Shown here: positions 1 through 64,000 of the stretch, one piece after another
How positions within the stretch are numbered: the first letter of the stretch is position 1
How the letters are laid out: each line of letters opens with the position of its first letter
NCBI GenBank assembly: GCA_017461445.1
Contig: JAFTXW010000015.1
Location: 26,077 to 90,076 of the forward strand
Length of the DNA stretch: 64,000 bases
Direction of reading: 5' to 3'
Source: Oscillospiraceae bacterium
GTDB taxonomy: Bacteria > Bacillota > Clostridia > Oscillospirales > Oscillospiraceae
Program-made: the position numbers and the translations under genes
Notes under the pieces: model-generated
The model's input: only the letters and a program-made list of their open reading frames with translations
What the model was told of the DNA's origin: nothing
Databases searched by the model: none

Positions 1-207
1 GTTTTCTTTATGGATGACGCGAACGCGGCTGTCCTTTCGGGCGTAATCGTCGCAAATTTTATCCGACGCGTCCCTGGTGCCGTCGTCCACCAGAATGATC
101 TCCAGATTGGAATAGGTCTGAGCCAGAATGGAATCCACGCACCGGGGCAGGTAGGCTTCCACATTGTAAACCGGCACAATGACGCTGATCAGGATATCCT
201 GTTCCAT
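1..207 (-). CDS. Family 2 glycosyltransferase, N-terminal part (runs off the left edge)
   Basis: The 69 visible codons start with ISVIVPVYNVEAYLPRCVDS and reach a VDDGT motif. This is the nucleotide-sugar-binding start of GT-A fold, family 2 glycosyltransferases. Such enzymes transfer a sugar from a nucleotide donor to a lipid-linked glycan on the cytoplasmic face of the membrane. The start ATG is at 207-205 and AAGGAG-like bases precede it. The gene is the most downstream visible member of the minus-strand polysaccharide operon, 15 bases after the previous stop. The catalytic and C-terminal parts lie outside the window, so donor and acceptor cannot be guessed. Confidence 0.85.
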   Translation of the reverse strand, partial: MEQDILISVIVPVYNVEAYLPRCVDSILAQTYSNLEIILVDDGTRDASDKICDDYARKDSRVRVIHKEN

Positions 208-222
208 GGCTCTTCTCCTTCC

Positions 223-1461
223 TTACAGCAGGCTACGGTATATCTCCAGCAGTTCCTGCAGATTTTTTTCCGGGTCGTGGGTGACCGCGGCATGGCTTCT
301 CGCGGCAAGGCTCATGGACTCCGCCCCGCTGCCCTGTTCAAAAACGTTCCTGATATTGTGCGCCAGCATATAGGGCGCGGTGGACTGGTAAACATACCCC
401 TCCCGGCCATTAGCAAGCATATTACCGACGCCGCCCACATCCGCCGCCACGCAGGGAACGCCCAGCAGCATGGCTTCCCCAAGGGAATTGGGGGAATTTT
501 CAATGGTAGAGGGCAGGACAAACACGTTGGCACGCAGGTACTGCGCCTTCATCTCCTCCGCCGTCAGGCTGCCCAAGAATTCGATCTTATTTTCCAGTCC
601 GAAGCGGCGGGTCAGGTCTGCCAGATATTTCTGGTAGTTTGTACGCCGCAGTGGGTTCATGGTCAGGTAGCTGTTTCCCGGCACTGCCAAGGTGGCATCC
701 GGGTACTGCTTCGTCAGCTCTCCAAAGGCTTCCAGCAGATAATGGAAGCCCTTGATGGGATACATGCAGCTGGACGCAAAAATCCGGTGCTTTTGGCACC
801 CTTCGTACTGCCAGAGGCCTTCATAGAAGGGCTCCCGCAGGGTCTCATTGCAGAAGTGGTATGCGGCCTCAGGATTGATCCGGGCGGTACATACCCTGTC
901 CCAATCGGTGCGGCCAATCACATGGCGAACCTTTCTCAGTGCCTTTTCTTCCAAATCCCCCCGCAGGGCAAATTTCTTTTGCTGGCCCCGGATATTGTCC
1001 CGGCGAACCAGATCCCGGAAGGTATAGCCCCGACAGACCTTTTCCGGAAGCCCCTCCGCGTAATGCCTGGGATAGACCGAGCACAGCCCCTGGATACTCA
1101 CCACCACCCGGTCCAGCAGGCCCAGAGCTTCGGCGGCGTTGACCATGGCGAGGGTATGACCGTATTCGGTGCCCCAGATATGGAGCACATCCGGCTGCCA
1201 TGCTTTCAGCTCCTCCCGGAACCTGCTTTCCAGCTCCGGCAGATACACATAGGGAGGCCCTTCCTGAAAAATTCCATAGCTGCAGCGGCTGTCCAATTCT
1301 CCGGAATCAGTTTCCGTTCCAAGGCACAGGATGCGAATATCCATATCCTGCTGCCGCAGGCCGCTGAGCACGTGGTCAACCCACATGCCCCCGGAGGCAC
1401 TACCCTTCCGCTTTTCCTGCACTGCCGCGGGGATCATATTGCACAGCCACATCAGCTTCAT
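223..1461 (-). CDS. Family 4 glycosyltransferase (GT-B fold)
   Basis: A 412-residue protein with the two-Rossmann layout of GT-B enzymes. The C-terminal half carries the family-4 signature FVLPSTIENSPNSLGEAMLL (around residues 315-335), in which the Glu pair binds the donor nucleotide sugar. The N-terminus (KLMWLCNMIPAAV) and the SASGGMWVDHVLSGL stretch resemble glycosyltransferases of capsule clusters. The start ATG at 1461 lies 14 bases after the upstream stop, so it is co-transcribed with the operon. It probably adds one residue of the FucNAc-containing repeat unit. Donor and linkage cannot be deduced. Confidence 0.85.
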   Translation of the reverse strand: MKLMWLCNMIPAAVQEKRKGSASGGMWVDHVLSGLRQQDMDIRILCLGTETDSGELDSRCSYGIFQEGPPYVYLPELESRFREELKAWQPDVLHIWGTEYGHTLAMVNAAEALGLLDRVVVSIQGLCSVYPRHYAEGLPEKVCRGYTFRDLVRRDNIRGQQKKFALRGDLEEKALRKVRHVIGRTDWDRVCTARINPEAAYHFCNETLREPFYEGLWQYEGCQKHRIFASSCMYPIKGFHYLLEAFGELTKQYPDATLAVPGNSYLTMNPLRRTNYQKYLADLTRRFGLENKIEFLGSLTAEEMKAQYLRANVFVLPSTIENSPNSLGEAMLLGVPCVAADVGGVGNMLANGREGYVYQSTAPYMLAHNIRNVFEQGSGAESMSLAARSHAAVTHDPEKNLQELLEIYRSLL

Positions 1462-1475
1462 TTCGTCACTTCCTG

Positions 1476-2630
1476 TTATTTACTCAGCATATCCAGGATC
1501 TTTCCCGCCTGGATCACGTTATTTCGCCCTTCCAGGACGAATTTCCGGGCCTCGCAACCCTTTCGGAACAGTTCCTCGTCGGAATTGGTCAGAACTGCTT
1601 TCAACGCGGCGGCAATGCCATCAGGGGTTTCTTCGTCAATAAAATACACATGGGGATAGTATTCCTTCGGCATACCGGGCAGCCGGGTGGTCAGCACCGG
1701 GGTTCCGGAAGCCATGTACTCCATGGTCTTGGAGGGGAAGGAATATTTTACATATTCCTCGTCCGTGGGACGGGGATTCACCAGCAGGGTTGCTTCCATT
1801 TCCTTTTCCACGATCTCACTGCTCAGCAACATCCCGCCGTAGAAGATCCGGTCATCCTGCCGGGCAATTTCCTGCAGCTCGTCCACATAGTCGCCGGGGC
1901 CGTAGATGTGGAGCCGGGCATCGGGGATATCCGCCATGCGGAAGCCTTCTACCAGATGCCCCAGGCCATACTGCTTGCTGACACCGCCGGCGTAGAAGCA
2001 GACCCGGCCAGGTATCTTCCGCTCCATGGAAGGGAGCTTCTCCCCCATGGTGATATCGGCATGACCCTCCAGCACCACATAGGGCTTTCCGGCCTTGTTT
2101 AAGTAATCGTTCATAGCCTCGGTCAGCAGCACATAATCGGTGCAGTGCCGGATTACGAAGTTCGCCATAGTCTTGGAGAATTTTCCGCCGGGCAGCAGAT
2201 CCGGCAGGTCCGTTACGATGCCCACACACCGGCAGCCCCGAAGCCGCGCCGCCAGTTGGGCAGAAAGAGCCGCCACCCGGTTCAGGCAGTCCACCACCAC
2301 AGCAGAATCCTTCTGGGCCAAGCAAAAGGTTTTCCAGAAGGTACCAAAAGCCACATGCAGCATTTTCAGAACAGGGTTGCGTACGGCACACAGATTGTGA
2401 TACCGGGCACCGCCCTCAATCTCTTCCGGGAGACGGATCAATTCCCGATCCATGAGCGAGCGGTTCACCGGGGGATTGGCTACCACATCCACCTCCGCCC
2501 CCGCCGCCAGGCCTTCAATGAGCAGGCGGTGGTACTTCTGGGACTGGAAGGCAGGCTTCACCTTTACATGGGAGAATAGCTCCCGGTATACCTTGTCGGA
2601 ACAAGTGGTAACGGCATAGATGATATGCAT
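1476..2630 (-). CDS. Family 4 glycosyltransferase
   Basis: A protein of 384 residues. The frame is open further upstream, but I place the start at the ATG at 2630, because it begins MHIIYAVTTCSDKVYR and lies directly after the stop of the gene before it (2637-2635). The middle region has the GT-B hinge (RVCFYAGGVSKQYGLGHLVE) and the C-terminal domain has FPSKTMEYMASGTPVLTTRL, the family-4 donor-binding helix in a slightly diverged form. It is one of several consecutive glycosyltransferases in the minus-strand polysaccharide operon, and translation is probably coupled to its neighbours. Specificity is unknown. Confidence 0.83.
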   Translation of the reverse strand: MHIIYAVTTCSDKVYRELFSHVKVKPAFQSQKYHRLLIEGLAAGAEVDVVANPPVNRSLMDRELIRLPEEIEGGARYHNLCAVRNPVLKMLHVAFGTFWKTFCLAQKDSAVVVDCLNRVAALSAQLAARLRGCRCVGIVTDLPDLLPGGKFSKTMANFVIRHCTDYVLLTEAMNDYLNKAGKPYVVLEGHADITMGEKLPSMERKIPGRVCFYAGGVSKQYGLGHLVEGFRMADIPDARLHIYGPGDYVDELQEIARQDDRIFYGGMLLSSEIVEKEMEATLLVNPRPTDEEYVKYSFPSKTMEYMASGTPVLTTRLPGMPKEYYPHVYFIDEETPDGIAAALKAVLTNSDEELFRKGCEARKFVLEGRNNVIQAGKILDMLSK

Positions 2631-2634
2631 CGTT

Positions 2635-3738
2635 TTACTCCTGTTGGTTAAAAATTTCCACATGTGCCCTGGCCATATTTTCGATGGTATAAGGCCGGAT
2701 CTTTTCCAGAGCGGCCGCGCCCATGGCACCGGGATCACCGCTGAGGACGGTGTTCAGCTTTTCCGCCAGCTTTTCGGGATCATCCACCGGGACGATATAG
2801 CCGCTGATGCCTTCCTCGATCAGCTCCAGGCCTGCAACGCATTTGTCGGTAGTCACCACCGGCAGGCCGCAGGCCATGGCCTCATTGATGACAAGTCCCC
2901 AGATATCCTCCCGGGTGGGAAGCACGAATACATCTGCCGCACGGTAATAGTTCGCAAGCTCCTCTTTTTTCAGGAAACCCACGAAATGGATGTTGGTCAG
3001 ATCCAGCTCCTCCCGCAGCCGCAGGTATTCCTCCGTGGGTTCGCCGCCTACAATGTAAATTCCCGTATCCGGCTGCAGCTTCGCCGCTGCCCGCAGGAGC
3101 ACATCAAAGCCCTTGCGGGGGATGAACTGGCCAATGGAGAGCACCATATTGGCTTCCCCGATGCCCAATTCCCGGCGCAAACTGCACTTTTCCTCCCGGG
3201 ATACCGCCTGTGAGAGAATATCCGCTTCCCTCAGGGAAGAAAAGGGATAAAAGGACGTATCCTCCTCCCTGGCACCGTAATGGGCCAGGTATTGGGTCGT
3301 ATAGGCACCGCTGCTGATCCAGCGGTCAGCAGCGGTGACCAGCAGCTTTTTGAAGCGGTATTTCAGCCGGGATTCCTCCCGGATCAGGCCGCCGTCCACT
3401 TCCATATAGAAGGGGATCCCGCGCAGCCGCAGCCAGGCCATAGCCAGCAAAACCGTCGGGGAAGAATACCCACAGACCACAATGGCATCCCAGGGCTTTT
3501 TCAGCCAGTCCAGCACATCGGTGCAAAGCCGCTCCCCGCCCAGGGTCAGCAGGCACTTTTCCAGCTGCACCTGACGGTAGCCCACCTGTCGGGATACAAA
3601 CCAAGCCGCATTCCGGGTCTGGTGCTGCTCCGTGCTGTCAGTCAGCAGCACAGTCACCTCCATTTCCCGGCTCAGCTCCTCAAAGAAGCTGACCCGGTAG
3701 GGCGCCGCTACATTGGTCACAAACAGAACACGCTTCAT
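2635..3738 (-). CDS. Family 4 glycosyltransferase
   Basis: A 367-residue GT-B protein. The N-terminal acceptor domain opens with MKRVLFVTNVAAPYRVSFFE. The donor domain has LSIGQFIPRKGFDVLLRA (around 205) and the EX7E motif in REDIWGLVINEAMACGLPVV (around 285-305), where the glutamates contact the nucleotide sugar. Its ATG overlaps the stop of the preceding polymerase-like gene by 4 bases (ATGA arrangement), so the two are translationally coupled. It probably extends the lipid-linked repeat unit at the inner face of the membrane. The sugar transferred cannot be read from the sequence. Confidence 0.87.
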   Translation of the reverse strand: MKRVLFVTNVAAPYRVSFFEELSREMEVTVLLTDSTEQHQTRNAAWFVSRQVGYRQVQLEKCLLTLGGERLCTDVLDWLKKPWDAIVVCGYSSPTVLLAMAWLRLRGIPFYMEVDGGLIREESRLKYRFKKLLVTAADRWISSGAYTTQYLAHYGAREEDTSFYPFSSLREADILSQAVSREEKCSLRRELGIGEANMVLSIGQFIPRKGFDVLLRAAAKLQPDTGIYIVGGEPTEEYLRLREELDLTNIHFVGFLKKEELANYYRAADVFVLPTREDIWGLVINEAMACGLPVVTTDKCVAGLELIEEGISGYIVPVDDPEKLAEKLNTVLSGDPGAMGAAALEKIRPYTIENMARAHVEIFNQQE

Positions 3739-4979
3739 TTTTTCACGCCCTCTTTCAGCAGCGGCAGTCCCCGCTCCACCAGAGCCATCACCGGGAAGAG
3801 CCAGAAGAACACATCAGCGATCAGATTCTGGGTATTGAAGGACATGAACAGGATCACCAGCAGTGCAAGGTTTGCCCAGAGCTTCCGCTCCTTTTCCCAT
3901 ACAAGGGCAACCCAGGCCGCTGCATTCAGCAGCCCCACCAGGGTGCCGAAGCCCGCGAACAGGATCAGTGTGGAAGTGGTATTGTGCTCCACCATGTGAA
4001 GCACCGTGGCCAGCTTCTCACCCCAGATGGGCGTTTGCAGGTAGATCTCGATATCCTTAAAGATGGCATCCACACGGGACAAGGAGGAATCACTGTTGTT
4101 AAACAGCTTCTGCACCATGCCTATCAGCTCATAGGCCAGCGTCCCATCCTGCACCAAGATCACACCGATGACGATCAGCACGACCGCCACCAGCGCGCCG
4201 GCGATCAGCCGGGCACGGCTATCTTTATGCCATCCCTTTTCAAAGAAAATGACCACTGCCAGCAGGCCCAGTTCAATGACACCGCCTGTGGCAAAGGTGG
4301 AAAGCATGGTCACCGCCAGCAGGATATTCACCAGCCAAAGCTGCCAGGCCTTCTTCCAGGTAACAGAGTAGTTATTCAGATAAAGTCCCACGATCAGGAA
4401 AAACTGATAAACACCCGGTTCCCGGAAAATGCCGAAATTACGTCCCTTTACCTCTATAATGGAAACAAAAGAAAGGGCAAAGTTATAAAATTCCCGCTCT
4501 GCGGCGTTTTTGAAGGTGGGAACGGAAATCATTCCGCTGTCCGGGAAGACCCGGAACAGATAGGTTGCCAGAACCGAATAAACACCCAGGGCACAGAGGA
4601 TCACCAGATAGAACTTCGCAACCTCTTTATAGGAAATATAATAGGTCAGAAAAACAGCAACATACAGGCACAAAAGCACGCTGAAATACATCATCTGCCA
4701 GTCCTGCTTTGCCGCCATAGGTGCCAGAAAAACAATGGTAAACAGGATTACGAACAATATTCTCCTGTCGGTGAACATGTCTGTCGCCTGGGGAAGATTG
4801 CTCAGCAGGAATACAAGACCTGCTACACAGATCAGCCCAAACATTGTAAACTGGGACAGATGGAGCCCCAGAAGGCAGGTGGTGATCAGTGTATCCCGCG
4901 ACAGCAAAAGCAACAGGAACAAAAATACCCCAAAGGCAGCTTTCGTTATTTTGTTGTTAGGAAAACGGTAGTATTGCAT
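3735..4979 (-). CDS. O-antigen ligase/polymerase-like membrane protein (Wzy candidate)
   Basis: 414 residues, dominated by about 10-12 hydrophobic segments such as AAFGVFLFLLLLLS and LLAVTMLSTFATGGVIELGL, with a larger loop around residues 150-200. This is the layout of Wzy polymerases and WaaL ligases. The start is set at the ATG at 4979, because AAAGGAG precedes it by a proper distance; the open frame further upstream lies inside the previous gene. Among glycosyltransferases it is most likely the polymerase that joins undecaprenyl-linked repeat units outside the membrane. Sequence alone does not separate polymerase from ligase, and no Wzx flippase is visible in the window; it may lie beyond the left edge. 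Confidence 0.72.
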   Translation of the reverse strand: MQYYRFPNNKITKAAFGVFLFLLLLLSRDTLITTCLLGLHLSQFTMFGLICVAGLVFLLSNLPQATDMFTDRRILFVILFTIVFLAPMAAKQDWQMMYFSVLLCLYVAVFLTYYISYKEVAKFYLVILCALGVYSVLATYLFRVFPDSGMISVPTFKNAAEREFYNFALSFVSIIEVKGRNFGIFREPGVYQFFLIVGLYLNNYSVTWKKAWQLWLVNILLAVTMLSTFATGGVIELGLLAVVIFFEKGWHKDSRARLIAGALVAVVLIVIGVILVQDGTLAYELIGMVQKLFNNSDSSLSRVDAIFKDIEIYLQTPIWGEKLATVLHMVEHNTTSTLILFAGFGTLVGLLNAAAWVALVWEKERKLWANLALLVILFMSFNTQNLIADVFFWLFPVMALVERGLPLLKEGVKK

Positions 4980-4989
4980 ATGGGCTCCT

Positions 4990-6081
4990 TTATTCCTTGC
5001 AGACAGCTTCCAAAAGTGCCTGAAAATTTCCCCTGGGTACCAGCGTGTCTCCGTCGCCAAGGGTCTCCCGGCATCCGCCGGTATCGTAGCTGACCACCCG
5101 GGTACCGCAGGCGCGGGCCTCCAGGTTCACCGTAGGATAGGTATCCTCATAGGTGGGATTCACAAACAGGTCAGCAGCAGAGTATATCTCCGCCAGTTCC
5201 CGGGGACTGCGGGTTCTGGGGAGAGCCAGCACAGTCTCCGGCATTTCCCCAATCTGCTCCTGGGTCAGGCCTACCAGCACCACCCGGTAAGTCTTGTCCA
5301 GGCTCTGGGACAAGCGGATCATATCCTGCAGCCCCTTCCGCTCACACCAGACACCGGCAACACCCAGGATCATCTTTTTCCCTTCCAGGTCATACTTTTC
5401 CCGGAAGTCCCCGGCGGTGGGACGGAAAATATCGGTATTGATCCGGTTATGAACGACCTGCACCGGGTATTCTCCCAGGAAGCTGTCCTTCACCAAGTCT
5501 GCCAGCCATTGGGACGGCGTGATCAGCGTCAGGTCGGAAACACCGGTAAAGGCCCGGCGTTTCCGCTCGTAATTTTCGCGGCTGCCATCCAGCACAAAAC
5601 TGGCAGGATATTCCCGGGTCTGGTCGCAGTTGTGACAGCCGGTACGCCATTTTTCGCAGCCAATATAATCAAAATGGGGACAGTGGCCGGTAAAGGCCCA
5701 GCAGTCGTGGAGGGTCCAGATCACCTTTTTCCGGCTTTCCTTGAGATAGGCAAACAGAAGCTCCACCTGCAAATAATAGCCGTGGATATTGTGCAGCCAG
5801 ACCACATCGGGGTCAAACTCCTTCACCTGCTCCAAAAAGCGGCGGGTGGCAGCCCGGGAGCCGAAGCCGTGGGCATCCAGCACCCGGGTCAGAGCACCGT
5901 GGAGGTTATAATCCAGAGAGCTGCCGATCTGGATGGTAGGGATGTCGTCACAATTTCCCTTGTCCCGTCCGTAGGCAAGAACGCATGGATGTCCCTGTGC
6001 CATCAGTTCCCGGCATTTTTCCGCCGCGATGCGCCCAGTGCTGCCAACACCAGCCACGGAATTGATAAACAGGTATTTCAA
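4990..6081 (-). CDS. Family 4 glycosyltransferase (WcaC-like), TTG start
   Basis: A 363-residue GT-B protein. The stretch VIWTLHDCWAFTGHCPHFDY, followed by a Cys cluster (CEKWRTGCHNC), is characteristic of glycosyltransferases in colanic-acid-like and other capsule clusters. The donor domain ends with NPTYEDTYPTVNLEARACGT, the family-4 Glu motif. The start codon is TTG at 6081-6079, supported by GAGGTG eight bases upstream and by the canonical N-terminus KYLFINSVAGVGSTGR; no ATG fits. It lies 19 bases after the 2-epimerase gene, in the same operon. The Cys residues may bind a metal, which is inference. Confidence 0.85.
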   Translation of the reverse strand: MKYLFINSVAGVGSTGRIAAEKCRELMAQGHPCVLAYGRDKGNCDDIPTIQIGSSLDYNLHGALTRVLDAHGFGSRAATRRFLEQVKEFDPDVVWLHNIHGYYLQVELLFAYLKESRKKVIWTLHDCWAFTGHCPHFDYIGCEKWRTGCHNCDQTREYPASFVLDGSRENYERKRRAFTGVSDLTLITPSQWLADLVKDSFLGEYPVQVVHNRINTDIFRPTAGDFREKYDLEGKKMILGVAGVWCERKGLQDMIRLSQSLDKTYRVVLVGLTQEQIGEMPETVLALPRTRSPRELAEIYSAADLFVNPTYEDTYPTVNLEARACGTRVVSYDTGGCRETLGDGDTLVPRGNFQALLEAVCKE

Positions 6082-6100
6082 TGCGTTTCACCTCAATTTT

Positions 6101-7285
6101 TTAGTATTTACGCCAGACCATCTTGTCCACAACGCCGGTGTAAGACTGAATGATTTTGACCACCTTTGTGGAAACATTCTCCTCCACATAGTCGGGAACG
6201 GGAATGCCGTAGTCGCCGTCCAGGTTCATCTGCACAGCGGTATCCACCGCCTGCAGCAGATGTCCCTCGTCAATGCCAGCCAGAACGAAGCAGGCCTTGT
6301 CCAGTGCCTCGGGCCGCTCCGTAGAGGTACGGATACACACCGCCGGGAAGGGATGGCCCACGCTGGTGAAGAAGCTGCTCTCCTCAGGAAGCGTTCCGGA
6401 ATCGGACACCACCGCAAAGGCGTTCATTTGCAGACAGTTATAGTCATGGAAACCCAAGGGCTCGTTGCGGATGACCCGCTTATCAAGAACGAATCCGCTC
6501 TGCTCCAACCGCTTTTTGGAGCGGGGATGGCAGGAATAGAGGATGGGCATATCGTATTTTTCCGCCATAGCATTGATGGCGTTGAACAGGGACAGAAAAT
6601 TCTTTTCCGTGTCGATGTTCTCCTCCCGGTGGGCAGACAGCAGGATATACTTGCCCTTTTCCAGGCCCAGCCGCTGATGCACATCGGATGCCATAATGGA
6701 ATCCAAATTGGCGTGCAGAACCTCTGCCATGGGAGAGCCGGTGACATAGGTACGCTCCTTGGGGAGGCCGCACTCGTGCAGATACTTCCGGGCGTGCTCG
6801 GAGTATGCCAGGTTCACGTCGGAGATGATGTCCACGATGCGGCGGTTGGTCTCCTCCGGCAGGCACTCATCCTTGCAGCGGTTGCCCGCCTCCATGTGGA
6901 AGATGGGAATGTGCAGCCGCTTGGCGGGGATTGCGGACAGGCAGGAATTGGTGTCGCCCAAAATCAGCATGGCATCAGGCTTGATTGCCGCCATCAGCTT
7001 ATAGGAGCAGTTGATGATGTTGCCCACGGTGGCACCCAGGTCGTCGCCCACCGCGTTCATATACACATCCGGGTCGGCAAGGCCTAAGTCCCGGAAGAAA
7101 ATTCCATTCAAATTATAGTCGTAATTCTGTCCCGTATGGGCAAGAATACAGTCGAAGTATTTGCGGCATTTGTTGATGACCGCCGCCAGACGGATGATCT
7201 CCGGCCGGGTACCGACGATGATCAGCAGCTTAAGTTTACCGTTGTTTTGAAAAGAAATATCGGAATAATCCAGCTTCATTTCCAT
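6101..7285 (-). CDS. capG: Non-hydrolysing UDP-sugar 2-epimerase, UDP-L-FucNAc pathway (CapG/FnlC)
   Basis: 394 residues of the WecB/CapG family. The N-terminus has LLIIVGTRPEIIRLAAV, then the HTGQNYDYN motif that marks the FucNAc branch, GDTNSCLSA and HMEAGNRCKDECLPEETNR with the catalytic acidic residues, and further on SDSGTLPEESSFF. Directly upstream lie CapF and CapE homologues. This is the order known for UDP-N-acetyl-L-fucosamine synthesis, in which CapG performs the last step, epimerising UDP-L-talosamine-type sugar at C2. The start ATG is 2 bases after the capF stop. In this context FucNAc is a much better guess than ManNAc as the product. Confidence 0.93.
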   Translation of the reverse strand: MEMKLDYSDISFQNNGKLKLLIIVGTRPEIIRLAAVINKCRKYFDCILAHTGQNYDYNLNGIFFRDLGLADPDVYMNAVGDDLGATVGNIINCSYKLMAAIKPDAMLILGDTNSCLSAIPAKRLHIPIFHMEAGNRCKDECLPEETNRRIVDIISDVNLAYSEHARKYLHECGLPKERTYVTGSPMAEVLHANLDSIMASDVHQRLGLEKGKYILLSAHREENIDTEKNFLSLFNAINAMAEKYDMPILYSCHPRSKKRLEQSGFVLDKRVIRNEPLGFHDYNCLQMNAFAVVSDSGTLPEESSFFTSVGHPFPAVCIRTSTERPEALDKACFVLAGIDEGHLLQAVDTAVQMNLDGDYGIPVPDYVEENVSTKVVKIIQSYTGVVDKMVWRKY

Positions 7286-7287
7286 GA

Positions 7288-8487
7288 TTATACCACCTCA
7301 AAGAAAGTATCAGGCTTATTGGGATCAAAGCATTCATTGGCCCACATGAGGGTCACCAGATCCTCGGTATCGGACAGGTTGATGATGTTGTGGGTGTAGC
7401 CGGGCAGCATGTGGACAGCCTCGATCTTCTCCCCGGAAACCTCAAAATTCAGCACTTCCTCAGAGCCGATCCTCCGCTGCTGGATCAGACCGCGGCCCGA
7501 AACCACAATGAAGAACTCCCACTTGGTATGATGCCAGTGCTGGCCTTTGGTGATGCCGGGCTTGCTGATATTCACGCTGAACTGGCCGCACTTTTCCGTG
7601 CGCAGCAGCTCCGTAAAGCTGCCCCGGGCATCCACATTCATCTTTAGCGGGAACGCCGCCTTCTCTTTTGGGAGATAGGACAGATAGGTGGAATACAGCT
7701 TTTTTGCAAAGCTGTCATGGGGAATTTCCGGCATGACCAGCGTCCGGGGCTGGGCCTTGAAAGCATCCAGCAGTTCCACAATTTCCCCCAATGTCACATG
7801 ATGGGTCACGGGGGCGGCGCAGTAGCGGCCATTTTCTGTCAGGACCGTTTTCACACCGTCAAACTCACAGTGGTGCTCCTTCCCTTCCAGGGCGGCGAGC
7901 ATCTCGTCCACCAGATCGTCGATGTAAAGCAGCTCCAGCTCCACCTTGGGGTCATTTACCGTGATGGGCAGATCATGGGCATAGTTGTGGCAGAAGGTTG
8001 CCACAGCGGAATTGTAATTGGGGCGGCACCATTTGCCGAAGAGATTGGGGAAACGGTACACCAGTACCTTTGCCCCGGTTTCAGCGGCATAGGAGAAGAA
8101 CAGTTCTTCCCCCGCTTTTTTGCTTTTGCCGTACTCGCCGTTTGCGTAGCGGCCCACCAGGGTGGCCTGGATGGAGGAGGACAGCATAACGGGGCAGGTG
8201 TTATTGTACTTTTTCAGGGTATCCAGGAGGGTGGATGCAAAGCCGAAATTGCCCCGCATAAACTCTTCCTGATTCTGAGGCCGGTTCACGCCGGCAAGGT
8301 TAAAGACGAAGTCCGCCTTCTGGCAGGCTTCTTCCAGAAGCGCGGCTGGAGAATCGATATCGTACAGGAACAGCTCACCAATGGTCAGGCCCGGATGGGT
8401 GCGGTCCTTTCCGTCCCGGATGCACTGCAGCGCGGCAGTGAGGTTTTTTCCTACAAATCCGGCTGCGCCGGTGATCAAAATGTTCAT
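7288..8487 (-). CDS. capF: Bifunctional reductase/epimerase with C-terminal cupin (CapF/FnlB)
   Basis: 399 residues in two domains. Residues 1-275 form an extended SDR: ITGAAGFVG (5-13) binds NADPH and Y119-GKS-K123 is the catalytic YxxxK. Residues about 285-399 form a cupin with HWHHTKWE (317-324), matching the zinc-binding site of Staphylococcus CapF. In the known pathway the cupin epimerises the CapE product at C3 and the SDR domain reduces C4, giving UDP-L-TalNAc for CapG. It lies between capE and capG with almost no spacing. Both domains look complete. Confidence 0.94.
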   Translation of the reverse strand: MNILITGAAGFVGKNLTAALQCIRDGKDRTHPGLTIGELFLYDIDSPAALLEEACQKADFVFNLAGVNRPQNQEEFMRGNFGFASTLLDTLKKYNNTCPVMLSSSIQATLVGRYANGEYGKSKKAGEELFFSYAAETGAKVLVYRFPNLFGKWCRPNYNSAVATFCHNYAHDLPITVNDPKVELELLYIDDLVDEMLAALEGKEHHCEFDGVKTVLTENGRYCAAPVTHHVTLGEIVELLDAFKAQPRTLVMPEIPHDSFAKKLYSTYLSYLPKEKAAFPLKMNVDARGSFTELLRTEKCGQFSVNISKPGITKGQHWHHTKWEFFIVVSGRGLIQQRRIGSEEVLNFEVSGEKIEAVHMLPGYTHNIINLSDTEDLVTLMWANECFDPNKPDTFFEVV

Positions 8488-8508
8488 GTCGATCCTCCTA
8501 AGCTTCTG

Positions 8509-9549
8509 TTACTTCTGATTCCAGGCGGCCAGTTCCTCCCGGATATATTGCAGGGACAGCAGCTTTTCCTGTACCTGCTCCACGTTCAGCAGATCGGTAT
8601 TGTTGCTGTTGAACTCGGTCAGAACATTTCGCTCGGTGTCGCCTTCCTTGAAATACTTGTCGTAATTCAGGTCGCGCTTGTCGCTGGGCACCCGGTAGAA
8701 GTTGCCCAGGTCGATGGCATTGGCGCACTCCTCGTTGGTGAGCAAAGTCTCGTACATCTTTTCGCCATGGCGGATGCCGATGACCTTGATCTCATGGCCG
8801 GGAGCAAACAGGCCGGTGACCGCCTTCGCCAGGGTCTCGATGGTACAGGCAGGTGCCTTTTGCACCAGAATATCGCCGCTGACGCCCTTTTCAAAGGCAA
8901 ACAGCACAAGATCCACCGCCTCTTCCAGAGACATGATGAACCGGGTCATGTTCGGCTCGGTAATGGTGATGGGGTTGCCCGCCTTGATCTGGTCGATCCA
9001 CAGGGGAATAACACTGCCCCGGCTGCACATGACGTTGCCGTAGCGGGTGCAGCAGATTTTGGTATCCTCCGGGTCAACGGTGCGGGACTTGGCAACGATG
9101 ACCTTCTCCATCATAGCCTTGGAGGTTCCCATGGCGTTGACGGGATAGGCCGCCTTATCGGTGGACAAGCAGATAACGGTCTTGACCCCCGCATCGATTG
9201 CGGCGGTCAGCACATTATCGGTGCCGATGACGTTGGTCTTGACGGCCTCCATGGGGAAGAACTCGCAGGAGGGCACCTGCTTCAATGCTGCCGCGTGGAA
9301 AATGTAGTCCACGCCGTGCATGGCGTTCTTTACGGAAGCAAGGTCCCGCACATCGCCGATGAAGAACTTGATCTTATTGGCAGCCTCAGGCATTTTGGCT
9401 TGAAACTCGTGGCGCATGTCGTCCTGCTTCTTCTCATCCCGGGAGAAGACCCGAATTTCCTTGATATCGGTTTTCAGAAACCGGTTCAGCACCGCATTGC
9501 CGAAGGAGCCGGTGCCGCCGGTGATCAGTAAGGTTTTATTGTGAAACAT
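8509..9549 (-). CDS. capE: UDP-GlcNAc 4,6-dehydratase/5-epimerase (CapE/FnlA)
   Basis: 346 residues, a soluble extended SDR. TGGTGSFG (10-17) binds NAD(P). The catalytic position has M140-GTS-K144 instead of the usual YxxxK, and this Met substitution is typical of CapE. SLEEAVDLVLFAF and the C-terminal part also fit the family. It starts UDP-L-FucNAc synthesis from UDP-GlcNAc; capF and capG follow in order. The C-terminal extension (DLNYDKYFKEGDTE onward) is part of normal FnlA length. The paralogous membrane dehydratase at 11372-13249 is much longer and should not be confused with it. Confidence 0.94.
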   Translation of the reverse strand: MFHNKTLLITGGTGSFGNAVLNRFLKTDIKEIRVFSRDEKKQDDMRHEFQAKMPEAANKIKFFIGDVRDLASVKNAMHGVDYIFHAAALKQVPSCEFFPMEAVKTNVIGTDNVLTAAIDAGVKTVICLSTDKAAYPVNAMGTSKAMMEKVIVAKSRTVDPEDTKICCTRYGNVMCSRGSVIPLWIDQIKAGNPITITEPNMTRFIMSLEEAVDLVLFAFEKGVSGDILVQKAPACTIETLAKAVTGLFAPGHEIKVIGIRHGEKMYETLLTNEECANAIDLGNFYRVPSDKRDLNYDKYFKEGDTERNVLTEFNSNNTDLLNVEQVQEKLLSLQYIREELAAWNQK

Positions 9550-9562
9550 ATCTATCCTCTTT

Positions 9563-10747
9563 TCATCCGCAGTGATCGCTCAGTACGGAAATCAGTTTCT
9601 GCATAAAAGCTTCCTTGCGGAAGGTATCCTGGTAGTAGGCTTTCGCGTTTTTGCCGTACAGGGCAAAGCGTTCGGGGGCATCCAGCAATTCCCGGATCTT
9701 TTCCGCCAGCTCCCGGCTGTTTTCCGGGGCGGCGCAGACACCGCAGTTTGCTTCCGCGATCAGGGATGCGGTCTCGCCGCCGATGGAGCCGACCACCGTC
9801 CGGCCCGCCGCCATATAGGACTGAACCTTCCCCGGCAGGGTGCTTGCCATGACGGGATTATCTTTCAGGGAAACGAGCATGGCGTCGGCCATGGTATAAA
9901 ACCGCTCCATTTCCGACACATCCCGCCGTCCGTGGAACACCACATTGGGAAGTCCGTCTGCCATTTCCCGGCACCGGGTCAGGGCAACGCCGTCGCCCAC
10001 GATGTCGAACACCGCACGGCCGTCCCCTTTCAGCAAGGCCGCGGCTTCGATAATGGTCTCCACACTCTGCATATCGCCAATGTTCCCGGCGAATACAAAG
10101 TGATACGGCCCTTCGTGGGGAACGTACTCCGGCACCTGACCGAAGAGCTCCTCGGCATACTGGGGGAGATAAGTGTAAGGCCCCGCCGCCTGGATATAGT
10201 CCCGCAGATAAGGAACAAATCCCTTGGAGGTTACCAGAATGTGATCCGCCGCCCGGTAAATTTTCCGGGAAATGGGATAAAACAGCTTGTAAATGGGGCT
10301 GCTTCTGCCGATGCCGCCGGCAGTCAGGCTTTCGGGCCAAAGATCCAGGCAGTACAGCACACACTTTTTCCCGTGCCGCTTCGCCCACTTGAGGGCAGGC
10401 TCCGCCATCATTACGGGAGACAGCTGGTTCACGAAGACCACATCAAAGTCGTCCTCCATCTGCCGCAGGAATTTATGGGCAGAAAACACGAAGCTGTAGT
10501 AATTGAGGAAGCGGTACAGCGCGCCGGTTTTCCGGGGGATCAGCGGACAGCGGTGAACCCTTACGCCGCCGATCACTTCATCCCCGTGGGCACCGTTTTC
10601 ATAGCCCTCGTAAATGATGCCCTCCGGATAATTGGGGGTTCCCGTCACCACGGTGACGGCATGGCCCGCCTCCGCCAGGGCTTCGCAGATATCGGAAATG
10701 CGGAAGGGCTCCGGCTTATAGTATTGGCATACCACCAGCACCTTCAT
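9563..10747 (-). CDS. WbuB-like family 4 glycosyltransferase (putative FucNAc transferase)
   Basis: 394 residues. The N-terminus KVLVVCQYYKPEPFRISDIC and the TGTPNYPEG motif are those of WbuB-type glycosyltransferases; the E. coli WbuB protein is described as an L-fucosamine transferase. The start is the ATG at 10747, which overlaps the stop of the upstream PGT by 4 bases; the open frame extends upstream but is that gene in another frame. The position between the PGT and capE suggests that it adds FucNAc to the first, lipid-linked sugar. This acceptor and donor assignment is inference from context and family. Confidence 0.85.
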   Translation of the reverse strand: MKVLVVCQYYKPEPFRISDICEALAEAGHAVTVVTGTPNYPEGIIYEGYENGAHGDEVIGGVRVHRCPLIPRKTGALYRFLNYYSFVFSAHKFLRQMEDDFDVVFVNQLSPVMMAEPALKWAKRHGKKCVLYCLDLWPESLTAGGIGRSSPIYKLFYPISRKIYRAADHILVTSKGFVPYLRDYIQAAGPYTYLPQYAEELFGQVPEYVPHEGPYHFVFAGNIGDMQSVETIIEAAALLKGDGRAVFDIVGDGVALTRCREMADGLPNVVFHGRRDVSEMERFYTMADAMLVSLKDNPVMASTLPGKVQSYMAAGRTVVGSIGGETASLIAEANCGVCAAPENSRELAEKIRELLDAPERFALYGKNAKAYYQDTFRKEAFMQKLISVLSDHCG

Positions 10748-11367
10748 TTGGTTTCCTCCGCCTTTTCCTTCTCCAGCTGCCCGGTGCCGCCCTCTACCAC
10801 GCCGTCCCGGCGCAGCACAGACACGATGGTACCAAAGAAGCACTTGCAGTCAAACCGGAAGCTAAGATTTTTCACATATTCGCCGTCAAATTTTGCCTTC
10901 ACATCGATAGGCAGCTCGTCCCGGCCGTTGATCTGGGCCCAGCCGGTGAGGCCGGGGCGCACATCATTGGCACCGTACTTATCCCGCTCGGCAATCAGGT
11001 CGAACTGGTTCCACAGGGCTGGCCGGGGGCCGATGATGGACATCTCCCCGGTGAAGATCTGCAGAATTTGGGGCAACTCGTCCAGGGAAGTTTTGCGCAG
11101 GATGCGGCCCACCCGGGTGATATACTGCTCGGGATTTTCCAGCAGATGGGTAGGCATATCGTGAGGGGTGTCCATTTTCATGGTGCGGAATTTCAGGATC
11201 TGGAAGTGGGTCTTATGGATGCCCACCCGCTTCTGGCGGAAAAATACCGGGCCGGGGTCATCGATCTTAATGGCCACGGCGATGATCAAATACACCCAGA
11301 AAAAGAACACAATAAAGCAACCGGACAGAAGGATATCGATCAGACGCTTGCCGTATTTCTGGTACAT
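10744..11367 (-). CDS. Small monotopic phosphoglycosyl transferase (initiating sugar transferase)
   Basis: 207 residues, the minimal PglC/WcaJ-type catalytic unit. One hydrophobic re-entrant helix (about 8-33) is followed by DDPGPVFFRQKRVG (36-49), KFRTM (59-63), the catalytic Asp-Glu dyad in SLDELPQ (D96, E97) and IIGPRP (111-116). Such enzymes move a phosphosugar from UDP-sugar onto undecaprenyl phosphate and so start the repeat unit. It follows the CapD-like dehydratase by 4 bases and is coupled to the WbuB-like gene. In pairs of this kind the sugar is often a deoxy-amino sugar made by the dehydratase; this is not proven here. A second, larger PGT lies at 35352-36755. Confidence 0.92.
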   Translation of the reverse strand: MYQKYGKRLIDILLSGCFIVFFFWVYLIIAVAIKIDDPGPVFFRQKRVGIHKTHFQILKFRTMKMDTPHDMPTHLLENPEQYITRVGRILRKTSLDELPQILQIFTGEMSIIGPRPALWNQFDLIAERDKYGANDVRPGLTGWAQINGRDELPIDVKAKFDGEYVKNLSFRFDCKCFFGTIVSVLRRDGVVEGGTGQLEKEKAEETK

Positions 11368-11371
11368 AGGC

Positions 11372-13249
11372 TTACACTTCCACCTTTCGCTTGTAAGTAG
11401 GAACGATCTCCGCGACGATGTCCTTCATGTTGGACACCTCCAGACGGCTGGCCTTGTCCAGCCGCTCCAGCTGCTCCTTGAACCGTTCATCGTTCATTTC
11501 AATGGGCTTGCCGATGTGGATCAGCTTGTTGTCCGTTTCCTGGAGGCCCTCCTCCTTCATCAGCAGCTCTTCATAGAGCTTTTCGCCGGGACGCAGGCCC
11601 GTATATTCCACCTTGATATCCACGTCCGGTTCGAAGCCGCTGAGACGGATCATGTTCCGGGCCATGGTATCGATCTTCACAGGCTCGCCCATGTCCAGTA
11701 CGAATATCTCGCCGCCCTTGGCATAATAGCCCGCCTGTAACACCAGGCTCACCGCTTCGGGAATTGTCATAAAATAGCGGATGATGTCGGGATGGGTAAC
11801 GGTAACGGGGCCGCCTGCCTCAATCTGCTTTTTGAACAGGGGAATGACACTGCCGTTGCTGCCCAGCACATTGCCGAAGCGGACAGCCACAAATTCCGTA
11901 TCGGATTCCCGGTTCATCATCTGCACTACCATCTCACACAGACGCTTCGACGCGCCCATGATATTGGTGGGGTTTACCGCCTTGTCGGTGGAGATCAGCA
12001 CAAACCGCTTCACGCCGTACTTGGCGGCGGCCTTTGCCATTTTGTAGGTGCCGAACACATTGTTCTTAATGGCCTCATTGGGGCTGTCCTCCATCAGGGG
12101 AACATGCTTATGGGCCGCCGCATGGAATACCAGATCGGGCCGGTATTTGCTAACCACATATTCCACCCGGTTGGTATTTCGGACAGAGCCGATCAGAACC
12201 TCCAGGTTCAGCTCCGGGTGGCTGCGGCGCAGCTCCATCTGGATATCGTAGGCATTATTTTCGTAAATTTCAAAGATAATAAGCTGTTTGGGGTTGGCTC
12301 GGGCGATCTGGCGGCATAGCTCGCTGCCGATGCTTCCACCGCCGCCGGTGACCATGACCACTTTTCCGGAGATATAGGCAAATATCTCCTCCAGATTGAC
12401 CTTGATGGGGTCCCGGCCCAGCAGATCCTGAGGGTCTACCTTGCGCAGCTTGCTGACGCTGACATCACCGTTGACCATCTGATAGATGCCTGGCAGCAGC
12501 TGCACCTCGCAGCCGGTGGTCGTACAGATATCCAGAATCTCCTTGCGGATTGCTGCCGGGGCACTGGGGATGGCGAAAATGATCTTGCTGATCTTATACT
12601 GCTTCACTATTTCGGGAATATCCCGGCGGGTACCCACGATGGGAGCACCGCACAGGTGCTTACCCTGCTTGGCGGGGTTGTCGTCAATGACGCAGGCCAG
12701 ATGATCCCGGATAAAATTGCTGCTGACAAATTCCGTCGCCAGCGTACGGCCCGCATCACCCGCACCAATGATCATGACGTTCTTCAGATTGGCCTGATGG
12801 GTCAGGTGGGAAAATTTCTGCTGGGCCGTTCTCATCAGACGGTAAGAAAAACGGATGGTCACCGTAAATACGAAGCTCATCAGGAAGCCCACCACGGTAC
12901 TGGAACGGGGCAGCACATAGCCGTCAAAACCGAACACAAAGACCGCGGCCACGCCCAGGACCATATACGCGCCCACGATGCGGAACACCTCGGAGGTGCT
13001 GACAAAGGCCCAGATACTGCTGTACAGCCGGAACAGCGCAAACACCACCACTGTAATCACGCACCAGATGGCCATTGTGGATGGGAAGCCCTCCAGATGG
13101 TAGATGTGTATCTCGCTGAAAACGAAGTCCGCCCGGAACCAGAGTCCAAAGAAGAAGGACACTACCGTTGCCACCACATCCATCAATATGATCAGCAGCA
13201 GCTTTGCCGCCGCGTCCAAGTCCATTTTTTTATGTTTAAGAGACTTCAT
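11372..13249 (-). CDS. Membrane nucleotide-sugar 4,6-dehydratase (FlaA1/CapD/PglF family)
   Basis: About 625 residues. Four transmembrane helices occupy residues 10-150. A first Rossmann domain follows (GAGDAGR, 162-168), then the catalytic SDR domain with TGGGGSIG (301-308) and M431-GAS-K435, where Met replaces the usual Tyr as in PglF and CapD. It probably converts UDP-GlcNAc to the 4-keto-6-deoxy sugar at the membrane. It is the first gene of the operon. The start is either the ATG at 13249 (MKSLKHKK, chosen for family fit) or an in-frame GTG at 13285 with AAGGG close by; the choice is open. Confidence 0.93.
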   Translation of the reverse strand: MKSLKHKKMDLDAAAKLLLIILMDVVATVVSFFFGLWFRADFVFSEIHIYHLEGFPSTMAIWCVITVVVFALFRLYSSIWAFVSTSEVFRIVGAYMVLGVAAVFVFGFDGYVLPRSSTVVGFLMSFVFTVTIRFSYRLMRTAQQKFSHLTHQANLKNVMIIGAGDAGRTLATEFVSSNFIRDHLACVIDDNPAKQGKHLCGAPIVGTRRDIPEIVKQYKISKIIFAIPSAPAAIRKEILDICTTTGCEVQLLPGIYQMVNGDVSVSKLRKVDPQDLLGRDPIKVNLEEIFAYISGKVVMVTGGGGSIGSELCRQIARANPKQLIIFEIYENNAYDIQMELRRSHPELNLEVLIGSVRNTNRVEYVVSKYRPDLVFHAAAHKHVPLMEDSPNEAIKNNVFGTYKMAKAAAKYGVKRFVLISTDKAVNPTNIMGASKRLCEMVVQMMNRESDTEFVAVRFGNVLGSNGSVIPLFKKQIEAGGPVTVTHPDIIRYFMTIPEAVSLVLQAGYYAKGGEIFVLDMGEPVKIDTMARNMIRLSGFEPDVDIKVEYTGLRPGEKLYEELLMKEEGLQETDNKLIHIGKPIEMNDERFKEQLERLDKASRLEVSNMKDIVAEIVPTYKRKVEV

Positions 13250-13309
13250 AGGTTCTGTCCAAAAGGTGATGCCCAGCGGGCACACTTTCCCTTCTACATA
13301 GTTCAGTAT

Positions 13310-13338
13310 ATTATATCACACATTGTCGAATACAGCAA
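13310..13338 (-). promoter_or_regulatory. Sigma-A promoter of the FucNAc polysaccharide operon
   Basis: On the minus strand TTGCTG (13338-13333), a 17-base spacer ending in TGTGA (extended -10) and TATAAT (13315-13310). It lies 60 bases before the ATG of the FlaA1/CapD-like gene. No other promoter of this quality was found before the left edge, so the whole cluster may be one transcript. Confidence 0.8.
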
Positions 13339-13359
13339 GGGGAACTTTCTGCCGGGAAC

Positions 13360-13397
13360 GGAAAAGTGCCTGCGGCACATTTTGGCCGCAGGCACTT
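13360..13397 (-). terminator. Rho-independent terminator after the NahK-like gene
   Basis: A 13-base perfect stem (13364-13376 with 13385-13397) and an 8-base loop. On the minus strand the stem is followed by TTTT. It lies 7 bases past the stop of the kinase gene and just upstream of the next promoter, so it separates the two units. Confidence 0.85.
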
Positions 13398-13403
13398 GGG
13401 GGT

Positions 13404-14498
13404 TCATTTCGCTTTTTCCACGCAATCCCGGACGATTTTTTCCATTTCGTCCATCTTTTTCAGCATATCCTTTGCCAGCGCGATCTGGCAGCGGGTACGC
13501 ACGAGGTTATGCTCGGGATAATTGGTTTTGAAATACAGGTCGCCGTCCAGATAGTCCGCCAGGAACCGGGTAGCCAGCTCCGCCGTCAGCACGAAGCAGC
13601 TGAGAGCCAGGGTCTCCACTTCCTTTTCTGTCATGGTCTTGGCGGTCGTGCTCAGGAAGCCCTCGGCAAAGGCGCGGAACACATCCAGGTTCACGCCAGC
13701 CTTTTCGGGCTCGGGGCAGTCCTCCTCCACGAAGTTGGCAGCAAACCGGATCGCGTCGCCGAAATCGTGGCCCATGAGGCCGGGCATGACGGTATCCAGA
13801 TCGATGACCACCAGAGCGCGGTTGGTTTCGCTGTCAAAGAGGACGTTGTTGATCTTGGTATCGTTATGGGTGACCCGCAGGGGCAGCTGACCGGCGTTGT
13901 TCAAATCTGTCAGGGTGCAGGCCAGATCCTGCACGGACAGCAGCCAGTCGATCTCCTCCCTGACCTCCTTCACGCGGCCCGCCTTGTCCTCCTGCACGGA
14001 AGAGAGCAGCTTTTCGTACCGCTTGCGGGTATTGTGAAAGTTGGGGATGGTCTCATACAGCTGGGTAATATCAAAATCCGCCAGCTGGGTCTGGAACTCG
14101 CCGAAGGCCATACCCGCGTTGCGCAGGATCTGAGGATCCAGCAGCGTATTGTAAGTAGTGGAACGGATATAGTTGGTCATCCGCCAGAAATTATCCCCAT
14201 CGATGACATAGGTCTTGCGGTCAGCGGTGTGATGGAAGTGGAGGGCCGTCTGTCCGGGCTTTTTCTCCCGGATATGCTCCGTCACCTTGTCGATGTTTTC
14301 CATCAGCTGGACAGGGGTACGGAAGGCATAGGTATTGACATTCTGCACCAGGAAGGACTTGGGGCTTCCGTCGGCCAGAATAAAATTCACTTTGTAAGTA
14401 TGGTTCACGTTACCCATCTGGATGGTCTCGTAACCCACATATTCATCATAGATTCGGAAGAGCTTGCACACTTCCTGCAGTTTTTGATTCAGATCCAC
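13404..14498 (-). CDS. APH-fold sugar kinase, N-acetylhexosamine 1-kinase (NahK)-like
   Basis: 364 residues of the aminoglycoside-phosphotransferase/choline-kinase fold. RVTHNDTKINNVLFD contains the HND catalytic loop (211-213) with D213 as base and the following Asn for Mg, and VVIDLDTVMPG (231-240) gives the DFG-like Asp. Length and motifs resemble Bifidobacterium NahK, which makes GlcNAc/GalNAc 1-phosphate in the lacto-N-biose pathway; related proteins of this fold phosphorylate other small hydroxyl compounds. It has its own promoter and terminator. The start codon is GTG, with GAGAGG upstream. Sugar specificity is inference. Confidence 0.75.
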   Translation of the reverse strand: MDLNQKLQEVCKLFRIYDEYVGYETIQMGNVNHTYKVNFILADGSPKSFLVQNVNTYAFRTPVQLMENIDKVTEHIREKKPGQTALHFHHTADRKTYVIDGDNFWRMTNYIRSTTYNTLLDPQILRNAGMAFGEFQTQLADFDITQLYETIPNFHNTRKRYEKLLSSVQEDKAGRVKEVREEIDWLLSVQDLACTLTDLNNAGQLPLRVTHNDTKINNVLFDSETNRALVVIDLDTVMPGLMGHDFGDAIRFAANFVEEDCPEPEKAGVNLDVFRAFAEGFLSTTAKTMTEKEVETLALSCFVLTAELATRFLADYLDGDLYFKTNYPEHNLVRTRCQIALAKDMLKKMDEMEKIVRDCVEKAK

Positions 14499-14567
14499 GA
14501 TACAATAACCTCTCTATATCGAAATCTCCGTGATAAGGGTATATATGCACACTTTTCAGTATCAAAC

Positions 14568-14596
14568 ATTGTAAACGATTTCATGCCAATTGTCAA
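14568..14596 (-). promoter_or_regulatory. Sigma-A promoter of the NahK-like kinase gene
   Basis: On the minus strand TTGACA (14596-14591), a 17-base spacer and TACAAT (14573-14568). The -35 box abuts the T-run of the rnc terminator, so the two signals are packed back to back. The leader to the GTG start is about 60 bases. Confidence 0.85.
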
Positions 14597-14629
14597 CAAA
14601 AAAGCACAAGCCCCGGCAGATGCCGGGGC
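14597..14629 (-). terminator. Terminator of the ktrB-to-rnc operon
   Basis: An 8-base GC-only perfect stem (GCCCCGGC, 14610-14617 with 14622-14629) with a 4-base loop. On the minus strand it is followed by TTGTGC and six Ts. It lies 7 bases after the rnc stop. Confidence 0.88.
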
Positions 14630-14636
14630 ATATGTA

Positions 14637-15323
14637 TCACACATTGCCGGGGAAGAGCTTTTCGATGGCTGCCCGGGCGGCGTCCTGTTCGGCGCGCTTT
14701 TTGCTGCGGCCTGTGCCCTTGCCCACCACAGTGCCGTTGAGAGATACCTCTACCTGGAACTGCTTGTCATGGTCGGGGCCGGATTCGCCCACCAGCGCAT
14801 AGCTGAGAGACTGGTTCCGCTTCTGCTGCACCAGCTCCTGCAGCATGGTCTTGTAGTCCGCATTGTGAAGCTTGGTCACAGGGACTTCCACCAGGATGAA
14901 CTGCTGTACGATCTTCAGTGCCGCTTCGATGCCGCCGTCCAGGAAGCTGGCAGCGATCACGGACTCCATAGCGTCCGCCAGGATGGAATCCCGGCTGCGT
15001 CCGCCCCCCTGCTCCTCGCCGTGGCCCAGCAGCAGGTGATCCCCCAGACCGATGCGGTTGGCCGCCGCGGCCAGGGTCTTTTCGCAGACCATATCCGCCC
15101 GCATCCGGGTCAGCTCGCCCTCGGGCCGGTCGGGGAAATTGCGGAACAGATATTCCGCCACCAGCATACCCAGCACACTGTCCCCCAGGAACTCCAGCCG
15201 CTCGTTACTCAGCAGGCTGTTATGCCACCGCTCATTGGCATAGGAGGAATGGGTCAGGGCATTCTGCAGCAGGCTGATATTGTGAAACTGATAGCCTATG
15301 GCCGTTTCCAGATCTTTGATCAT
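14637..15323 (-). CDS. rnc: Ribonuclease III
   Basis: 228 residues. The nuclease signature ERLEFLGDSVLG (41-52) contains the Mg-binding acidic residues, and LADAMESVIAASFLDGG gives the second acidic pair. The double-stranded RNA-binding domain fills about residues 155-225 and ends with GTGRSKKRAEQDAARAAIEKL. It cuts double-stranded RNA in rRNA processing and mRNA decay. Its ATG overlaps the plsX stop by 4 bases. It is the last gene of the operon, before a terminator. The usual plsX-acpP-rnc order lacks acpP here. Confidence 0.97.
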   Translation of the reverse strand: MIKDLETAIGYQFHNISLLQNALTHSSYANERWHNSLLSNERLEFLGDSVLGMLVAEYLFRNFPDRPEGELTRMRADMVCEKTLAAAANRIGLGDHLLLGHGEEQGGGRSRDSILADAMESVIAASFLDGGIEAALKIVQQFILVEVPVTKLHNADYKTMLQELVQQKRNQSLSYALVGESGPDHDKQFQVEVSLNGTVVGKGTGRSKKRAEQDAARAAIEKLFPGNV

Positions 15324-16345
15324 TCGGCAGTCTCCTTCATGGCCCGGAGGCTCTGCTCCAGCTGGGCGGTAAAGTCACTCTTTGCCGCCTCCATGGCCTG
15401 CTTGATGGCGTTCTGGAAGGCCAGCGCATCAGAGGAGCCATGGGCCTTGATAACAGGCTTCTTGATACCAAGGAACTGGGTACCGCCGATGGTGCGGTAG
15501 TCCAGCAGGCTCACAAGCTCCGTAACACCGGACTTGCACAGCAGATAACCCAGCTTGCTGAAAAGATTCTTCTTGAACATCTTCTTCATCAGGCTGCCCA
15601 TGAACATGGCGGTGCCCTCGATGGACTTGATCAGCACGTTGCCGCTGAAACCGTCGCAGACCACCACGTCCACCTCGCCCAGGGGCACAGCGCGGGCTTC
15701 CACGTTGCCGACAAAATTGATCAGGCCCTGTTCCTTCGCCTTTTCCAACAGAACATAAGCGTCCTTCTGCAGCTGGGTGCCCTTGCTGTCCTCGGTGCCG
15801 ATGTTCAACAGGCCCACCCGGGGGCTGGTTACGCCAAAAGTGTTCTTGACATACTCAGAGCCCACAAGGCCGAACTGGAGCAGGAATTCAGGCGTACACT
15901 CAGCGTTGGCACCGCAGTCCACGATGGTGACCTTTCCGCCTGTCTTTACAGGCATGGAAGGTGCCATAGCCGCCCGGCGGATGCCCTTCACCCGCTTGAC
16001 GATCAGAGTCGCTCCTGTCAGCAGCGCACCGGTGGAACCGGCGGACACGAAGGCATCGCCCTCGCCGTTTGCCAGCATCCGCAGGCCGATGACCATAGAG
16101 GAATTCTTCCGCTTGTGGATAACGGTAGCAGGATCATCGTGCATATCCACCACATCATCGGCATTGGCGATTTCCATGCCCTGGGGCAGGTTATCGATGC
16201 CATGCTTTTTCAAAACGCCTAGGATCTCCTCTCCCCGGCCTACCAGGGTGATCTCCGCGCCATAGGCCTTCGCGGCTTCGATTGCGCCCAGTACGGGTGC
16301 TTCCGGGGCGTTATCGCCGCCCATTGCATCCAGAATGATCTTCAT
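15320..16345 (-). CDS. plsX: Phosphate acyltransferase PlsX
   Basis: 341 residues, the normal family length. It begins KIILDAMGGDNAPEAPVLGA and contains FVSAGSTGALLTGATLIV and DGFSGNVLIKSIEG, all typical of PlsX. The enzyme converts acyl-ACP to acyl-phosphate for PlsY in phospholipid synthesis and is peripherally membrane-bound. I start at the ATG at 16345, which has GAGGTGG at proper spacing, rather than at an in-frame GTG nine bases upstream. It lies between trmFO and rnc. No acpP is found beside it, although acpP normally follows plsX. Confidence 0.96.
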   Translation of the reverse strand: MKIILDAMGGDNAPEAPVLGAIEAAKAYGAEITLVGRGEEILGVLKKHGIDNLPQGMEIANADDVVDMHDDPATVIHKRKNSSMVIGLRMLANGEGDAFVSAGSTGALLTGATLIVKRVKGIRRAAMAPSMPVKTGGKVTIVDCGANAECTPEFLLQFGLVGSEYVKNTFGVTSPRVGLLNIGTEDSKGTQLQKDAYVLLEKAKEQGLINFVGNVEARAVPLGEVDVVVCDGFSGNVLIKSIEGTAMFMGSLMKKMFKKNLFSKLGYLLCKSGVTELVSLLDYRTIGGTQFLGIKKPVIKAHGSSDALAFQNAIKQAMEAAKSDFTAQLEQSLRAMKETAE

Positions 16346-16362
16346 TTGCGCCACCTCTTTCT

Positions 16363-17667
16363 TTAGATTCCTTCGGCAACCATACGGTCGATGATCTCCA
16401 GGGACCGGTTTGCGATTGCCAGATTCTTTTCTGCTTTCTTACGGATCCGCTTTTCCAGCGGGGCAATGATGCTGAAATTCACGTTCATAGGCTGGAAGTT
16501 TTCGATGCTTCCGTCGCTGATGTACAGGCCCAACGCACCGATAGCGGTGGTCTTGGGGAAATCGGGCAGCTCCCGCCCTTGGACCTTGGCCGCCATGGCG
16601 ACGGCGGCAAGATAGCCGGAGGCTGTGGACTCCACATAGCCCTCCACGCCGGTCATCTGCCCGGCAAAGGCCACCAGGGGATCCCGGCGGTCGGCGTAAT
16701 ACTTATCCAGCAGCTTGGGGCTCTGGAGGAAGGTATTCTGGTGCATCACGCCATAGCGGACGAACTCCGCATTCCGCAGAGCGGGGATCATGGAGAACAC
16801 ACGCTTCTGCTCGCCAAATTTCAGATGGGTCTGGAAGCCCACCAGATTATAAACGCTCTTGGCTGCGTTGTCCTGCCGCAGCTGAACAACGGCATAGGGC
16901 TCCTTGCCGGTGTTGGGATCTACGAGACCCACAGGCTTCAGGGGGCCGTAGCGCAGGGTGTCAAAGCCCCGGCGGGCCATGACCTCCACGGGCATACAGC
17001 CTTCAAAGACGTTCTTGTCCTCAAAACCGTGAACCTCCGCTTCCTCAGCAGTGGTCAGCTCCCGGATAAAGGCCTCGTACTGCTCCTTATCCAGGGCGCA
17101 GTTGATATAGTCTGGGGTGCCCCGGTCGTAACGGGACTGCCACCAGGCGAGATCCATATCGATAGACTCCGCTGTCACCAGCGGGGCGGCGGCATCAAAA
17201 AAGTGGAGATAATCCGTTTCTCCGAAATATTTGCCGATGGCCTCGCTCATGGCATCACTGGTCAGGGGGCCCGTAGCGATGATAACAGGGCCCTCGGGAA
17301 CCTCCGTCACTTCCTCGGAAATAACAGTGATGTTGGGATGGCTTTTGATCTTTTCCGTGACCATTTTGGCAAAGCCGCCCCGGTCAACGGCCAGACAGCC
17401 GCCAGCCTCCACACGGGTGGCCTCGGCGCATTCCAGGATCAGGCTGCCGCAGCGGCGCAGCTCCTCTTTCAGAAGGCCCACAGCGTTTTCCAGCCGGTCG
17501 CCCCGGAGAGAGTTGGAGCAGACCAGCTCCGCGAAATCCTCGCTGTGGTGGGCGGGGGACATTTTCTTTGGCTTCATTTCATAAAGCTCCACGTCAATGC
17601 CCCGCTGGGCCAGCTGCCATGCTGCCTCAGAGCCGGCAAGGCCCGCGCCTATCACTTTTACTTTCAT
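16363..17667 (-). CDS. trmFO: Folate/FAD-dependent tRNA m5U54 methyltransferase TrmFO
   Basis: 434 residues. The N-terminus has the FAD dinucleotide motif VIGAGLAGSEAAWQLAQRG, then YEMKPKKMSPAHHSEDFAEL and CSNSLRGDRLENAVGLLKEE, which are diagnostic for TrmFO. The C-terminal half has YVESTASGYLAA. It makes ribothymidine at position 54 of tRNA using methylene-tetrahydrofolate. It follows topA by 2 bases; topA-trmFO is a common order in Firmicutes. The protein is complete. Confidence 0.97.
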   Translation of the reverse strand: MKVKVIGAGLAGSEAAWQLAQRGIDVELYEMKPKKMSPAHHSEDFAELVCSNSLRGDRLENAVGLLKEELRRCGSLILECAEATRVEAGGCLAVDRGGFAKMVTEKIKSHPNITVISEEVTEVPEGPVIIATGPLTSDAMSEAIGKYFGETDYLHFFDAAAPLVTAESIDMDLAWWQSRYDRGTPDYINCALDKEQYEAFIRELTTAEEAEVHGFEDKNVFEGCMPVEVMARRGFDTLRYGPLKPVGLVDPNTGKEPYAVVQLRQDNAAKSVYNLVGFQTHLKFGEQKRVFSMIPALRNAEFVRYGVMHQNTFLQSPKLLDKYYADRRDPLVAFAGQMTGVEGYVESTASGYLAAVAMAAKVQGRELPDFPKTTAIGALGLYISDGSIENFQPMNVNFSIIAPLEKRIRKKAEKNLAIANRSLEIIDRMVAEGI

Positions 17668-17669
17668 GC

Positions 17670-19955
17670 TCAGGCCTCCTCCTTTTTCTTGGCTGTCGTC
17701 TTTTTCGCCGTGGTCTTCTTGGCGGTGGTTTTCTTTGTGGTGGTCTTTTTTGCGGCAGTCTTCTTGGCCGCAGTCTTTTTGGTGGTCTTCTTTTCCGCTG
17801 CGGCAGGCTCCCCGGCGGGTTCTCCCTCGGTGCCCTCGGCAGTGGTTTTCTTTTTATAATAGCCCCGCTTGTCCTCAGGGAGGAACTTGGAGCAGGTCTC
17901 ATTGATGCAGAAGGGCTTCATTCGGCCCTTGCCAGACTTCTTGAACATGGTCATGCCGCACTCGGGGCAATCCTCGGCGGTGGGCACATCCCAGGTCATA
18001 AAGCCGCACTCCGCGCCCTTTTCGCAGGCGTAGTAGGCAAAGCCCCGCTTGGACTTGCGCTTGAGCATACCGCTGCCGCACTTGGGGCACCGACCGGGCA
18101 TCCGCTCCACCAGTGGCTTGGCGTTCTTGCACTCGGGGAACCCGGGACAGGCCAGGAACTTGCCGAAGCGGCCCATTTTGATGACCATATTCCGGCCGCA
18201 CAGCTCACAAATTTCGTCGGTCTCCTCCTCGGGTACCTTAATGCGGACACCCTCCAGAGCCGTCTCTGCTTCTTCCAGCTCCTGCTTGAAGCCGCCGTAA
18301 AAGTCTGCCAGAAGGGCCTTCCAGTGCTGCTTGCCCTCCTCCACGGCGTCCAGACGGGCCTCCATGTTGGCGGTAAAATCCACATCCACAATGTCGTTGA
18401 ACCGCTCCATCATCAGCCCCGTGACGATCTCCCCCAGGGGGGTAGGTGCCAGACGCTTGTCCTGCTTCACTACATATTCCCGGTCCTGGATGGTGGACAC
18501 GGTAGCGGCGTAGGTGGAAGGACGGCCAACGCCCTTTTCCTCCATGGCCTTGACTAGGGTCGCCTCGGTATACCGGGCGGGGGGCTGGGTAAAGTGCTGC
18601 TCCTTCTCCATTTTGCTGGCAGCGGCCTTCTCCCCCGCCTCCAAATTGGGCAGCGGAGAACCAGTTGCCTCCCCTTCCTCGTCCTTACCTTCCTCATAGA
18701 CGGCGATGAAGCCGGGGAAGCGCATACTCTGGTGGCTGGAACGGAACACATGGCCTGCGCACTCGGTATCAATGGATACCGTATCAAAGAGGGCGTTTGC
18801 CATCTGGGATGCCAGGAAGCGGCTCCAGATCAGCTTGTACAGCTTATACTGGTCAGGTGTCAGACTGCCCCGAACCCGCTCAGGATCCAGCTCCACATGG
18901 GTGGGGCGGATTGCTTCGTGGGCATCCTGCGCGCCGGACTTGGTCTTGAACACATGGAACTTTCCGTAATAGTATGGTTCACCGTAACGGCTGCGGATGA
19001 AGTCCGCTGCCGCTGCCATGGCCTCATCGGAAAGCCGCAGGGAGTCGGTACGCATATAGGTGATGAGACCCAGGGTACCTTCCCCTGCCACATCCACACC
19101 TTCATACAGCTGCTGGGCCACCATCATGGTCTTCTTGGGGGTGAAGCCCAGCTTCCGGGAAGCCTCCTGCTGCAAGGTGGAGGTGGTAAAGGGAGGTGCG
19201 GAGGAACGCTTCTTCTCCGCCTTTTTTACATTGGTAACGGTAAATTCCTTACCGGAAATGTCATCAATAACTGCCTGGGTCATGGCCTCGTTTTCCAGCT
19301 CCTGCTTTTTGGGGCTGCCATAGTAGTGGGCCACAAAGGAGCCGGGCTTACCGATGCGGTTCAATGTCACATCCAAAGACCAGTATTCCTTGGGCTGGAA
19401 GGCCCGGATCTCATTTTCCCGGTCCACCACCAGACGGGTAGCAACGCTCTGGACACGGCCCGCAGACAGGCCCCGGCGGATCTTCTTCCACAGCAGCGGG
19501 GACAGCTGGTAGCCCACGATGCGGTCCAGCACCCGGCGCGCCTGCTGGGCATCCACCAGGTCATAGTCGATATCCCGGGGATGTGCGATGGACTCCCGAA
19601 CCACCTTCTGGGTGATCTCGTTGAAAGTAACACGCTGTGCCTTTTCGTCGGGCAGGTTCAGCAGCTCTTTCAGGTGCCAGGAGATGGCTTCGCCCTCCCG
19701 GTCAGGGTCGGTTGCGAGATAGACTGTCTCTGCCTTGGCGGCTTCCTTTTTCAGTTCCCGGATCAGCTCTTCTTTACCCTTTACCGGGATGTACTGAGGG
19801 GTAAAGTCGTTTTCCAGGTCCACGCCCATTTTGCTCTTGGGCAGGTCCCGGAGGTGGCCCATGCTGGCCTTGACAGTATAGTCAGGGCCCAGATAGCGGC
19901 CGATGGTCTTTGCTTTGGAGGGCGACTCCACGATCACAAGATTCGTTTTGCCCAT
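17670..19955 (-). CDS. topA: DNA topoisomerase I
   Basis: 761 residues of type IA topoisomerase. An N-terminal Toprim domain (TNLVIVESPSKAKTIGRYLG, DREGEAISWHLKELL) is followed by the cleavage domain with the active-site Tyr in LGLITYMRTDSLRLS. Three C-terminal zinc-ribbon segments start with CELCGRNMVIKMGRFGKFLA, CPKCGSGMLKRKSKRGFAYY and CPECGMTMFKKSGKGRMKPF. After them comes a tail of about 45 residues made of KKTTAKK-type repeats, probably for non-specific DNA contact. It relaxes negative supercoils. The Lys/Ala/Thr tail is low complexity and produces spurious open frames on the other strand. Confidence 0.97.
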   Translation of the reverse strand: MGKTNLVIVESPSKAKTIGRYLGPDYTVKASMGHLRDLPKSKMGVDLENDFTPQYIPVKGKEELIRELKKEAAKAETVYLATDPDREGEAISWHLKELLNLPDEKAQRVTFNEITQKVVRESIAHPRDIDYDLVDAQQARRVLDRIVGYQLSPLLWKKIRRGLSAGRVQSVATRLVVDRENEIRAFQPKEYWSLDVTLNRIGKPGSFVAHYYGSPKKQELENEAMTQAVIDDISGKEFTVTNVKKAEKKRSSAPPFTTSTLQQEASRKLGFTPKKTMMVAQQLYEGVDVAGEGTLGLITYMRTDSLRLSDEAMAAAADFIRSRYGEPYYYGKFHVFKTKSGAQDAHEAIRPTHVELDPERVRGSLTPDQYKLYKLIWSRFLASQMANALFDTVSIDTECAGHVFRSSHQSMRFPGFIAVYEEGKDEEGEATGSPLPNLEAGEKAAASKMEKEQHFTQPPARYTEATLVKAMEEKGVGRPSTYAATVSTIQDREYVVKQDKRLAPTPLGEIVTGLMMERFNDIVDVDFTANMEARLDAVEEGKQHWKALLADFYGGFKQELEEAETALEGVRIKVPEEETDEICELCGRNMVIKMGRFGKFLACPGFPECKNAKPLVERMPGRCPKCGSGMLKRKSKRGFAYYACEKGAECGFMTWDVPTAEDCPECGMTMFKKSGKGRMKPFCINETCSKFLPEDKRGYYKKKTTAEGTEGEPAGEPAAAEKKTTKKTAAKKTAAKKTTTKKTTAKKTTAKKTTAKKKEEA

Positions 19956-19977
19956 GTATGAAAAATCTCCGTTTCAC

Positions 19978-21237
19978 TTATTTCAAACAGATGCGCTTGC
20001 CGGGAAGCCGCTTTAGGATGCCTTTCAATTCCAGCATGGTCAAAGCGGCAAGCAATTTACCGGTGGTCAGCCCGGTCTCGGCGATCACATCATCTACCAG
20101 CCGCTCCCCGTTCCCGATGGCCTTCACAATGGCCTGCTCGTCGGAGGACAGCTTATTTAAGGTATTGTTTACGTCACTATACGGCGCGGAAGGCTCCTTG
20201 TCAATGCCTTTTTTGTCTAAATCTTTCTTAAGTTCCCTGTTTTTCTTCGGCAGGAGGGGCTTTTGGGCCACTTTGGGCAGGGATTTTTCCGATTCTTCCT
20301 CTGCCCGCAGCACTTCATCGGGGTAGGCAGTCTGATGGGCGGGGGTATCATCCTTCCGAATTTTTTCCGGGTAAAGGGCCTCGTATTCGCTGAGCACATC
20401 CCAGCCGGAGCTGACAGGAATGGCTCCGTCCCGCATCAGCCGGTTGCTGCCCACAAAGCTGGGGATATCGATATTCCCCGGAACCACGAACACATCCCGG
20501 CCCTGCTCCGCCGCCTGCCGGGCGGTAATGAGGGAGCCGCTTTTTTCCGGGGCTTCAATGACCAGAACGCCGCAGGAAAGGCCGCTGATCAGGCGGTTTC
20601 TTTTGGGAAATGTCCATTTCGCAGGCGGCGTTCCCGGAGCAAACTCGCTCAAAATGCAGCCATACTGCTCCGTATCCCGGAACAACGCCCTGTTAGACAG
20701 GGGATACACGATATCCACGCCGCAGCCCAGAACACCCACCACCGGCTTTCCGGCAGTCAGAGCCCCGGACATAGCCATGCCGTCGATGCCGTAGGCCATA
20801 CCCGACACCACGATGCCGCCGCAGCGGGCGATCTGGTAGCCCATCCGCTTGGCGGTAGTCATGCCGTAGGCGGAGGCCTTCCGGGTACCCACTACGCCGA
20901 TAACGGGATTTCCGTCAAAATCCGGCAGCTTTCCTTTATAATAAAGCAGCAGCGGCGGGTCGGAAATATTTTTCAGCCGCTTGGGATAAGCCGCATCCCG
21001 GTAGGTCAGAAGATGGATCTTCTCCCGGCCGCAGTAGTCCAGAATCTCCTCGGCGGGGATCAGGTTCTTGTCCCGCAGGGCTTCCTTGGCCTCCTCGCTA
21101 AGGCCCTCGATATGGTCATAGGCACTGCCGTCTGCAAAGAAAATATCCTCAGGGTCTGAAAAATGCTGCAAAAGGGCCATTTTCGCCCGGTCATTAACCC
21201 CCGGACGGTGGGCCAACCATATCCAGTGCACCAGCAT
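19978..21237 (-). CDS. dprA: DNA-processing protein DprA (Smf)
   Basis: 419 residues. The Rossmann-like core has VVGTRKASAYGMTTAKRMGY, SGMAYGIDGMAMSGALTAG and RNRLISGLSCGVLVIEAPEK, all typical of DprA. A basic linker (residues about 310-350) leads to a C-terminal winged helix (SSDEQAIVKAIGNGERLVDD). DprA binds incoming single-stranded DNA and loads RecA in natural transformation. It sits in the usual dprA-topA order, 22 bases before topA. No other competence gene is visible in the window. Confidence 0.95.
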   Translation of the reverse strand: MLVHWIWLAHRPGVNDRAKMALLQHFSDPEDIFFADGSAYDHIEGLSEEAKEALRDKNLIPAEEILDYCGREKIHLLTYRDAAYPKRLKNISDPPLLLYYKGKLPDFDGNPVIGVVGTRKASAYGMTTAKRMGYQIARCGGIVVSGMAYGIDGMAMSGALTAGKPVVGVLGCGVDIVYPLSNRALFRDTEQYGCILSEFAPGTPPAKWTFPKRNRLISGLSCGVLVIEAPEKSGSLITARQAAEQGRDVFVVPGNIDIPSFVGSNRLMRDGAIPVSSGWDVLSEYEALYPEKIRKDDTPAHQTAYPDEVLRAEEESEKSLPKVAQKPLLPKKNRELKKDLDKKGIDKEPSAPYSDVNNTLNKLSSDEQAIVKAIGNGERLVDDVIAETGLTTGKLLAALTMLELKGILKRLPGKRICLK

Positions 21238-21259
21238 TTTTCTTCACCCTTTTCTTTCT

Positions 21260-22006
21260 TTATTTTGCCATCTGCCACATGACGATGGCTGCCGCCACGG
21301 CGGCGTTTAAGGATTCGCAGTGGGAGTTCATGGGGATGATCAGCTCCGCACCGGCAGCATCCAGAATATCCTTGCGAACACCCTGCCCCTCACTGCCGAT
21401 GACCACGGCCATATTCTTGATATCCGCCTTGCGGATATCCTCCGCCCGGTCACTGAGGGCGGTCACCGCCACGGGAATATTTGCGGCGGCGCAAGCGGCC
21501 TTCACTTCTTCCCAGGTGGTCTGCACCACATCCGTACGGAACACCGCGCCCATGCTGGCTCTCACAACCTTATGGCTATACGGGTCGGCGCAGCCCTCCA
21601 AAAGGGCCACAGGGATATCCAGCGCATCCGCAGTGCGCAGCATGGTGCCTAAGTTACCGGGGTCCTGGATGCCGTCCAAAAGGAGCATTCCCTTTTTCGG
21701 CTGAAATATCTTTTTTTCGGGGAGAGCGCACAGGAACAGTGCCCCCTGGGGGCTTGCCATGGGAGAGATGGATCCCATCACATCCCCCGGCACCCGGATC
21801 ACACGAATATGGTCAGGCATCTCCGCCTCCACACCATCGGAAAGAATGACAGTTTGAAGCCCCGGAAAATACCGCACCGCCTCCTGCAAAAGCTTTGTGC
21901 CGTCGGCGGCGAACAGGCCCGCTTCCTCCCGGGCCTTTTTGGAGGACAGCAGCTTCTTCACCTGCTGCAGCAACGGATTCTTACGGGAGGTAATTCTTTC
22001 TTCCAT
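21260..22006 (-). CDS. SpoU/TrmH-family RNA 2'-O-methyltransferase
   Basis: 248 residues. An N-terminal substrate-binding domain (ERITSRKNPLLQQVKKLLSS) is followed by the SPOUT knot with LLLDGIQDPGNLGTMLRTAD (motif 1), VVIGSEGQGVRKDIL (motif 2) and IPMNSHCESLNAAVAAAIVM (motif 3). The family methylates ribose 2'-OH in rRNA or tRNA; the exact nucleotide cannot be told. The ATG at 22006 overlaps the ktrA stop (TGATG); a GTG just before it is the alternative start. It belongs to the ktrB-to-rnc operon. Confidence 0.92.
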   Translation of the reverse strand: MEERITSRKNPLLQQVKKLLSSKKAREEAGLFAADGTKLLQEAVRYFPGLQTVILSDGVEAEMPDHIRVIRVPGDVMGSISPMASPQGALFLCALPEKKIFQPKKGMLLLDGIQDPGNLGTMLRTADALDIPVALLEGCADPYSHKVVRASMGAVFRTDVVQTTWEEVKAACAAANIPVAVTALSDRAEDIRKADIKNMAVVIGSEGQGVRKDILDAAGAELIIPMNSHCESLNAAVAAAIVMWQMAK

Positions 22007-22653
22007 CACAGCTTCTGCACCGCCTCCAGGGCATAGTTTTCGCCCAGCACTACCATAATATCCCCGGCCTGGATCCGGTAATCCGCAGCGGGAGATACAT
22101 TGGTCACCTTGCCGCTCTCCACGGCAATGATATTCACACCCAGCTTTGCCCGGACGTTCAGTTCCTTCAGGGTCTTCCCCACCCAGCTTTTCGGGGCGGG
22201 CACTTCCAGAATGCCGTATTCCTCAGACAGTTCGATGTAATCCAGCACATTGTGGGAATGGAGGCTTCTTGCCAGCCGCTGGGCATGCTCCTGCTCGGGA
22301 ATGACCACCCGGTCAACGCCCAGCTTTTCCAGCACCCTGCGGTGGGTCTCATCGTGGGCCTTACAGACAATGTAAGGCACTTCCAGTTCCTTCAAGTTCA
22401 TTGTAGTCAGCACGGAAGCCGCCAAGTCGTCGCCGATGGCGATGACTGCGCAGTCAAAATCCCGCACACCCAGGGCCCGCAGCACTTCCTTATCCTGGGC
22501 ATCGCCCACCACGGCGTGGGTCACGTCGCTGGCGATCTGCTGTACCAGGGTGCTGCTCACATCCATGGCCAGCACCTCCGCCCCCAGCTGACACAACTGC
22601 CGGGCCAGGGAGGAACCGAAACGGCCTAAACCGATCACAATATAAGATTTCAT
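22006..22653 (-). CDS. ktrA: K+ uptake regulatory subunit KtrA (RCK domain)
   Basis: 215 residues. The RCK_N domain starts YIVIGLGRFGSSLARQLCQL with the GxGxxG nucleotide loop and continues to AIGDDLAASVLTTMNLKEL; the RCK_C domain occupies about 135-215. KtrA forms an octameric ring that gates the KtrB channel in response to ATP/ADP and c-di-AMP. I start at the ATG at 22653, since AGGAG is 8 bases before it; an ATG six bases earlier is too close. It follows ktrB by 11 bases. Confidence 0.94.
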   Translation of the reverse strand: MKSYIVIGLGRFGSSLARQLCQLGAEVLAMDVSSTLVQQIASDVTHAVVGDAQDKEVLRALGVRDFDCAVIAIGDDLAASVLTTMNLKELEVPYIVCKAHDETHRRVLEKLGVDRVVIPEQEHAQRLARSLHSHNVLDYIELSEEYGILEVPAPKSWVGKTLKELNVRAKLGVNIIAVESGKVTNVSPAADYRIQAGDIMVVLGENYALEAVQKL

Positions 22654-22664
22654 GGTCATTTCTC

Positions 22665-24044
22665 CTATCCTATGAGCAAATTCGTCTCGGCGTAGCGGAA
22701 CCGTTCCTCCGCCTTGTCCCCCATCAGGAAGCCCAGGCTGATGGTCAGCACGCCCACCCGTCCGAAATACATATACACGATCATAAGCAGCTGGGCAGGA
22801 ATGCTCAGGCTGCCCGTAGCCCCCGCCGTAACGCCCACCGTAGCCAGAGCCGAAACAGATTCGTACAGGGCATCGGTAAAGCCCACAGGCGAGGTGGCAC
22901 TGATAAAAATTCCCCCGAACATAGCCAGCGCGACCATAATAAAGGCAATGGTCATGGCATCCAGCACCTGCCCCTGGGGCACAGTGCGTTTAAAAACACA
23001 GACACTGCTGCGTCCCCTTGCCCGGGCGGACATGAACAGCACCAGCACGATAAAGGTCACAGTCTTCAAGCCGCCGGCAGTAGAGCCGGAGGAGCCGCCA
23101 ATCAGCATCAGCACCATAGATACCGCCTTGCCGCCTTCGGTCAGCTGTGCCTGGTCGATGGCCGCAAAGCCAGCGGTACGCAGGGTAATGGACTGGAAGA
23201 AGCCGTTCAGCAGCTTGTCAGGTACACTCATATCGCCGAGGGTTCCGGGGTTATTCCATTCCAGCGTGCACGTCAGCACCCAGCCCACCAGCAGCAGAAC
23301 CAGGCTTGTCAGCAGCACCAGCCGGGTGTAAACACTGAACTTTTTAAATTTCCGCTTCTGGGCAATCTCCTCCCAGACCAGAAAGCCCAGGCCGCCGATG
23401 GTCACCAGAGACCCCAAGGTCAGCAGCACCACCGGGTCCGAGTTGAATTCCATCAGGCTGACACCGGGGGTGATGCAGCCCAGAATATCGAAGCCCGCGT
23501 TGCAGAAGGCAGAAATGGAATGAAACAGGCCCCAGCGCAAGGCTTTCCAAAAACCATATTCCGGCCAGAACCGCAGCGTCAGGATCAGCGCGCCGATGGC
23601 CTCGATACTGAAGCTGCCGATGAGCACCGTTTTTTGCAGCCGCACGATGCCGTCCATATCATTGACGCTCAGTGCCTGGGCCATGACCAGCCGCTGCTTC
23701 AGGCCGATACGCTTTCGCAGGAAGAAAACAAACAGGGTGGCCGCGGACATAAAGCCCAGGCCGCCGATCTGGATCAGGCTGATGATGACCACCTGCCCGA
23801 AACCGCTCCACTGGGTCCAGGTGTCATACAGCACCAAACCCGTAACGCAGGTGGCAGAGGTGGCAGTAAACAAAGCGGGCCGGAACCCGCAGGAAACACC
23901 ATCCCGGGATGCCGCAGGCAGCGTCAGCAGCAGCGCGCCCGCCAGAATCATGGCCGCGAAGGTAAGCGCGATGATCTTGGTGGCACTGAGGGATTTGGGC
24001 CGATTTTTCATCCAGAGGGTATACAATTTCGCCCAAAGCTTCAT
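22665..24044 (-). CDS. ktrB: K+ transporter subunit KtrB (TrkH family)
   Basis: 459 residues with the four pore-loop (M1-P-M2) repeats of the Trk/Ktr/HKT superfamily. Selectivity-filter stretches are visible in TATSATCVTGLVLYDT (first), HSISAFCNAGFDILG (second), LRTAGFAAIDQAQL (third) and SVSALATVGVTAG (fourth). It is the membrane channel of the KtrAB uptake system, with KtrA encoded next. It is the first gene of the operon, read from a promoter at 24098-24125; AAAGGAG precedes the ATG. Confidence 0.95.
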   Translation of the reverse strand: MKLWAKLYTLWMKNRPKSLSATKIIALTFAAMILAGALLLTLPAASRDGVSCGFRPALFTATSATCVTGLVLYDTWTQWSGFGQVVIISLIQIGGLGFMSAATLFVFFLRKRIGLKQRLVMAQALSVNDMDGIVRLQKTVLIGSFSIEAIGALILTLRFWPEYGFWKALRWGLFHSISAFCNAGFDILGCITPGVSLMEFNSDPVVLLTLGSLVTIGGLGFLVWEEIAQKRKFKKFSVYTRLVLLTSLVLLLVGWVLTCTLEWNNPGTLGDMSVPDKLLNGFFQSITLRTAGFAAIDQAQLTEGGKAVSMVLMLIGGSSGSTAGGLKTVTFIVLVLFMSARARGRSSVCVFKRTVPQGQVLDAMTIAFIMVALAMFGGIFISATSPVGFTDALYESVSALATVGVTAGATGSLSIPAQLLMIVYMYFGRVGVLTISLGFLMGDKAEERFRYAETNLLIG

Positions 24045-24097
24045 GCTTTCCCGCTCCTTTCCGCAAAAAATACTTTTCCATTTTACATACTCCTTTT

Positions 24098-24125
24098 ATT
24101 ATATCGATTTTGCCTGCTTTTTCAA
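24098..24125 (-). promoter_or_regulatory. Promoter of the ktrB-ktrA-...-rnc operon
   Basis: Minus strand TTGAAA (24125-24120), a 16-base spacer and TATAAT (24103-24098), about 54 bases before the ktrB ATG. It is divergent from the acyltransferase promoter, with the two -35 boxes only 21 bases apart. Confidence 0.78.
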
Positions 24126-24146
24126 CCCCTCAAATCTTTGTATTTC

Positions 24147-24175
24147 TTGACAAGCTTCCGCCGATAGGATATGAT
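24147..24175 (+). promoter_or_regulatory. Sigma-A promoter of the acyltransferase-3 gene
   Basis: Consensus TTGACA (24147-24152), a 17-base spacer and TATGAT (24170-24175), 37 bases before the ATG at 24213. Confidence 0.88.
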
Positions 24176-24212
24176 GGAAAGCGTATTCTACACATTATGA
24201 GGTAATTCCTGT

Positions 24213-25289
24213 ATGAGAATCCGATATTACGACTGGCTGGAAGCGGTGGCGATCTTTCTGGTCTGCACCATTCACCAGGTCTGGCTGAAAGGCACCGTGG
24301 CTTCAAGCGTCGCCATCACCCTGGTTTCCATGGCGGTGCCCCTGTTTTTTATGGTGCACGGCGCGCTGCTTTTGAACAAGGAGATATCCGCAAAAAAGCA
24401 GCTGAAGCGTTATGGAAAAGTCCTGTTCCAGGTTTTGGCCTGGAATGCCATCTATCTGCTGTACTCCTATGCGGCAGGCGGCATTGAGCCCGGCAGCATC
24501 ACCCTGGGCTTCCTGTACAATTATTTCATCGGCTTCGTCAATTCTACAGGAATCAACAGTGGACACCTTTGGTTCATCTACGCGCTTTTGGCGGTCTATG
24601 CCTTTTTTCCCCTCCTGAAGGTCTGCAAGGATCACAACGAAAAGCTGCTGAAATACATCTGGCTCATGTGCTTTGTCAGCTCCATTGTCCGGCAGGAGGT
24701 ATTGCTCTGGGGCGGATATCTGGGCGAGCTGTTCTTTGGGCCCAATAAGGCCTTCAACATTGAGGACTTTATGCGCAATCTCAGTCCCCTGGGAGAATAC
24801 GCCCACTGCATTCTCTTTTTCCTCACCGGCTATTTTCTGTCCCAATGGGTGCAGACCAGCCCCGCGGCCAAACAGCACCGCACCCGGTATATGCTGCTGT
24901 GCCTGCTGGCGGTTGTGGCTGGTATCCTTCTGATCATGACAGAGCGGTACATCGAGTTCGGGCAGCTGGAATACAACTGGAAGCCCGTGACCGCTCTGTA
25001 CAAGCGGGTGGGCCCGCTGCTGATGGCCTCCGGTATGTTTGTCCTGTTCTCTCAACTCGATTTTAAGGATGGAAAGCTGTATCAGATAGTGAAAACCATT
25101 TCCATCCATACCCTGGATATCTTCTATATCCATGTGATTTACGCCTGGTCCTTCTACCGGTGGTTCTACCGCCATGACCTGGCCGGTGTGCTTCCCAACT
25201 TCCTCCGCGCTGCGGTGGTGATGGTGCTGGCCTTCCTGACCGGGCAGATCATCCGCAAGATCCCGGTACTGAAAAAGCTCCTCGCATAA
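24213..25289 (+). CDS. Acyltransferase family 3 membrane protein
   Basis: 358 residues with about ten hydrophobic helices. The N-terminus YYDWLEAVAIFLVCTIHQVW carries the Asp7 and His21 typical of acyltransferase-3 proteins (OatA/WecH type). INSGHLWFIYALLAVYAFFP is another family hallmark. Such proteins O-acetylate sugars of peptidoglycan, teichoic acids or exopolysaccharide. It is alone on the plus strand between the housekeeping operon and the galactofuranose cluster and has its own promoter and terminator. A role in decorating one of the neighbouring glycans is inference. The GAGGT ribosome site is 10 bases before ATG. Confidence 0.85.
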   Translation: MRIRYYDWLEAVAIFLVCTIHQVWLKGTVASSVAITLVSMAVPLFFMVHGALLLNKEISAKKQLKRYGKVLFQVLAWNAIYLLYSYAAGGIEPGSITLGFLYNYFIGFVNSTGINSGHLWFIYALLAVYAFFPLLKVCKDHNEKLLKYIWLMCFVSSIVRQEVLLWGGYLGELFFGPNKAFNIEDFMRNLSPLGEYAHCILFFLTGYFLSQWVQTSPAAKQHRTRYMLLCLLAVVAGILLIMTERYIEFGQLEYNWKPVTALYKRVGPLLMASGMFVLFSQLDFKDGKLYQIVKTISIHTLDIFYIHVIYAWSFYRWFYRHDLAGVLPNFLRAAVVMVLAFLTGQIIRKIPVLKKLLA

Positions 25290-25293
25290 CAAA

Positions 25294-25326
25294 ACGCCGT
25301 GTCCAAACCGGACACGGCGTATTTTT
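25294..25326. terminator. Bidirectional terminator between convergent genes
   Basis: An 11-base perfect stem (25294-25304 with 25310-25320) flanked by AAAA on the left and TTTTT on the right. It can end both the plus-strand acyltransferase gene and the minus-strand galactofuranose operon. Confidence 0.92.
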
Positions 25327-25331
25327 GGCCA

Positions 25332-26399
25332 TTATTTCTTCCCCAGAATCTTCTTTGCGACCTTCTTGGCAAAGCCCACGGGGGTCTTGGCGATGGTCTG
25401 CTCCAGTTCGTCCTGGAGGGCCAGAATTTCTCTGGTCTTGGCGGATTTTTCGGCGTAGGTCTTCTTCAGCTTGGCACTGAGCTCAGACTTTTCCGCATAT
25501 GTACGCTTCAGCTTTTCATTTAGCTCCCGGGTCTGGGCCTTCTTCTTCTGCCGCTCCCGGCGCAGGTGCATGCACATGGCCTCAATGCCCATGATCCTTG
25601 TGCCGATGTCAGACTGGGTCAGCTTTTTGTCCAGCAGGCCCGGCTCGAAATGGGCATCCACCCAACCGCTGATCTGCTCCCACTGGGTCTCATTGGCGAA
25701 GCTGTCCACATTCTGGTGGTACAGAGCCTCCACCTGGGAGCCGGGGATGTAGCGCAGATCCTCGAATTCCTGCGCCACCACCACGGGCACATCGCTGAGC
25801 AGAGCCATGGCCTTCAGCCACAAGTCGTCGGCCATCAGGCAGGTTTCCTTGATGGCTTCCTTATCGAACAGCTCCTTCTTGAAGATGCCGCCGGGATACA
25901 GGGTGCCCGCGCCGCCGGTGGCGAACAGCTGCATGGAGGGCTCGTCCAGGCACACGTCGGTCTCCTGGATCCAGTCCCGGTAGGGCATCAGCTTGCCCGC
26001 CTCGGTGAAGATCATCAGGTGGGCACGGACGGTGGACACGGCGTTGGGGTGCCGCAGATAGCACTGGTACAGGTTTTCCAGCATATGCTCGGGGTACAGC
26101 AGATCGTCGTCCACGGTGACCACCAGGTCATTGCTGTACTCCTGCAGGGCATAGAAATACTTTTTGTGGGATTTCAGATCATCACACCAGCGGACGGTCA
26201 CCTTTCCCTGATCCATCAGGTTCCGCAGGTAGTTGGGCAGATCCTCCTCCCGGTTGGGGAACTGTTCCTCCGCCAGCCACAGCACCACCGCGTCCGGCAG
26301 GCGGGTCTGGGTGTACAGATTCTCCACCACCGTACCTACCGTATTGATCCGGGCGGGATAGGAGGTCAGAGATACGATCAGCTTTTTTTCTTCACACAT
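25332..26399 (-). CDS. Putative glycosyltransferase with coiled-coil, basic C-terminus
   Basis: 355 residues. The N-terminal domain (LIVSLTSYPARINTVGTVVE, then VVTVDDDLLYPEHML with a DDD metal motif) is a GT-A-like fold seen in capsule glycosyltransferases. LMADDLWLKAMALLSD fits the family. Residues about 270-335 are charged and helical with a near repeat (KLKRTYAEKSELS, then KLKKTYAEKSAKT), predicted to form a coiled coil, and the end KKVAKKILGKK may bind the membrane. The start is the ATG at 26399 (AAAGGGG upstream); an ATG at 26423 overlapping the previous stop is possible. It is the last gene of the operon. Confidence 0.75.
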   Translation of the reverse strand: MCEEKKLIVSLTSYPARINTVGTVVENLYTQTRLPDAVVLWLAEEQFPNREEDLPNYLRNLMDQGKVTVRWCDDLKSHKKYFYALQEYSNDLVVTVDDDLLYPEHMLENLYQCYLRHPNAVSTVRAHLMIFTEAGKLMPYRDWIQETDVCLDEPSMQLFATGGAGTLYPGGIFKKELFDKEAIKETCLMADDLWLKAMALLSDVPVVVAQEFEDLRYIPGSQVEALYHQNVDSFANETQWEQISGWVDAHFEPGLLDKKLTQSDIGTRIMGIEAMCMHLRRERQKKKAQTRELNEKLKRTYAEKSELSAKLKKTYAEKSAKTREILALQDELEQTIAKTPVGFAKKVAKKILGKK

Positions 26400-26415
26400 T
26401 GGGCAGCAGCCCCTT

Positions 26416-27516
26416 TCATCCATTTTTCTTTCGGAATATGCGCAGAATTTTCTTGAGTACCGCCACGGCACCCTCCAGCACCGCCACAAAGGCTTCTTTC
26501 ACAGGTGCGGGAATGAGCGGGGCGAGCTTTTTTACGATCCAGGCGGAGCGCAGCATGCTTACCACACCGTTGGAGCGGTTAATGAGGGAATGGATAGTCT
26601 TCCATTCCTGGTCGGTGAAATCGGACCGACGCAGCTGTTCCAGCTCCATGGCCCGCTTGAATTCCTGCCGCATCCGGTCCAGATACTCAGCCTTGTAGCT
26701 GTCGTCGATGCGGTTGTATGTAAACCAGTAGTTGTGGTATTTCTTGAACCAGTACATATACTGGAACCGCTCCCAGACCGCCCGGTCCCGCATCAGCAGA
26801 TCCCGGATGTGGTCGTACTCCACATTCATGCAGTAGACCTTCTCTTTGCTCTTGACGGAGGAATTGGGATTGTCCCGGCGGTTGCAGTAGAAGGGACGGT
26901 TCAGGATCATAGCCCGCTCGGCGTAGGCGAAGGTCTGGAAATAGAAGCCGTTGTCCTGGAAGGAGGCACCGGGGGTCTCGTTATGCCGGATGTGGAATTT
27001 TTCGATGAATTCCCGGCGGTAAATACCGCTCCAGGTGTTCAGGGTAAAGCGGATGCAGCTGTCGTCCTGAGAAGGATTCAGCAGCTCCCCATACCGGGTC
27101 TCGGTGCGATCCAGCAGCTCATACGTCCGCTGCTCCTGACCGTTTTCCCGGGTGAAGCGGTAGAAGTCCGCCTTCACAAAGTCCAGGTCATGCGCCTTTG
27201 CCGTATCGTACAGCACCTGCATCATATCGGGGAGGATGTAGTCATCGGGCTCCAGAATGCCGATGTATTCGCCGGTAGCCCTGTCCAGACCCTTGTTCAT
27301 GGCCTTGCCGTAGCCCCCATTGGGGCCGGTAATGACCACGATGCGGCTGTCCTTCGCGGCATACTCCTTGATAATATCCAGAGAGCTGTCGGTGGAGCCG
27401 TCGTTGACGCAGAGAATTTCCAGATCGGTCAGGGTCTGACCGATCACACTGTCCAACGCCTCCCGAAGATACTGCTGCACATTGTAAATGGGCAGAATTA
27501 CGGATACCTTTGCCAT
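26416..27516 (-). CDS. Family 2 glycosyltransferase, paralogue of the gene at 28633-29748
   Basis: 366 residues. The GT-A domain has VSVILPIYNVQQYLREALDS, VNDGSTDSS and GILEPDDY (the DxD metal site as EPDD). After about residue 215 comes a family-specific helical part. It is clearly paralogous to the protein of 28633-29748; both have RHNETPGAS, QDNGF, NRRDNPNSSV and KEKVYC in the same order. The C-terminus is amphipathic and basic (VLKKILRIFRKKNG), likely membrane-attached. It follows glf by one base, so it may be a galactofuranosyl transferase; this is inference. Confidence 0.88.
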   Translation of the reverse strand: MAKVSVILPIYNVQQYLREALDSVIGQTLTDLEILCVNDGSTDSSLDIIKEYAAKDSRIVVITGPNGGYGKAMNKGLDRATGEYIGILEPDDYILPDMMQVLYDTAKAHDLDFVKADFYRFTRENGQEQRTYELLDRTETRYGELLNPSQDDSCIRFTLNTWSGIYRREFIEKFHIRHNETPGASFQDNGFYFQTFAYAERAMILNRPFYCNRRDNPNSSVKSKEKVYCMNVEYDHIRDLLMRDRAVWERFQYMYWFKKYHNYWFTYNRIDDSYKAEYLDRMRQEFKRAMELEQLRRSDFTDQEWKTIHSLINRSNGVVSMLRSAWIVKKLAPLIPAPVKEAFVAVLEGAVAVLKKILRIFRKKNG

Positions 27517-27517
27517 C

Positions 27518-28615
27518 TTACAGATACTTCTCCGCGGCGCGGAAGGCGGACTCGATGACCTTGTCCATGTCGTAATACTTGTACTCCGCCAGACGGCCGC
27601 CGAAGATCACGTTCTTTTCCTGCTCGGCGAGGGCGGCATACTGCATGTAGACGGCGTGGTTCTTCTCGTCGTTGACAGGATAGTAGGGCTCGAAGCCCTC
27701 CTTCCACTCGGAGGGATACTCCCGGGAAATGACAGTCTTGGGCTGGGTGCCGAACTCGAAGTGCTTGTGCTCGATGATACGGGTATAGGGAGTCTCCCGG
27801 TCGGTGTAGTTCACCACGGCCACGCCCTGATAGTTGTCGGTATCCAGCAGCTCGGTCTCGAAGCGGACGGTGCGGTACTCCAGCTTGCCGAAGCGGTAGC
27901 CGTAGAAGCCGTCGATGGTGCCGGTATAGACGATGGTCTCGCCCAGGGCATCGTACTTCTCCCGGTTTTCCAGGTAGTCCACGCCGGTCTCAATGTCGCA
28001 GCCCTCGAAGAGCTTGTCGATGATCACATTATAGCCACCGATGGGAATACCCTGGTACAGATCGTTGAAATAGTTGTTGTCGTAGGTGTAGCGGACGGGC
28101 AGACGCTTGATGATAAAGCTGGGCAGATCCTTGCAGTCCCGGCCCCACTGCTTCTCCGTATATCCCTTCACCAGCTTCTGGTAGATATCGGTGCCCACCA
28201 AGCTGATGGCCTGCTCCTCCAAATTCTTCGGCTCCCCCTGGACAGCCTGACGCTGCTCATTGATCTTGGCCTTGGCCTGCTCAGGTGTGGAGATGCCCCA
28301 CATCTTGGAGAAGGTGTTCATGTTGAAGGGCATATTGTACATTTCACCCTTGTAGTTAGCAACGGGGGAATTGGTGTAGCGGTTGAACTCCACCAGAGAG
28401 TTCACAAAGTCCCAAACCTCCCGGTTGCTGGTGTGGAAGATGTGGGCACCGTACTTGTGGACGTTGATGCCCTCCACATTCTCGCAGTAGATGTTGCCGC
28501 CGATATGGTCACGCTTCTCCACCACCAGGACGGACTTGCCCAGCTGTCTTGCCTTGTAGGCAAACACGCCCGCAAACAGGCCGCTGCCTACCATTACATA
28601 ATCATATTTCTTCAT
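27518..28615 (-). CDS. glf: UDP-galactopyranose mutase
   Basis: 365 residues, the usual bacterial length. The FAD-binding N-terminus has YVMVGSGLFAGVFAYKARQL (residues 4-23) and RDHIGGNIY, and the motif KYGAHIFHTSN contains the conserved His near the active site. YTEKQWGRDCKDLP, RLPVRYTYDNNYFND and EYPSEWKEG also fit the family. It interconverts UDP-galactopyranose and UDP-galactofuranose, so the glycan made here very likely contains Galf. The start is the ATG at 28615 with GAGGGA upstream; the frame is open further back only as a shadow of the preceding gene. Confidence 0.97.
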   Translation of the reverse strand: MKKYDYVMVGSGLFAGVFAYKARQLGKSVLVVEKRDHIGGNIYCENVEGINVHKYGAHIFHTSNREVWDFVNSLVEFNRYTNSPVANYKGEMYNMPFNMNTFSKMWGISTPEQAKAKINEQRQAVQGEPKNLEEQAISLVGTDIYQKLVKGYTEKQWGRDCKDLPSFIIKRLPVRYTYDNNYFNDLYQGIPIGGYNVIIDKLFEGCDIETGVDYLENREKYDALGETIVYTGTIDGFYGYRFGKLEYRTVRFETELLDTDNYQGVAVVNYTDRETPYTRIIEHKHFEFGTQPKTVISREYPSEWKEGFEPYYPVNDEKNHAVYMQYAALAEQEKNVIFGGRLAEYKYYDMDKVIESAFRAAEKYL

Positions 28616-28632
28616 ATTTCGTTCCCTCTTTT

Positions 28633-29748
28633 TTACTCGCTGCGGCCCAGGAGCCGCTTGATGAACCGAATGGGCCAGGTAAGGATGCGGCCTACACGGT
28701 AGCTGTTGCTGTTTTCCAGATCCCGAACCCTCTGGGTGGCGATGGTCAGCTTTTCCCGCAGGTCGCCGCCGCCTACCACATAGGAGGCATAATAGATGTC
28801 GGGCTTCTCCATGGCAAGGGTCAGCTTGCTCCACTCCAAGGGGGTGAACACATCCTTATTGAATTCTCCCTGGCTGTAGGCCCGCTTGAACTCTTTGCCC
28901 ATCCGCTGAACGTACTCATACTTGAACTGCTCGCCGATGCGGTTCAGGGTGAACTGGCAGTTCTGGTACTTCTTCCAGTTGTACATGGCCTTGAACCGGT
29001 CCCACAACTGACGGTCGATCATCAGGATCTCCCGGATATAGTCATACTCCACGTTGGCACAGTATACCTTCTCCTTGCTGTTGACGGAGGAGTTGGGGTT
29101 GTCCCGGCGGTTGCGGTAGTAGGGTTTGTTGATGATCATGGCCCGCTCGGCGTAGACGGTGGTCTGGAAGAAGAAGCCGTTGTCCTGATAGGACGCGCCG
29201 GGGGTCTCGTTGTGGCGGATGTGGTACTTGTTCAGGAACTCCCGGCGGTAGATGCCCGCCCAGGTGTTCATAACGAAGCGGATCAGGCTGGGATCCCGGT
29301 TGGGATGCAGCAGCTGGTTATACCGCTTGCCGGTGTTGTCCAGGGCCACATAGCTCATGGTCATATCGCCGTTCTCGGCCCGGCCGAAACGGTAGAAATC
29401 CGCCTTTACGAAGTCCAGGTTATTTCTGCTGGCCACCAGATACAGATCCTCCATCATGGTCAGGTGCAGGTAGTCGTCCGGCTCCAGGATGCCGATATAT
29501 TCGCCGGTGGCCCGGTCCAGGCCCTTGTTCATGGCCTTGCCGTATCCTCCGTTGGGGCCGGTGATGACCACGATGCGGTCATCCTTGGCGGCGTACTCGT
29601 TGATGATGTCCAGAGAATTGTCGGTGGAGCCGTCGTTGACGCAGATGATCTCGATGTCCTTCAGCGTCTGGCGCACCAGGCTGTCCATTGCCTCGTGGAG
29701 ATATTGGGATACATTGTAAATGGGTACGATAACAGATACTTTGCTCAT
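28633..29748 (-). CDS. Family 2 glycosyltransferase, paralogue of the gene at 26416-27516
   Basis: 371 residues. The GT-A part contains VSVIVPIYNVSQYLHEAMDS, VNDGSTDNS and GILEPDDYL. The C-terminal part shares RHNETPGAS, QDNGF, NRRDNPNSSV and KEKVYC with the paralogue on the other side of glf, suggesting duplication. I start at the ATG at 29748 (AAGGGG 8 bases before); an ATG six bases earlier has almost no spacing. It probably acts on the lipid-linked galactofuranose glycan in the cytoplasm, with the ABC exporter encoded nearby. Confidence 0.88.
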   Translation of the reverse strand: MSKVSVIVPIYNVSQYLHEAMDSLVRQTLKDIEIICVNDGSTDNSLDIINEYAAKDDRIVVITGPNGGYGKAMNKGLDRATGEYIGILEPDDYLHLTMMEDLYLVASRNNLDFVKADFYRFGRAENGDMTMSYVALDNTGKRYNQLLHPNRDPSLIRFVMNTWAGIYRREFLNKYHIRHNETPGASYQDNGFFFQTTVYAERAMIINKPYYRNRRDNPNSSVNSKEKVYCANVEYDYIREILMIDRQLWDRFKAMYNWKKYQNCQFTLNRIGEQFKYEYVQRMGKEFKRAYSQGEFNKDVFTPLEWSKLTLAMEKPDIYYASYVVGGGDLREKLTIATQRVRDLENSNSYRVGRILTWPIRFIKRLLGRSE

Positions 29749-29767
29749 TTTCATTCCCCTTCGATGT

Positions 29768-30715
29768 TTACAGCTTCATCAGCTTCTTATACTGGGCATA
29801 TTCGCCGCGGTTGTAGAAATAGCTCTCTGGCTTGCCCTTGATGCCCAAAGCCTCGAACCACTCGCCGGTGAGCTTATCCTGCAGCAGCTGGTGGGTGGGC
29901 TCCGCCAGGGTATTCATGTTCCACAGGCAGAAGTGGAGGGCATAGTTGATATAGTCCTTTTCCAGCTCCCAGAAGATGTCCTCGTCCTCCAGCCGCTTCC
30001 GCAGGGCGGTAAGGGCATCGTAGAAGCAATACCAGGATTTTTCCCGGGTGACGGACAGGGATTCGCTGCCGCCCCGCCGCTGATGGGCCAGCACCTTGTT
30101 CACGATGGCGATCCGCTTGGCGGTGACCAGAGCGGTGAACACGAACAGCATATCGTTGGTGGTCCGCTGCTCCTGATACCAGATATCATGCTCCATCACG
30201 AAGCTTCTGCGGTACAGCTTGTCCCAGGCCCAGCCAACGAAGGTCTTGAACACATTGTCCGTCAGCTGGCGGTAGTTAAAGGGCATGTAGGGCGGAATGT
30301 CCATTGTCCGCAGGACCCAGGGAACTGCCACAAAGGCATCCTTGTCCATGTGGTACTGGTCGGAATTAAAGACCACGAAGTCGGCCCTATACTTATCCGC
30401 CGCGTTTACTGCCTCCTCCAGCATATTGGGCTCAAAGAAGTCGTCCGCATCCAGGAAGGACAGATATTCGCCGGAAGCATTGCGCAGACCGTTGTTCCGG
30501 GCGGCACCCGCGCCGCCGTTGGGCTGGGAAATGATCTTCACCCGGTCATCCTCTGCCCGGAGCTTTTTCAGGACTTCCAGAGAATTGTCGGGAGAGCCGT
30601 CGTCCACGCAGATGATCTCAATATCCCTGAGGGTCTGGTCCATGACGCTGCGTACGCATTTTTCCAGATATTTTTCCGCATTATAAACGGGGATTATGAC
30701 GGATACCTTTGCCAT
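29768..30715 (-). CDS. Family 2 glycosyltransferase
   Basis: 315 residues. KVSVIIPVYNAEKYLEKCVR, VDDGSPDNS, NGGAGAARNNGL and FLDADDFFEP (DAD metal motif, around residues 90-98) form a clear GT-A domain; EQRTTNDMLFVFTALV resembles the acceptor part of LPS and teichoic-type transferases. It is the first gene of the glf operon. A strong promoter lies about 90 bases upstream and AGGAGG precedes the ATG. The specificity is not known. Confidence 0.9.
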   Translation of the reverse strand: MAKVSVIIPVYNAEKYLEKCVRSVMDQTLRDIEIICVDDGSPDNSLEVLKKLRAEDDRVKIISQPNGGAGAARNNGLRNASGEYLSFLDADDFFEPNMLEEAVNAADKYRADFVVFNSDQYHMDKDAFVAVPWVLRTMDIPPYMPFNYRQLTDNVFKTFVGWAWDKLYRRSFVMEHDIWYQEQRTTNDMLFVFTALVTAKRIAIVNKVLAHQRRGGSESLSVTREKSWYCFYDALTALRKRLEDEDIFWELEKDYINYALHFCLWNMNTLAEPTHQLLQDKLTGEWFEALGIKGKPESYFYNRGEYAQYKKLMKL

Positions 30716-30802
30716 AGGATCCTCCTTCTGTTTCTGTGGTTATGGATTTGCCCCGGTCCGAAAATGGACGCAACAAGGCATTTTATGAGATTATACTTTA
30801 GA

Positions 30803-30831
30803 ATTATACCCCATCCGATGAAATATTGCAA
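30803..30831 (-). promoter_or_regulatory. Sigma-A promoter of the galactofuranose (glf) operon
   Basis: Minus strand TTGCAA (30831-30826), a 17-base spacer ending GGGG, and TATAAT (30808-30803). A second TATAAT-like box lies about 14 bases downstream. The leader to the ATG at 30715 is about 80 bases. Confidence 0.83.
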
Positions 30832-30841
30832 CCCTTGGCAG

Positions 30842-30884
30842 AAAAAATCCACCCGAAAAAGAACCGCTATGGCTCTTCTTCGGG
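30842..30884 (-). terminator. Terminator after the ABC exporter genes
   Basis: An imperfect hairpin formed by CCCGAA and TTCGGG at the ends and AAGAACC with GGCTCTT inside, followed on the minus strand by a run of six Ts. It lies 16 bases after the stop of the ATPase gene and upstream of the glf promoter. Confidence 0.78.
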
Positions 30885-30899
30885 CAGATCGGAAATCAC

Positions 30900-31646
30900 T
30901 TATTTTTTCATTTCCCGCATATAGGCATCGCAGACCTCTTTGGCCTCGCCCTGCATCCGCTCCACGCCCTTGTCGATCCAGATGGCGTGATCGCACAGCC
31001 GCTTCACTTCGTCGATGGAGTGGGAGACGTACAGCAGCGTGGTGCCGCCGCTGAGCAGCTCCTTCATGCGCTTTTCGCACTTTTGCCGGAACTTGTAGTC
31101 GCCGACGGCCAGAATCTCGTCCACGATCAGGATGTCCGGCTTGACCATAGTAGCAATGGAGAAGCCCAGCCGGGCCCGCATACCGGAGGAATAGTTTTTC
31201 AGGGGAGAATCCAGGAAATCCCGAACCTCCGCGAAATCCACGATCTCGTCGAAGTGCTCGTCCATAAACTTTTCGGTATGGCCCAGCACGCAGCCGTTGA
31301 GGTAGATATTCTCCCGGGCGGACATTTCCGGGTCAAAGCCCGCACCCAGCTCGATCAGAGGAGCCACGGTGCCGTTGACGGAGATGCTGCCCCGATAGGG
31401 CTTCAAAATACCGCTGATGGCCTTCAGCATGGTGGATTTGCCGGAGCCGTTGGTGCCGATGAGGCCCCAGGCTTCGCCCTGGCGTACCTGGAAGCTGACG
31501 TCCTTCACAGCCAGGAATTCCTGGAACATCAGCTCCCTTTTGAGGAATTTAATGAAGTATTCCTTCAAATTGTCTACCTTCTGGTTGGAAAGGTTGAACC
31601 GGATCGTTACATGATCCACATCGATCATTACACGTTTTTCGTCCAT
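30900..31646 (-). CDS. Polysaccharide ABC exporter, ATP-binding protein (short Wzt/TagH type)
   Basis: 248 residues, a single nucleotide-binding domain: WGLIGTNGSGKSTMLKAISG (Walker A), YSSGMRARLGFSIATM (signature) and DILIVDEILAVGD (Walker B). Together with KNYSSGM and the AREN(I)YLNG stretch these are typical of the teichoic/O-antigen exporter branch. The C-terminal carbohydrate-recognition domain of long Wzt proteins is absent, so export is probably not gated by a terminal cap. The start is the ATG at 31646, ten bases after the permease stop. It pairs with the permease to move the finished glycan across the membrane. Confidence 0.94.
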   Translation of the reverse strand: MDEKRVMIDVDHVTIRFNLSNQKVDNLKEYFIKFLKRELMFQEFLAVKDVSFQVRQGEAWGLIGTNGSGKSTMLKAISGILKPYRGSISVNGTVAPLIELGAGFDPEMSARENIYLNGCVLGHTEKFMDEHFDEIVDFAEVRDFLDSPLKNYSSGMRARLGFSIATMVKPDILIVDEILAVGDYKFRQKCEKRMKELLSGGTTLLYVSHSIDEVKRLCDHAIWIDKGVERMQGEAKEVCDAYMREMKK

Positions 31647-31656
31647 GTGCCCTCCC

Positions 31657-32457
31657 TTAAATATACAGAATGAATTTGTCCTGGGAGCGGATAAAGCTCC
31701 AGATACCCACTGCCAGCATAACAAGAGCCGCGCCGCAGCCTGCCAGAACCATGGAAGGATCCGGCAGCGTACAGCTGTAGACCAGATCCCGGAACTGAGC
31801 CACATAGAAATACATGGGGTTCAGGTGGGTAACGCACCAAATCAGCCACTCCGGCAGAGCTTCCAGGGGATAGAAAATAGGGGTCAGATACGACCAGGCC
31901 GTGGTGACCGCGTTATAGATGAACCCGATATCCCGGAAGAACACATTCGCCTGAGAAAGGAACAGGCCCAGACCAACACAGAACAGGTACAGCTGCAGAA
32001 TTACCAGCGGGAACAGCAGGAAATGCCAGCTGAAGGAAGCCCGGGTCACCAGCATCACGATCAGCAGCGCGCCGAAGGAGAAAATCATATCCATCAGGCA
32101 GCTGGTGATCTTGGCCAGGGTAAAGATGTACTTGGGCACATAGGTTTTTTTCAGGAGGGCACTGTTGCCCGTTATGGAGGAAATGGCCTGATGGGTAGAG
32201 TTGTTCATATAGTTGAACAGCAGCTGGCCGCAGAACAGATATACAGGGAAATTCTCAATGTTGCGGCTGAACATGGTGGAAAACACCACGGTCATGACAC
32301 ACATAATGAGCAGCGGGTTCAGCACGCTCCATACATAGCCTAAGAAGCTGCGGCGGTATTTCAGTTTCAGATTCCGGGTGACCAGCAGCCGCAGCAGGTC
32401 ACGGTATTTCCAAAACTCCTCCCCAAACAGGACGAGCTTATTCTTTGTCTTATCCAT
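31657..32457 (-). CDS. Polysaccharide ABC exporter, ABC-2 permease
   Basis: 266 residues. The cytoplasmic start has YRDLLRLLVTRNLKLKYRRS, a hallmark of the TagG/Wzm/RfbA permeases, and VWSVLNPLLIMCVMTVVFST begins the first of six membrane helices. The ATPase gene follows at once. It forms the channel of the exporter that probably carries the galactofuranose-containing polymer assembled on undecaprenyl phosphate. It lies between a GT2 gene and the ATPase in one operon. Confidence 0.93.
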   Translation of the reverse strand: MDKTKNKLVLFGEEFWKYRDLLRLLVTRNLKLKYRRSFLGYVWSVLNPLLIMCVMTVVFSTMFSRNIENFPVYLFCGQLLFNYMNNSTHQAISSITGNSALLKKTYVPKYIFTLAKITSCLMDMIFSFGALLIVMLVTRASFSWHFLLFPLVILQLYLFCVGLGLFLSQANVFFRDIGFIYNAVTTAWSYLTPIFYPLEALPEWLIWCVTHLNPMYFYVAQFRDLVYSCTLPDPSMVLAGCGAALVMLAVGIWSFIRSQDKFILYI

Positions 32458-32466
32458 GTCTTCTCC

Positions 32467-33501
32467 TTAGCTGAAATCATGATTGTGGCGCAGGATGCTG
32501 TAAAGGCGGGAATAGAAGAACTTGTCCCACAAGGACTTGGGCACATGAAGCAGGTTCAGCAGGCGGTATACCTTATACTGCTGCACGCCCATTTCGTAGG
32601 CTATGGGCATCTTCTCCCGGAACAGCTCCATCATGCTGTCACCCAAAGCCCGGCCCTGCTTCTTGTCCGGGATGATCAGCATGGCGGTATTGATATACCC
32701 CAGCAGCAGCACCTTGGCCTTCATATTGAAGTAGTCCCGGGCGGCATCCTCCTGCGGCACCATCAGCTTTTCATATTCGCTGATAAGCCGTTTCAGGACC
32801 GTCTCCGTGTGGCCGATGCGCTTGGCCTGGTTGGCATCGGACACGCTCTGGTTCACGTCGCCAATGCGGTAGTTGTAAAGGAACAGATCCAGGGGCAGGA
32901 TGGTCTTTGCGAAGCAGCAGGGCACGGTGGCGAACTCCTGATCCTCGTAAAACACATGCTCCGAAAGCTTCATGCCCTTTTCCTGATAGAATTTGGTGTT
33001 ATAGGTGATGCCGTGGAAGGTCAGCCCTCGGTCGAAGGCCTTCACATCCACCATGGCCTCCGCCATGGTGTAATTCCTGCCAAACTCCTCCGGGTAGCAC
33101 CGCCAGCTTTTCACCTCGCCGGTGGTGATGTCCCGGGTGTAGTAGTTGGTAACCACCACATCGCTCTCGCAATCCCGGAGGATTTCCACAAACCGGGGCA
33201 GATTTTCTGTTTCCACCCAATCGTCAGCATCGATGACGCGGGTATATTTTCCCACGGCCGCCGCGCAGCCGGTGTTCAGGGCACCGCCATGGCCCTTGTT
33301 CTCCTGTGAGATCAGGCGGACGATACCAGGATATTGGTCGCAGTATTTCTGTGCTACCTCCGCGGTGGTATCCGTGGAACCGTCGTTGACCACTATGATC
33401 TCCAGCTGATCCAGCACCTCCTCACAGAGCATGGAGGTGATGCACTTATCCAGAAAATGGGCGCAGTTATAGGATGGGATAACAAACGATAAAACCTTCA
33501 T
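32467..33501 (-). CDS. Family 2 glycosyltransferase
   Basis: 344 residues. The GT-A domain has LSFVIPSYNCAHFLDKCITS, VNDGSTDTT, GHGGALNTG and RVIDADDWVE (DAD metal site near residue 92). HVFYEDQEFATVP and the C-terminal helical part match capsule GT2 enzymes. The start is set at the ATG at 33501 because AAAGGAG stands 10 bases before it; the frame is open upstream through the leader. It opens the exporter operon and has its own promoter. Confidence 0.9.
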   Translation of the reverse strand: MKVLSFVIPSYNCAHFLDKCITSMLCEEVLDQLEIIVVNDGSTDTTAEVAQKYCDQYPGIVRLISQENKGHGGALNTGCAAAVGKYTRVIDADDWVETENLPRFVEILRDCESDVVVTNYYTRDITTGEVKSWRCYPEEFGRNYTMAEAMVDVKAFDRGLTFHGITYNTKFYQEKGMKLSEHVFYEDQEFATVPCCFAKTILPLDLFLYNYRIGDVNQSVSDANQAKRIGHTETVLKRLISEYEKLMVPQEDAARDYFNMKAKVLLLGYINTAMLIIPDKKQGRALGDSMMELFREKMPIAYEMGVQQYKVYRLLNLLHVPKSLWDKFFYSRLYSILRHNHDFS

Positions 33502-33587
33502 CGCGCAAACTCCTTTATCGGCTTGCTGTACGCATAATGTCCGCTTCCCGCAGTGCGGGAGGGCATACTTTTTCATTTTCAGCGTAC

Positions 33588-33616
33588 ATTATAGCATTCT
33601 TTTCGCCGCTGCGCAA
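33588..33616 (-). promoter_or_regulatory. Sigma-A promoter of the GT2-ABC exporter operon
   Basis: Minus strand TTGCGC (33616-33611), a 17-base spacer and TATAAT (33593-33588). The leader of about 80 bases contains a small perfect hairpin (CCCGCA/TGCGGG, about 33547-33559) before the ribosome site. Confidence 0.8.
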
Positions 33617-33684
33617 CAGAAAATCTCCACAAAGAATCCTTTTTCCCTTTATCAGGACTGTCGAATACGGAAAAATCTTTTCAT

Positions 33685-35226
33685 TTACACCAGCGGTGCG
33701 AACAGCCGCAGCAGGCACTGCCAGATCCGCAGGAAGGCCTTCCGTCCGCTGCGGTACTGATCCGTCACCTCCCGGCAGCAGCCGAAGGTCTCCTCAAAAT
33801 CCGCCGCCACAGCCTTCACCGCGCCGCAGTCATGGAGCAGCACATTGTTTTCAAAATGGTGGTACAGGCTGCGGAAATCCAGGTTGGAGGTACCGATGGA
33901 CACGGTCTTCCCGTCGCAGATGCACTGCTTGGCATGGCAGAAGCCGGGGGTATACTCAAAGATCCGCACTCCCTGGGCCGCAAGGCCGGCGTAATAGGAT
34001 CGGGTGATGGCGTAGACCGCCTTTTTGTCCGGGATGCCAGGAGTGATGATCCGCACATCCACGCCCCGCTTGGCCGCAACAGACAGCGCGCTGCTCATCT
34101 CATCGGTAATGACGAGGTAAGGGGTCATAAAATACAGCGTCTTCTGCGCGCCCGCCGCCAGGTTCAGGTAAACATTCTCCGCCACCCGCTCCTGCTCCAG
34201 AGGATCATCCCCGAAGGGCTGCACGAAGCCCTCCGCAGCCGAAACGCTGTGGGTAACATCCAGATAGCGTCCCCCATCCGACTCCTCCCGGGTGCTGACC
34301 TGCCACATTTCCAGAAACGCCGCCGTCAGGCTCCGCACCGCTTCCCCCTCCATACGCAGGCCCGTGTCCTTCCACTGGCCGTAGGGAAAGGTTCGGCCGA
34401 AATATTCGTCGGACAGGTTATAGCCGCCGGTATAGCCCACCCTGCCGTCGATGACGGTGATCTTCCGGTGATCCCGGTGGTTCATAAACAGGTTCAGCAC
34501 AGGAAGGGCCGGGTTGAACACGGTACACTTGATGCCCGCGTCGTTGAGCTTTCTGGCAAAATCCAGGCTGACATAGCCCACGCTGCCGATATCGTCGTAC
34601 ATAAACCGGACTTCCACGCCCTCTTTGGCCTTCCGCTCCAGGATCTGACGCAGTTCCTGAAAGGCAGAGCACTCCCGGACAATGAAATACTCCATAAAAA
34701 TGAAGGATTCCGCCTGTTCCAGATCCCGCTTCATGGCTTCCAGCGCGTCGGCGCAGTCGCCGTAATAGGTCACGTCCGTATTGCGGTACACAGGATATCC
34801 GGCGTTTTCCAGCAAATAACGGCTCTGATTTGCCGCGCCCCGGTCACTTTCCTCCAGCCGGGTAAAGGTGCCATGATCTTGATACAGCTTCTGCTGGAGC
34901 TTCGCCCGAATGGTACGCAGACGCTTTCCGTTGCTGCCCAGATCGCCGAAGACCTCAATCAGGAGAAACAGGCTCAGTCCCATCACAGGAAAGGCCAAAA
35001 TCAGCATGATCCAGGGCATCTTCATAGCCGCTGTGGTGCGCTGGCTGTACAGCCGCAAAACCGCTACCAAGGACAGTACGCTGGTCAGCAGGGAGATCCA
35101 CACGGAATACTCATTGAGCCGCAGGATCAAAATCATCAGCCATCCAATCTGAAACAGCAGCGACAGTGCCACAAACACCAGCCGCGGAATGCTGTTCTTT
35201 ACCCGCCGCTTTTTCTCTGCCTGCAT
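33685..35226 (-). CDS. cls: Cardiolipin synthase (phospholipase D superfamily)
   Basis: 513 residues. Two membrane helices lie in residues 13-90. The two catalytic HKD motifs are H253-x-K255-x4-D260 and H431-x-K433-x4-D438, each followed by the usual Gly-rich turn (TGGYN, GTSNLD). It condenses two phosphatidylglycerols, or uses another donor, to make cardiolipin in the membrane. It is encoded between the large PGT and the exporter genes, an uncommon place; a TATAAT at 35256-35251 may serve it, but a -35 box is weak. Confidence 0.94.
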   Translation of the reverse strand: MQAEKKRRVKNSIPRLVFVALSLLFQIGWLMILILRLNEYSVWISLLTSVLSLVAVLRLYSQRTTAAMKMPWIMLILAFPVMGLSLFLLIEVFGDLGSNGKRLRTIRAKLQQKLYQDHGTFTRLEESDRGAANQSRYLLENAGYPVYRNTDVTYYGDCADALEAMKRDLEQAESFIFMEYFIVRECSAFQELRQILERKAKEGVEVRFMYDDIGSVGYVSLDFARKLNDAGIKCTVFNPALPVLNLFMNHRDHRKITVIDGRVGYTGGYNLSDEYFGRTFPYGQWKDTGLRMEGEAVRSLTAAFLEMWQVSTREESDGGRYLDVTHSVSAAEGFVQPFGDDPLEQERVAENVYLNLAAGAQKTLYFMTPYLVITDEMSSALSVAAKRGVDVRIITPGIPDKKAVYAITRSYYAGLAAQGVRIFEYTPGFCHAKQCICDGKTVSIGTSNLDFRSLYHHFENNVLLHDCGAVKAVAADFEETFGCCREVTDQYRSGRKAFLRIWQCLLRLFAPLV

Positions 35227-35321
35227 TTTCCATACCTCCCTTTTTTCTACATTATATATGGTATCCCCTTAAAAATCCAGCCCTATTCCCCACCCGCGCC
35301 GAAAGTATACAATTTGGACAT

Positions 35322-35350
35322 AATTAAACAGCCGCCCGAAGGCGGCTGTT
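35322..35350 (-). terminator. Terminator of the WbaP-like transferase gene
   Basis: A 10-base perfect stem (AACAGCCGCC, 35327-35336 with 35341-35350) with the stable CGAA/TTCG loop. On the minus strand TTTAATTA follows, a poor T-run. It begins one base after the stop codon. Confidence 0.75.
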
Positions 35351-35351
35351 C

Positions 35352-36755
35352 TTATTCCTGATTCAATTCCTGCAGCAATTCGTCTGCGCGGCGTTTGTTT
35401 TCTTCCGCCTTGTCGATACCCTCGGTGCTCTCCTTACTGAAAAGGATACGCACCGTCAGGATGATCAGCTTGATATCCAGCAGCAGGGAATAATTTTCGA
35501 TATACATCAGATCCAGGCGCAGCTTGTCGTAGGCACTGGTGTTATACTTGCCGTAGATCTGGGCATAGCCCGTCAGGCCGCCCCGAACCTTGAGACGGTA
35601 GTTGAACTCGGGGATCTCCTTGCAGATCTCATCCGCCAGCACCTTTCGCTCGGGACGGGGGCCCACGATGCTCATGTCGCCCTTGAGAATGTTGAAAATC
35701 TGGGGCAGCTCATCCAGGCGGTAGGCGCGGATCACCTTGCCAACCTTGGTGATCCGGGGATCGTCGCCGGAGGCCAGCACCGCACCGGCATGCTTTTCCG
35801 CGTCTACGATCATACTGCGGAATTTCAGAATCTGAAATTCCACGCCGTTGCGGGTCATGCGGTCCTGCTTATAGAACACGGGACCGCCGTCCTCCAGCTT
35901 GATGGCCGCGGCAATGACCAGCATCACAGGAGCCGCCACGATCATGGCAACGGAGCACAGCGCGATATCCATACTCCGCTTCAGGATACGCTGGACAGGA
36001 GAAAGGCCGGTGCCCTTCACCAGCATCAGGGGCGTATCGAACAGGGAGATGTTCTGGGCACCCCGGATCATAATGTCCGTCAGCTTGGGGGTGATATAGG
36101 TGCGGACCCGGTAGCGGTAGCAGAATTTCAGGATATCGTTGCGCAGCTCGGCGGGCACATCGTTGAGGATCACCGCATCATGCCTGGATATTTCGGAACA
36201 GATGGCATCGAAGCCCACTTCGGAGGAGATCAGCTTGCTGATTTTGTATTTGTCCGGGCGGGAATCCATCTTGATCTTCAGTCCCACGCTCTCCTTGCTG
36301 CCGTAGATCAGCAGCATATCCTGGGGCGCGTACATTTTCTGGTACAGTCCTGCGTACAGCTTCACCAGCACGATGGCCAGCATCGCCTCGATCAGGAACA
36401 GCACCACGATGGGCATCGGGGACACCAGCTGGTTGGCGATCAGACCCAACTGGAAGTAGGTGATGAAATTCACCAGCAGCAGCGCGATGATCTGACCGAT
36501 GACCAGATCCGTCGTATGCAGCTGGCCAAACATGGTGCAGTCGGAATTCAGGAAAAACACATACAGGAGCAGTGCGTAAATACCCATCAGCACAAATTTG
36601 CCCATGTACAGGTAGCCGGGGAACAGACCTTCGGGATAGGCCTTCCGCCAGATGATATAGTACAGCACCGTCATGAGCGCGACCTCCAGCAGCGTTTCCG
36701 CCGCACGGACGAAGCCCTTGGTATCCTCATAGGCACCGCGACTTAACTTTCTCAT
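35352..36755 (-). CDS. Large polyprenyl-phosphate phosphoglycosyl transferase (WbaP-like)
   Basis: 467 residues. Four to five membrane helices fill about 25-135 (for example LLEVALMTVLYYIIW), a soluble Rossmann-like segment spans about 140-250, and the PGT catalytic domain lies in the last 200 residues: KLEDGGPVFYKQDRM, ILKFRSM, RLDELPQIFNILKGDMS with the Asp-Glu dyad, and IVGPRPER. It starts a lipid-linked glycan by adding hexose-1-phosphate (WbaP uses galactose) to undecaprenyl phosphate. The ATG at 36755 has GTGGA in front; an ATG 12 bases earlier is too near its ribosome site. Monocistronic. Confidence 0.92.
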   Translation of the reverse strand: MRKLSRGAYEDTKGFVRAAETLLEVALMTVLYYIIWRKAYPEGLFPGYLYMGKFVLMGIYALLLYVFFLNSDCTMFGQLHTTDLVIGQIIALLLVNFITYFQLGLIANQLVSPMPIVVLFLIEAMLAIVLVKLYAGLYQKMYAPQDMLLIYGSKESVGLKIKMDSRPDKYKISKLISSEVGFDAICSEISRHDAVILNDVPAELRNDILKFCYRYRVRTYITPKLTDIMIRGAQNISLFDTPLMLVKGTGLSPVQRILKRSMDIALCSVAMIVAAPVMLVIAAAIKLEDGGPVFYKQDRMTRNGVEFQILKFRSMIVDAEKHAGAVLASGDDPRITKVGKVIRAYRLDELPQIFNILKGDMSIVGPRPERKVLADEICKEIPEFNYRLKVRGGLTGYAQIYGKYNTSAYDKLRLDLMYIENYSLLLDIKLIILTVRILFSKESTEGIDKAEENKRRADELLQELNQE

Positions 36756-36794
36756 TTTTCCACACATCCTTTATTAAGAAGACGTATTTTGTAG

Positions 36795-36823
36795 ATAATA
36801 TCATATTTCCCGACACATTTCAA
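36795..36823 (-). promoter_or_regulatory. Promoter of the WbaP-like transferase gene
   Basis: Minus strand TTGAAA (36823-36818), a 17-base spacer and TATTAT (36800-36795), 40 bases before the ATG. Confidence 0.78.
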
Positions 36824-36986
36824 CCCCTGTAATTTCTTCCCGAAAAGCAGACACTTCTGCTTTGTTCATACTTTCTTAACATTTACCCGCATAATCAATG
36901 GTAGAATAATATAAAATAGAGGAAATTTTGGCCTTAAAAGTATGCAGCAGCCGGGTTTCCGACGAAAGAGAGGCTGACGGAAGCTT

Positions 36987-37448
36987 ATGGACTGGATATG
37001 GGAAATGTGCACGAATCCGTTTTTGCTGACAGCCGTTTCCGCCTGGCTGATTGCCCAGGTGCTGAAGACCCTGATCAACGCGGTAATGAACAAAAAGCTC
37101 AGTCTGGAGCGCATGGTGGGCGACGGCGGTATGCCCAGCGGCCACAGTGCCACAGTCACCTCCCTGGCGACTTTGAGTGCCCTGACCTATGGCCCCGGCT
37201 CCTTCCAGTTCGCGGTGACTGCAATTCTGGCCCTGATCGTCTGCCACGATGCCATGGGTGTCCGACAGGAGACCGGCAAGCAGGCCATCATCATCAACGA
37301 AATGATGGAAGTCTTCAAGACCCTGTCCGAAGAGGAGCTGACAGAGGTCAAGCTGAAGGAATTGGTGGGCCACACACCCCTACAGGTCAGCGCGGGCATC
37401 CTCCTGGGCTTTTTGACTGCATTGGGGATGTATTATGTCGTATTGTAA
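36987..37448 (+). CDS. Divergent PAP2-family (DUF212/YuiD) membrane protein
   Basis: 153 residues. NPFLLTAVSAWLIAQVLKT opens the family, followed by GDGGMPSGHSATVTSLAT and CHDAMGVRQETGKQA. The PSGHS and HDAxGVR motifs are relics of acid-phosphatase motifs and define DUF212. Three or four membrane helices are present. Its true substrate is unknown; an undecaprenyl-type lipid pyrophosphate is a guess from the PAP2 relation. The 230-base gap upstream holds the divergent promoter of the PGT gene and AT-rich sequence with no clear plus-strand -35. Confidence 0.9.
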   Translation: MDWIWEMCTNPFLLTAVSAWLIAQVLKTLINAVMNKKLSLERMVGDGGMPSGHSATVTSLATLSALTYGPGSFQFAVTAILALIVCHDAMGVRQETGKQAIIINEMMEVFKTLSEEELTEVKLKELVGHTPLQVSAGILLGFLTALGMYYVVL

Positions 37449-37451
37449 ACA

Positions 37452-37486
37452 ATGCCGCCGGATTGTATTCCGGCGGCATATTTTTG
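37452..37486 (+). terminator. Terminator of the DUF212 gene
   Basis: A 10-base perfect stem (ATGCCGCCGG, 37452-37461 with 37470-37479) and an 8-base loop, followed by ATTTTT. It begins 4 bases after the stop. Confidence 0.9.
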
Positions 37487-37489
37487 CAA

Positions 37490-37817
37490 ACTGAGTTATA
37501 AAGCAGCCATCGGATACTTTGGAGAATTGGGATATACCCAAAGGAAATCGTTGCCAATTTATTCCCTTTGGGAAATAAATAGTAAGGTGTCAATGCGGTC
37601 AAGCCCGCATCAAGCAAGTGTCCAGTGGACATTTGCATTTAGTTGTTCGAGGCCCCTCAGAAAAAGCAAAATTCCAGATACCCGAATGGGTATCTGGAAT
37701 TTTGGTGCGAATGTTCTTATAGGACTTTTCAAAAAACGCTGTCATACCAACGGTTTTTCGGATTTCAGCGCAACAGATTTCCTTGTTTCTACTTCACAAT
37801 ATGCAATAGCGTGTCGA
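37490..37817. other. Gene-poor AT-rich stretch with one long perfect hairpin
   Basis: No convincing gene is seen on either strand; the open frames here lack ribosome sites and family-like sequence. A 16-base perfect stem with a GAAT loop sits at 37668-37703 and is flanked by A-rich/T-rich ends, so it can terminate transcripts from both sides, most simply the toxin/immunity-like genes on the minus strand. Base composition is clearly lower in GC than the surrounding genome. Confidence 0.55.
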
Positions 37818-38135
37818 CTAAATCAAATAATCAGAAATATCTTCAAGTGCCTTGCAGACACACCCCTCAAAAGCACCCTTCTTCTGAGCATTTTCAAACT
37901 GTTCTTTAATCTGCTCGTTTTTCTTTGCGTCCATCTTGGGAATAACCTTCATGTCTTCTTCCTTGACATCAATCTCTGCAATATCATCCTTCTCTCCGTA
38001 TTGGGGAAAATTGACCAGCCAATACCCATCCGTAGAATAGGGATAACAGATCCATCCTTGCATACCCTTATGAACACCATCTCTTACATATTTTTCTTTT
38101 TCAACAATGACTTCAACACAATCTAATTCCTGCAT
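37818..38135 (-). CDS. Small acidic protein, putative immunity partner (DUF4926-like)
   Basis: 105 residues. The first 65 (MQELDCVEVIVEKEKYVRDG, GMQGWICYP, GYWLVNFP, EIDVKEEDMKVI) read as a small SH3-like beta barrel of the DUF4926 kind, found next to toxin-like modules. The remainder is a charged helix with two Cys (GCVCKALEDI). GGAGG, 7 bases before the ATG, lies inside the end of the upstream toxin-like frame, and one base separates its stop from this start, so translation is coupled. The immunity role and the family name are inference from context. Confidence 0.6.
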   Translation of the reverse strand: MQELDCVEVIVEKEKYVRDGVHKGMQGWICYPYSTDGYWLVNFPQYGEKDDIAEIDVKEEDMKVIPKMDAKKNEQIKEQFENAQKKGAFEGCVCKALEDISDYLI

Positions 38136-38136
38136 A

Positions 38137-38635
38137 TCACTTACCTCCATAGGGTGTACTTAATCGAAGTTTTCCATTTGGCTCTACCATCCATCCTGTA
38201 ATAAATGAAGCATACCCCATTCCATCTCTGCGCGGAATGGCTATCCTTATACTTATTCTTTGCCCTTCTCGATTCAGTTTCCCCAATGCATAGTCTCCTG
38301 CGAGATATTTTTCAAGAGCTTGCCTTTCTATCTCCGATTGTAGCCATCGCGCATCATCAACCGTGTAACCCCATTCGTTAAATAGTTTGTCTTTTCCGTG
38401 AGGATGTCTGCCTTGTGTATTGAACAAATAAGGATCAAATTTCCCAAAGTCACTATATGTTTCAGCATTTGCCGCAACCACCAAATAGTCAACAGCTTCT
38501 AATCTACAATAGCAGTTTTCATGTCGCGGGCAAACAGGCGCATTTTCCCATGTAAACCAGCACCCATTTCACCCAACGCGGCGTTTCTGCTGATTTATTA
38601 ACAAGCACAACACCCGTATATTGTTTGCTATACAT
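38137..38635 (-). pseudogene. Frameshifted orphan toxin-like gene (DUF6883-like C-terminal module)
   Basis: A strong ribosome site (AAAGGAG) and an ATG at 38635 start a frame (MYSKQYTGVVLVNKSAETPR) that stops after 38 codons. The frame one base further on is open from 38568 to 38137 and continues with PVCPRHENCYCRLEAVDY, then HPHGKDKLFNEWGYTVDDAR, ISIRIAIPRRDGMGYAS and FITGWMVEPNGKLRLSTPYG. The last 80 residues resemble the DUF6883 module at the C-terminus of polymorphic toxins. Joining the two frames needs a +1 shift within 38568-38522, near AAATGGG or GGGAAAA. A degraded gene is the simplest reading; programmed frameshifting or a sequencing error is possible. Confidence 0.6.
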
Positions 38636-38742
38636 TTCTCTTCTCCTTTCCGAACAAGTAGTAAGAACAAAGAGTCCTTCTACCCATAGCTTCAAATTAG
38701 GAGAAAGTTGCACATAAACATGCAACTTTTGAAAAATGTTCA

Positions 38743-38780
38743 CAAAAAATTAACAGGAGAGTCCTATTAGAACTCTCCTG
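38743..38780 (-). terminator. Terminator of tRNA-Arg
   Basis: A 9-base perfect stem (CAGGAGAGT, 38754-38762 with 38772-38780) followed on the minus strand by TTAATTTTTT. It starts directly after the CCA end of the tRNA. Confidence 0.85.
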
Positions 38781-38857
38781 TGGTACGCCGAAAGGGACTC
38801 GAACCCCCGACCTACTGATTCGTAGTCAGTCACTCTATCCAACTGAGCTATCGGCGC
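38781..38857 (-). tRNA. tRNA-Arg (ACG)
   Basis: 77 bases with CCA encoded. The acceptor stem is GCGCCGA/TCGGCGT and the anticodon arm is ACTGA-CTACGAA-TCAGT with anticodon ACG; the T-arm contains GGTTCGAGTCC. The first pair is G-U. Its 3' end faces the AT-rich islet at 37490-38740, the usual side for integration of mobile DNA. Confidence 0.97.
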
Positions 38858-38969
38858 ATTTGCACATCACTCAAGTGCCAAAGTATAATAGCATATCCTT
38901 TCAGAAAATGCAAGTACTTTTTTCAAAAAAATCAAAAATTTTTTGGCAGTGCTTCCTGTGCTCCCTTTC

Positions 38970-38998
38970 TTGACCTTTTTTCCATCCTATAGTAGAAT
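38970..38998 (+). promoter_or_regulatory. Promoter of the mutY-PHP phosphatase operon
   Basis: TTGACC (38970-38975), a 17-base spacer and TAGAAT (38993-38998), 26 bases before the GTG start of mutY, leaving a very short leader. Confidence 0.8.
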
Positions 38999-39024
38999 AT
39001 AAAAAACGAAAGGGGGCGCGTTGT

Positions 39025-40056
39025 GTGGAAGAACTGAAGCTTTTGCCGGGGCTTTTGCTGCCCTGGTACCGGGCGGGCCACCGGGTGCTGCCCTGGCGGG
39101 AAACGAAGGAGCCTTACCGCATCTGGCTGTCGGAGATCATGCTGCAGCAGACCCGGGTGGAGGCGGTGAAGGGCTATTACGCCCGGTTTCTGGATATTCT
39201 CCCCAGCGTAGAGGCTCTGGCAAACTGCGATGACGACCTGCTTCACAAACTTTGGGAGGGGCTGGGCTACTACAGCCGGGTGAGGAACCTGAAAAAGGCT
39301 GCCCAGGTCATCATGGAACAGCACGGCGGGGTTTTTCCCCGGGAATATGAGGACGTTTTGGCACTGCCGGGCATTGGAGAATACACGGCGGGTGCCGTCT
39401 GCTCCATTGCCTTCGACCAGCCCACCCCGGCGGTGGACGGCAATGTGCTGCGGGTGATGTCCCGGCTCCGGGATGACCCTGCCCCCATTGACCAGCCTGC
39501 CGTCAAAAAGGCGGTTACGGAGGCTCTGCGGGCTATCTATCCTGCTGACGCGGGGGATTTTACCCAGGCTCTCATGGAGCTGGGGGCTACGGTCTGCGGG
39601 CCCAACCGGAAGCCGGACTGCGAACACTGCCCCTGCCGGGAAATCTGTCTGGCATATGCCCACGGCACCGCCGAGACTCTCCCGGTCAAGTCTCCCAAAA
39701 AAGAAAAGCGGCAGGAGGACAGGACGGTGTTTGTCCTCTCCTGCGACGGATATTTCGCACTGGAAAAGCGGCCCAATAAGGGCCTGCTGGCGGGGCTGTG
39801 GCAGTTTCCCAACGTAACGGGAAAGCTGGGCACAGCGGAAAGCCTGGAGGCTTTGTCCCAAATGGGGCTTACTCCGAAGGAGATTTATAAAGAGATCCAG
39901 CGCAAGCACATTTTCACCCACATCCAGTGGAACATGACCGGCATCTATCTGGAAGTCACGGACCGGGCCGGGAATTTCCAATGGTTCACAGCAGACGAGA
40001 TCAACACACAGGCGGCACTGCCCACGGCATTCCGTCAATTCTGGGAGGAGAAATAG
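39025..40056 (+). CDS. mutY: Adenine DNA glycosylase MutY
   Basis: 343 residues. The helix-hairpin-helix domain has WLSEIMLQQTRV with catalytic E37, LPGIGEYTA (114-122) and AVDGNV with catalytic D138. The iron-sulphur cluster ligands are C191, C199, C202 and C208. The C-terminal NUDIX-like domain (about 235-340) reads 8-oxoguanine. It removes A mispaired with 8-oxoG. The start codon is GTG with AAAGGGGG upstream. The PHP phosphatase gene follows 2 bases after the stop. Confidence 0.96.
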   Translation: MEELKLLPGLLLPWYRAGHRVLPWRETKEPYRIWLSEIMLQQTRVEAVKGYYARFLDILPSVEALANCDDDLLHKLWEGLGYYSRVRNLKKAAQVIMEQHGGVFPREYEDVLALPGIGEYTAGAVCSIAFDQPTPAVDGNVLRVMSRLRDDPAPIDQPAVKKAVTEALRAIYPADAGDFTQALMELGATVCGPNRKPDCEHCPCREICLAYAHGTAETLPVKSPKKEKRQEDRTVFVLSCDGYFALEKRPNKGLLAGLWQFPNVTGKLGTAESLEALSQMGLTPKEIYKEIQRKHIFTHIQWNMTGIYLEVTDRAGNFQWFTADEINTQAALPTAFRQFWEEK

Positions 40057-40058
40057 AG

Positions 40059-40844
40059 ATGTACGATTTTCATATACATTCCCGGGTGTCCTTTGATGGC
40101 CACGACACCGGCCTGCAGCTCGCACAAGCTGCTGCAACAGCAGGGCTGAAGGAGATCTGCTTCACGGATCATGTGGATTATGACCCCCTGGGCACCATGC
40201 CCGACATTGCTTTCGACACTGCTGCTTACAACGCGGAATACGACGGTCTGGAGGTACCCGGTCTGACCATCCGCCGGGGCATGGAATTCGGCCTGGCCCG
40301 GGACAATGTGGAGCAATTCAAGAAAGACCTGCAGCGGCGGCAGTTTGACTTCGTGCTGGGCTCCATGCATTTTGTGGACGACTTGGATGTGTATTTCCAG
40401 CCCTACTGGGAGGGAAAGACCATCTTCCAGGCGGAGCGGCGGTATCTGGAAGAAACGCTGGAATGTGTAAAGATCCACGACGACTTCGACGTTCTGGCCC
40501 ACCTGACCTACATCAGTAAGACCCACTGCCATCCCGCTCCCCGTCCTGTGCCCTACGCCGAGCACCGGGAGATTATCGACGAGATTTTGAAGACGCTGGC
40601 CGAAAAAGGCAAGGGTCTGGAAATGAACACCAGCGGCGTAGACCGCTGCGGAGGGTATCTGCCCACGGAGGACTATTTCCGGCGGTTCAAGGAGCTGGGC
40701 GGTGAGATCGTCACCGTGGGCTCCGATGCCCACCGTTCCGACCGGGTGGGACAGTATTCCCACGAAGCCTGCGCCATTCTGGGGGATATTTTCGGGTATG
40801 TCTGTACCTTTGCGGACAGAAAGCCCATTTTCCATAAGCTGTAA
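40059..40844 (+). CDS. PHP-domain phosphatase, histidinol-phosphatase (HisJ) type
   Basis: 261 residues. The PHP metal motifs are visible: YDFHIHS (H5, H7), CFTDHVDY, RGMEFGL, LGSMHFVDD, LAHLTYISK and the final TVGSDAHRSDRVGQ. The length and EICFTDHVDYDP match histidinol-phosphatases of the HisJ/HisK type, which hydrolyse L-histidinol phosphate with two or three metal ions. No other his gene lies near, so a different phosphate ester is possible. GGGAGGAG precedes the ATG at 40059. It is co-transcribed with mutY. Confidence 0.85.
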   Translation: MYDFHIHSRVSFDGHDTGLQLAQAAATAGLKEICFTDHVDYDPLGTMPDIAFDTAAYNAEYDGLEVPGLTIRRGMEFGLARDNVEQFKKDLQRRQFDFVLGSMHFVDDLDVYFQPYWEGKTIFQAERRYLEETLECVKIHDDFDVLAHLTYISKTHCHPAPRPVPYAEHREIIDEILKTLAEKGKGLEMNTSGVDRCGGYLPTEDYFRRFKELGGEIVTVGSDAHRSDRVGQYSHEACAILGDIFGYVCTFADRKPIFHKL

Positions 40845-41156
40845 TTATTGGGGCAGCGCGTTGATCTCCGTCATCAGGTACATCCCCACGGTGATGCCGT
40901 GGGCGAAGGCCAGCTGCTCGTGTTCCAGACATAGGTCACAGACCAGGTTATGAAGAGCATCGTCCTCCTCTACGGACAGCTTTTTTAAAATATGTCCCAT
41001 CTCCTGAAACCGCTCCCGGATGGTGTCGTTCACAATGGGATTGGCGGTGGTATAAATGTAGTGGAGCATCTCCAGAAGAGATTCAAATTCCCCCTCATAT
41101 TTGGTCAGGGGATGGGATTCCAGATAGTCGTAGACCTGGCTGACGTGGATGGACAT
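40845..41156 (-). CDS. Small helical protein (DUF6809-like), under operator control
   Basis: 103 residues, almost wholly helical and acidic. EGEFESLLEMLHYIYTTANP and LVCDLCLEHEQLAFAHGITV resemble small DUF6809-type proteins common in Oscillospirales; no catalytic motif is seen. AAGGAGG lies before the ATG. Its promoter is overlapped by two palindromic operators and it is divergent from an XRE regulator, so it is probably the regulated target. Its stop abuts the end of the convergent PHP phosphatase gene with no spacer. Function unknown. Confidence 0.75.
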   Translation of the reverse strand: MSIHVSQVYDYLESHPLTKYEGEFESLLEMLHYIYTTANPIVNDTIRERFQEMGHILKKLSVEEDDALHNLVCDLCLEHEQLAFAHGITVGMYLMTEINALPQ

Positions 41157-41174
41157 GGTTGTTACCTCCTTGTT

Positions 41175-41216
41175 AGAACTTTTGTGTTCTTGTACATTAT
41201 AGAACTTTTGAGTTCT
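41175..41216. promoter_or_regulatory. Two palindromic operators
   Basis: 41201-41216 is a perfect palindrome (AGAACT, TTTG, AGTTCT) that lies in the spacer between the -10 and -35 boxes of the small-protein promoter. 41175-41190 is the same sequence with one mismatch, centred 26 bases away in the leader. This is the layout expected for a dimeric repressor, most simply the adjacent XRE protein. Confidence 0.8.
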
Positions 41217-41224
41217 AAAGTCAA
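41196..41224 (-). promoter_or_regulatory. Promoter of the small helical protein gene
   Basis: Minus strand TTGACT (41224-41219), a 17-base spacer filled by the perfect operator, and TATAAT (41201-41196). Binding of a repressor there would block RNA polymerase. Confidence 0.88.
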
Positions 41225-41274
41225 TAGTACACTTCTATTCTATGATAGAATCCTCCAAAAGGAGGAGTGTACCA

Positions 41275-41508
41275 ATGCAAACATACCAAATCCGGCTTCG
41301 TCAGCTTCGTGAGGATCACGACAAAACACAAACAGAGATTGCCGCATACCTTGGAATCGAGCAAACGGTTTATTCCAGGTACGAAACTGGTAAAAACGAT
41401 ATGAAACCCTACCATATTATTGCCCTATGTGAATATTATCAGGTCAGTGCGGATTATCTTCTCGGTTTGCCCAAGGGGTTGCCTTACGGCCTGAGCAAAA
41501 CAAAATAA
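41275..41508 (+). CDS. XRE-family transcriptional regulator
   Basis: 77 residues, a single helix-turn-helix domain: YQIRLRQLREDHDKTQTEIA, AYLGIEQTVYSRYETG and KPYHIIALCEYYQVSADYLL are the classical HTH_3 helices. I use the ATG at 41275 (AGGAGG upstream). It has no sensor domain, so it may respond to a partner protein. It is divergent from the small helical protein, and the operators between them suggest that it represses that gene and perhaps itself. The C-terminal residues end just before a repeat element. Confidence 0.92.
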   Translation: MQTYQIRLRQLREDHDKTQTEIAAYLGIEQTVYSRYETGKNDMKPYHIIALCEYYQVSADYLLGLPKGLPYGLSKTK

Positions 41509-41515
41509 GCGCACT

Positions 41516-41579
41516 CCGCGTAGGGGCGACCCTTGCGGTCGCCCGGCGATGTGGAACACATCGCACCGCCGAAGGCGGC
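41516..41579. repeat. Family A MITE-like element, partial copy
   Basis: It starts with CGCGTAGGGGCGACCC, the terminal sequence of the complete copy at 59156-59296, and contains the family hairpin GCGATGTG-GAA-CACATCGC. The right end is missing; a family B element follows directly. Confidence 0.75.
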
Positions 41580-41581
41580 AC

Positions 41582-41713
41582 AAGCCTTCCCCTTTGGGGA
41601 AGGTGGCACGGCGAAGCCGTGACGGATGAGGGCGGCCCATAGGGCCGCAGCGGGCGAAGCCCGCTCACCTCACCCGCCCCCTTCGGGGGCACCCTCCCCA
41701 AAGGGGAGGGCTT
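41582..41713. repeat. Family B inverted-repeat element
   Basis: 132 bases bounded by 24-base inverted repeats (41582-41605 and 41690-41713; cores CCTTCCCCTTTGGGGAAGG and CCCTCCCCAAAGGGGAGGG) with two mismatches. The interior is made of short GC-rich hairpins such as GGCGGCCCATAGGGCCGC. No coding potential. The rest of the gap to 41890 holds only the promoter below. Confidence 0.75.
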
Positions 41714-41813
41714 TGATGCGATAAAACGTGCAAATTAAATATCCGATCCGCCAATCGTCCGCAGTATGCGGGCGATTGTTTTTGTAGGAAAAGCACTTTT
41801 TCCTGTGAAAATA

Positions 41814-41842
41814 TTGACAATTTGTGAATCAGCAAGTATACT
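41814..41842 (+). promoter_or_regulatory. Promoter of the esterase-esterase-ATP-grasp cluster
   Basis: TTGACA (41814-41819), a 17-base spacer and TATACT (41837-41842), 48 bases before the first ATG. CGGAGGAAA precedes that ATG. Confidence 0.88.
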
Positions 41843-41890
41843 ATAGGGTATACCTAAATATCTGACATCATTTCGGAGGAAATCGAAACT

Positions 41891-42646
41891 ATGGTAAAAA
41901 AATGGAATGTCACCATTCCCAAGCTCTCCGGTGACAAACCGCGCCAGGCTTACATCTGGCTGCCCGAATCCTATGAGAAGGATACGGACAAGCGTTACCC
42001 CGTTATGTATATGTTCGACGGGCACAACGTTTTCTTTGATGAAGACGCCACCTACGGCAAGTCCTGGGGACTGGCGAAATATATGCAGGAGAATCCCAAG
42101 GATCTGATCATCGTTGCCGTGGAATGCAACCACGAGGGCAACCGCCGCCTTGTGGAATACTCTCCCCTCACCTACAAAAATTCCGAGCACGGCAGCATCA
42201 AGGGCAAGGGCAGTGTCTATATGAACTGGATGGTCAACACCCTGAAACCCTACATCGACGAAACCTACCGCACCCTCCCCGACCGGAAGAATACCATCAT
42301 CGCAGGCTCCTCCATGGGCGGCCTGATGGCCCTCTACGGCGCGACGGTGTATAACCACATCTTCCAGCGGGGTGCCTGCCTGTCCCCCAGCCTGTGGGTA
42401 GCCCCCGGTAAGGTGCTGGAAATGGTGGCCCGGGCCCACATCCGCCGGGATACCACCATCTATATGGACTATGGCGAGCTGGAAATGTTCAACCACGCCG
42501 CCACCCAGGAATCCATGATCTCCACGGCTCACCTGCTGCTGACCAAGCGGGTGAATCTGGCCCTGCGGATCGTCCCCGGCGGCAACCACAGTGAAGCCTC
42601 CTGGGAAAAGCAGATTCCCATTTTTATGGACTGCCTGGGCCTGTAA
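41891..42646 (+). CDS. Alpha/beta-hydrolase, putative esterase (PF00756-like)
   Basis: 251 residues of the esterase D/IroE type. PVMYMFDGHNVFF forms the oxyanion-side strand, the nucleophile elbow is G139-S-S-M-G-G with S141, and H233 in PGGNHSEASWE is the likely catalytic His. No signal peptide. It is the first gene of a three-gene plus-strand cluster with a second esterase-fold protein and an ATP-grasp ligase, bounded by a promoter and a terminator. Codons are strongly biased to C/G-ending forms, suggesting high expression. The substrate is unknown. Confidence 0.86.
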   Translation: MVKKWNVTIPKLSGDKPRQAYIWLPESYEKDTDKRYPVMYMFDGHNVFFDEDATYGKSWGLAKYMQENPKDLIIVAVECNHEGNRRLVEYSPLTYKNSEHGSIKGKGSVYMNWMVNTLKPYIDETYRTLPDRKNTIIAGSSMGGLMALYGATVYNHIFQRGACLSPSLWVAPGKVLEMVARAHIRRDTTIYMDYGELEMFNHAATQESMISTAHLLLTKRVNLALRIVPGGNHSEASWEKQIPIFMDCLGL

Positions 42647-42650
42647 GGCA

Positions 42651-42679
42651 AATTGAAAATTGAAAGTTGAAAAATTATT
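42651..42679. repeat. Family C short A/T repeat
   Basis: AATTGAAAATTGAAAGTTGA and following bases. The same words recur at 52063-52085 and 54354-54429. It lies between the two esterase genes, so it is transcribed within the operon. Confidence 0.65.
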
Positions 42680-42707
42680 AAAACTGCTAGGAGAGAAAAA
42701 GTAAACT

Positions 42708-43460
42708 ATGGAGATTCGGTACGAAAAGCATTGGAGCGGTTACCTGAACCGCGAAATGGAGTTCAAGGTCTACGGCCACTGCGGCAAGCCTGTCATGTTC
42801 ATCCCCTGCCAGGCGGGCCGCTTCTGGGATTTTGAAAGCTTCAAAATGATCGACTACTGGGCAAAGTGGATCGAGGAGGGCAAGTGCATGGTCTTCTCCA
42901 TCGATACCATTGACAACGAAGCCTGGGCCGCCCAGGGTGCGGACAACCGCTGGCGCATCGAGAACCACGAGAAGTGGTACAACTACGTCGTCAACGAAAT
43001 GGTTCCCACCATCAAGCACATTGCCGGCATGGCCAACGGCCACGACCAGGGCATTATGACCTTCGGTGCCTCCATGGGTGCCATGCACGCCGCCAACCTG
43101 TACTACCGCCGTCCCGACCTGTTCGACAGCTGCTTCGCCATCTCCGGCCTGTACGACAATAAGGAATTCTTCGGCAATTACTGCGACGAGCTGGTTTACA
43201 ACAACTGCCCCTGCCTGTACCTGCAGAACATGCCTGATGACCACTACTACAAGGAAATGTACAACAGCCAGAAGAGCCTCATTATCTGCGGCCAGGGTGC
43301 CTGGGAAGAGCCCCTGCTGGAATCCACCCGCTGGCTGGACACTGTCTGCTGCCAGAAGGGCATCCACACCCGCTTTGAATACTGGGGCCTGGATGTGAAC
43401 CACGACTGGCCCTGGTGGTACAAGATGGTGGAGACCTACCTGCCCTGGTTCCTGGGCTGA
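42708..43460 (+). CDS. Second alpha/beta-hydrolase-fold protein (esterase-like)
   Basis: 250 residues. The fold is seen in GKPVMFIPCQAGRFWDFESF and the nucleophile elbow G120-A-S-M-G with S122, and H232 in LDVNHDWPWWYKM is the probable catalytic His. It is related only distantly to the first esterase, so this is not a simple duplication. Many Tyr, Trp and Cys residues are present. No signal peptide. AGGAG stands about 15 bases before the ATG. Biased codons again suggest strong expression. It probably works on the same compound as its neighbours. Confidence 0.82.
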   Translation: MEIRYEKHWSGYLNREMEFKVYGHCGKPVMFIPCQAGRFWDFESFKMIDYWAKWIEEGKCMVFSIDTIDNEAWAAQGADNRWRIENHEKWYNYVVNEMVPTIKHIAGMANGHDQGIMTFGASMGAMHAANLYYRRPDLFDSCFAISGLYDNKEFFGNYCDELVYNNCPCLYLQNMPDDHYYKEMYNSQKSLIICGQGAWEEPLLESTRWLDTVCCQKGIHTRFEYWGLDVNHDWPWWYKMVETYLPWFLG

Positions 43461-43543
43461 GCACTTCCCGTTTTCCCTTGTAGGGGAGGGCTTAACGCCC
43501 CATCCCCCGTGATTTCGTATTTTATTAAAGGAGAGAGATCTCA

Positions 43544-44734
43544 ATGAAAAATTTCGTATTCATTTCCCCCAACTTCCCTCTGACCTACTGGAAGTTCTGC
43601 CGTGAGCTGAAGAACAACGGCATGCGCGTTCTGGGCATCGGCGACTGCCCCTATGACGAGCTGATGCAGGAGCTGAAGGATTCCCTGCACGAGTACTACA
43701 AGGTCTCCAGCCTGGAGAACAACGACGAGGTCTTCAAGGCCGTCGCTTTCTTCTCCTTCAAGTACGGCAAGATCGACTGGCTGGAATCCAACAACGAATA
43801 CTGGCTGATGCGGGACGCATGGCTGCGCACCGAGTTCAACATCACCACTGGCCCCAAGCTCCATGAGATGGACAAGATCAAGTACAAGTCCGCCATGAAG
43901 GAATACTACGCCAAGGCAGGCCTGCCCACCGCCCGCTACCACCTGGTGGAGGGTCTGGAGGATGCTCTGGAGTTCGCCCACATGGTCGGCTATCCCGTGG
44001 TGGTGAAGCCCGACAACGGCGTTGGTGCCAACAACACCTACAAGCTCCGTTCCGATGAGGATGTCCAGTGGTTCATCAACACCAAGGACAGCAACGTGTA
44101 CATCATGGAAGAGTTCGTCAACGGCTATGTCCAGACCTTCGACGGCATCGTGGACTCCAAGGGCAATATGCTGTTTGAATCCGGCAACATCACCCCCCTG
44201 TCCCTGATGGACATCGTCAACGACAACGGCGACTCCGTTTACTATCTGGTCAAGGAGCTGCCCGAGAAGATCCGCCAGGCAGGTCTGGCTACCGTCAAGT
44301 CCTTCGGCGTCAAGAGCCGCTTCATCCATCTGGAGTTCTTCGTCCTGAACGAGGACCAGGAGGGCCTGGGCAAGAAGGGCGACGTGCTGGGTCTGGAGGT
44401 CAACATGCGTCCCGCCGGCGGCTTTACCCCCGAGATGTACAACTACTCTCAGGAGACCGACGTTTATAAGATCTGGGCCGACATGATCGCCTTTGACTGT
44501 GACACCAAGGGCACCGGCAACCACCACTTCTGCGCCTTCTACGGCCGCCGCGACGGCAAGCAGTACAAGCTGGATGACTACGAGGTCATGCTGAAGTACG
44601 GCCACAAGATGGTCATGTGGGGCCGCATCCCCGATGCCCTCTCCGGCGCAATGGCAAACCAGATGTACGTTGCCAACTTCGATTCCGAAGAGGAAATGAT
44701 GGCCTTCTACGAGGATCTGGCTGCGCAGTATTGA
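43544..44734 (+). CDS. ATP-grasp carboxylate-amine ligase-like enzyme
   Basis: 396 residues. A pre-ATP-grasp domain (FVFISPNFPLTYWKFCRELK) is followed by the ATP-grasp fold: YPVVVKPDNGVGANNTY (150-166) binds ATP, IMEEFVNGYVQTFDG gives the hinge, and E264 and E285-V-N in LEVNMRPAGG are Mg ligands. Such enzymes activate a carboxylate as acyl-phosphate and join it to an amine or thiol. No fused partner domain shows the product. GGAGAG precedes the ATG. Third gene of the cluster, followed by a terminator; codon use is extreme, as in highly expressed genes. Confidence 0.88.
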   Translation: MKNFVFISPNFPLTYWKFCRELKNNGMRVLGIGDCPYDELMQELKDSLHEYYKVSSLENNDEVFKAVAFFSFKYGKIDWLESNNEYWLMRDAWLRTEFNITTGPKLHEMDKIKYKSAMKEYYAKAGLPTARYHLVEGLEDALEFAHMVGYPVVVKPDNGVGANNTYKLRSDEDVQWFINTKDSNVYIMEEFVNGYVQTFDGIVDSKGNMLFESGNITPLSLMDIVNDNGDSVYYLVKELPEKIRQAGLATVKSFGVKSRFIHLEFFVLNEDQEGLGKKGDVLGLEVNMRPAGGFTPEMYNYSQETDVYKIWADMIAFDCDTKGTGNHHFCAFYGRRDGKQYKLDDYEVMLKYGHKMVMWGRIPDALSGAMANQMYVANFDSEEEMMAFYEDLAAQY

Positions 44735-44745
44735 TTTCTGTGTAC

Positions 44746-44777
44746 AAAAAACGCTCACCTGTGGGTGAGCGTTTTTT
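44746..44777 (+). terminator. Terminator of the ATP-grasp cluster
   Basis: A 9-base perfect stem (ACGCTCACC, 44751-44759 with 44764-44772) flanked by AAAAA and TTTTT; usable in both directions. Confidence 0.93.
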
Positions 44778-44848
44778 AGTGTGGAGAGTTAAGAGTGGAG
44801 TGTGGAGTTTTTAGTTAGGAATTAGGGGTTAGGAGTGAGGAATGCTCC

Positions 44849-44960
44849 CGCGTAGGGGCGACCCTTGCGGTCGCCCGGGCACCCGAAGGGTGCCATTGCC
44901 CACAAAGGCAATCAAAATGCCGCCTTCGGCGGTGCGATGCGTTCCGCATCGCCGGGCGAC
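44849..44960. repeat. Family A MITE-like element, second copy
   Basis: It begins at CGCGTAGGGGCGACCC and ends with GCCGGGCGAC in the opposite orientation. The inner hairpin is GCGATGCG-TTC-CGCATCGC. Its right part overlaps the 3' end of the coding region at 44912-45343 and supplies the stop codon of that gene. Confidence 0.75.
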
Positions 44961-45343
44961 TGGGATTCCAGCAATGCGCATACTTCCTCCCCGATTGAAT
45001 CATTCTCAGCGGTTAACGCAATCATCCACGTAAAGTCAGTATTTAAAATATACAACGGCTCTGTTCTGCCCGCTTCCCATGTGACGATGTTCTTTTCAAA
45101 TTCTTTTCCTGGAATGTCCTTGCAGGGAACCGATTTGCCTGCGTACAATGCTGGAAGAGGTTCTGCGAAAAGAAATACGGAGGATGTATTTTGAATCAAG
45201 TCCAATACCTGACTGTAAGTAAGCATCACAGCATCTTCTTCCTTTATTGCTTCCCACAGCATGTGACTTGGACATAGCGCATATAGTTCCTCGATTGAAT
45301 ATTGATTAAAGAAGTAATCTATGATTTTCTCAGCATCACACAT
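44912..45343 (-). CDS. Hypothetical protein with repeat-derived C-terminus
   Basis: 143 residues. It begins MCDAEKIIDYFFNQYSIEEL and has YALCPSHMLWEAIKEEDAVM and EKNIVTWEAG; I recognise no family or active site. The start is the ATG at 45343, 4 bases after the mazG-like stop, with GGAAGGA upstream. The last 15 or so residues (QSPGDAERIAPPKAAF) are encoded by the family A repeat, so the element probably replaced the native end of the gene. Third gene of the ogt-mazG operon. It may be truncated. Confidence 0.72.
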   Translation of the reverse strand: MCDAEKIIDYFFNQYSIEELYALCPSHMLWEAIKEEDAVMLTYSQVLDLIQNTSSVFLFAEPLPALYAGKSVPCKDIPGKEFEKNIVTWEAGRTEPLYILNTDFTWMIALTAENDSIGEEVCALLESQSPGDAERIAPPKAAF

Positions 45344-45347
45344 ACAA

Positions 45348-45674
45348 TTAGTCCTTCCGATAAACAGAGCGATATGCACTGAACCCCTCCGGATACCGCT
45401 TGGCCAACTTTTCGATATTACCCCGGAATACATCTTCCAGGGGAATTTCCAGGGCGTAGGCGGTTTCCGCCAGGTACCAGGCGATGTCGCCCAGTTCTTT
45501 GGCCAGTTTCTCTTTGTCCAGGGCATGGCCCTGGGCCAGCCATTTTTTCACGATGTCGATGGCCTCGCCGGATTCTCCGCACAGGCCCATAACGCCGTTG
45601 ATAAGTACATCTTTTTTGTCCAGTTCCGGGTTCAGCGTCACCATGGCAAGCTTCTGATATTCGTTGATGGTCAT
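45348..45674 (-). CDS. MazG-like nucleotide pyrophosphohydrolase
   Basis: 108 residues, one all-alpha NTP-PPase domain. GLCGESGEAIDIVKKWL contains the ExxE of the Mg site and KLAKELGDIAWYLAETA the following ExxD. Such proteins cleave non-canonical dNTPs to monophosphates and clean the nucleotide pool. GAGGAGG is before the ATG. It lies 33 bases after ogt in the same direction, a plausible DNA-damage prevention pair. Confidence 0.9.
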   Translation of the reverse strand: MTINEYQKLAMVTLNPELDKKDVLINGVMGLCGESGEAIDIVKKWLAQGHALDKEKLAKELGDIAWYLAETAYALEIPLEDVFRGNIEKLAKRYPEGFSAYRSVYRKD

Positions 45675-45707
45675 ATTGTCCTCCTCATTTCATAAAAGGG
45701 GCACTTT

Positions 45708-46175
45708 TTATCTCCGATAGGAAATCCCCTCATGGTCCAGTAGCCAGCGTTTTTTATCCAGCCCGCCTGCATACCCCGTCAGCTGTCCTTGAGCTCCGAC
45801 TACCCGGTGGCAGGGAATAAGAATACTGATGGGATTGCGTCCCACCGCGCCGCCCACGGCCTGGGCAGACATTTTTTCGCCCAGCATCCGGGCGATCGTA
45901 CCGTAGCTGAGGGTCTTTCCGTAGGGGATGGTCAGAAGGATATCCCAGACCTTTTTCTGAAACTCCGACCCCTCCGGGGCCAGAGAGAAATCGACGGGCC
46001 TGTCTTCGCCCCGGAAGTAGGCATCCAGCCACTGCTTTGCCCTGCACAAAACCTCCGGCTCCTCCCCTTCCCCGGCGGGTGTTTCCCGGTTCATCCACAG
46101 CCCAGTGAGGGAAATACCGTCGCTGGTGAGCAAAAGCTCTCCCACGGGAGAGGGATACGCAGCATAATAGACCAT
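45708..46175 (-). CDS. ogt: Methylated-DNA--protein-cysteine methyltransferase
   Basis: 155 residues. The active-site motif ILIPCHRVVG carries the acceptor Cys; VWDILLTIPYGKTLSYGTIA is the DNA-binding helix-turn-helix with the Arg/Tyr finger, and GGLDKKRWLLDHEG ends the protein. It transfers the methyl group from O6-methylguanine to itself in a suicide reaction. AAGGGGG precedes the ATG, and its promoter is back to back with that of the DUF3737 gene. First gene of the ogt-mazG operon. Confidence 0.96.
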   Translation of the reverse strand: MVYYAAYPSPVGELLLTSDGISLTGLWMNRETPAGEGEEPEVLCRAKQWLDAYFRGEDRPVDFSLAPEGSEFQKKVWDILLTIPYGKTLSYGTIARMLGEKMSAQAVGGAVGRNPISILIPCHRVVGAQGQLTGYAGGLDKKRWLLDHEGISYRR

Positions 46176-46205
46176 TCTTTCAGCCCCCTTTGGGTATTTG
46201 TGCCC

Positions 46206-46234
46206 ATTATACTGCGGTTTTTGGCAAAAGTCTA
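46206..46234 (-). promoter_or_regulatory. Promoter of the ogt operon
   Basis: Minus strand TAGACT (46234-46229), a 17-base spacer and TATAAT (46211-46206). Confidence 0.8.
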
Positions 46235-46249
46235 TCCTATTTTCCCATC

Positions 46250-46278
46250 TTGATTCTTTGGGAGTTTTCCTCTATAAT
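46250..46278 (+). promoter_or_regulatory. Promoter of the DUF3737 gene
   Basis: TTGATT (46250-46255), a 17-base spacer and TATAAT (46273-46278). It is divergent from the ogt promoter, with the -35 boxes 15 bases apart. Confidence 0.85.
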
Positions 46279-46313
46279 GGGCGTAATTTGGCAATTAAGG
46301 AGACTTTTTATAT

Positions 46314-47159
46314 ATGAAGAAACGAATCGAAGGACAGCAGTTCGACGAAGAACGCTCCCTGTACAATCTGACAAACGCCCAGGTCGTGGACTGCGTCTTT
46401 GCCGGCCCCGCCGACGGCGAATCCGTGCTGAAGGAGGCCCGGGAGGTCTCCCTGGAAAACTGCCGCTTCTCCCTGCGGTATCCTCTGTGGCATGTGAAGG
46501 GCTTCCGGCTCCACGATTCCCAGATGGATGATAAGACCCGGGCCGCCATCTGGTATGCGGAAAACGGAAAAATCACCGACTCCGACCTCCTCGGCATCAA
46601 GGCCGTCCGGGAGTGCCGGGACATTGACCTGCGCAACTGCACCATCGAATCCCAGGAATTCGGCTGGAAAAGCAACGGCATCACCGTCACCGACAGCCGC
46701 CTGACCGCCGAATACCTATTCCTGGACAGCAAAAACGTGAAGCTGGAAAATGTGGAGATGAAGGGCAAGTATTCCTTCCAGTACATGGAAAACCTGGAGA
46801 TCCGTAACTGCGATCTTGACACCAAGGATGCCTTCTGGCACAGTAAAAACGTCACCGTGGTGGACAGCGTGGTGAAGGGCGAGTACCTGGGCTGGTTCTC
46901 CGAGGGACTGACCCTGGTGAACTGCCGCATCATCGGCACCCAGCCCCTGTGCTACTGCAAAAAGCTGCGGCTGGTGAACTGCACCATGGAGGACTGCGAC
47001 CTCAGCTTTGAGTATTCCGACGTGTACGCCACCATTGAGGGCCATGTGGACTCCATCAAGAACCCCCGCTCCGGTGAGATCACCGTGGACAGTGTGGGCG
47101 AGATCATCCTGGGCGACGCCGTTATGGAATGCAGCGGCAAAGTGATCATCAGAGAATAA
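46314..47159 (+). CDS. DUF3737 right-handed beta-helix protein
   Basis: 281 residues made of repeating strands with regularly placed Asn and Cys: VSLENCRFS, IDLRNCTIE, VKLENVEMK, LEIRNCDLD, VTVVDSVVK, LTLVNCRII, LRLVNCTME. This forms a pectate-lyase-like solenoid, the DUF3737 family. YPLWHVKGF and YAENGKITDSDLLG are family stretches. No signal peptide, so it is probably cytoplasmic. Its biochemical role is not known. AAGGAGA precedes the ATG. Monocistronic with its own promoter and terminator. Confidence 0.93.
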   Translation: MKKRIEGQQFDEERSLYNLTNAQVVDCVFAGPADGESVLKEAREVSLENCRFSLRYPLWHVKGFRLHDSQMDDKTRAAIWYAENGKITDSDLLGIKAVRECRDIDLRNCTIESQEFGWKSNGITVTDSRLTAEYLFLDSKNVKLENVEMKGKYSFQYMENLEIRNCDLDTKDAFWHSKNVTVVDSVVKGEYLGWFSEGLTLVNCRIIGTQPLCYCKKLRLVNCTMEDCDLSFEYSDVYATIEGHVDSIKNPRSGEITVDSVGEIILGDAVMECSGKVIIRE

Positions 47160-47167
47160 AAAACGAT

Positions 47168-47200
47168 ACGCCTGGACTTTCGTCCAGGCGTTGCCTTTTT
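47168..47200 (+). terminator. Terminator of the DUF3737 gene
   Basis: A 10-base perfect stem (ACGCCTGGAC, 47168-47177 with 47182-47191) with a TTTC loop, then TGCCTTTTT. Confidence 0.88.
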
Positions 47201-47219
47201 GCTCGGAGCGTGGTATGAT
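47191..47219 (+). promoter_or_regulatory. Promoter of the HAD hydrolase gene
   Basis: TTGCCT (47191-47196), a 17-base spacer and TATGAT (47214-47219). It overlaps the tail of the preceding terminator. Confidence 0.75.
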
Positions 47220-47248
47220 TAAGAAAAACGTCCAATGGAGGAACCCCC

Positions 47249-48019
47249 ATGAAATACACAGACCTGATTTTTGACCTCTACGGCACTCTGGTAGACATCC
47301 ATACGGAGGAAAACGAATTTGTCTGGGAACACACTGCCATTTATTTCGGCTTCTACGGTGCCCACTATACGGGCCGGGAACTGCACGATGCCTTCCGCAC
47401 CGCCATGGCCCAGCGCGAGGCCGCCGCGGGGCAGAACTACGAATGCTTCCCGGACATTCCCTTCGAGCTGGTGATGGCGGAGCTGTTCCGCCATAAGGGT
47501 GTGGAGGACAACGCCGATGCCCTGGGCGTCAACGCGGCCCAGCTGTTCCGCATTCTCTCCATCGAATATCTGAAGCTGTACCCCGGCGTTCTGGATGCCC
47601 TGGCAAGCCTTCGGGAGCAGGGCTTCCGCCTGTGGCTGCTGAGCAACGCCCAGCGGGTCTTCACCGCCTACGAGCTGCGCCACCTGAGGCTGGGGGAACA
47701 GCTGGACGGCATTTACATCTCCTCCGACTACCGCTGCCGTAAGCCCGACCTGCGGTTCTACCGGGCACTGCTGGAGGAGCGGAAGCTGGATCCTGCCCAG
47801 TGCCTGATGATCGGCAACGACCGCCACACCGACATCGCCGGAGCCAAAGCCGCGGGCATGGCCACCCTCTATATGCACACTGCCCTTACCCCGCCCGACC
47901 AGTCCCCCGCCGATCCCGCCCTGCACCCCCACAACGCCCCGGAAGGCTGCCGTGACTACGAATACGAGGGTGACGATTGGACGGAGCTGGCAGAGCTGAT
48001 CACGGAACTGGCCCAGTAA
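47249..48019 (+). CDS. HAD-superfamily hydrolase
   Basis: 256 residues. Motif I is LIFDLYGTLVDIH with the nucleophile Asp, motif II LWLLSNAQ, motif III the Lys in YRCRKPDLRFYRALL, and motif IV MIGNDRHTDIAGAKAAGM. An alpha-helical cap between residues 20 and 110 puts it in subfamily I (phosphoglycolate-phosphatase/haloacid-dehalogenase type). Motif I has DxY in place of DxD, which is more common in dehalogenase-like members, so strict phosphatase activity is uncertain. AATGGAGG precedes the ATG. Confidence 0.9.
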   Translation: MKYTDLIFDLYGTLVDIHTEENEFVWEHTAIYFGFYGAHYTGRELHDAFRTAMAQREAAAGQNYECFPDIPFELVMAELFRHKGVEDNADALGVNAAQLFRILSIEYLKLYPGVLDALASLREQGFRLWLLSNAQRVFTAYELRHLRLGEQLDGIYISSDYRCRKPDLRFYRALLEERKLDPAQCLMIGNDRHTDIAGAKAAGMATLYMHTALTPPDQSPADPALHPHNAPEGCRDYEYEGDDWTELAELITELAQ

Positions 48020-48071
48020 GGAGTGAGTAGTTAGAAGTTAGGAATTTTCGCGAGTCCTTATTCGGAGCAAA

Positions 48072-48103
48072 ATAAAACCCCATCCTTTCGGATGGGGTTT
48101 TAT
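48072..48103 (-). terminator. Terminator of tRNA-Asp
   Basis: Stem AAACCCCATCC with GGATGGGGTTT and loop TTTC, followed on the minus strand by ATTTTG. It can also end the HAD gene on the plus strand. Confidence 0.85.
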
Positions 48104-48105
48104 TT

Positions 48106-48182
48106 TGGCGACCCGGAACGGACTCGAACCGTCGACCTCCAGCGTGACAGGCTGGCGTGCTAACCGACTGCACCACCGGGCC
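48106..48182 (-). tRNA. tRNA-Asp (GTC)
   Basis: 77 bases with CCA encoded. Acceptor GGCCCGG, anticodon arm CCAGC-CTGTCAC-GCTGG with anticodon GTC, T-arm with GGTTCGAGTCC. Confidence 0.97.
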
Positions 48183-48303
48183 GTGTTCAGTTCAGAACAT
48201 TTGAGATTATAGCAGAAACTTTGGAGTTTGTAAAGACCTATTTTAAATTTTCTGAAAAAATTTTCGTTTTCCCGTCGAAATGGGACAACTCTACTGACAA
48301 TCG

Positions 48304-48332
48304 GTTGCCAAATCCGGGCTTTTCCCCTACAA
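48304..48332 (+). promoter_or_regulatory. Promoter of the XRE membrane regulator
   Basis: TTGCCA (48304-48309), a 17-base spacer and TACAAT (48327-48332), 30 bases before the ATG. AAGGAGG is the ribosome site. Confidence 0.82.
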
Positions 48333-48362
48333 TGAAGGCACAAACAAAAAGGAGGAATCACC

Positions 48363-49124
48363 ATGTTTGAAATCAACAAGCAGGCATTCGGTGCCTTTGT
48401 AGCGTCCCTTCGCCGGGAAAAGGGCATGACCCAGAAGGAGCTTGCCGCAAGGCTCTGCATCTCCGACAAGGCCGTCAGCAAATGGGAGACAGGTATCAAC
48501 ATCCCGGACGTGGCAATGCTGATGCCCCTGGCGGAAGCCCTGGAGGTCTCCGTCACGGAACTTCTAAACTGCCGCCGCACAGAGCAGACCCTGGATGCCG
48601 CCCAGGTGGAGGACATCGTCAAGACCGCCATCCGCTACTCCGAAGCAGCTGACCCCAAAAGACGGAAGATCAACAAGCGAAGACTGATCCTGTATTTTCT
48701 CTGTCTCCTCATTGCCGCTGTTGAAGTCACCATTGCGCACCTCCTCGGCTATTCCGTATCGGACTACAGCGAAGCCATGGAGGTCGTCCTGATCCTGTGT
48801 CCCCTTTTCGGTCTTTACTTCATGGTATTTGCTATGGAAAAGCTGCCTGCCTACTACGATGAAAACAGCATCACCGCCTTCAGCGACGGCATTTTCCGAA
48901 TAAATATCCCCGGTGTCCGGTTTAATAACCGCAACTGGCCCCATATCCTCCGCGTTGGTCAAATCTGGTCGATGGGTATGCTGGTTGCCTATCCCGTTCT
49001 GAATTATACCATGCGACTGCTCTTCCCCAGCTTCTGGGCGCAGTACGAAACAAATATCACCCTTGTACTCCTCCTCGGAGGCCTATTTATCCCGCTGATG
49101 ATCGTGGGAAGAAAGTATCAATGA
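48363..49124 (+). CDS. XRE regulator with C-terminal membrane domain
   Basis: 253 residues. Residues 8-70 are an HTH_3 domain (FGAFVASLRREKGMTQKELA, LCISDKAVSKWETGINIPDV). A charged linker (PKRRKINKRR) leads to four hydrophobic helices (LILYFLCLLIAAVEV, VVLILCPLFGLYFMVFA, GMLVAYPVLNYTM, LVLLLGGLFIPLMIVG). A membrane-anchored DNA-binding protein of this type could sense envelope state; its target is not visible. The helices have SdpI-like spacing, which I cannot prove. Monocistronic. Confidence 0.85.
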   Translation: MFEINKQAFGAFVASLRREKGMTQKELAARLCISDKAVSKWETGINIPDVAMLMPLAEALEVSVTELLNCRRTEQTLDAAQVEDIVKTAIRYSEAADPKRRKINKRRLILYFLCLLIAAVEVTIAHLLGYSVSDYSEAMEVVLILCPLFGLYFMVFAMEKLPAYYDENSITAFSDGIFRINIPGVRFNNRNWPHILRVGQIWSMGMLVAYPVLNYTMRLLFPSFWAQYETNITLVLLLGGLFIPLMIVGRKYQ

Positions 49125-49187
49125 AGGATCCGACCTGCGTCGAAATGAAGTGTGACTGTCGCCACATGAAATAATACTGATATTCAA

Positions 49188-49335
49188 TTAAAAACTTTGA
49201 TGCGAAACATTGAAGTTTTTAATATGAAGATCAATATGAGACGGGATTCTGTGATTTTCTATTTCGAAAATCACAGAATCGACAACGCCGTCAGGCGATG
49301 TCTTTCAATTTGAAATTAAAGATTTCAAATTGAAA
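49188..49335. repeat. Three consecutive large hairpins of unknown role
   Basis: Three inverted repeats follow each other: 49188-49222 (10-base stem TTAAAAACTT), 49245-49280 (15-base perfect stem GATTCTGTGATTTTC, 6-base loop) and 49303-49335 (14-base perfect stem TTTCAATTTGAAAT). No open frame with a ribosome site. AT-rich compared with neighbours. Confidence 0.75.
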
Positions 49336-49344
49336 ATAGTATAA

Positions 49345-49431
49345 AGTGCGCTCCCCGCACGCAGGCACCTTCATGTGCGAAGCACACTTCATGCCCGAAG
49401 GGCACCTCACGCGCCGGAAAGCGCACTACAT
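49345..49431. repeat. Regular array of mini-hairpins
   Basis: GTGCGAAGCAC (49375-49385), GCCCGAAGGGC (49393-49403) and GCGCCGGAAAGCGC (49411-49424) are separated by the 7-base linkers ACTTCAT and ACCTCAC, giving an 18-base period. No coding potential. Confidence 0.65.
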
Positions 49432-49433
49432 GT

Positions 49434-49471
49434 AAAAAAGAAGCAGATGCTTTCGCATCTGCTTCTTTTTT
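49434..49471. terminator. Bidirectional terminator at tRNA-Gly
   Basis: A 17-base stem (49434-49450 with 49455-49471) with a TTTC loop and A/T-run ends. It abuts the CCA end of tRNA-Gly and can end the tRNA transcript as well as plus-strand reading. Confidence 0.92.
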
Positions 49472-49472
49472 A

Positions 49473-49548
49473 TGGAGCGGGTGACGAGGCTCGAACTCGC
49501 TACCTCCACCTTGGCAAGGTGGCGCTCTACCGGATGAGCTACACCCGC
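49473..49548 (-). tRNA. tRNA-Gly (GCC)
   Basis: 76 bases with CCA encoded. Acceptor GCGGGTG, anticodon arm CCACC-TTGCCAA-GGTGG with anticodon GCC, T-arm with AGTTCGAGCC. Confidence 0.97.
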
Positions 49549-49605
49549 AACGGACATGACGTATTATAACATCATTTCCGAAAATGTCAAGTCTTTTTTC
49601 TGATT

Positions 49606-51159
49606 TTACAAAAAAATTTCTGTAGGCTCTTCCGTCTCCTCTGCGGGGGCCGTGGTATCCGTGGGAACGGTCTCAGGGGCTTCCGTGGTTTCCTCCGGCT
49701 CGGTGGGCCACCAGGGGATGGTGGTCTCCACCGGCTGGGTGGTCTCCTCCGATGCCGTCGGCTCCGTCGGTTCGGTAGATTCTCCGGGGACTATCGGTTC
49801 CGTAGGCTCGGTGGGGGCGGTCGGCTCCGTCGGGTCTGTGGGTTCGCTGGGTTCTGTGGGCTCCTCCGGGGGCCAGGGCCAAATGGGCCAGCTGGGCTCT
49901 GTGGGGTCAGTAGGCTCGGTAGGTTCCGTAGGCTCGCTGGGCCACCAGGGAATCGTGGGCTCCGTCGGCTCTGTCGTTTCCTCTGGGGCTGTGGGCTCCG
50001 AAGGATTCGGCTCCTCGGGTTTCGTCTCCTCAGGGTCTGTTTCCTCGGGCTTCTCGTCCTTGTCCTTTTCGTCTTCGTCCTTCGGGTTGTAAAGGGGCGC
50101 GCAGGCAGGATAGTCGGAGTAATCCCACACATAGCCCACCATATCGCCGTCGTAATATTCCCAATAGCGGCCGATCCGGGCAGACAGCTGCAGATCCACA
50201 TGGTAATACCGCCCGCTGTCCTTTACGATATTCCAGCTCCAGGGATCGCCGTCCCGGGTGCCGGTGACCACCTGGCATTCCAACCCCGCCAGGCGGCACA
50301 TGGCCGCGTAGACCACCGCAAAGGAGCGGCTGTCTCCCACGCCGTGCTGCAGCAGGCTGTAGGTGGGAGTAATGGAGGTCTCCAGTTCATAGTTGAACCG
50401 CCGCATCAGGAAGGAATAGAGCTGGGAAAATTTCAGATAATCGGTGCCGGGGCCACTGACGTACAGGGCCGCCGCGTCGAAGACCGGCTGCACCTGGGCT
50501 TGCATTTCCCGCAGGTCGTCCCGGCTGTTTTCGTATGTAAAGGTCAGCTCCACCACCCGGGCGGTGCCGGAGCCGTAGGTCTCCCAGGCCACGCCGGGAA
50601 TCTCCATAACCTTATGGGGATTGGTCTCGGCATAGTCCTGGACCAGCTGCGTAAAATCCGTCTGGGTATATTCCCCGATCCAGACCACGGCACCGGCAGC
50701 ATAGCTGTCCAATGCCTCGCCGATCAGGGCTTCCGCCTCCTCCATAGAAGCGGCCCGGCTGACCTTCTGGATCTCAATATAGCTGCGCTGGTAGTGGATC
50801 TCCACCGCCACGGCCCGGATGCCGCCGCTGGTACCGATCTCATAGGTGAGATCCTCCACGGCATAGGCACCCAGGGGATAGGTATCCCGGATATGCTTCC
50901 GGGCGGCTTCCATATATTCCCGGGTGTCCTCCGCCGCCAGATTGGAAATGAAAATAACGCCGGTCTCCGCCGCTTCGTTCACCATTTCCTCCAGCACCGC
51001 CACAAGCTCGCCATAGTTGGCGGCGGAGAGATTCTGGGACGATGCGCCCCTGGACTGCTCCTGGTGGGGCGTCACATTTACATAGCTGCCGCCCAGCCAG
51101 CTGCATCCGCTCAGCAGCAGGCACACAAGGCACGCCAACGCACAAAATTTTCGGTTCAT
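49606..51159 (-). CDS. Lipoprotein with transglutaminase-like fold (catalytic residues replaced) and PTE-rich tail
   Basis: 517 residues. A lipobox LLLSGC puts the lipidated Cys at 19. Residues about 250-330 resemble the transglutaminase core (YSLLQHGVGDSRSFAVVYAA, LAGLECQVVTGTRDGDPW, YYHVDLQ). The catalytic Cys position reads Ser277 (SRSFA in place of CxxYA), the His position reads Trp307 (WSW in place of HAW), and D322 remains, so cysteine-protease or transglutaminase chemistry is unlikely. Residues about 355-510 are Pro/Thr/Glu repeats (PTEPTEPT type) ending without an LPxTG motif. The start is the ATG at 51159 with GAGGAGGGG; co-transcribed with the YitT gene. Confidence 0.83.
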   Translation of the reverse strand: MNRKFCALACLVCLLLSGCSWLGGSYVNVTPHQEQSRGASSQNLSAANYGELVAVLEEMVNEAAETGVIFISNLAAEDTREYMEAARKHIRDTYPLGAYAVEDLTYEIGTSGGIRAVAVEIHYQRSYIEIQKVSRAASMEEAEALIGEALDSYAAGAVVWIGEYTQTDFTQLVQDYAETNPHKVMEIPGVAWETYGSGTARVVELTFTYENSRDDLREMQAQVQPVFDAAALYVSGPGTDYLKFSQLYSFLMRRFNYELETSITPTYSLLQHGVGDSRSFAVVYAAMCRLAGLECQVVTGTRDGDPWSWNIVKDSGRYYHVDLQLSARIGRYWEYYDGDMVGYVWDYSDYPACAPLYNPKDEDEKDKDEKPEETDPEETKPEEPNPSEPTAPEETTEPTEPTIPWWPSEPTEPTEPTDPTEPSWPIWPWPPEEPTEPSEPTDPTEPTAPTEPTEPIVPGESTEPTEPTASEETTQPVETTIPWWPTEPEETTEAPETVPTDTTAPAEETEEPTEIFL

Positions 51160-51174
51160 AACGCCCCTCCTCAC

Positions 51175-52038
51175 TTACAGGGAATCTCTGGAATAGCGGG
51201 AAAATCCGTCGCCCAGCACCTGGTGGGCCTCCTGGACGATGATGAAGGCGTTGGGGTCGATCTCCACCACCAGCTCCTTCAGCTCCGCGATCTGCTGCTT
51301 TTTCACCGCCGCCAGCACCACCTTGGTTTCCCGGTGGCTGTAGCTGCCCTCGGCGTGGAGGAAGGTGGCACCCCGGTCCAGCTTCTTGCCGATGGCCTGG
51401 GCAATGGCTTCGTACTCACTGGAAATGATTAACGCCACCTTGGAATAGTCGAAACGGTAGACCACCGCGTCCACCACCTGGCCGCAGATGAACACCGTGA
51501 TGCCCGTGTACAGTGCCTTGGAAACATCATGAAATACCAATCCTGTCAGAACCACCACCACGGCGTCAAAGCACATGGAAATCTGGCCAATGGGCACATT
51601 GCGGTATTTCAGCTTTAGGAGCCGCACCAGAATGTCCGAACCGCCGGTGGACGTGCCCGCCATAAACACGATGCCCAGTCCCAGTCCGCAGATAACGCCG
51701 CCGTACAGGCAGCCAAGCAGCGGCTCCGGGGTCTCCATGGGGATCACCGCCAGGGTATCGATCAGCAGGGAGCTGAGCAGCATCCCCAGCAGCGACCCGG
51801 CAAAGAACCGCCTGCCGATTTTCAGTCCGCCCAGGATAAACAGGGGCAGATTGATCAGCACACTGAGGGCACCCACGCTGCCAAAGCCCAGCAGCTCCAC
51901 CGCCACCTGGGCAAGGCCGGAAATGCCGCCGGGGTTCATGTCGTTAGGCTGCAAAAACAGCGCAAACCCCACCGCGAACACAGTGCTTCCCACGATGGTA
52001 GCTGCGACCCATTTGATTTTTTGCCAAATTTCCCGCAT
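51175..52038 (-). CDS. YitT family membrane protein
   Basis: 287 residues. Five or six membrane helices (ATIVGSTVFAVGFALFLQPN, NPGGISGLAQVA, LGIVFMAGTSTGGSDILVRL) form the YitT/DUF161 part, and a soluble C-terminal DUF2179 domain follows (GATFLHAEGSYSHRETKVVL). These proteins are widespread in Firmicutes; transport is suspected but no substrate is established. The ATG at 52038 is chosen because AAGGAGG stands six bases before it. It lies between parC-like gene and lipoprotein in one direction. Confidence 0.93.
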   Translation of the reverse strand: MREIWQKIKWVAATIVGSTVFAVGFALFLQPNDMNPGGISGLAQVAVELLGFGSVGALSVLINLPLFILGGLKIGRRFFAGSLLGMLLSSLLIDTLAVIPMETPEPLLGCLYGGVICGLGLGIVFMAGTSTGGSDILVRLLKLKYRNVPIGQISMCFDAVVVVLTGLVFHDVSKALYTGITVFICGQVVDAVVYRFDYSKVALIISSEYEAIAQAIGKKLDRGATFLHAEGSYSHRETKVVLAAVKKQQIAELKELVVEIDPNAFIIVQEAHQVLGDGFSRYSRDSL

Positions 52039-52062
52039 CTTCCGCCTCCTTGAAGCCACAAT

Positions 52063-52085
52063 AATTTTCAACTTTCAATTTTCAA
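52063..52085. repeat. Family C short A/T repeat
   Basis: AATTTTCAACTTTCAATTTT and following bases, the reverse complement of the words at 42651-42679. It fills the gap between the topoisomerase A-subunit stop and the YitT gene. Confidence 0.65.
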
Positions 52086-54332
52086 CTATACATCAAAGCT
52101 CTGCTGCTTCTCCGCCGAATCCTCTTCCTTTAAGAGCGCACCCGCCGAGGGGATGGTCTTTGTCCGGTAGCGGCTCTGGTTCACGATGCCGCTGGCTTCC
52201 AGCAGCACTGCGTCACTGACCACCGCCTTCTTTTTCAGGGTCATGACTGCCACGCCCTGGGTATTGCGGGTGGTCTTGGGCAGCAGCTGGGCGGTGGAGA
52301 AGATGGCCGCGCGGCCATCCGTAGCGTATACCACCATCTGCTCGTCGGTATCCAGAGCCACGGCCTTTACCAGGGGACTCTTGTCGGAATAGGCACCGGT
52401 GAGCTTCTTGCGGTTGGTCTTGGTCTCGTAGGCAGAAAGGGGCACCTTTGCCACCTTGCCGTTTTCAAAGAAGAACAGCACGAAGCCCTTGTAATCCCCG
52501 CAGAATACCAGTGCCGCCATATTTTCGCCCTGCTCGAAGCCCAGCTTCTGGGGCAGGTAATCGCCAAGCTGAGAAGCCTTGCCGTCGTCGAAATCACTCA
52601 GGCGGCTCTTGTAGCACTGGAACTTGTCGGTGAACACCAGAAATTCCGCCCGGTTAGTGGTCTCCCGGGTGAAGTCCAGGCTGTCGCCCTCCTTGAACTT
52701 CTGCTCGCCGCTCATCCGCAGGGACTGGGCGGTGATCTTCTTCATATAGCCCTCTTTGGAGACAAAGACGGTAACGGGATAATCCGGCACCTGCTCTTCC
52801 TCTTCCTCTACGGCCACCTCCTGAACATCGTAGATGATTTCCGTTTTCCGGGGCTTACCGAACTTTTTAGAGACCTCTTCCAGCTCCTTGATGATGACAT
52901 TTTTCAGCTTCCGGGAGCTGTTGAGGGTATCCCGCAGATCATTGATCTCCTTTTCCAGCTGATCAATGGCCTTGGTCTGCTTGAGGATGTATTCCTTGTT
53001 GATGTTGCGCAGCTTGATCTCCGCCACGTAGTTTGCCTGAATTTCGTCGATACCGAAGCCGATCATCAGGTTGGGGACGACCTCGCTTTCCAGCTCCGTC
53101 TCCCGGATGATGCGGATAGCCTTGTCGATGTCCAGCAGGATGCGCTCCAGACCCTTCAGCAGGTGCAGCCGTTCTTCCTTCTTGCCGATCTGGAAGAAGA
53201 TGCGCCGCTTCACGCAGTCGGTACGCCAGGCCACCCACTCCTCCAGAATTTCCCCAACACCCATGACCCGGGGCATACCCGCGATCAGGATGTTGAAGTT
53301 GCAGGGGAAGCTGTCCTGCAAAGGTGTCAGCCGGAACAGCTTCTGCATCAGCTTATCGGGATCAACGCCGCGTTTTAAGTCGATGGTCAGCTTCAGGCCT
53401 CCCAGGTCGGTCTCGTCGCGCATATCGGTAATTTCCTTGATTTTGCCCGCCTTGATCAGCTCCGCTACCTTGTCCATGATGACCTCGGAGGCGGTGGAGT
53501 AGGGAATCTCGGTGATCTCGATCAGGTTGCCTTCCTTCATATACCGCCACTTGGCCCGCAGTTTGAAGCTGCCACGGCCTGTAGAATAGATTTCCCGGGT
53601 AGTAGCCTCGTCAAACAGCAGCTCCGCCCCGGTGGAAAAATCCGGGCCAGGGAGCGTTTCCAGAATGTCGTGGTCGGGGTTCTTCATCAAGGCAATGGTG
53701 GTATCGCAAATTTCCTTTAAATTGAAGGAACAGATGTTGGACGCCATACCAACGGCGATGCCCTGGTTCGCCGACACCAGCACATTGGGGAAGGTTGTGG
53801 GCAGCAGACTGGGCTCCTTCATGGTAGCGTCGTAGTTATCCACCATGTCCACGGTGTCGGAATCGATGTCCTTGAAAATCTCGGCGCAGATAGCATCCAG
53901 CTTTGCCTCGGTGTAACGGGCAGCGGCGTAGGCCATGTCACGGGAATAGACCTTACCGAAGTTGCCCTTGGAATCCACGAAGGGATGGAGCAGGGTCTCG
54001 TTGCCCTTTGCCAGACGCACCATGGTCTCATAAATGGCGGCATCGCCGTGGGGATTCAGGCGCATAGTCTGGCCCACGATGTTGGCGGACTTGGTTCTGC
54101 CGCCCGTCAGCAGGCCCATCTTGTACATGGTGTACAGGAGCTTGCGGTGGGAGGGCTTAAAGCCGTCGATCTCCGGGATGGCCCGGGACACAATGACCGA
54201 CATGGCGTAGGGCATGTAGTTGATCTCCAAAGTCTCGGAAATCGGCTGCTCCGTAGTGGAGCCCACTAAGCCCACAACACCGTCCGTATTCACTTTTTTC
54301 TTCTTTTCCGGTTCTTGCTTTTTTCGTGCCAT
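52086..54332 (-). CDS. Type IIA topoisomerase A subunit (second GyrA/ParC-like)
   Basis: 748 residues. The DNA-breakage core has MPYAMSVIVSRAIPEIDGFK, NPHGDAAIYETMVRLAKG (94-110) and the catalytic Tyr140 after Arg139 in AAARYTEAKL; a C-terminal beta-propeller follows but is shorter than in GyrA. At the quinolone hot spot Ala98 replaces the usual Ser (GyrA Ser83) and Glu102 stands at Asp87. It works as A2B2 with the B subunit encoded upstream, cutting both DNA strands. In Clostridia such pairs exist beside gyrase and topoisomerase IV; the exact duty of this pair is not known. Confidence 0.92.
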   Translation of the reverse strand: MARKKQEPEKKKKVNTDGVVGLVGSTTEQPISETLEINYMPYAMSVIVSRAIPEIDGFKPSHRKLLYTMYKMGLLTGGRTKSANIVGQTMRLNPHGDAAIYETMVRLAKGNETLLHPFVDSKGNFGKVYSRDMAYAAARYTEAKLDAICAEIFKDIDSDTVDMVDNYDATMKEPSLLPTTFPNVLVSANQGIAVGMASNICSFNLKEICDTTIALMKNPDHDILETLPGPDFSTGAELLFDEATTREIYSTGRGSFKLRAKWRYMKEGNLIEITEIPYSTASEVIMDKVAELIKAGKIKEITDMRDETDLGGLKLTIDLKRGVDPDKLMQKLFRLTPLQDSFPCNFNILIAGMPRVMGVGEILEEWVAWRTDCVKRRIFFQIGKKEERLHLLKGLERILLDIDKAIRIIRETELESEVVPNLMIGFGIDEIQANYVAEIKLRNINKEYILKQTKAIDQLEKEINDLRDTLNSSRKLKNVIIKELEEVSKKFGKPRKTEIIYDVQEVAVEEEEEQVPDYPVTVFVSKEGYMKKITAQSLRMSGEQKFKEGDSLDFTRETTNRAEFLVFTDKFQCYKSRLSDFDDGKASQLGDYLPQKLGFEQGENMAALVFCGDYKGFVLFFFENGKVAKVPLSAYETKTNRKKLTGAYSDKSPLVKAVALDTDEQMVVYATDGRAAIFSTAQLLPKTTRNTQGVAVMTLKKKAVVSDAVLLEASGIVNQSRYRTKTIPSAGALLKEEDSAEKQQSFDV

Positions 54333-54353
54333 GTTGCACTCCTTACAGTCGTG

Positions 54354-54429
54354 AATTGAAAATTAATAATTGAAAGTTGAAAATTAAGGAAAAATCAAAC
54401 TTTCAATTTTCCATTTTCAATTTTCAATT
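54354..54429. repeat. Family C inverted A/T repeat
   Basis: AATTGAAAATT at 54354-54364 and its complement AATTTTCAATT at 54419-54429, with further complementary GAAAGTTGAAAATT and CAATTTTCCATT words inside, so the whole can fold back. It separates the two topoisomerase genes. Confidence 0.7.
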
Positions 54430-54431
54430 AT

Positions 54432-56414
54432 TTAAGAAATGTCCGCCAGCTCCAGATACTTCGCCCCGTTCTCGGCAATAAAGTTCTTCCGTTCCTGCAA
54501 GCTGTCGCCCAGGAGGATATCGAAATAGTACGCCGTCCGCTCGGCTTCTTCGGGCATGACCTTGATGAGGCGGCGGGTCTCGGGGTTCATGGTGGTCATC
54601 CACATCATTTCCGGATCGTTCTCGCCAAGTCCCTTGGAGCGTTGGATCTTTACCTTTTTGTCGCCGATCTCTTTCAGAATCTTCACCTTTTCCTGCTCGT
54701 TGTAGGCAAACCAGGTCTTGTCCTTGCAGGTAATCTCAAACAGGGGAGATTCCGCAATATAAACATAGCCGTCCCGGATCAGGGTGGGGCACAGGCGGTA
54801 GATCATAGTCAAAATCAGGGTGCGGATCTGGAAGCCGTCGTAGTCCGCATCGGTGCAGATGATGACCTTGTTCCACCGCAGTTGGGAAAGATCGAAGCTG
54901 GACAGTTCCTTGGCCTTCTTCCCCTGTACCTCCACGCCGCAGCCCAAAACCTTCATCAGGTCGGTAATGATGGGCGAGCCGAAAATTTTGTTATAATCCG
55001 CCTTCAGGCAGTTCAGAATCTTACCCCGAACGGGCATAATACCCTGGAACTCCGCGTCCCGGCTCAGCTTGACGCTGCCCAACGCGGAATCGCCCTCCAC
55101 GATGTAAAGCTCCCGCACACTGGTATCCCGGCTGCGGCAGTCCACGAACTTCTGCACCCGGTTGGCAATATCGATGGAGCCGGAGAGCTTCTTTTTGACG
55201 TTGCTCTTGGTCTTTTCCGCAGATTCTCTGGCCCGCTTGTTCACCAGAATCTGCTCAGCGGCCTTGGCTGCCTCCTGGGCGTTCTCAATGAACCAGACCT
55301 GCAGCTGCTCCTTAAAGAAGGCGGTCATGGCCTCCTGGGTGAACTTGGAGTTTACAGACTTTTTCGTCTGGTTCTCAAAGCAGCCGATGGTAGAGAAGCA
55401 GTTGGTCACCAGCACCAGGCTGTCCTGGATGTCCTGGAAGATAATCTTGTTCTCGTTCTTGGTGTATTTGTTGTTATCTTTGAGATATTTGTCAAAGGCC
55501 GCAGTAAAGCCCAGCCGCACGGCCCGGTCGGGGCTGCCGCCGTATTCCAGCCAGGAGGAGTTATGGTAATACTCGATGTGGCTGACCTGCTTACTGAAGC
55601 AGAAGGAGGCGGTGATTTTCAGCTTCATTTCCGGGCGGTTCTCTGCGTCCCGGCCCCGGCGTTCGGCTTCCCAGAAGGTGGGCATGGTGAAGGCATTGTC
55701 CCCCACCATTTCCTCGATATACTGGCGGATACCGTTTTCGTAACAGAATTCTTCCTCTTCAAACTTCCTCCCAACCTGGTTGCGGAACTTGAAGCGGATT
55801 CCCTTGTTCACCACCGCCTGGCGGCGCAGCACATCCCGGTAGTATTCCACGGGGATGTTGATGTCGGTAAAGACCTCCTTGTCGGGCTTCCAGTGGAAGC
55901 AGGAGCCGGTCTTTTTCCGGTCGGTTGGTTCCTTCTTCATCTTGCCCTTGATGCGGCCCTTTTCAAAGTGCAGGTCGTACCGGAACCCATCCCGGCGTAC
56001 CGTCACATCAAAAAATTCGGAAGCGTACTGGGTAGCGCAGGAGCCCAGGCCGTTGAGGCCCAGAGAATACTCATAGTTTTCGCCATTCTCGCCGTACTTG
56101 CCGCCCGCGTACATCTCGCAGAACACCAGCTCCCAGTTGTACCGCTTTTCTTTTTCATTATAATCCACAGGGCAGCCCCGGCCAAAGTCCTCCACTTCCA
56201 CGCTCAGGTCTTCATACCGGGTGACGATGATGGTATCGCCGTGACCCTCTCTGGCTTCGTCGATGGCGTTGGAGAGGATCTCAAACACCGCGTGCTTACA
56301 TCCCTCCAGGTCGTCAGAGCCGAAAATGACCGCAGGACGCTTGCGCACCCGGTCCTCGCCCTTCAGCATGGAGATACTGGAATTTCCGTATTGTTCTTGG
56401 GTTTTCTTAGCCAT
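54432..56414 (-). CDS. Type IIA topoisomerase B subunit (second GyrB/ParE-like)
   Basis: 660 residues. The GHKL ATPase domain has E45 and the SNAIDEARE motif (48-56), DFGRGCPV and GLNGLGSCATQYAS (119-132). The Toprim domain has IVEGDSALG (438-446) and TDADYDGFQIRTL (521-533). The canonical forms are DADVDGSHI and QTKTKLG-like; here they are diverged, and the linker differs, so this is a separate clade from GyrB and ParE. It powers strand passage with the A subunit encoded 99 bases downstream. First gene of the operon, with a strong promoter. Confidence 0.92.
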   Translation of the reverse strand: MAKKTQEQYGNSSISMLKGEDRVRKRPAVIFGSDDLEGCKHAVFEILSNAIDEAREGHGDTIIVTRYEDLSVEVEDFGRGCPVDYNEKEKRYNWELVFCEMYAGGKYGENGENYEYSLGLNGLGSCATQYASEFFDVTVRRDGFRYDLHFEKGRIKGKMKKEPTDRKKTGSCFHWKPDKEVFTDINIPVEYYRDVLRRQAVVNKGIRFKFRNQVGRKFEEEEFCYENGIRQYIEEMVGDNAFTMPTFWEAERRGRDAENRPEMKLKITASFCFSKQVSHIEYYHNSSWLEYGGSPDRAVRLGFTAAFDKYLKDNNKYTKNENKIIFQDIQDSLVLVTNCFSTIGCFENQTKKSVNSKFTQEAMTAFFKEQLQVWFIENAQEAAKAAEQILVNKRARESAEKTKSNVKKKLSGSIDIANRVQKFVDCRSRDTSVRELYIVEGDSALGSVKLSRDAEFQGIMPVRGKILNCLKADYNKIFGSPIITDLMKVLGCGVEVQGKKAKELSSFDLSQLRWNKVIICTDADYDGFQIRTLILTMIYRLCPTLIRDGYVYIAESPLFEITCKDKTWFAYNEQEKVKILKEIGDKKVKIQRSKGLGENDPEMMWMTTMNPETRRLIKVMPEEAERTAYYFDILLGDSLQERKNFIAENGAKYLELADIS

Positions 56415-56454
56415 TTTCCTTACCTGCCATAGTTATCCATAGTAATTCGAATGT

Positions 56455-56483
56455 ATTATACGTCATTTTGTTTGTAAAGTCAA
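56455..56483 (-). promoter_or_regulatory. Promoter of the second topoisomerase operon
   Basis: Minus strand TTGACT (56483-56478), a 17-base spacer and TATAAT (56460-56455), 41 bases before the ATG. Confidence 0.87.
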
Positions 56484-56546
56484 CCAATGGGATTTTTCAT
56501 AACGTTCCCCGAAAATGCCCATACTACCCGCAAAGGAGTTGGTTAA

Positions 56547-57842
56547 ATGGAATCCATATGGCAGGATGTGACCATGCCCCGTTTCCCCATGCTGGCGGGG
56601 GATATCAAAACCGACGTTCTGATCATCGGCGGCGGCATGGCGGGGCTGCTCTGCGCCCACAGTCTGGGCAAAGCCGGGGTACAGTGCGTTGTGGCAGAAG
56701 CTGCGGACATCGGTGGGGGCATCACCAAAAATACTACCGCCAAAATCACCACCCAGCATGGGCTGTGCTGTCACAAGCTCCTCTCCCGTTTTGGCCCGGA
56801 GACTGCCCGGCTGTATCTGGAGGCTAACCAAAGGGCGGTGGAACGCTACCGGAAATTGTGCCGTACCATTGACTGCGATTTCGTGGATGAAGATAATTTC
56901 ATCTATTCCCGAACCGATCGAACAGTGCTGGAACAGGAATTGGCAGCCCTGCAGGCCCTGGGTTTCCCGGCGGAGCTGGCGGAAGAGCTTCCCCTCCCCT
57001 TCCCCACTGTGGGCGCAGTGAAGTTCCCCCATCAGGCCCGGTTCCATCCCCTGAAATTCCTTGCCGCCATTGCCCGGGATCTGACCGTATATGAATACAC
57101 CCCCGTCCGTCAGCTGGTAAAAAATACAGCCCTCACCGACCGGGGAACCATCACGGCGGACAAAATCATCATTGCCACGCACTTTCCCTTCCTCAACAAA
57201 CACGGCAGCTACTTCTTAAAGCTGTACCAGCAGCGTTCCTACGCCATTGCTTTGAAGAACGCCCCATTGTTTGAGGGCATGTATCTGGACGAGCAGGAAA
57301 ACGGTCTGTCCTTCCGCCGCCAGGGAGATTCCCTGATTTTGGGCGGTGGCGGACATCGGACGGGCAAGCAGGGCGGCAACTGGCGGGAATTGGAACGGTT
57401 TGCAGCAGAGCAATACCCGGAAGCGAAGATCACCCACCGCTGGGCCACCCAGGACTGCATGAGCCTGGACGGCATCCCCTATATCGGCCATTACAGTGCC
57501 CGCACATCGAACCTGTATGTGGCAGCAGGCTTCAACAAATGGGGCATGACCAATTCCATGGCAGCGGCCCAAATTCTCACCGACCTGATTCTGGGAAAAG
57601 AGAACCTCTATGCTCCGGTGTTCTCCCCTTCCCGCAGCATCCTGCGGCCCCAGCTGGCCGTCAATGCTCTGGAAACCACGAAAAACCTGCTGTCCTTCTC
57701 CCCCAAACGCTGCCCTCACCTGGGCTGCGCCCTGAAATGGAACCCCCAGGAGCACAGCTGGGACTGCCCCTGCCACGGCTCCCGGTTCACGGAGGATGGG
57801 CGGCTCATTGATAACCCCGCTACGGGGGATCTGAAAAAATAG
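56547..57842 (+). CDS. FAD-dependent oxidoreductase fused to a Rieske [2Fe-2S] domain
   Basis: 431 residues. Residues 20-365 form a DAO-type flavoprotein: VLIIGGGMAGLLCAHSLGKA (FAD loop 28-33), NTTAKITTQHGL, and NLYVAAGFNKWGMTNSMAAA near the end of the flavin part. Residues 385-425 form a Rieske domain: C389-x-H391 in CPHLGC and C407-x-x-H410 in CPCHGS. Proteins of this layout pass electrons between flavin and the iron-sulphur centre; no substrate is known. No signal peptide. AAAGGAG precedes the ATG. Alone between the topoisomerase operon and a DUF1858 gene. Confidence 0.93.
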   Translation: MESIWQDVTMPRFPMLAGDIKTDVLIIGGGMAGLLCAHSLGKAGVQCVVAEAADIGGGITKNTTAKITTQHGLCCHKLLSRFGPETARLYLEANQRAVERYRKLCRTIDCDFVDEDNFIYSRTDRTVLEQELAALQALGFPAELAEELPLPFPTVGAVKFPHQARFHPLKFLAAIARDLTVYEYTPVRQLVKNTALTDRGTITADKIIIATHFPFLNKHGSYFLKLYQQRSYAIALKNAPLFEGMYLDEQENGLSFRRQGDSLILGGGGHRTGKQGGNWRELERFAAEQYPEAKITHRWATQDCMSLDGIPYIGHYSARTSNLYVAAGFNKWGMTNSMAAAQILTDLILGKENLYAPVFSPSRSILRPQLAVNALETTKNLLSFSPKRCPHLGCALKWNPQEHSWDCPCHGSRFTEDGRLIDNPATGDLKK

Positions 57843-57855
57843 CGATCCGTTTCCG

Positions 57856-57946
57856 CACAAGGGCGACCCAAGAACAAATGTGTAAACCATGTTGTTGCAC
57901 AATCTGTAAACCATGTTGCTCTTGACACAAGGGTCGCCCCTACGCG
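57856..57946. repeat. Family A element, degraded copy with inserted direct repeats
   Basis: GGGCGACCC at 57861 and AGGGTCGCCCCTACGCG ending at 57946 are the family A ends. Between them a 14-base word TGTAAACCATGTTG occurs twice (57881-57894 and 57905-57918, period 24). From here to 58000 no gene or other signal is seen. Confidence 0.65.
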
Positions 57947-58000
57947 AACTTGGAATGACAGTCTTTCCGATTATTTTCATCATTTCTCCACGATTCCCTC

Positions 58001-58029
58001 TTGTTTTTTTCATACGGGGAGGTTATAAT
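58001..58029 (+). promoter_or_regulatory. Promoter of the DUF1858 gene
   Basis: TTGTTT (58001-58006), a 17-base spacer and TATAAT (58024-58029), 30 bases before the ATG. Confidence 0.8.
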
Positions 58030-58058
58030 AGCCCAAGAAACCAAAGGAGGTCATTATC

Positions 58059-58292
58059 ATGGCTGTTAAAATTGAGAAAAATACCATCATCGGCGACGTT
58101 CTGGACATTGCGCCCCAGGCCGCTCCCCTGTTCTTCGCCATCGGCATGCACTGCCTGGGCTGCCCCTCTTCCCGCGGCGAGACTGTCGAGGAAGCCTGCA
58201 TGGTTCACGGCGTGGACTGCGAGCCCTTCCTGGCCCAGCTGAACCACTTCCTGGAGGCCTACGAAGCCGCCGAAGCCGAGAAGAAGGTCTAA
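58059..58292 (+). CDS. DUF1858 domain protein (redox disulphide type)
   Basis: 77 residues, one small helical domain. KNTIIGDVLDIAPQAAPLFF is the family start and the motif GMHCLGCPSSRGETVEEACM holds the CxxC pair expected to form a redox disulphide. Such proteins are found with hybrid-cluster proteins and other redox enzymes; here it stands alone between its own promoter and terminator, next to the FAD-Rieske gene, which may be a functional neighbour. AAAGGAGG precedes the ATG. C-rich synonymous codons suggest strong expression. Confidence 0.92.
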   Translation: MAVKIEKNTIIGDVLDIAPQAAPLFFAIGMHCLGCPSSRGETVEEACMVHGVDCEPFLAQLNHFLEAYEAAEAEKKV

Positions 58293-58304
58293 ATAACCCG
58301 GCTG

Positions 58305-58337
58305 TGCCGTCCCGGATCGCCGGGACGGCATTTTTTT
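58305..58337 (+). terminator. Terminator of the DUF1858 gene
   Basis: An 11-base perfect stem (TGCCGTCCCGG, 58305-58315 with 58320-58330) and ATCG loop, followed by seven Ts. Confidence 0.93.
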
Positions 58338-58460
58338 AGATAAAAGATAAGAGATAATAGATAATAGAAAAGGTGTCCCTTCGGGACAAATTCAAATCAT
58401 GCCCGCAGGGCATTCTACAACTATTCCTTCTTCTCTTTTATCTATTCTCTATTATCTAAA
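58335..58460. repeat. A/T-rich inverted repeat around short hairpins
   Basis: TTTAGATAAAAGATAAGAGA at the left and its rough complement (TCTATTCTCTATTATCTAAA) at the right bracket two small hairpins (GTCCCTTCGGGAC and GCCCGCAGGGC). No gene. Confidence 0.6.
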
Positions 58461-58479
58461 CTCCGAAGGAGTGTTATAC

Positions 58480-59148
58480 ATGAAGCTTCCCCTTTCCAAC
58501 CGCCTCCTCGCCTGCGCTTCCTTTGTGCGCCCCGGTGACCGGGTGGCGGACATTGGCTGCGACCATGGATATCTCGGCATCCATCTGTTGCAAAGCGGCG
58601 TGGCATCCAGCATCATCGCCTCGGATGTGAATGAAGCCCCCCTGCAAAGTGCCATGCACAATGCGGCGAAGTACGGCATGAAAGACAAAATGACTTTTTA
58701 TCTGTCCGACGGTGTTCGAAATATTCCCCGGGACTTTGATTCCCTGGTCTGCGCAGGCATGGGTGCAGATACCATGATGTCCATCCTGGACGCCGCTCCC
58801 TGGCTGAAAAATGAGAAATACCGTCTGATTTTACAGTGCCAAAGCAAACGCCCGGAGCTGCGCAAATATCTTTACGCCAACGGCTATGCTATCCGCCGGG
58901 AAACGCTGGCCCAGGACGGGAAATTTATCTACCCCATCATGGAGGTGGTCTACGCCCCCGGCCAGACCCTTACCGGGGCAGAATACTACATCACCCCCGC
59001 CCTCCGGGCAAGCAGCTCCCCCCTATTCCCCGCCTTCCTGGCCCGGGTCACCGAGGGCATCCAGACCGCCGTAGATGGCCTGTCCCGCACCGGTGGAGAA
59101 CGGTATGAGGAATATAAAGCCATCTTAAAAGAATTGCAGGAATTGTAA
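58480..59148 (+). CDS. trmK: tRNA (adenine22-N1)-methyltransferase TrmK
   Basis: 222 residues. LPLSNRLLACASFVRPGDRV, VADIGCDHGYLGIHLLQSG (SAM loop) and ASDVNEAPLQSAMHNA are typical of TrmK, and LVCAGMGADTMMSILD corresponds to the catalytic GMGG motif, here GMGA. LILQCQSKRPELRKYLYANG is also family-specific. It methylates N1 of A22 in bacterial tRNA. The start is the ATG at 58480 with AAGGAG; the frame is open earlier without a ribosome site. trmK next to a Nif3-like gene is a conserved Firmicutes order. Confidence 0.94.
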   Translation: MKLPLSNRLLACASFVRPGDRVADIGCDHGYLGIHLLQSGVASSIIASDVNEAPLQSAMHNAAKYGMKDKMTFYLSDGVRNIPRDFDSLVCAGMGADTMMSILDAAPWLKNEKYRLILQCQSKRPELRKYLYANGYAIRRETLAQDGKFIYPIMEVVYAPGQTLTGAEYYITPALRASSSPLFPAFLARVTEGIQTAVDGLSRTGGERYEEYKAILKELQEL

Positions 59149-59155
59149 TCGCTTC

Positions 59156-59296
59156 CGCGTAGGGGCGACCCTTGCGGTCGCCCGATGCGATGCGCAGCAT
59201 CGCATCATAGCCCCCGCGTAAAGGGAAATATACGCCGCCTTCGGCGGCGCGATTTGTTCCAAATCGCCGGGCGACCGTAAGGGTCGCCCCTACGCG
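59156..59296. repeat. Family A MITE-like element, complete copy
   Basis: 141 bases with 29-base terminal inverted repeats (59156-59184 and 59268-59296, one mismatch; ends CGCGTAGGGGCGACCC). The interior has two hairpins (GATGCGATGCGCAGCATCGCATC and GCGATTTG-TTC-CAAATCGC) and no open frame. It lies between trmK and the Nif3-like gene and would be transcribed with them. Confidence 0.85.
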
Positions 59297-59321
59297 AATA
59301 CTTCTCAATATGGAGGAAACT

Positions 59322-60116
59322 ATGCCAACCGTAGCTGATATTTTACAATACATCGAAACCATCGCACCTCCTTATATGAAGGAGGACTGGGATAATTGCG
59401 GTCTGCTCTGCGGTCGCAAGGATAAGGAAGTCCGCAAAATCCTGGTGGCTCTTGATCCCTTTCGCAATGTAATTCGGGAAGCCATCGAGGAAAAGGCCGA
59501 CCTGATCGTGACCCATCACCCCCTGATCTTCCGGGACAAGATGATGGCCGTCAACGAGGATACGGAAACAGGCCGCAATCTGCTGACGCTCATTGAAAAT
59601 AGCATTGCTGCCATCAATGCCCACACCAATCTGGATCTGGCTCCCGGCGGCATCAACGATGTGCTGGCCCAGACCCTTGGCCTGACGGATATCGAGGTCA
59701 TCACCCCCGAGGGCACCGATGCTGAGGGCCGTCCCTATGGCCTGCTCCGCAGTGGTGTCACCGAAGAACAGCCCCTGCCCTCTTTCCTCGCCACAGTCAA
59801 GGAAAACCTCCGCTGTGACGGCCTGCGCTACGTCGATGGCGGCAAGAGCGTTCATAAAGTCGCCGTAGGCGGTGGCTCCTGTGCCGACGGAATGTTTGAA
59901 GCAGCCGCCGCAGGCTGCGATACCTTTGTCACCTCCGATATCAAATACAACCAGTTCCGCACTGCTTACGAGCTGGGCATGAACCTGATCGACGCGGGCC
60001 ATTTCCACACGGAAAACCCCGCCATGCCCGTTCTGGTGAGCAAATTGCAGGCTGCTTTCCCTGATGTCCAGGTCAAACTTTCTGAAAATCACTGGGATTG
60101 CATGAAATTCTATTGA
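59322..60116 (+). CDS. Nif3-like dinuclear metal-centre protein
   Basis: 264 residues. TVADILQYIETIAPPYMKED and DNCGLLCGR open the family; DLIVTHHPLIF and NAHTNLDLAPGG carry metal-binding His/Asp residues, and DAGHFHTENPAMPVL the C-terminal ligands. The length is the short form, without the central insertion of YqfO. The protein forms hexameric toroids; its activity (GTP cyclohydrolase-like or other) is unsettled. The ATG at 59322 is preceded by GGAGG; an ATG 12 bases earlier overlaps that site. Follows trmK after the repeat. Confidence 0.93.
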   Translation: MPTVADILQYIETIAPPYMKEDWDNCGLLCGRKDKEVRKILVALDPFRNVIREAIEEKADLIVTHHPLIFRDKMMAVNEDTETGRNLLTLIENSIAAINAHTNLDLAPGGINDVLAQTLGLTDIEVITPEGTDAEGRPYGLLRSGVTEEQPLPSFLATVKENLRCDGLRYVDGGKSVHKVAVGGGSCADGMFEAAAAGCDTFVTSDIKYNQFRTAYELGMNLIDAGHFHTENPAMPVLVSKLQAAFPDVQVKLSENHWDCMKFY

Positions 60117-60141
60117 TTTTTGCGAATTCGTCTGCTAAAAT
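60113..60141 (+). promoter_or_regulatory. Promoter of yebC
   Basis: TTGATT (60113-60118, overlapping the stop of the Nif3-like gene), a 17-base spacer and TAAAAT (60136-60141). Confidence 0.78.
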
Positions 60142-60188
60142 AGATTGGAAATTTTTTATAGACCACTTTACGAAGGGAAGAAATAAAT

Positions 60189-60923
60189 ATGTCCGGACAT
60201 TCCAAATGGCATAACATTCAGAAAACCAAGGGCGCGCAGGATGCCAAGCGTGCTGCCGCTTTCACCAAGATCGCCAAGGAGCTGATCGTGGCTGTTAAGG
60301 AGGGCGGCGGCATCACCGATCCCGCCAACAACTCCCGTCTGGCCACCGTCATCACCAAGGCCAAAGCCGCCAACATGCCCAACGACAACATCAAGCGGTG
60401 CCTGGAGAAGGCCAGCGGCGCAGGCGGCGGCGATAACTACGAGTCCATCACCTACGAAGGCTACGGCCCCGGTGGCGTTGCCGTCATCGTGGAGACCATG
60501 ACCGACAACCGCAACCGTACCGCAGGCTCCATGCGCCACCACTTCGACAAGTTTGGCGGCAACCTGGGTGCCAGCGGCTGCGTTTCCTGGTCCTTCGACA
60601 AGAAGGGCGTGCTGGTCATCGACAACTCCGAGGGTGACTACGAGGAAGACGAGGTCATGATGGACGCCATGGACTGCGGTGCCGACGACTTCGAGGCCGA
60701 GGAGGATGTGTTCACCATCTACACCGACCCCGACGATTTCAACGCCGTGGCCGACGCCATGACCGCCAAGAAGTACACCTTCGTCTCCGCCCAGATCGAA
60801 ATGGTCCCCCAGAACTACCAGAAGCTGGAGAGCGAGGAGCACGTAAAGCTGATGGAAAAGCTCATCGACATTATGGAAGAAGATGACGATGTCCAGAACA
60901 TCTGGCACAATTGGGAAGAGTAA
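60189..60923 (+). CDS. yebC: YebC/PmpR family protein (TACO1-like)
   Basis: 244 residues. SGHSKWHNIQKTKGAQDAKR, KEGGGITDPANNSRLATVI, ANMPNDNIKRCLEKASG and YEGYGPGGVAVIVETMTDN are diagnostic. The acidic C-terminal part (EGDYEEDEVMMDAMDC) fits. The family acts as DNA-binding regulator in some bacteria and as a translation factor for proline-rich stretches in others; the latter would fit an organism with PTEP-rich proteins, but this is only suggestive. GAAGGGAAG precedes the ATG. Strongly biased codons suggest high expression. Confidence 0.97.
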   Translation: MSGHSKWHNIQKTKGAQDAKRAAAFTKIAKELIVAVKEGGGITDPANNSRLATVITKAKAANMPNDNIKRCLEKASGAGGGDNYESITYEGYGPGGVAVIVETMTDNRNRTAGSMRHHFDKFGGNLGASGCVSWSFDKKGVLVIDNSEGDYEEDEVMMDAMDCGADDFEAEEDVFTIYTDPDDFNAVADAMTAKKYTFVSAQIEMVPQNYQKLESEEHVKLMEKLIDIMEEDDDVQNIWHNWEE

Positions 60924-60936
60924 GGGAATCAAATTT

Positions 60937-60965
60937 GCCCCGCCGGGTTTTGGCGGGGCTTTTTT
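60937..60965 (+). terminator. Terminator of yebC
   Basis: An 8-base perfect stem (GCCCCGCC, 60937-60944 with 60952-60959) and six Ts. Confidence 0.92.
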
Positions 60966-61049
60966 GGCATTTGCGGGGGGGCTTTCCAACCAGTGGTTGG
61001 ATTCATTTGGGGGATTTCGGGGACTGTTTTGTGACTGCGGAATGGGGAC

Positions 61050-61077
61050 AAAAAACGAGCGTACCGGCGGCACGCTC
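61050..61077 (-). terminator. Terminator of the small XRE gene
   Basis: Stem GAGCGT with ACGCTC plus inner GCC/GGT-type pairs; on the minus strand it is followed by six Ts. It lies 3 bases after the stop. Confidence 0.85.
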
Positions 61078-61080
61078 TTC

Positions 61081-61299
61081 CTATAATGGCTGGTCTTCTT
61101 CGGAGGGGACGTATTCCATGATGTCCTCTACCCGGCAATGGAGGATGCGGCAGAGGTCATTGACTGTTGTGGTGGTGAGGGGCTGGTTTTTGCGGAGCTT
61201 CTGGATGGTGGAGCTGGAAATGCGGTGGTTTTTGATCAGGGTATAGGTGGATTCGGAGGACTTCTTCAATTGCTCCCAAAAGGGCTGATAGCTAATCAT
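61081..61299 (-). CDS. Small XRE/Cro-type transcriptional regulator
   Basis: 72 residues, one HTH domain of the HTH_26 type: YQPFWEQLKKSSESTYTLIK, NHRISSSTIQKLRKNQPLTT and VNDLCRILHCRVEDIMEYVP. GGGAGG precedes the ATG. It is divergent from the large secreted protein gene; the 110-base gap has promoter boxes for both directions and GACTATAGTC-type palindromes, so it is likely the repressor of that gene or of itself. A minus-strand promoter is possible (TAGTCA-17-TAAGAT). Confidence 0.92.
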   Translation of the reverse strand: MISYQPFWEQLKKSSESTYTLIKNHRISSSTIQKLRKNQPLTTTTVNDLCRILHCRVEDIMEYVPSEEDQPL

Positions 61300-61348
61300 G
61301 GCACGCCTCCCAAAAGAATTAATCTTATCTTATGGTGTATTTGCTATC

Positions 61349-61377
61349 TTGACTATAGTCGTTAAAATGACTATAAT
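61349..61377 (+). promoter_or_regulatory. Promoter of the large secreted protein, with overlapping palindromes
   Basis: TTGACT (61349-61354), a 17-base spacer and TATAAT (61372-61377). GACTATAGTC (61351-61360) is a perfect palindrome over the -35 box, and ACTATAATAGT (61370-61380) is a near palindrome over the -10 box; both contain GACTATA, a likely repressor site pair. Confidence 0.85.
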
Positions 61378-61409
61378 AGTTTTGGAATATTTTGAAGGAG
61401 GTATTCAAC

Positions 61410-64000
61410 ATGAAAAAACGATTGTTGGCATTGGTGATGGCACTGGTTTTATTGGTGCCAGTATTTTTAGTACGTGGAGCAGCAGCAACGAGTTTACCTG
61501 CAAGTATTTACCTGCAACAGGAGGGCAGTACTACTTGCACACTAAGTTCGGCCACAATGATGCTGCGTGCACGTGCGTATTTAAGTGGCAACGATAGCTG
61601 GAGTTCAATCACGGAATCAGCAGTCAGACCCAAAGGCTGGAAGGAAGGTTCTGGACTTTATTATAGCTTTAAATACACGTTTGGCCAGTCTTCGATTCAG
61701 GTGTCCCATTCTACGACAAGTGGAATATCGGTTGCTTCGTTAAAGAGCTTGCTCAACAGTCATCCTGAGGGAATTGTCTTTTATTGTGGTAAACTTCCTC
61801 ATGCAGTCTTTTTAACCGACTACGAGGGAGATACTTTTTATTGTGCGGATCCTCTTTCTGGGTATAGCGGAAAAAGAATCCCTCTTGCTTCTTCCTGGTT
61901 GGGGAAAAAATATGGAAGCCAAGCTAATGTATTAAAGAATGCAACGGCGTATTGGTATGTTTCTTCGTATAATATTGATGGGAATTCCTTTAAATATCCG
62001 ACCGATAATTATGCAGATATTGGTACCGACTTTACCGCTGTAATACTTAATAAGACCGCATGGAAGCCTATTGAGAATTGCTACACGGAAGGCGAAAAAC
62101 CTGCTGTCAAAATTGCAAAAGAAACGGGTTACGCCAATCAGGTATGGTACTTTGTTCGCCAGGATGACGGCAGCTATAAGATATCCTCCTGCTATGACGG
62201 AAAGTATCTGGATGTGCGGGATGCCTCAATGGCTACCTGTGCTGTGATCCAGACTTGCGTGGATTCGGGAAGTGACGCACAGAAATGGTACATCTACGAG
62301 GAAAACGGCGGATATATCCTGAAATCAAAACTCAACGGTTATGTTATCGACCTGGTCAATAACGATTCTGCAAATGGAACACATATCCAAACTTATGAGT
62401 ACAACGGAACTGATGCACAAATTTGGGCAATTTACAAAGGAAAAGAGAGTGCTCTTAGTGCTCCGACCCTATCCGTTACCACAAGTGATTCTAAGGGCGA
62501 GACCAAGTTCACTTGGAACGAAGTATACGGAGAGAGCCACTATGACGTGAAGATATGGAAAAATAAAGCATGGGAGGGGGACGCCTATCACATTCAGTGG
62601 GGCGCGAAATCCGGCTATTCGCTCAATCTTCCTGCCGGTACCTATCAGGCCTATGTGGATGCTGTGAATTACTACCAATGCATTCCGAGTAATGTAGTCA
62701 CATTCACTATACAGGAGCACAAATGCACAAATTCCAGTGTGGTGACCAAGCCTACTTGTACCGAAAAGGGCTATACTACATATACCTGTAAATCCTGTGG
62801 AACCAGTTTTAAAGGCGATTACACTAATGCGCTGGGACATGACTACAGCTATAAAGTTACTACAAAGCCTACTACATCCGTGGCGGGTGTAATCACAGGC
62901 ACCTGTTCCAGATGCAAGGGTACAACTACGGTTCAGCTTCCTAAGCTGAACACGACGGACTATACCTACAAGGTACAGACGGCTGCCACATGCACGAAAG
63001 ACGGAACGGGAAATTATACATGGAAGAATACAAGCTACGGCACGTTCAGCTTTGATGTGGTAATCCCCAAAACCGGGCATACATACACATCAAGGGTCGT
63101 TGAACCCAGTTGCACACATGAAGGATATACCAAGTATACCTGTTCCTGCGGTGACACATATACCCAAAACCAAATTGCGGCGTTAGGGCATCAATGGGGT
63201 GACGGCACGGTGACAAAAGAACCCACCGAAGAAGCGGAAGGCCAGATGATGTATCTGTGCACGCGCGAGGGCTGCATCGACTTTAAGGTGGAAACCATCG
63301 CAAAGCTGGAGCACACCCATAAATATACCGAAACCGTAACTGCGCCTACCTGCACAGAAAAGGGATACACTACCCACACCTGTGCCTGTGGTCACAGTTA
63401 TGTGGATGGAGAAACGGCAGCATTGGGCCACGCATGGGATGACGGAAAGGTAACCAAGGAGCCCACAGAGGATGCTGAGGGTGAAAAAGTATACAGCTGC
63501 ACCAGAAGCGGATGCAGTGAAACCAAAACAGAAGCCGTCCCGCCGATAACCCATATTCATCAATACACAGAAGCAGTGGTTGCTCCGACCTGTGTTGAAA
63601 AGGGCTATACTACGCATACCTGTGCTTGCGGTGACAGCTATACATCAGATTACATAGATGCCTTGGGACATGATTACAAGAGCACGGTCACCGATCCCAC
63701 CTGCACCGAGGGTGGCTATACTGTGCATACCTGCTCCAACTGCAATGACAGCTATACCGACAGCAACACGGAAGCCATCGGCCATAGCTGGGACGAGGGC
63801 AAGGTCACCACGGAGCCTACCGAAGAAACCGAGGGAGTAAAAACCTACACCTGTATGCGCTGCGGCGAGACGAAGACCGATGCTGTCCCGAAGCTGGATC
63901 ATACTCACAGCTATACTGAAACCGTCACCGCACCGACCTGCACGGAAAAGGGCTATTCCACCTACACCTGTGGTTGCGGCGACAGTTATACCGATAATGA
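61410..64000 (+). CDS. Large secreted C39-like peptidase/ricin-lectin protein with Cys-rich repeats (runs off the right edge)
   Basis: At least 863 residues; no stop before the edge. A signal peptide (1-26, LLALVMALVLLVPVFLVRG) is followed by a C39-like papain-fold domain with Cys43 (GSTTCTLSSATMM), His131 (KLPHAVFLTDYEG) and Asp147 (CADP). A ricin-type beta-trefoil with three QxW motifs (QVWYF, QKWYI, QIWAI) spans about 222-345, then an FN3-like domain to about 435. From 437 on a repeat alternates CTEKGYTTHTCACG-type units (about 40 residues, ending ALGH) with WDDGKVTKEPTE-type units. AAGGAGG precedes the ATG. GC content is lower than in neighbours. Probably acts on cell-wall or extracellular peptides; a target is not known. 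Confidence 0.88.
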   Translation, partial: MKKRLLALVMALVLLVPVFLVRGAAATSLPASIYLQQEGSTTCTLSSATMMLRARAYLSGNDSWSSITESAVRPKGWKEGSGLYYSFKYTFGQSSIQVSHSTTSGISVASLKSLLNSHPEGIVFYCGKLPHAVFLTDYEGDTFYCADPLSGYSGKRIPLASSWLGKKYGSQANVLKNATAYWYVSSYNIDGNSFKYPTDNYADIGTDFTAVILNKTAWKPIENCYTEGEKPAVKIAKETGYANQVWYFVRQDDGSYKISSCYDGKYLDVRDASMATCAVIQTCVDSGSDAQKWYIYEENGGYILKSKLNGYVIDLVNNDSANGTHIQTYEYNGTDAQIWAIYKGKESALSAPTLSVTTSDSKGETKFTWNEVYGESHYDVKIWKNKAWEGDAYHIQWGAKSGYSLNLPAGTYQAYVDAVNYYQCIPSNVVTFTIQEHKCTNSSVVTKPTCTEKGYTTYTCKSCGTSFKGDYTNALGHDYSYKVTTKPTTSVAGVITGTCSRCKGTTTVQLPKLNTTDYTYKVQTAATCTKDGTGNYTWKNTSYGTFSFDVVIPKTGHTYTSRVVEPSCTHEGYTKYTCSCGDTYTQNQIAALGHQWGDGTVTKEPTEEAEGQMMYLCTREGCIDFKVETIAKLEHTHKYTETVTAPTCTEKGYTTHTCACGHSYVDGETAALGHAWDDGKVTKEPTEDAEGEKVYSCTRSGCSETKTEAVPPITHIHQYTEAVVAPTCVEKGYTTHTCACGDSYTSDYIDALGHDYKSTVTDPTCTEGGYTVHTCSNCNDSYTDSNTEAIGHSWDEGKVTTEPTEETEGVKTYTCMRCGETKTDAVPKLDHTHSYTETVTAPTCTEKGYSTYTCGCGDSYTDN

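Follow-up and report, generated by a model that had tools for sequence, protein, structure and literature searches.

A transfer-prone ATP-grasp ligase and esterase operon from an Oscillospiraceae bacterium that may serve an undescribed small-molecule pathway

Organization of the operon

The window, that is, the whole stretch of 64,000 nucleotides analyzed here, contains a compact operon coding for two putative esterases, E1 and E2, and a putative ATP-grasp ligase, AG (Table 1). The initial annotation described three genes enclosed by one promoter and one terminator, a layout that is borne out by the sequence, with the three on the same strand and no further evident gene in between. In 12 of 19 aligned relatives, the promoter hexamers upstream of E1 are identical and separated by a spacer of 16-18 nt. 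The hairpin ahead of the promoter is possibly an insulating terminator, and an element resembling it, as recognized by a pattern devised for this analysis, is found in eight of the 19 relatives. The operon lies between two copies of a dispersed palindromic repeat. When three mismatches or fewer are allowed, the 26-nt core of this repeat is matched four times in the window and never in shuffled sequences. A riboswitch or other RNA leader was considered and rejected, since an Rfam scan of positions 40800-45400 returned no match at E up to 1.

Table 1. Genes and DNA elements of the operon and its borders, in window coordinates.
Feature	Position	Strand	Basis
31-nt stretch with a copy of the dispersed palindromic repeat	41516..41546	+	Repeat search
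Hairpin and T-run, directly 5' of the promoter	41752..41778	+	Fold z -4.5
Sigma-70-type promoter, TTGACA-17-TATACT	41814..41842	+	11/12 consensus positions
E1, 251 aa, predicted PF00756 esterase, nucleophile S141, H233	41891..42646	+	Pfam, alignment
RBS of E2, GGAGAG	42690..42695	+	Sequence reading
E2, 250 aa, predicted PF00756-type esterase, S122, probable acid E200, H232 in HDWPWW	42708..43460	+	Pfam, alignment
RBS of AG, GGAGAG	43530..43535	+	Sequence reading
AG, 396 aa, predicted ATP-grasp ligase, without fused partner here	43544..44734	+	PF02786, profile match, alignment
Intrinsic terminator hairpin	44746..44777	+	-20.3 kcal/mol, z -6.5
31-nt direct copy, identical to 41516..41546, at the opposite border of the operon	44848..44878	+	Repeat search

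The two esterases

E1 and E2 score 81.4 and 43.9 bits, respectively, against the Pfam family PF00756, whose cut-off is 22 bits. The nucleophile of E1 (S141, in the motif GSSMGG) is invariant in 14/14 E1 sequences and that of E2 (S122, in GxSMGA) in 17/17 E2 sequences, and a histidine is invariant too in both aligned sets. Judged by score, serine nucleophile and histidine, both proteins are assigned to this family and are probably ester-cutting enzymes. As proposed initially, they are hydrolases of differing sequence: BLASTP between them gives no significant match, and their profiles align across 59 columns surrounding the nucleophile. On visual inspection, neither protein shows an evident signal peptide.

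The CE1 feruloyl and enterochelin-esterase-like enzymes have the Pfam family, the serine nucleophile and the conserved histidine in common with E1 and E2. However, E1 and E2 carry no further Pfam module and lie far under the NCBIfam cut-offs, with E1 reaching 33.3 bits against the enterochelin esterase model PRK10439 (cut-off 222). The S-formylglutathione hydrolases (TIGR02821, cut-off 281.7) belong to the same superfamily, and their model is matched weakly by E2 (17.0 bits) and by a paralogue of E1 discussed below, E1 itself being absent among the matches listed.

The ATP-grasp ligase

AG scores 24.0 bits against PF02786 (cut-off 19.8), and PF13535 matches 20/20 AG members at E up to 0.001. 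Residues E85, K155, H262, E264, E285, N287, and R289 are invariant in all 20 aligned sequences; K155, E264, E285, N287, and R289 are presumably the conserved ATP- and Mg-binding residues of the ATP-grasp domain. The protein is probably a ligase that uses ATP to join molecules. Its best solved relative by sequence is the L-amino-acid ligase RizA (4wd3; profile E 2.6e-15, 59.6 bits), in whose alignment the E85 glutamate, an HLE motif and an E-x-x-x-R stretch coincide with AG, and the AG profile also reaches BacD (3vmm) at 33.9 bits. Nevertheless, the likeness to both is remote and leaves the last hundred residues of AG uncovered and, unlike these L-amino-acid ligases, AG is accompanied by esterases instead of belonging to an antibiotic cluster. 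Against the curated model for alanine-anticapsin ligase (cut-off 850), the AG member of genome G350 scores 25.8 bits and two others score 19.9 and 18.6 bits; this model is absent among the 25 NCBIfam matches listed for the AG of the window. A candidate L-amino-acid (dipeptide) ligase, AG has the expected ATP-grasp domain and a remote likeness, which could be a pointer to other ATP-grasp chemistry.

Conservation of gene order

Among the best 80 of 564 related loci, the order E1-E2-AG and the common strand are kept in 71, while seven are cut by contig ends and two are without E1; the median gaps across loci are 29 nt between E1 and E2 and 45 nt between E2 and AG. Because 71 of the 80 keep the order and seven of the other nine are cut by contig ends, the linkage is not due to chance, and the genes stay together in relatives; the initial annotation had named a lack of such linkage as refuting its proposal.

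The three genes are not equal parts of this unit, though. Its core is formed by AG and E2, and E1 is an optional, looser component exchanged between relatives. Over 70 of the 71 full loci, pairwise identities correlate with r 0.886 for AG-E2 and r 0.703 for AG-E1; where two AG proteins are at least 85% identical, E1 drops below 70% in 89 of 247 pairs and E2 in five. In a set of 299 genomes of the phylum, the 10 that have AG (E below 1e-100) are also the 10 that have E2, own genome included and a weak AG match in G125 (97 bits, no E2) left out; the two genes are adjacent there, within about 130 nt. The pair is found without E1 nearby in Peptoclostridium and on two rhizobial plasmids. E1 is present with E2 absent in two of 119 AG rows, a set that omits duplicate or short loci and AG matches below 90 bits or 330 aa, and also in three further loci (L191-L193). 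AG lacks an adjoining esterase in Massilia and in a lineage with an AG-HD-GYP fusion, and E2-like proteins with no AG detected within 6 kb are found in Thiodictyon and Rhizobium lusitanum.

Up to three ORFs of at least 90 aa on each side of the 80 loci were clustered, 72 loci having an upstream ORF, 72 a downstream ORF and 64 both. A conserved fourth gene was rejected on this basis, since no flanking family of such ORFs, the commonest included, occurs in more than 8/80 loci. The peptidase, AhpC, GSP_synth, and HD-GYP neighbors are lineage-bound as far as seen. An anti-phage defence system was likewise rejected, given that a PADLOC search at E up to 0.1 returned no match for E1, E2 or AG.

Distribution and transfer

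At E below 1e-100, AG is found in 24 of 36 genomes of the same genus besides its own and in none of 23 genomes from other families of the order. The rhizobial AG is nested inside a clade of family f51 that has a starred branch in the tree, and AG has apparently been transferred between phyla. Two other families carrying the pair are taken to be Paenibacillaceae and Streptococcaceae. Record titles give herbivore gut samples as the source of many carriers, and soil or mud as that of some.

A phage origin was considered as well. Matches that span 99% of AG at 51-63% identity lie in three unannotated faecal records of 5-8 kb, which are named 'Bacteriophage sp.' and may be phage or mislabelled. One scan found no E2 relative among viral contigs, and the PHROGs matches are weak and without an assigned function.

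Contigs C42 and C52 are 99.998% identical across 46,209 bases. The CarB that they encode shares 87.5% identity with its counterpart in one same-genus genome. For the CarB of contig C48, the identity is 73.6% with this counterpart and 90.6% with the CarB of another same-genus genome. Foreign contamination as the origin of C42 and C52 was rejected, since the CarB identities place both in the same genus; the bin may contain a second strain or species.

Codon adaptation

The codon adaptation index (CAI) was calculated with nine ORFs of a ribosomal-protein operon as reference and 302 predicted genes of at least 150 aa, some of the nine included, as background. AG reaches 0.775 (97.0 percentile), E2 0.737 (94.0) and E1 0.497 (70.9), with the GC3 of E1 at the 58th percentile. 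Extreme codon bias and high expression had been attributed to all three genes; high codon adaptation holds for AG and E2, whose bias is near that of EF-G-like and GAPDH-like genes, but not for E1. In nine genomes from other families, AG exceeds the median of its flanking ORFs, which may be lowered by mispredicted ones, by only 0.006-0.146 CAI, and remains mostly under the ribosomal proteins.

Relation to known systems

No NCBIfam match listed for E1, E2, AG or eight members from other genomes attains its cut-off, and so no clear characterized orthologue emerges by these cut-offs among the matches listed. Full-text literature searches aimed at the ligase-esterase association gave no description of it among the papers listed, in agreement with the earlier statement that no described pathway of such form is known. 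Graspetide loci also place an ATP-grasp enzyme next to an alpha/beta hydrolase, but are defined by a precursor peptide, for which the gaps of 61 and 83 nt in the operon leave little room between genes (PMC8939145). C7orf58 of animals, a secreted fusion of a TTL-like ATP-grasp enzyme and a GDSL/SGNH-like PC-esterase, combines ligase and esterase as the operon does, although the enzyme families differ (PMC2824669).

Proposed function and alternative explanations

The reading preferred here, to which we give roughly even chances, is that of a transfer-prone operon serving one undescribed small-molecule pathway, where AG would produce a small amide or peptide and the esterases would act on its precursor or product. 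As a carboxylate-amine ligase of the L-amino-acid-ligase type, AG would turn a carboxylate into an acyl phosphate and join it to an amine, yielding a small amide or dipeptide-like molecule. E2, the usual partner of AG and a predicted cytosolic serine esterase, would work on the metabolite of AG, either releasing its acid substrate or cleaving or recycling its product. E1, an optional esterase that can be replaced, would serve as a second one, acting on a different ester or on a variant. The shared pathway, the ligase chemistry and the cytosolic location are what we infer from these data, and the original suggestion of a ligase plus two hydrolases that could form an amide, peptide or thioester and recycle it is plausible.

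The same assembly has a second, paralogous E1-AG pair. It shares its strand with genes for an EgtC-like amidotransferase, a PatB C-S lyase and a Glu-Cys ligase resembling the N-terminal half of GshF, and with a cystathionine-lyase-like gene. Because the pair is grouped with the Glu-Cys ligase and the EgtC-like gene, a thiol peptide is one candidate product. This neighborhood argues for a low-molecular-weight thiol system in which AG would make a small Cys-containing peptide replacing glutathione and E1 and E2 would hydrolyse S-acyl adducts, similarly to S-formylglutathione hydrolase, and so do the weak match of the paralogous E1b to TIGR02821 (27.6 bits), the AhpC and AhpF-like genes directly 3' of AG in one genome, and the absence of that Glu-Cys ligase from 196 other sampled genomes of the order (1/197 with its own). 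We nonetheless consider such a system unlikely: the paralogous AG is just 48% identical to that of the window and has no E2 near, no widely shared thiol gene lies beside the window-type operon in the 80 loci, and the AhpC and AhpF-like genes find no match in the same-genus G558 locus or elsewhere among the compared loci.

Much the same low chance is given to a salvage pathway for ester conjugates that are imported and stem from plants or the host. E1 and E2 would split esters of the hydroxycinnamoyl type in the cytosol, and the freed acid would be coupled to an amine by AG. The origin of the carriers fits this, as does the sequence of E1, which among solved proteins comes closest to feruloyl esterases; yet these matches are remote and cover about half of E1 (nearly all of it in the case of 7b5v, one of the best), and the lack of a widely shared flanking family means that neither a transporter nor a carbohydrate gene stays linked to the operon. 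Genus g327 of family f57 has a fusion of AG with an HD-GYP-type HD domain, and another AG copy there is part of an E2-AG-HD operon, which would fit joint action of AG and HD-GYP-type proteins in nucleotide second-messenger control. Such a signaling role is very improbable, since long fused frames are restricted to that genus among the matches listed and HD-GYP-type partners are not shared neighbors in the 80 loci. That three unrelated housekeeping genes became neighbors by mere persistence might be suspected from their membership in large, common enzyme superfamilies, but is scarcely credible in view of the patchy distribution of AG, its differing flanks and its apparent transfer between phyla.

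Biological significance

Beyond the preferred reading of one shared small-molecule pathway, a more far-reaching version is put forward tentatively, as possible but doubtful: the operon would represent a horizontally spread, undescribed primary-metabolic pathway of gut Oscillospirales-type bacteria, with ligase and esterase at near-glycolytic levels and an abundant small amide as product, which might be a compatible solute or else a low-molecular-weight thiol peptide of a new kind. The AG-E2 pair is a convenient target, as the enzymes look soluble, the cluster is small and AG can be assayed through ATP turnover. Its ribosomal-protein-like codon bias in hindgut bacteria, together with its maintenance across Clostridia, rhizobia, and others, would point to a metabolite that has gone unseen and is perhaps abundant.

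Architecture of the operon

The ATP-grasp ligase gene AG is preceded by two PF00756 esterase genes, E1 and E2, and each of the three has its own GGAG-type ribosome-binding site. The initial annotation, which placed one promoter and one terminator around these genes, describes the layout correctly, with a promoter-like site (TTGACA-17 nt-TATACT) that matches the consensus at 11 of 12 positions. In the aligned upstream DNA of 19 relatives, both exact hexamers at a spacing of 16-18 nt are present in 12, and a hairpin resembling the one next to this site, which may act as an insulator of the promoter, in eight. The direct repeats flanking the operon belong to a dispersed palindromic repeat, of which one of the four window copies carries a mismatch and further copies lie elsewhere in this genome (contigs C3, C24 and C48). 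The E2-AG gap contains a GC-rich hairpin whose start resembles this repeat; the gap as a whole is no more stable than its shuffles (z -0.92).

Coordinates of the features, in the window unless a locus (L) is named
Feature	Position	Strand	Remark
Dispersed repeat	41516-41546 and 44848-44878		identical direct copies either side of operon
Palindrome of dispersed repeat	41520-41545, 44852-44877, 59159-59184	+	
Palindrome of dispersed repeat	59268-59293	-	
Hairpin and T-run	41752-41778		immediately 5' of promoter-like site
Promoter-like site	41814-41842	+	
E1	41891-42646	+	PF00756 esterase
E2	42708-43460	+	PF00756 esterase
Hairpin in E2-AG gap	43483-43507		
AG	43544-44734	+	ATP-grasp
Terminator	44746-44777		3' end of E1-E2-AG
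Split E2	L131:7152-7938		G109
AG2 locus	L105:3684-10075	one strand	C42; duplicate on C52
AG-HD fusions	L171:7946-10339, L172:7872-10271, L173:7081-9465		also L198, L199, L200
E2-AG-HD operon	L174:227-3430		same genus as fusions

Conservation and distribution

The trio is kept together in relatives. Among the best 80 of 564 loci confirmed in a scan of genome contigs (AG identity 64-95%), 71 carry E1-E2-AG in this order on a single strand, seven are interrupted by a contig end and two (L049 and L071) lack E1 despite having room for it. The gaps are of at most 100 nt in 61 (E1-E2) and 64 (E2-AG) of the 71. Flanking ORFs are found on both sides at 64 loci, and since their commonest family occurs at only 8 of the 80, the three genes form a unit in changing surroundings.

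Of 36 other genomes in the window's genus, 24 carry AG (E <1e-100), besides two partial matches; at the same threshold it is found in none of 23 genomes from other families of the order. AG and E2 are co-inherited: in a phylum sample of 299 genomes, including the window's own, the genomes with AG (E <1e-100) and those with E2 (E up to 1e-20) are the same ten, and the two genes are always adjacent. One of the ten, G109, has an intact AG and an E2 split in two adjacent pieces, likely a disrupted gene or a sequencing error; one more genome has a weak AG match (97 bits) and no E2. Three further samples gave AG (E up to 1e-50) in 56/121, 26/197 and 8/121 genomes, E2 being sought in the fetched loci only. 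Near-complete AG relatives (51-63% identity) also appear in three unannotated faecal records of 5-8 kb labelled 'Bacteriophage sp.' (MT836893.1, MT838712.1 and MT838107.1), which may be mislabelled bacterial contigs.

Core and exchangeable members

Of 119 AG rows, 79 have both esterases, 30 have E2, two have E1 and eight have neither, although several end at contig edges and two of those scored as E2-only have E1 just past the distance used. The eight comprise three AG-HD-GYP fusions (L171-L173), a Massilia locus (L104) and four contig-edge loci. At L191-L193, E1 adjoins AG with no E2; G614, a genome of the same genus, has one locus of this kind plus another AG that is accompanied by E2. Pairwise identities across 70 loci correlate most strongly for AG-E2 (0.886), followed by E2-E1 (0.800) and AG-E1 (0.703). 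Because E1 falls below 70% identity in 89 of the 247 locus pairs whose AG sequences share at least 85% identity, versus five for E2, E1 is the exchangeable member.

In a tree of 51 AG rows, the window's AG lies within a starred set made up of 12 E1+E2 rows. Two rhizobial plasmid sequences are nested in a clade of family f51, a placement that indicates movement of AG between phyla. We take f51 to be Paenibacillaceae-like, and family f144 to resemble Streptococcus, both guesses, the latter from ribosomal-protein ORFs.

The three enzymes

AG scores 24.0 bits against PF02786 (cut-off 19.8), which places it in the ATP-grasp superfamily. Residues E85, K155, H262, E264, E285, N287 and R289 are invariant in 20/20 aligned sequences, their presumed roles following those in other ATP-grasp enzymes. 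In profile comparison the L-amino-acid ligase RizA (4wd3) is nearest (E 2.6e-15), and BacD (3vmm) is reached too.

Both esterases match PF00756 (E1 81.4 bits, E2 43.9 bits; cut-off 22). They had been described as hydrolases unlike in sequence with nucleophiles S141 and S122, and this description is borne out: BLASTP gives no significant match between them, their profiles align across 59 columns surrounding the nucleophile, and S141 with H233 (E1, 14/14) and S122 with E200 and H232 (E2, 17/17) are invariant. By profile, feruloyl esterases are nearest to E1; E2 matches only weakly, to the putative esterase 5vol (E 1.1e-6), an alignment that makes E200 the putative catalytic acid. All NCBIfam matches listed for the three proteins and eight members from other genomes lie far under cut-off.

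Codon adaptation

The extreme codon bias ascribed to all three genes stands for AG and E2 and not for E1. Against nine ORFs of the genome's own ribosomal-protein operon, located through L2, and a background of 302 genes predicted across the window and 23 further stretches, CAI is 0.775 for AG (percentile 97.0), 0.737 for E2 (94.0) and 0.497 for E1 (70.9), ranking AG near proteins that we take, from their N-termini by eye, to be EF-G-like and GAPDH-like. The same gradient, ending with the flanking ORFs, runs across the best 80 of the 564 loci, with medians under the same weights of 0.587, 0.547, 0.401 and 0.270 (L021-L049) and 0.521, 0.440, 0.322 and 0.259 (L050-L100). When nine genomes from other families are each scored against their own ribosomal proteins, AG exceeds the flank median every time, but by only 0.006-0.146, and in the Streptococcus-like genome it is close to average. 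Because this excess is small, the high expression predicted from codons would be a trait of Oscillospirales-type loci.

Proposed function

The best reading is a predicted ligase-plus-esterase module for one small molecule, in which AG, probably a ligase, would form an amide via an acyl phosphate, E2 would act on the same metabolite and E1 would provide an optional second esterase activity. The three probably share a pathway, and N-termini without an evident signal peptide by eye suggest a cytosolic location. Rival versions of the module would involve a thiol peptide or an ester conjugate. Among the functional hints, only the locus of the paralogue AG2 (48% identical to AG) bears on chemistry, and it concerns that paralogue.

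The AG2 locus lies on contigs C42 and C52 of the window's own assembly, which are 99.998% identical over 46 kb and represent a duplication or a co-binned strain; their CarB differs from that on C48. It encodes, in order, a cystathionine-lyase-like protein, a PatB C-S lyase, an E1-like protein, AG2, a Glu-Cys ligase, an EgtC-like amidotransferase and two ABC permeases, an apparent sulfur or thiol operon. The Glu-Cys ligase, found in none of 196 other genomes sampled from the order, resembles the first half of GshF; the synthetase half is absent, and AG2 plausibly replaces glutathione synthetase there. The other hints are a fusion of AG to a C-terminal HD domain (PF13487), presumably of HD-GYP type by its motif, in seven genomes of one genus (open frames of 796-830 aa; six loci read, one of them Pfam-scanned), a further copy of AG in the E2-AG-HD operon of that genus, and neighbours confined to single lineages, namely AhpC with AhpF-like genes and GSP_synth.

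For the proposed amide-forming module, the enzyme superfamilies are already known. Among the papers listed by full-text searches of the open literature aimed at the AG-E2 pair and the trio, none was found to describe either, and it is a genuine possibility that the pathway, too, is new.
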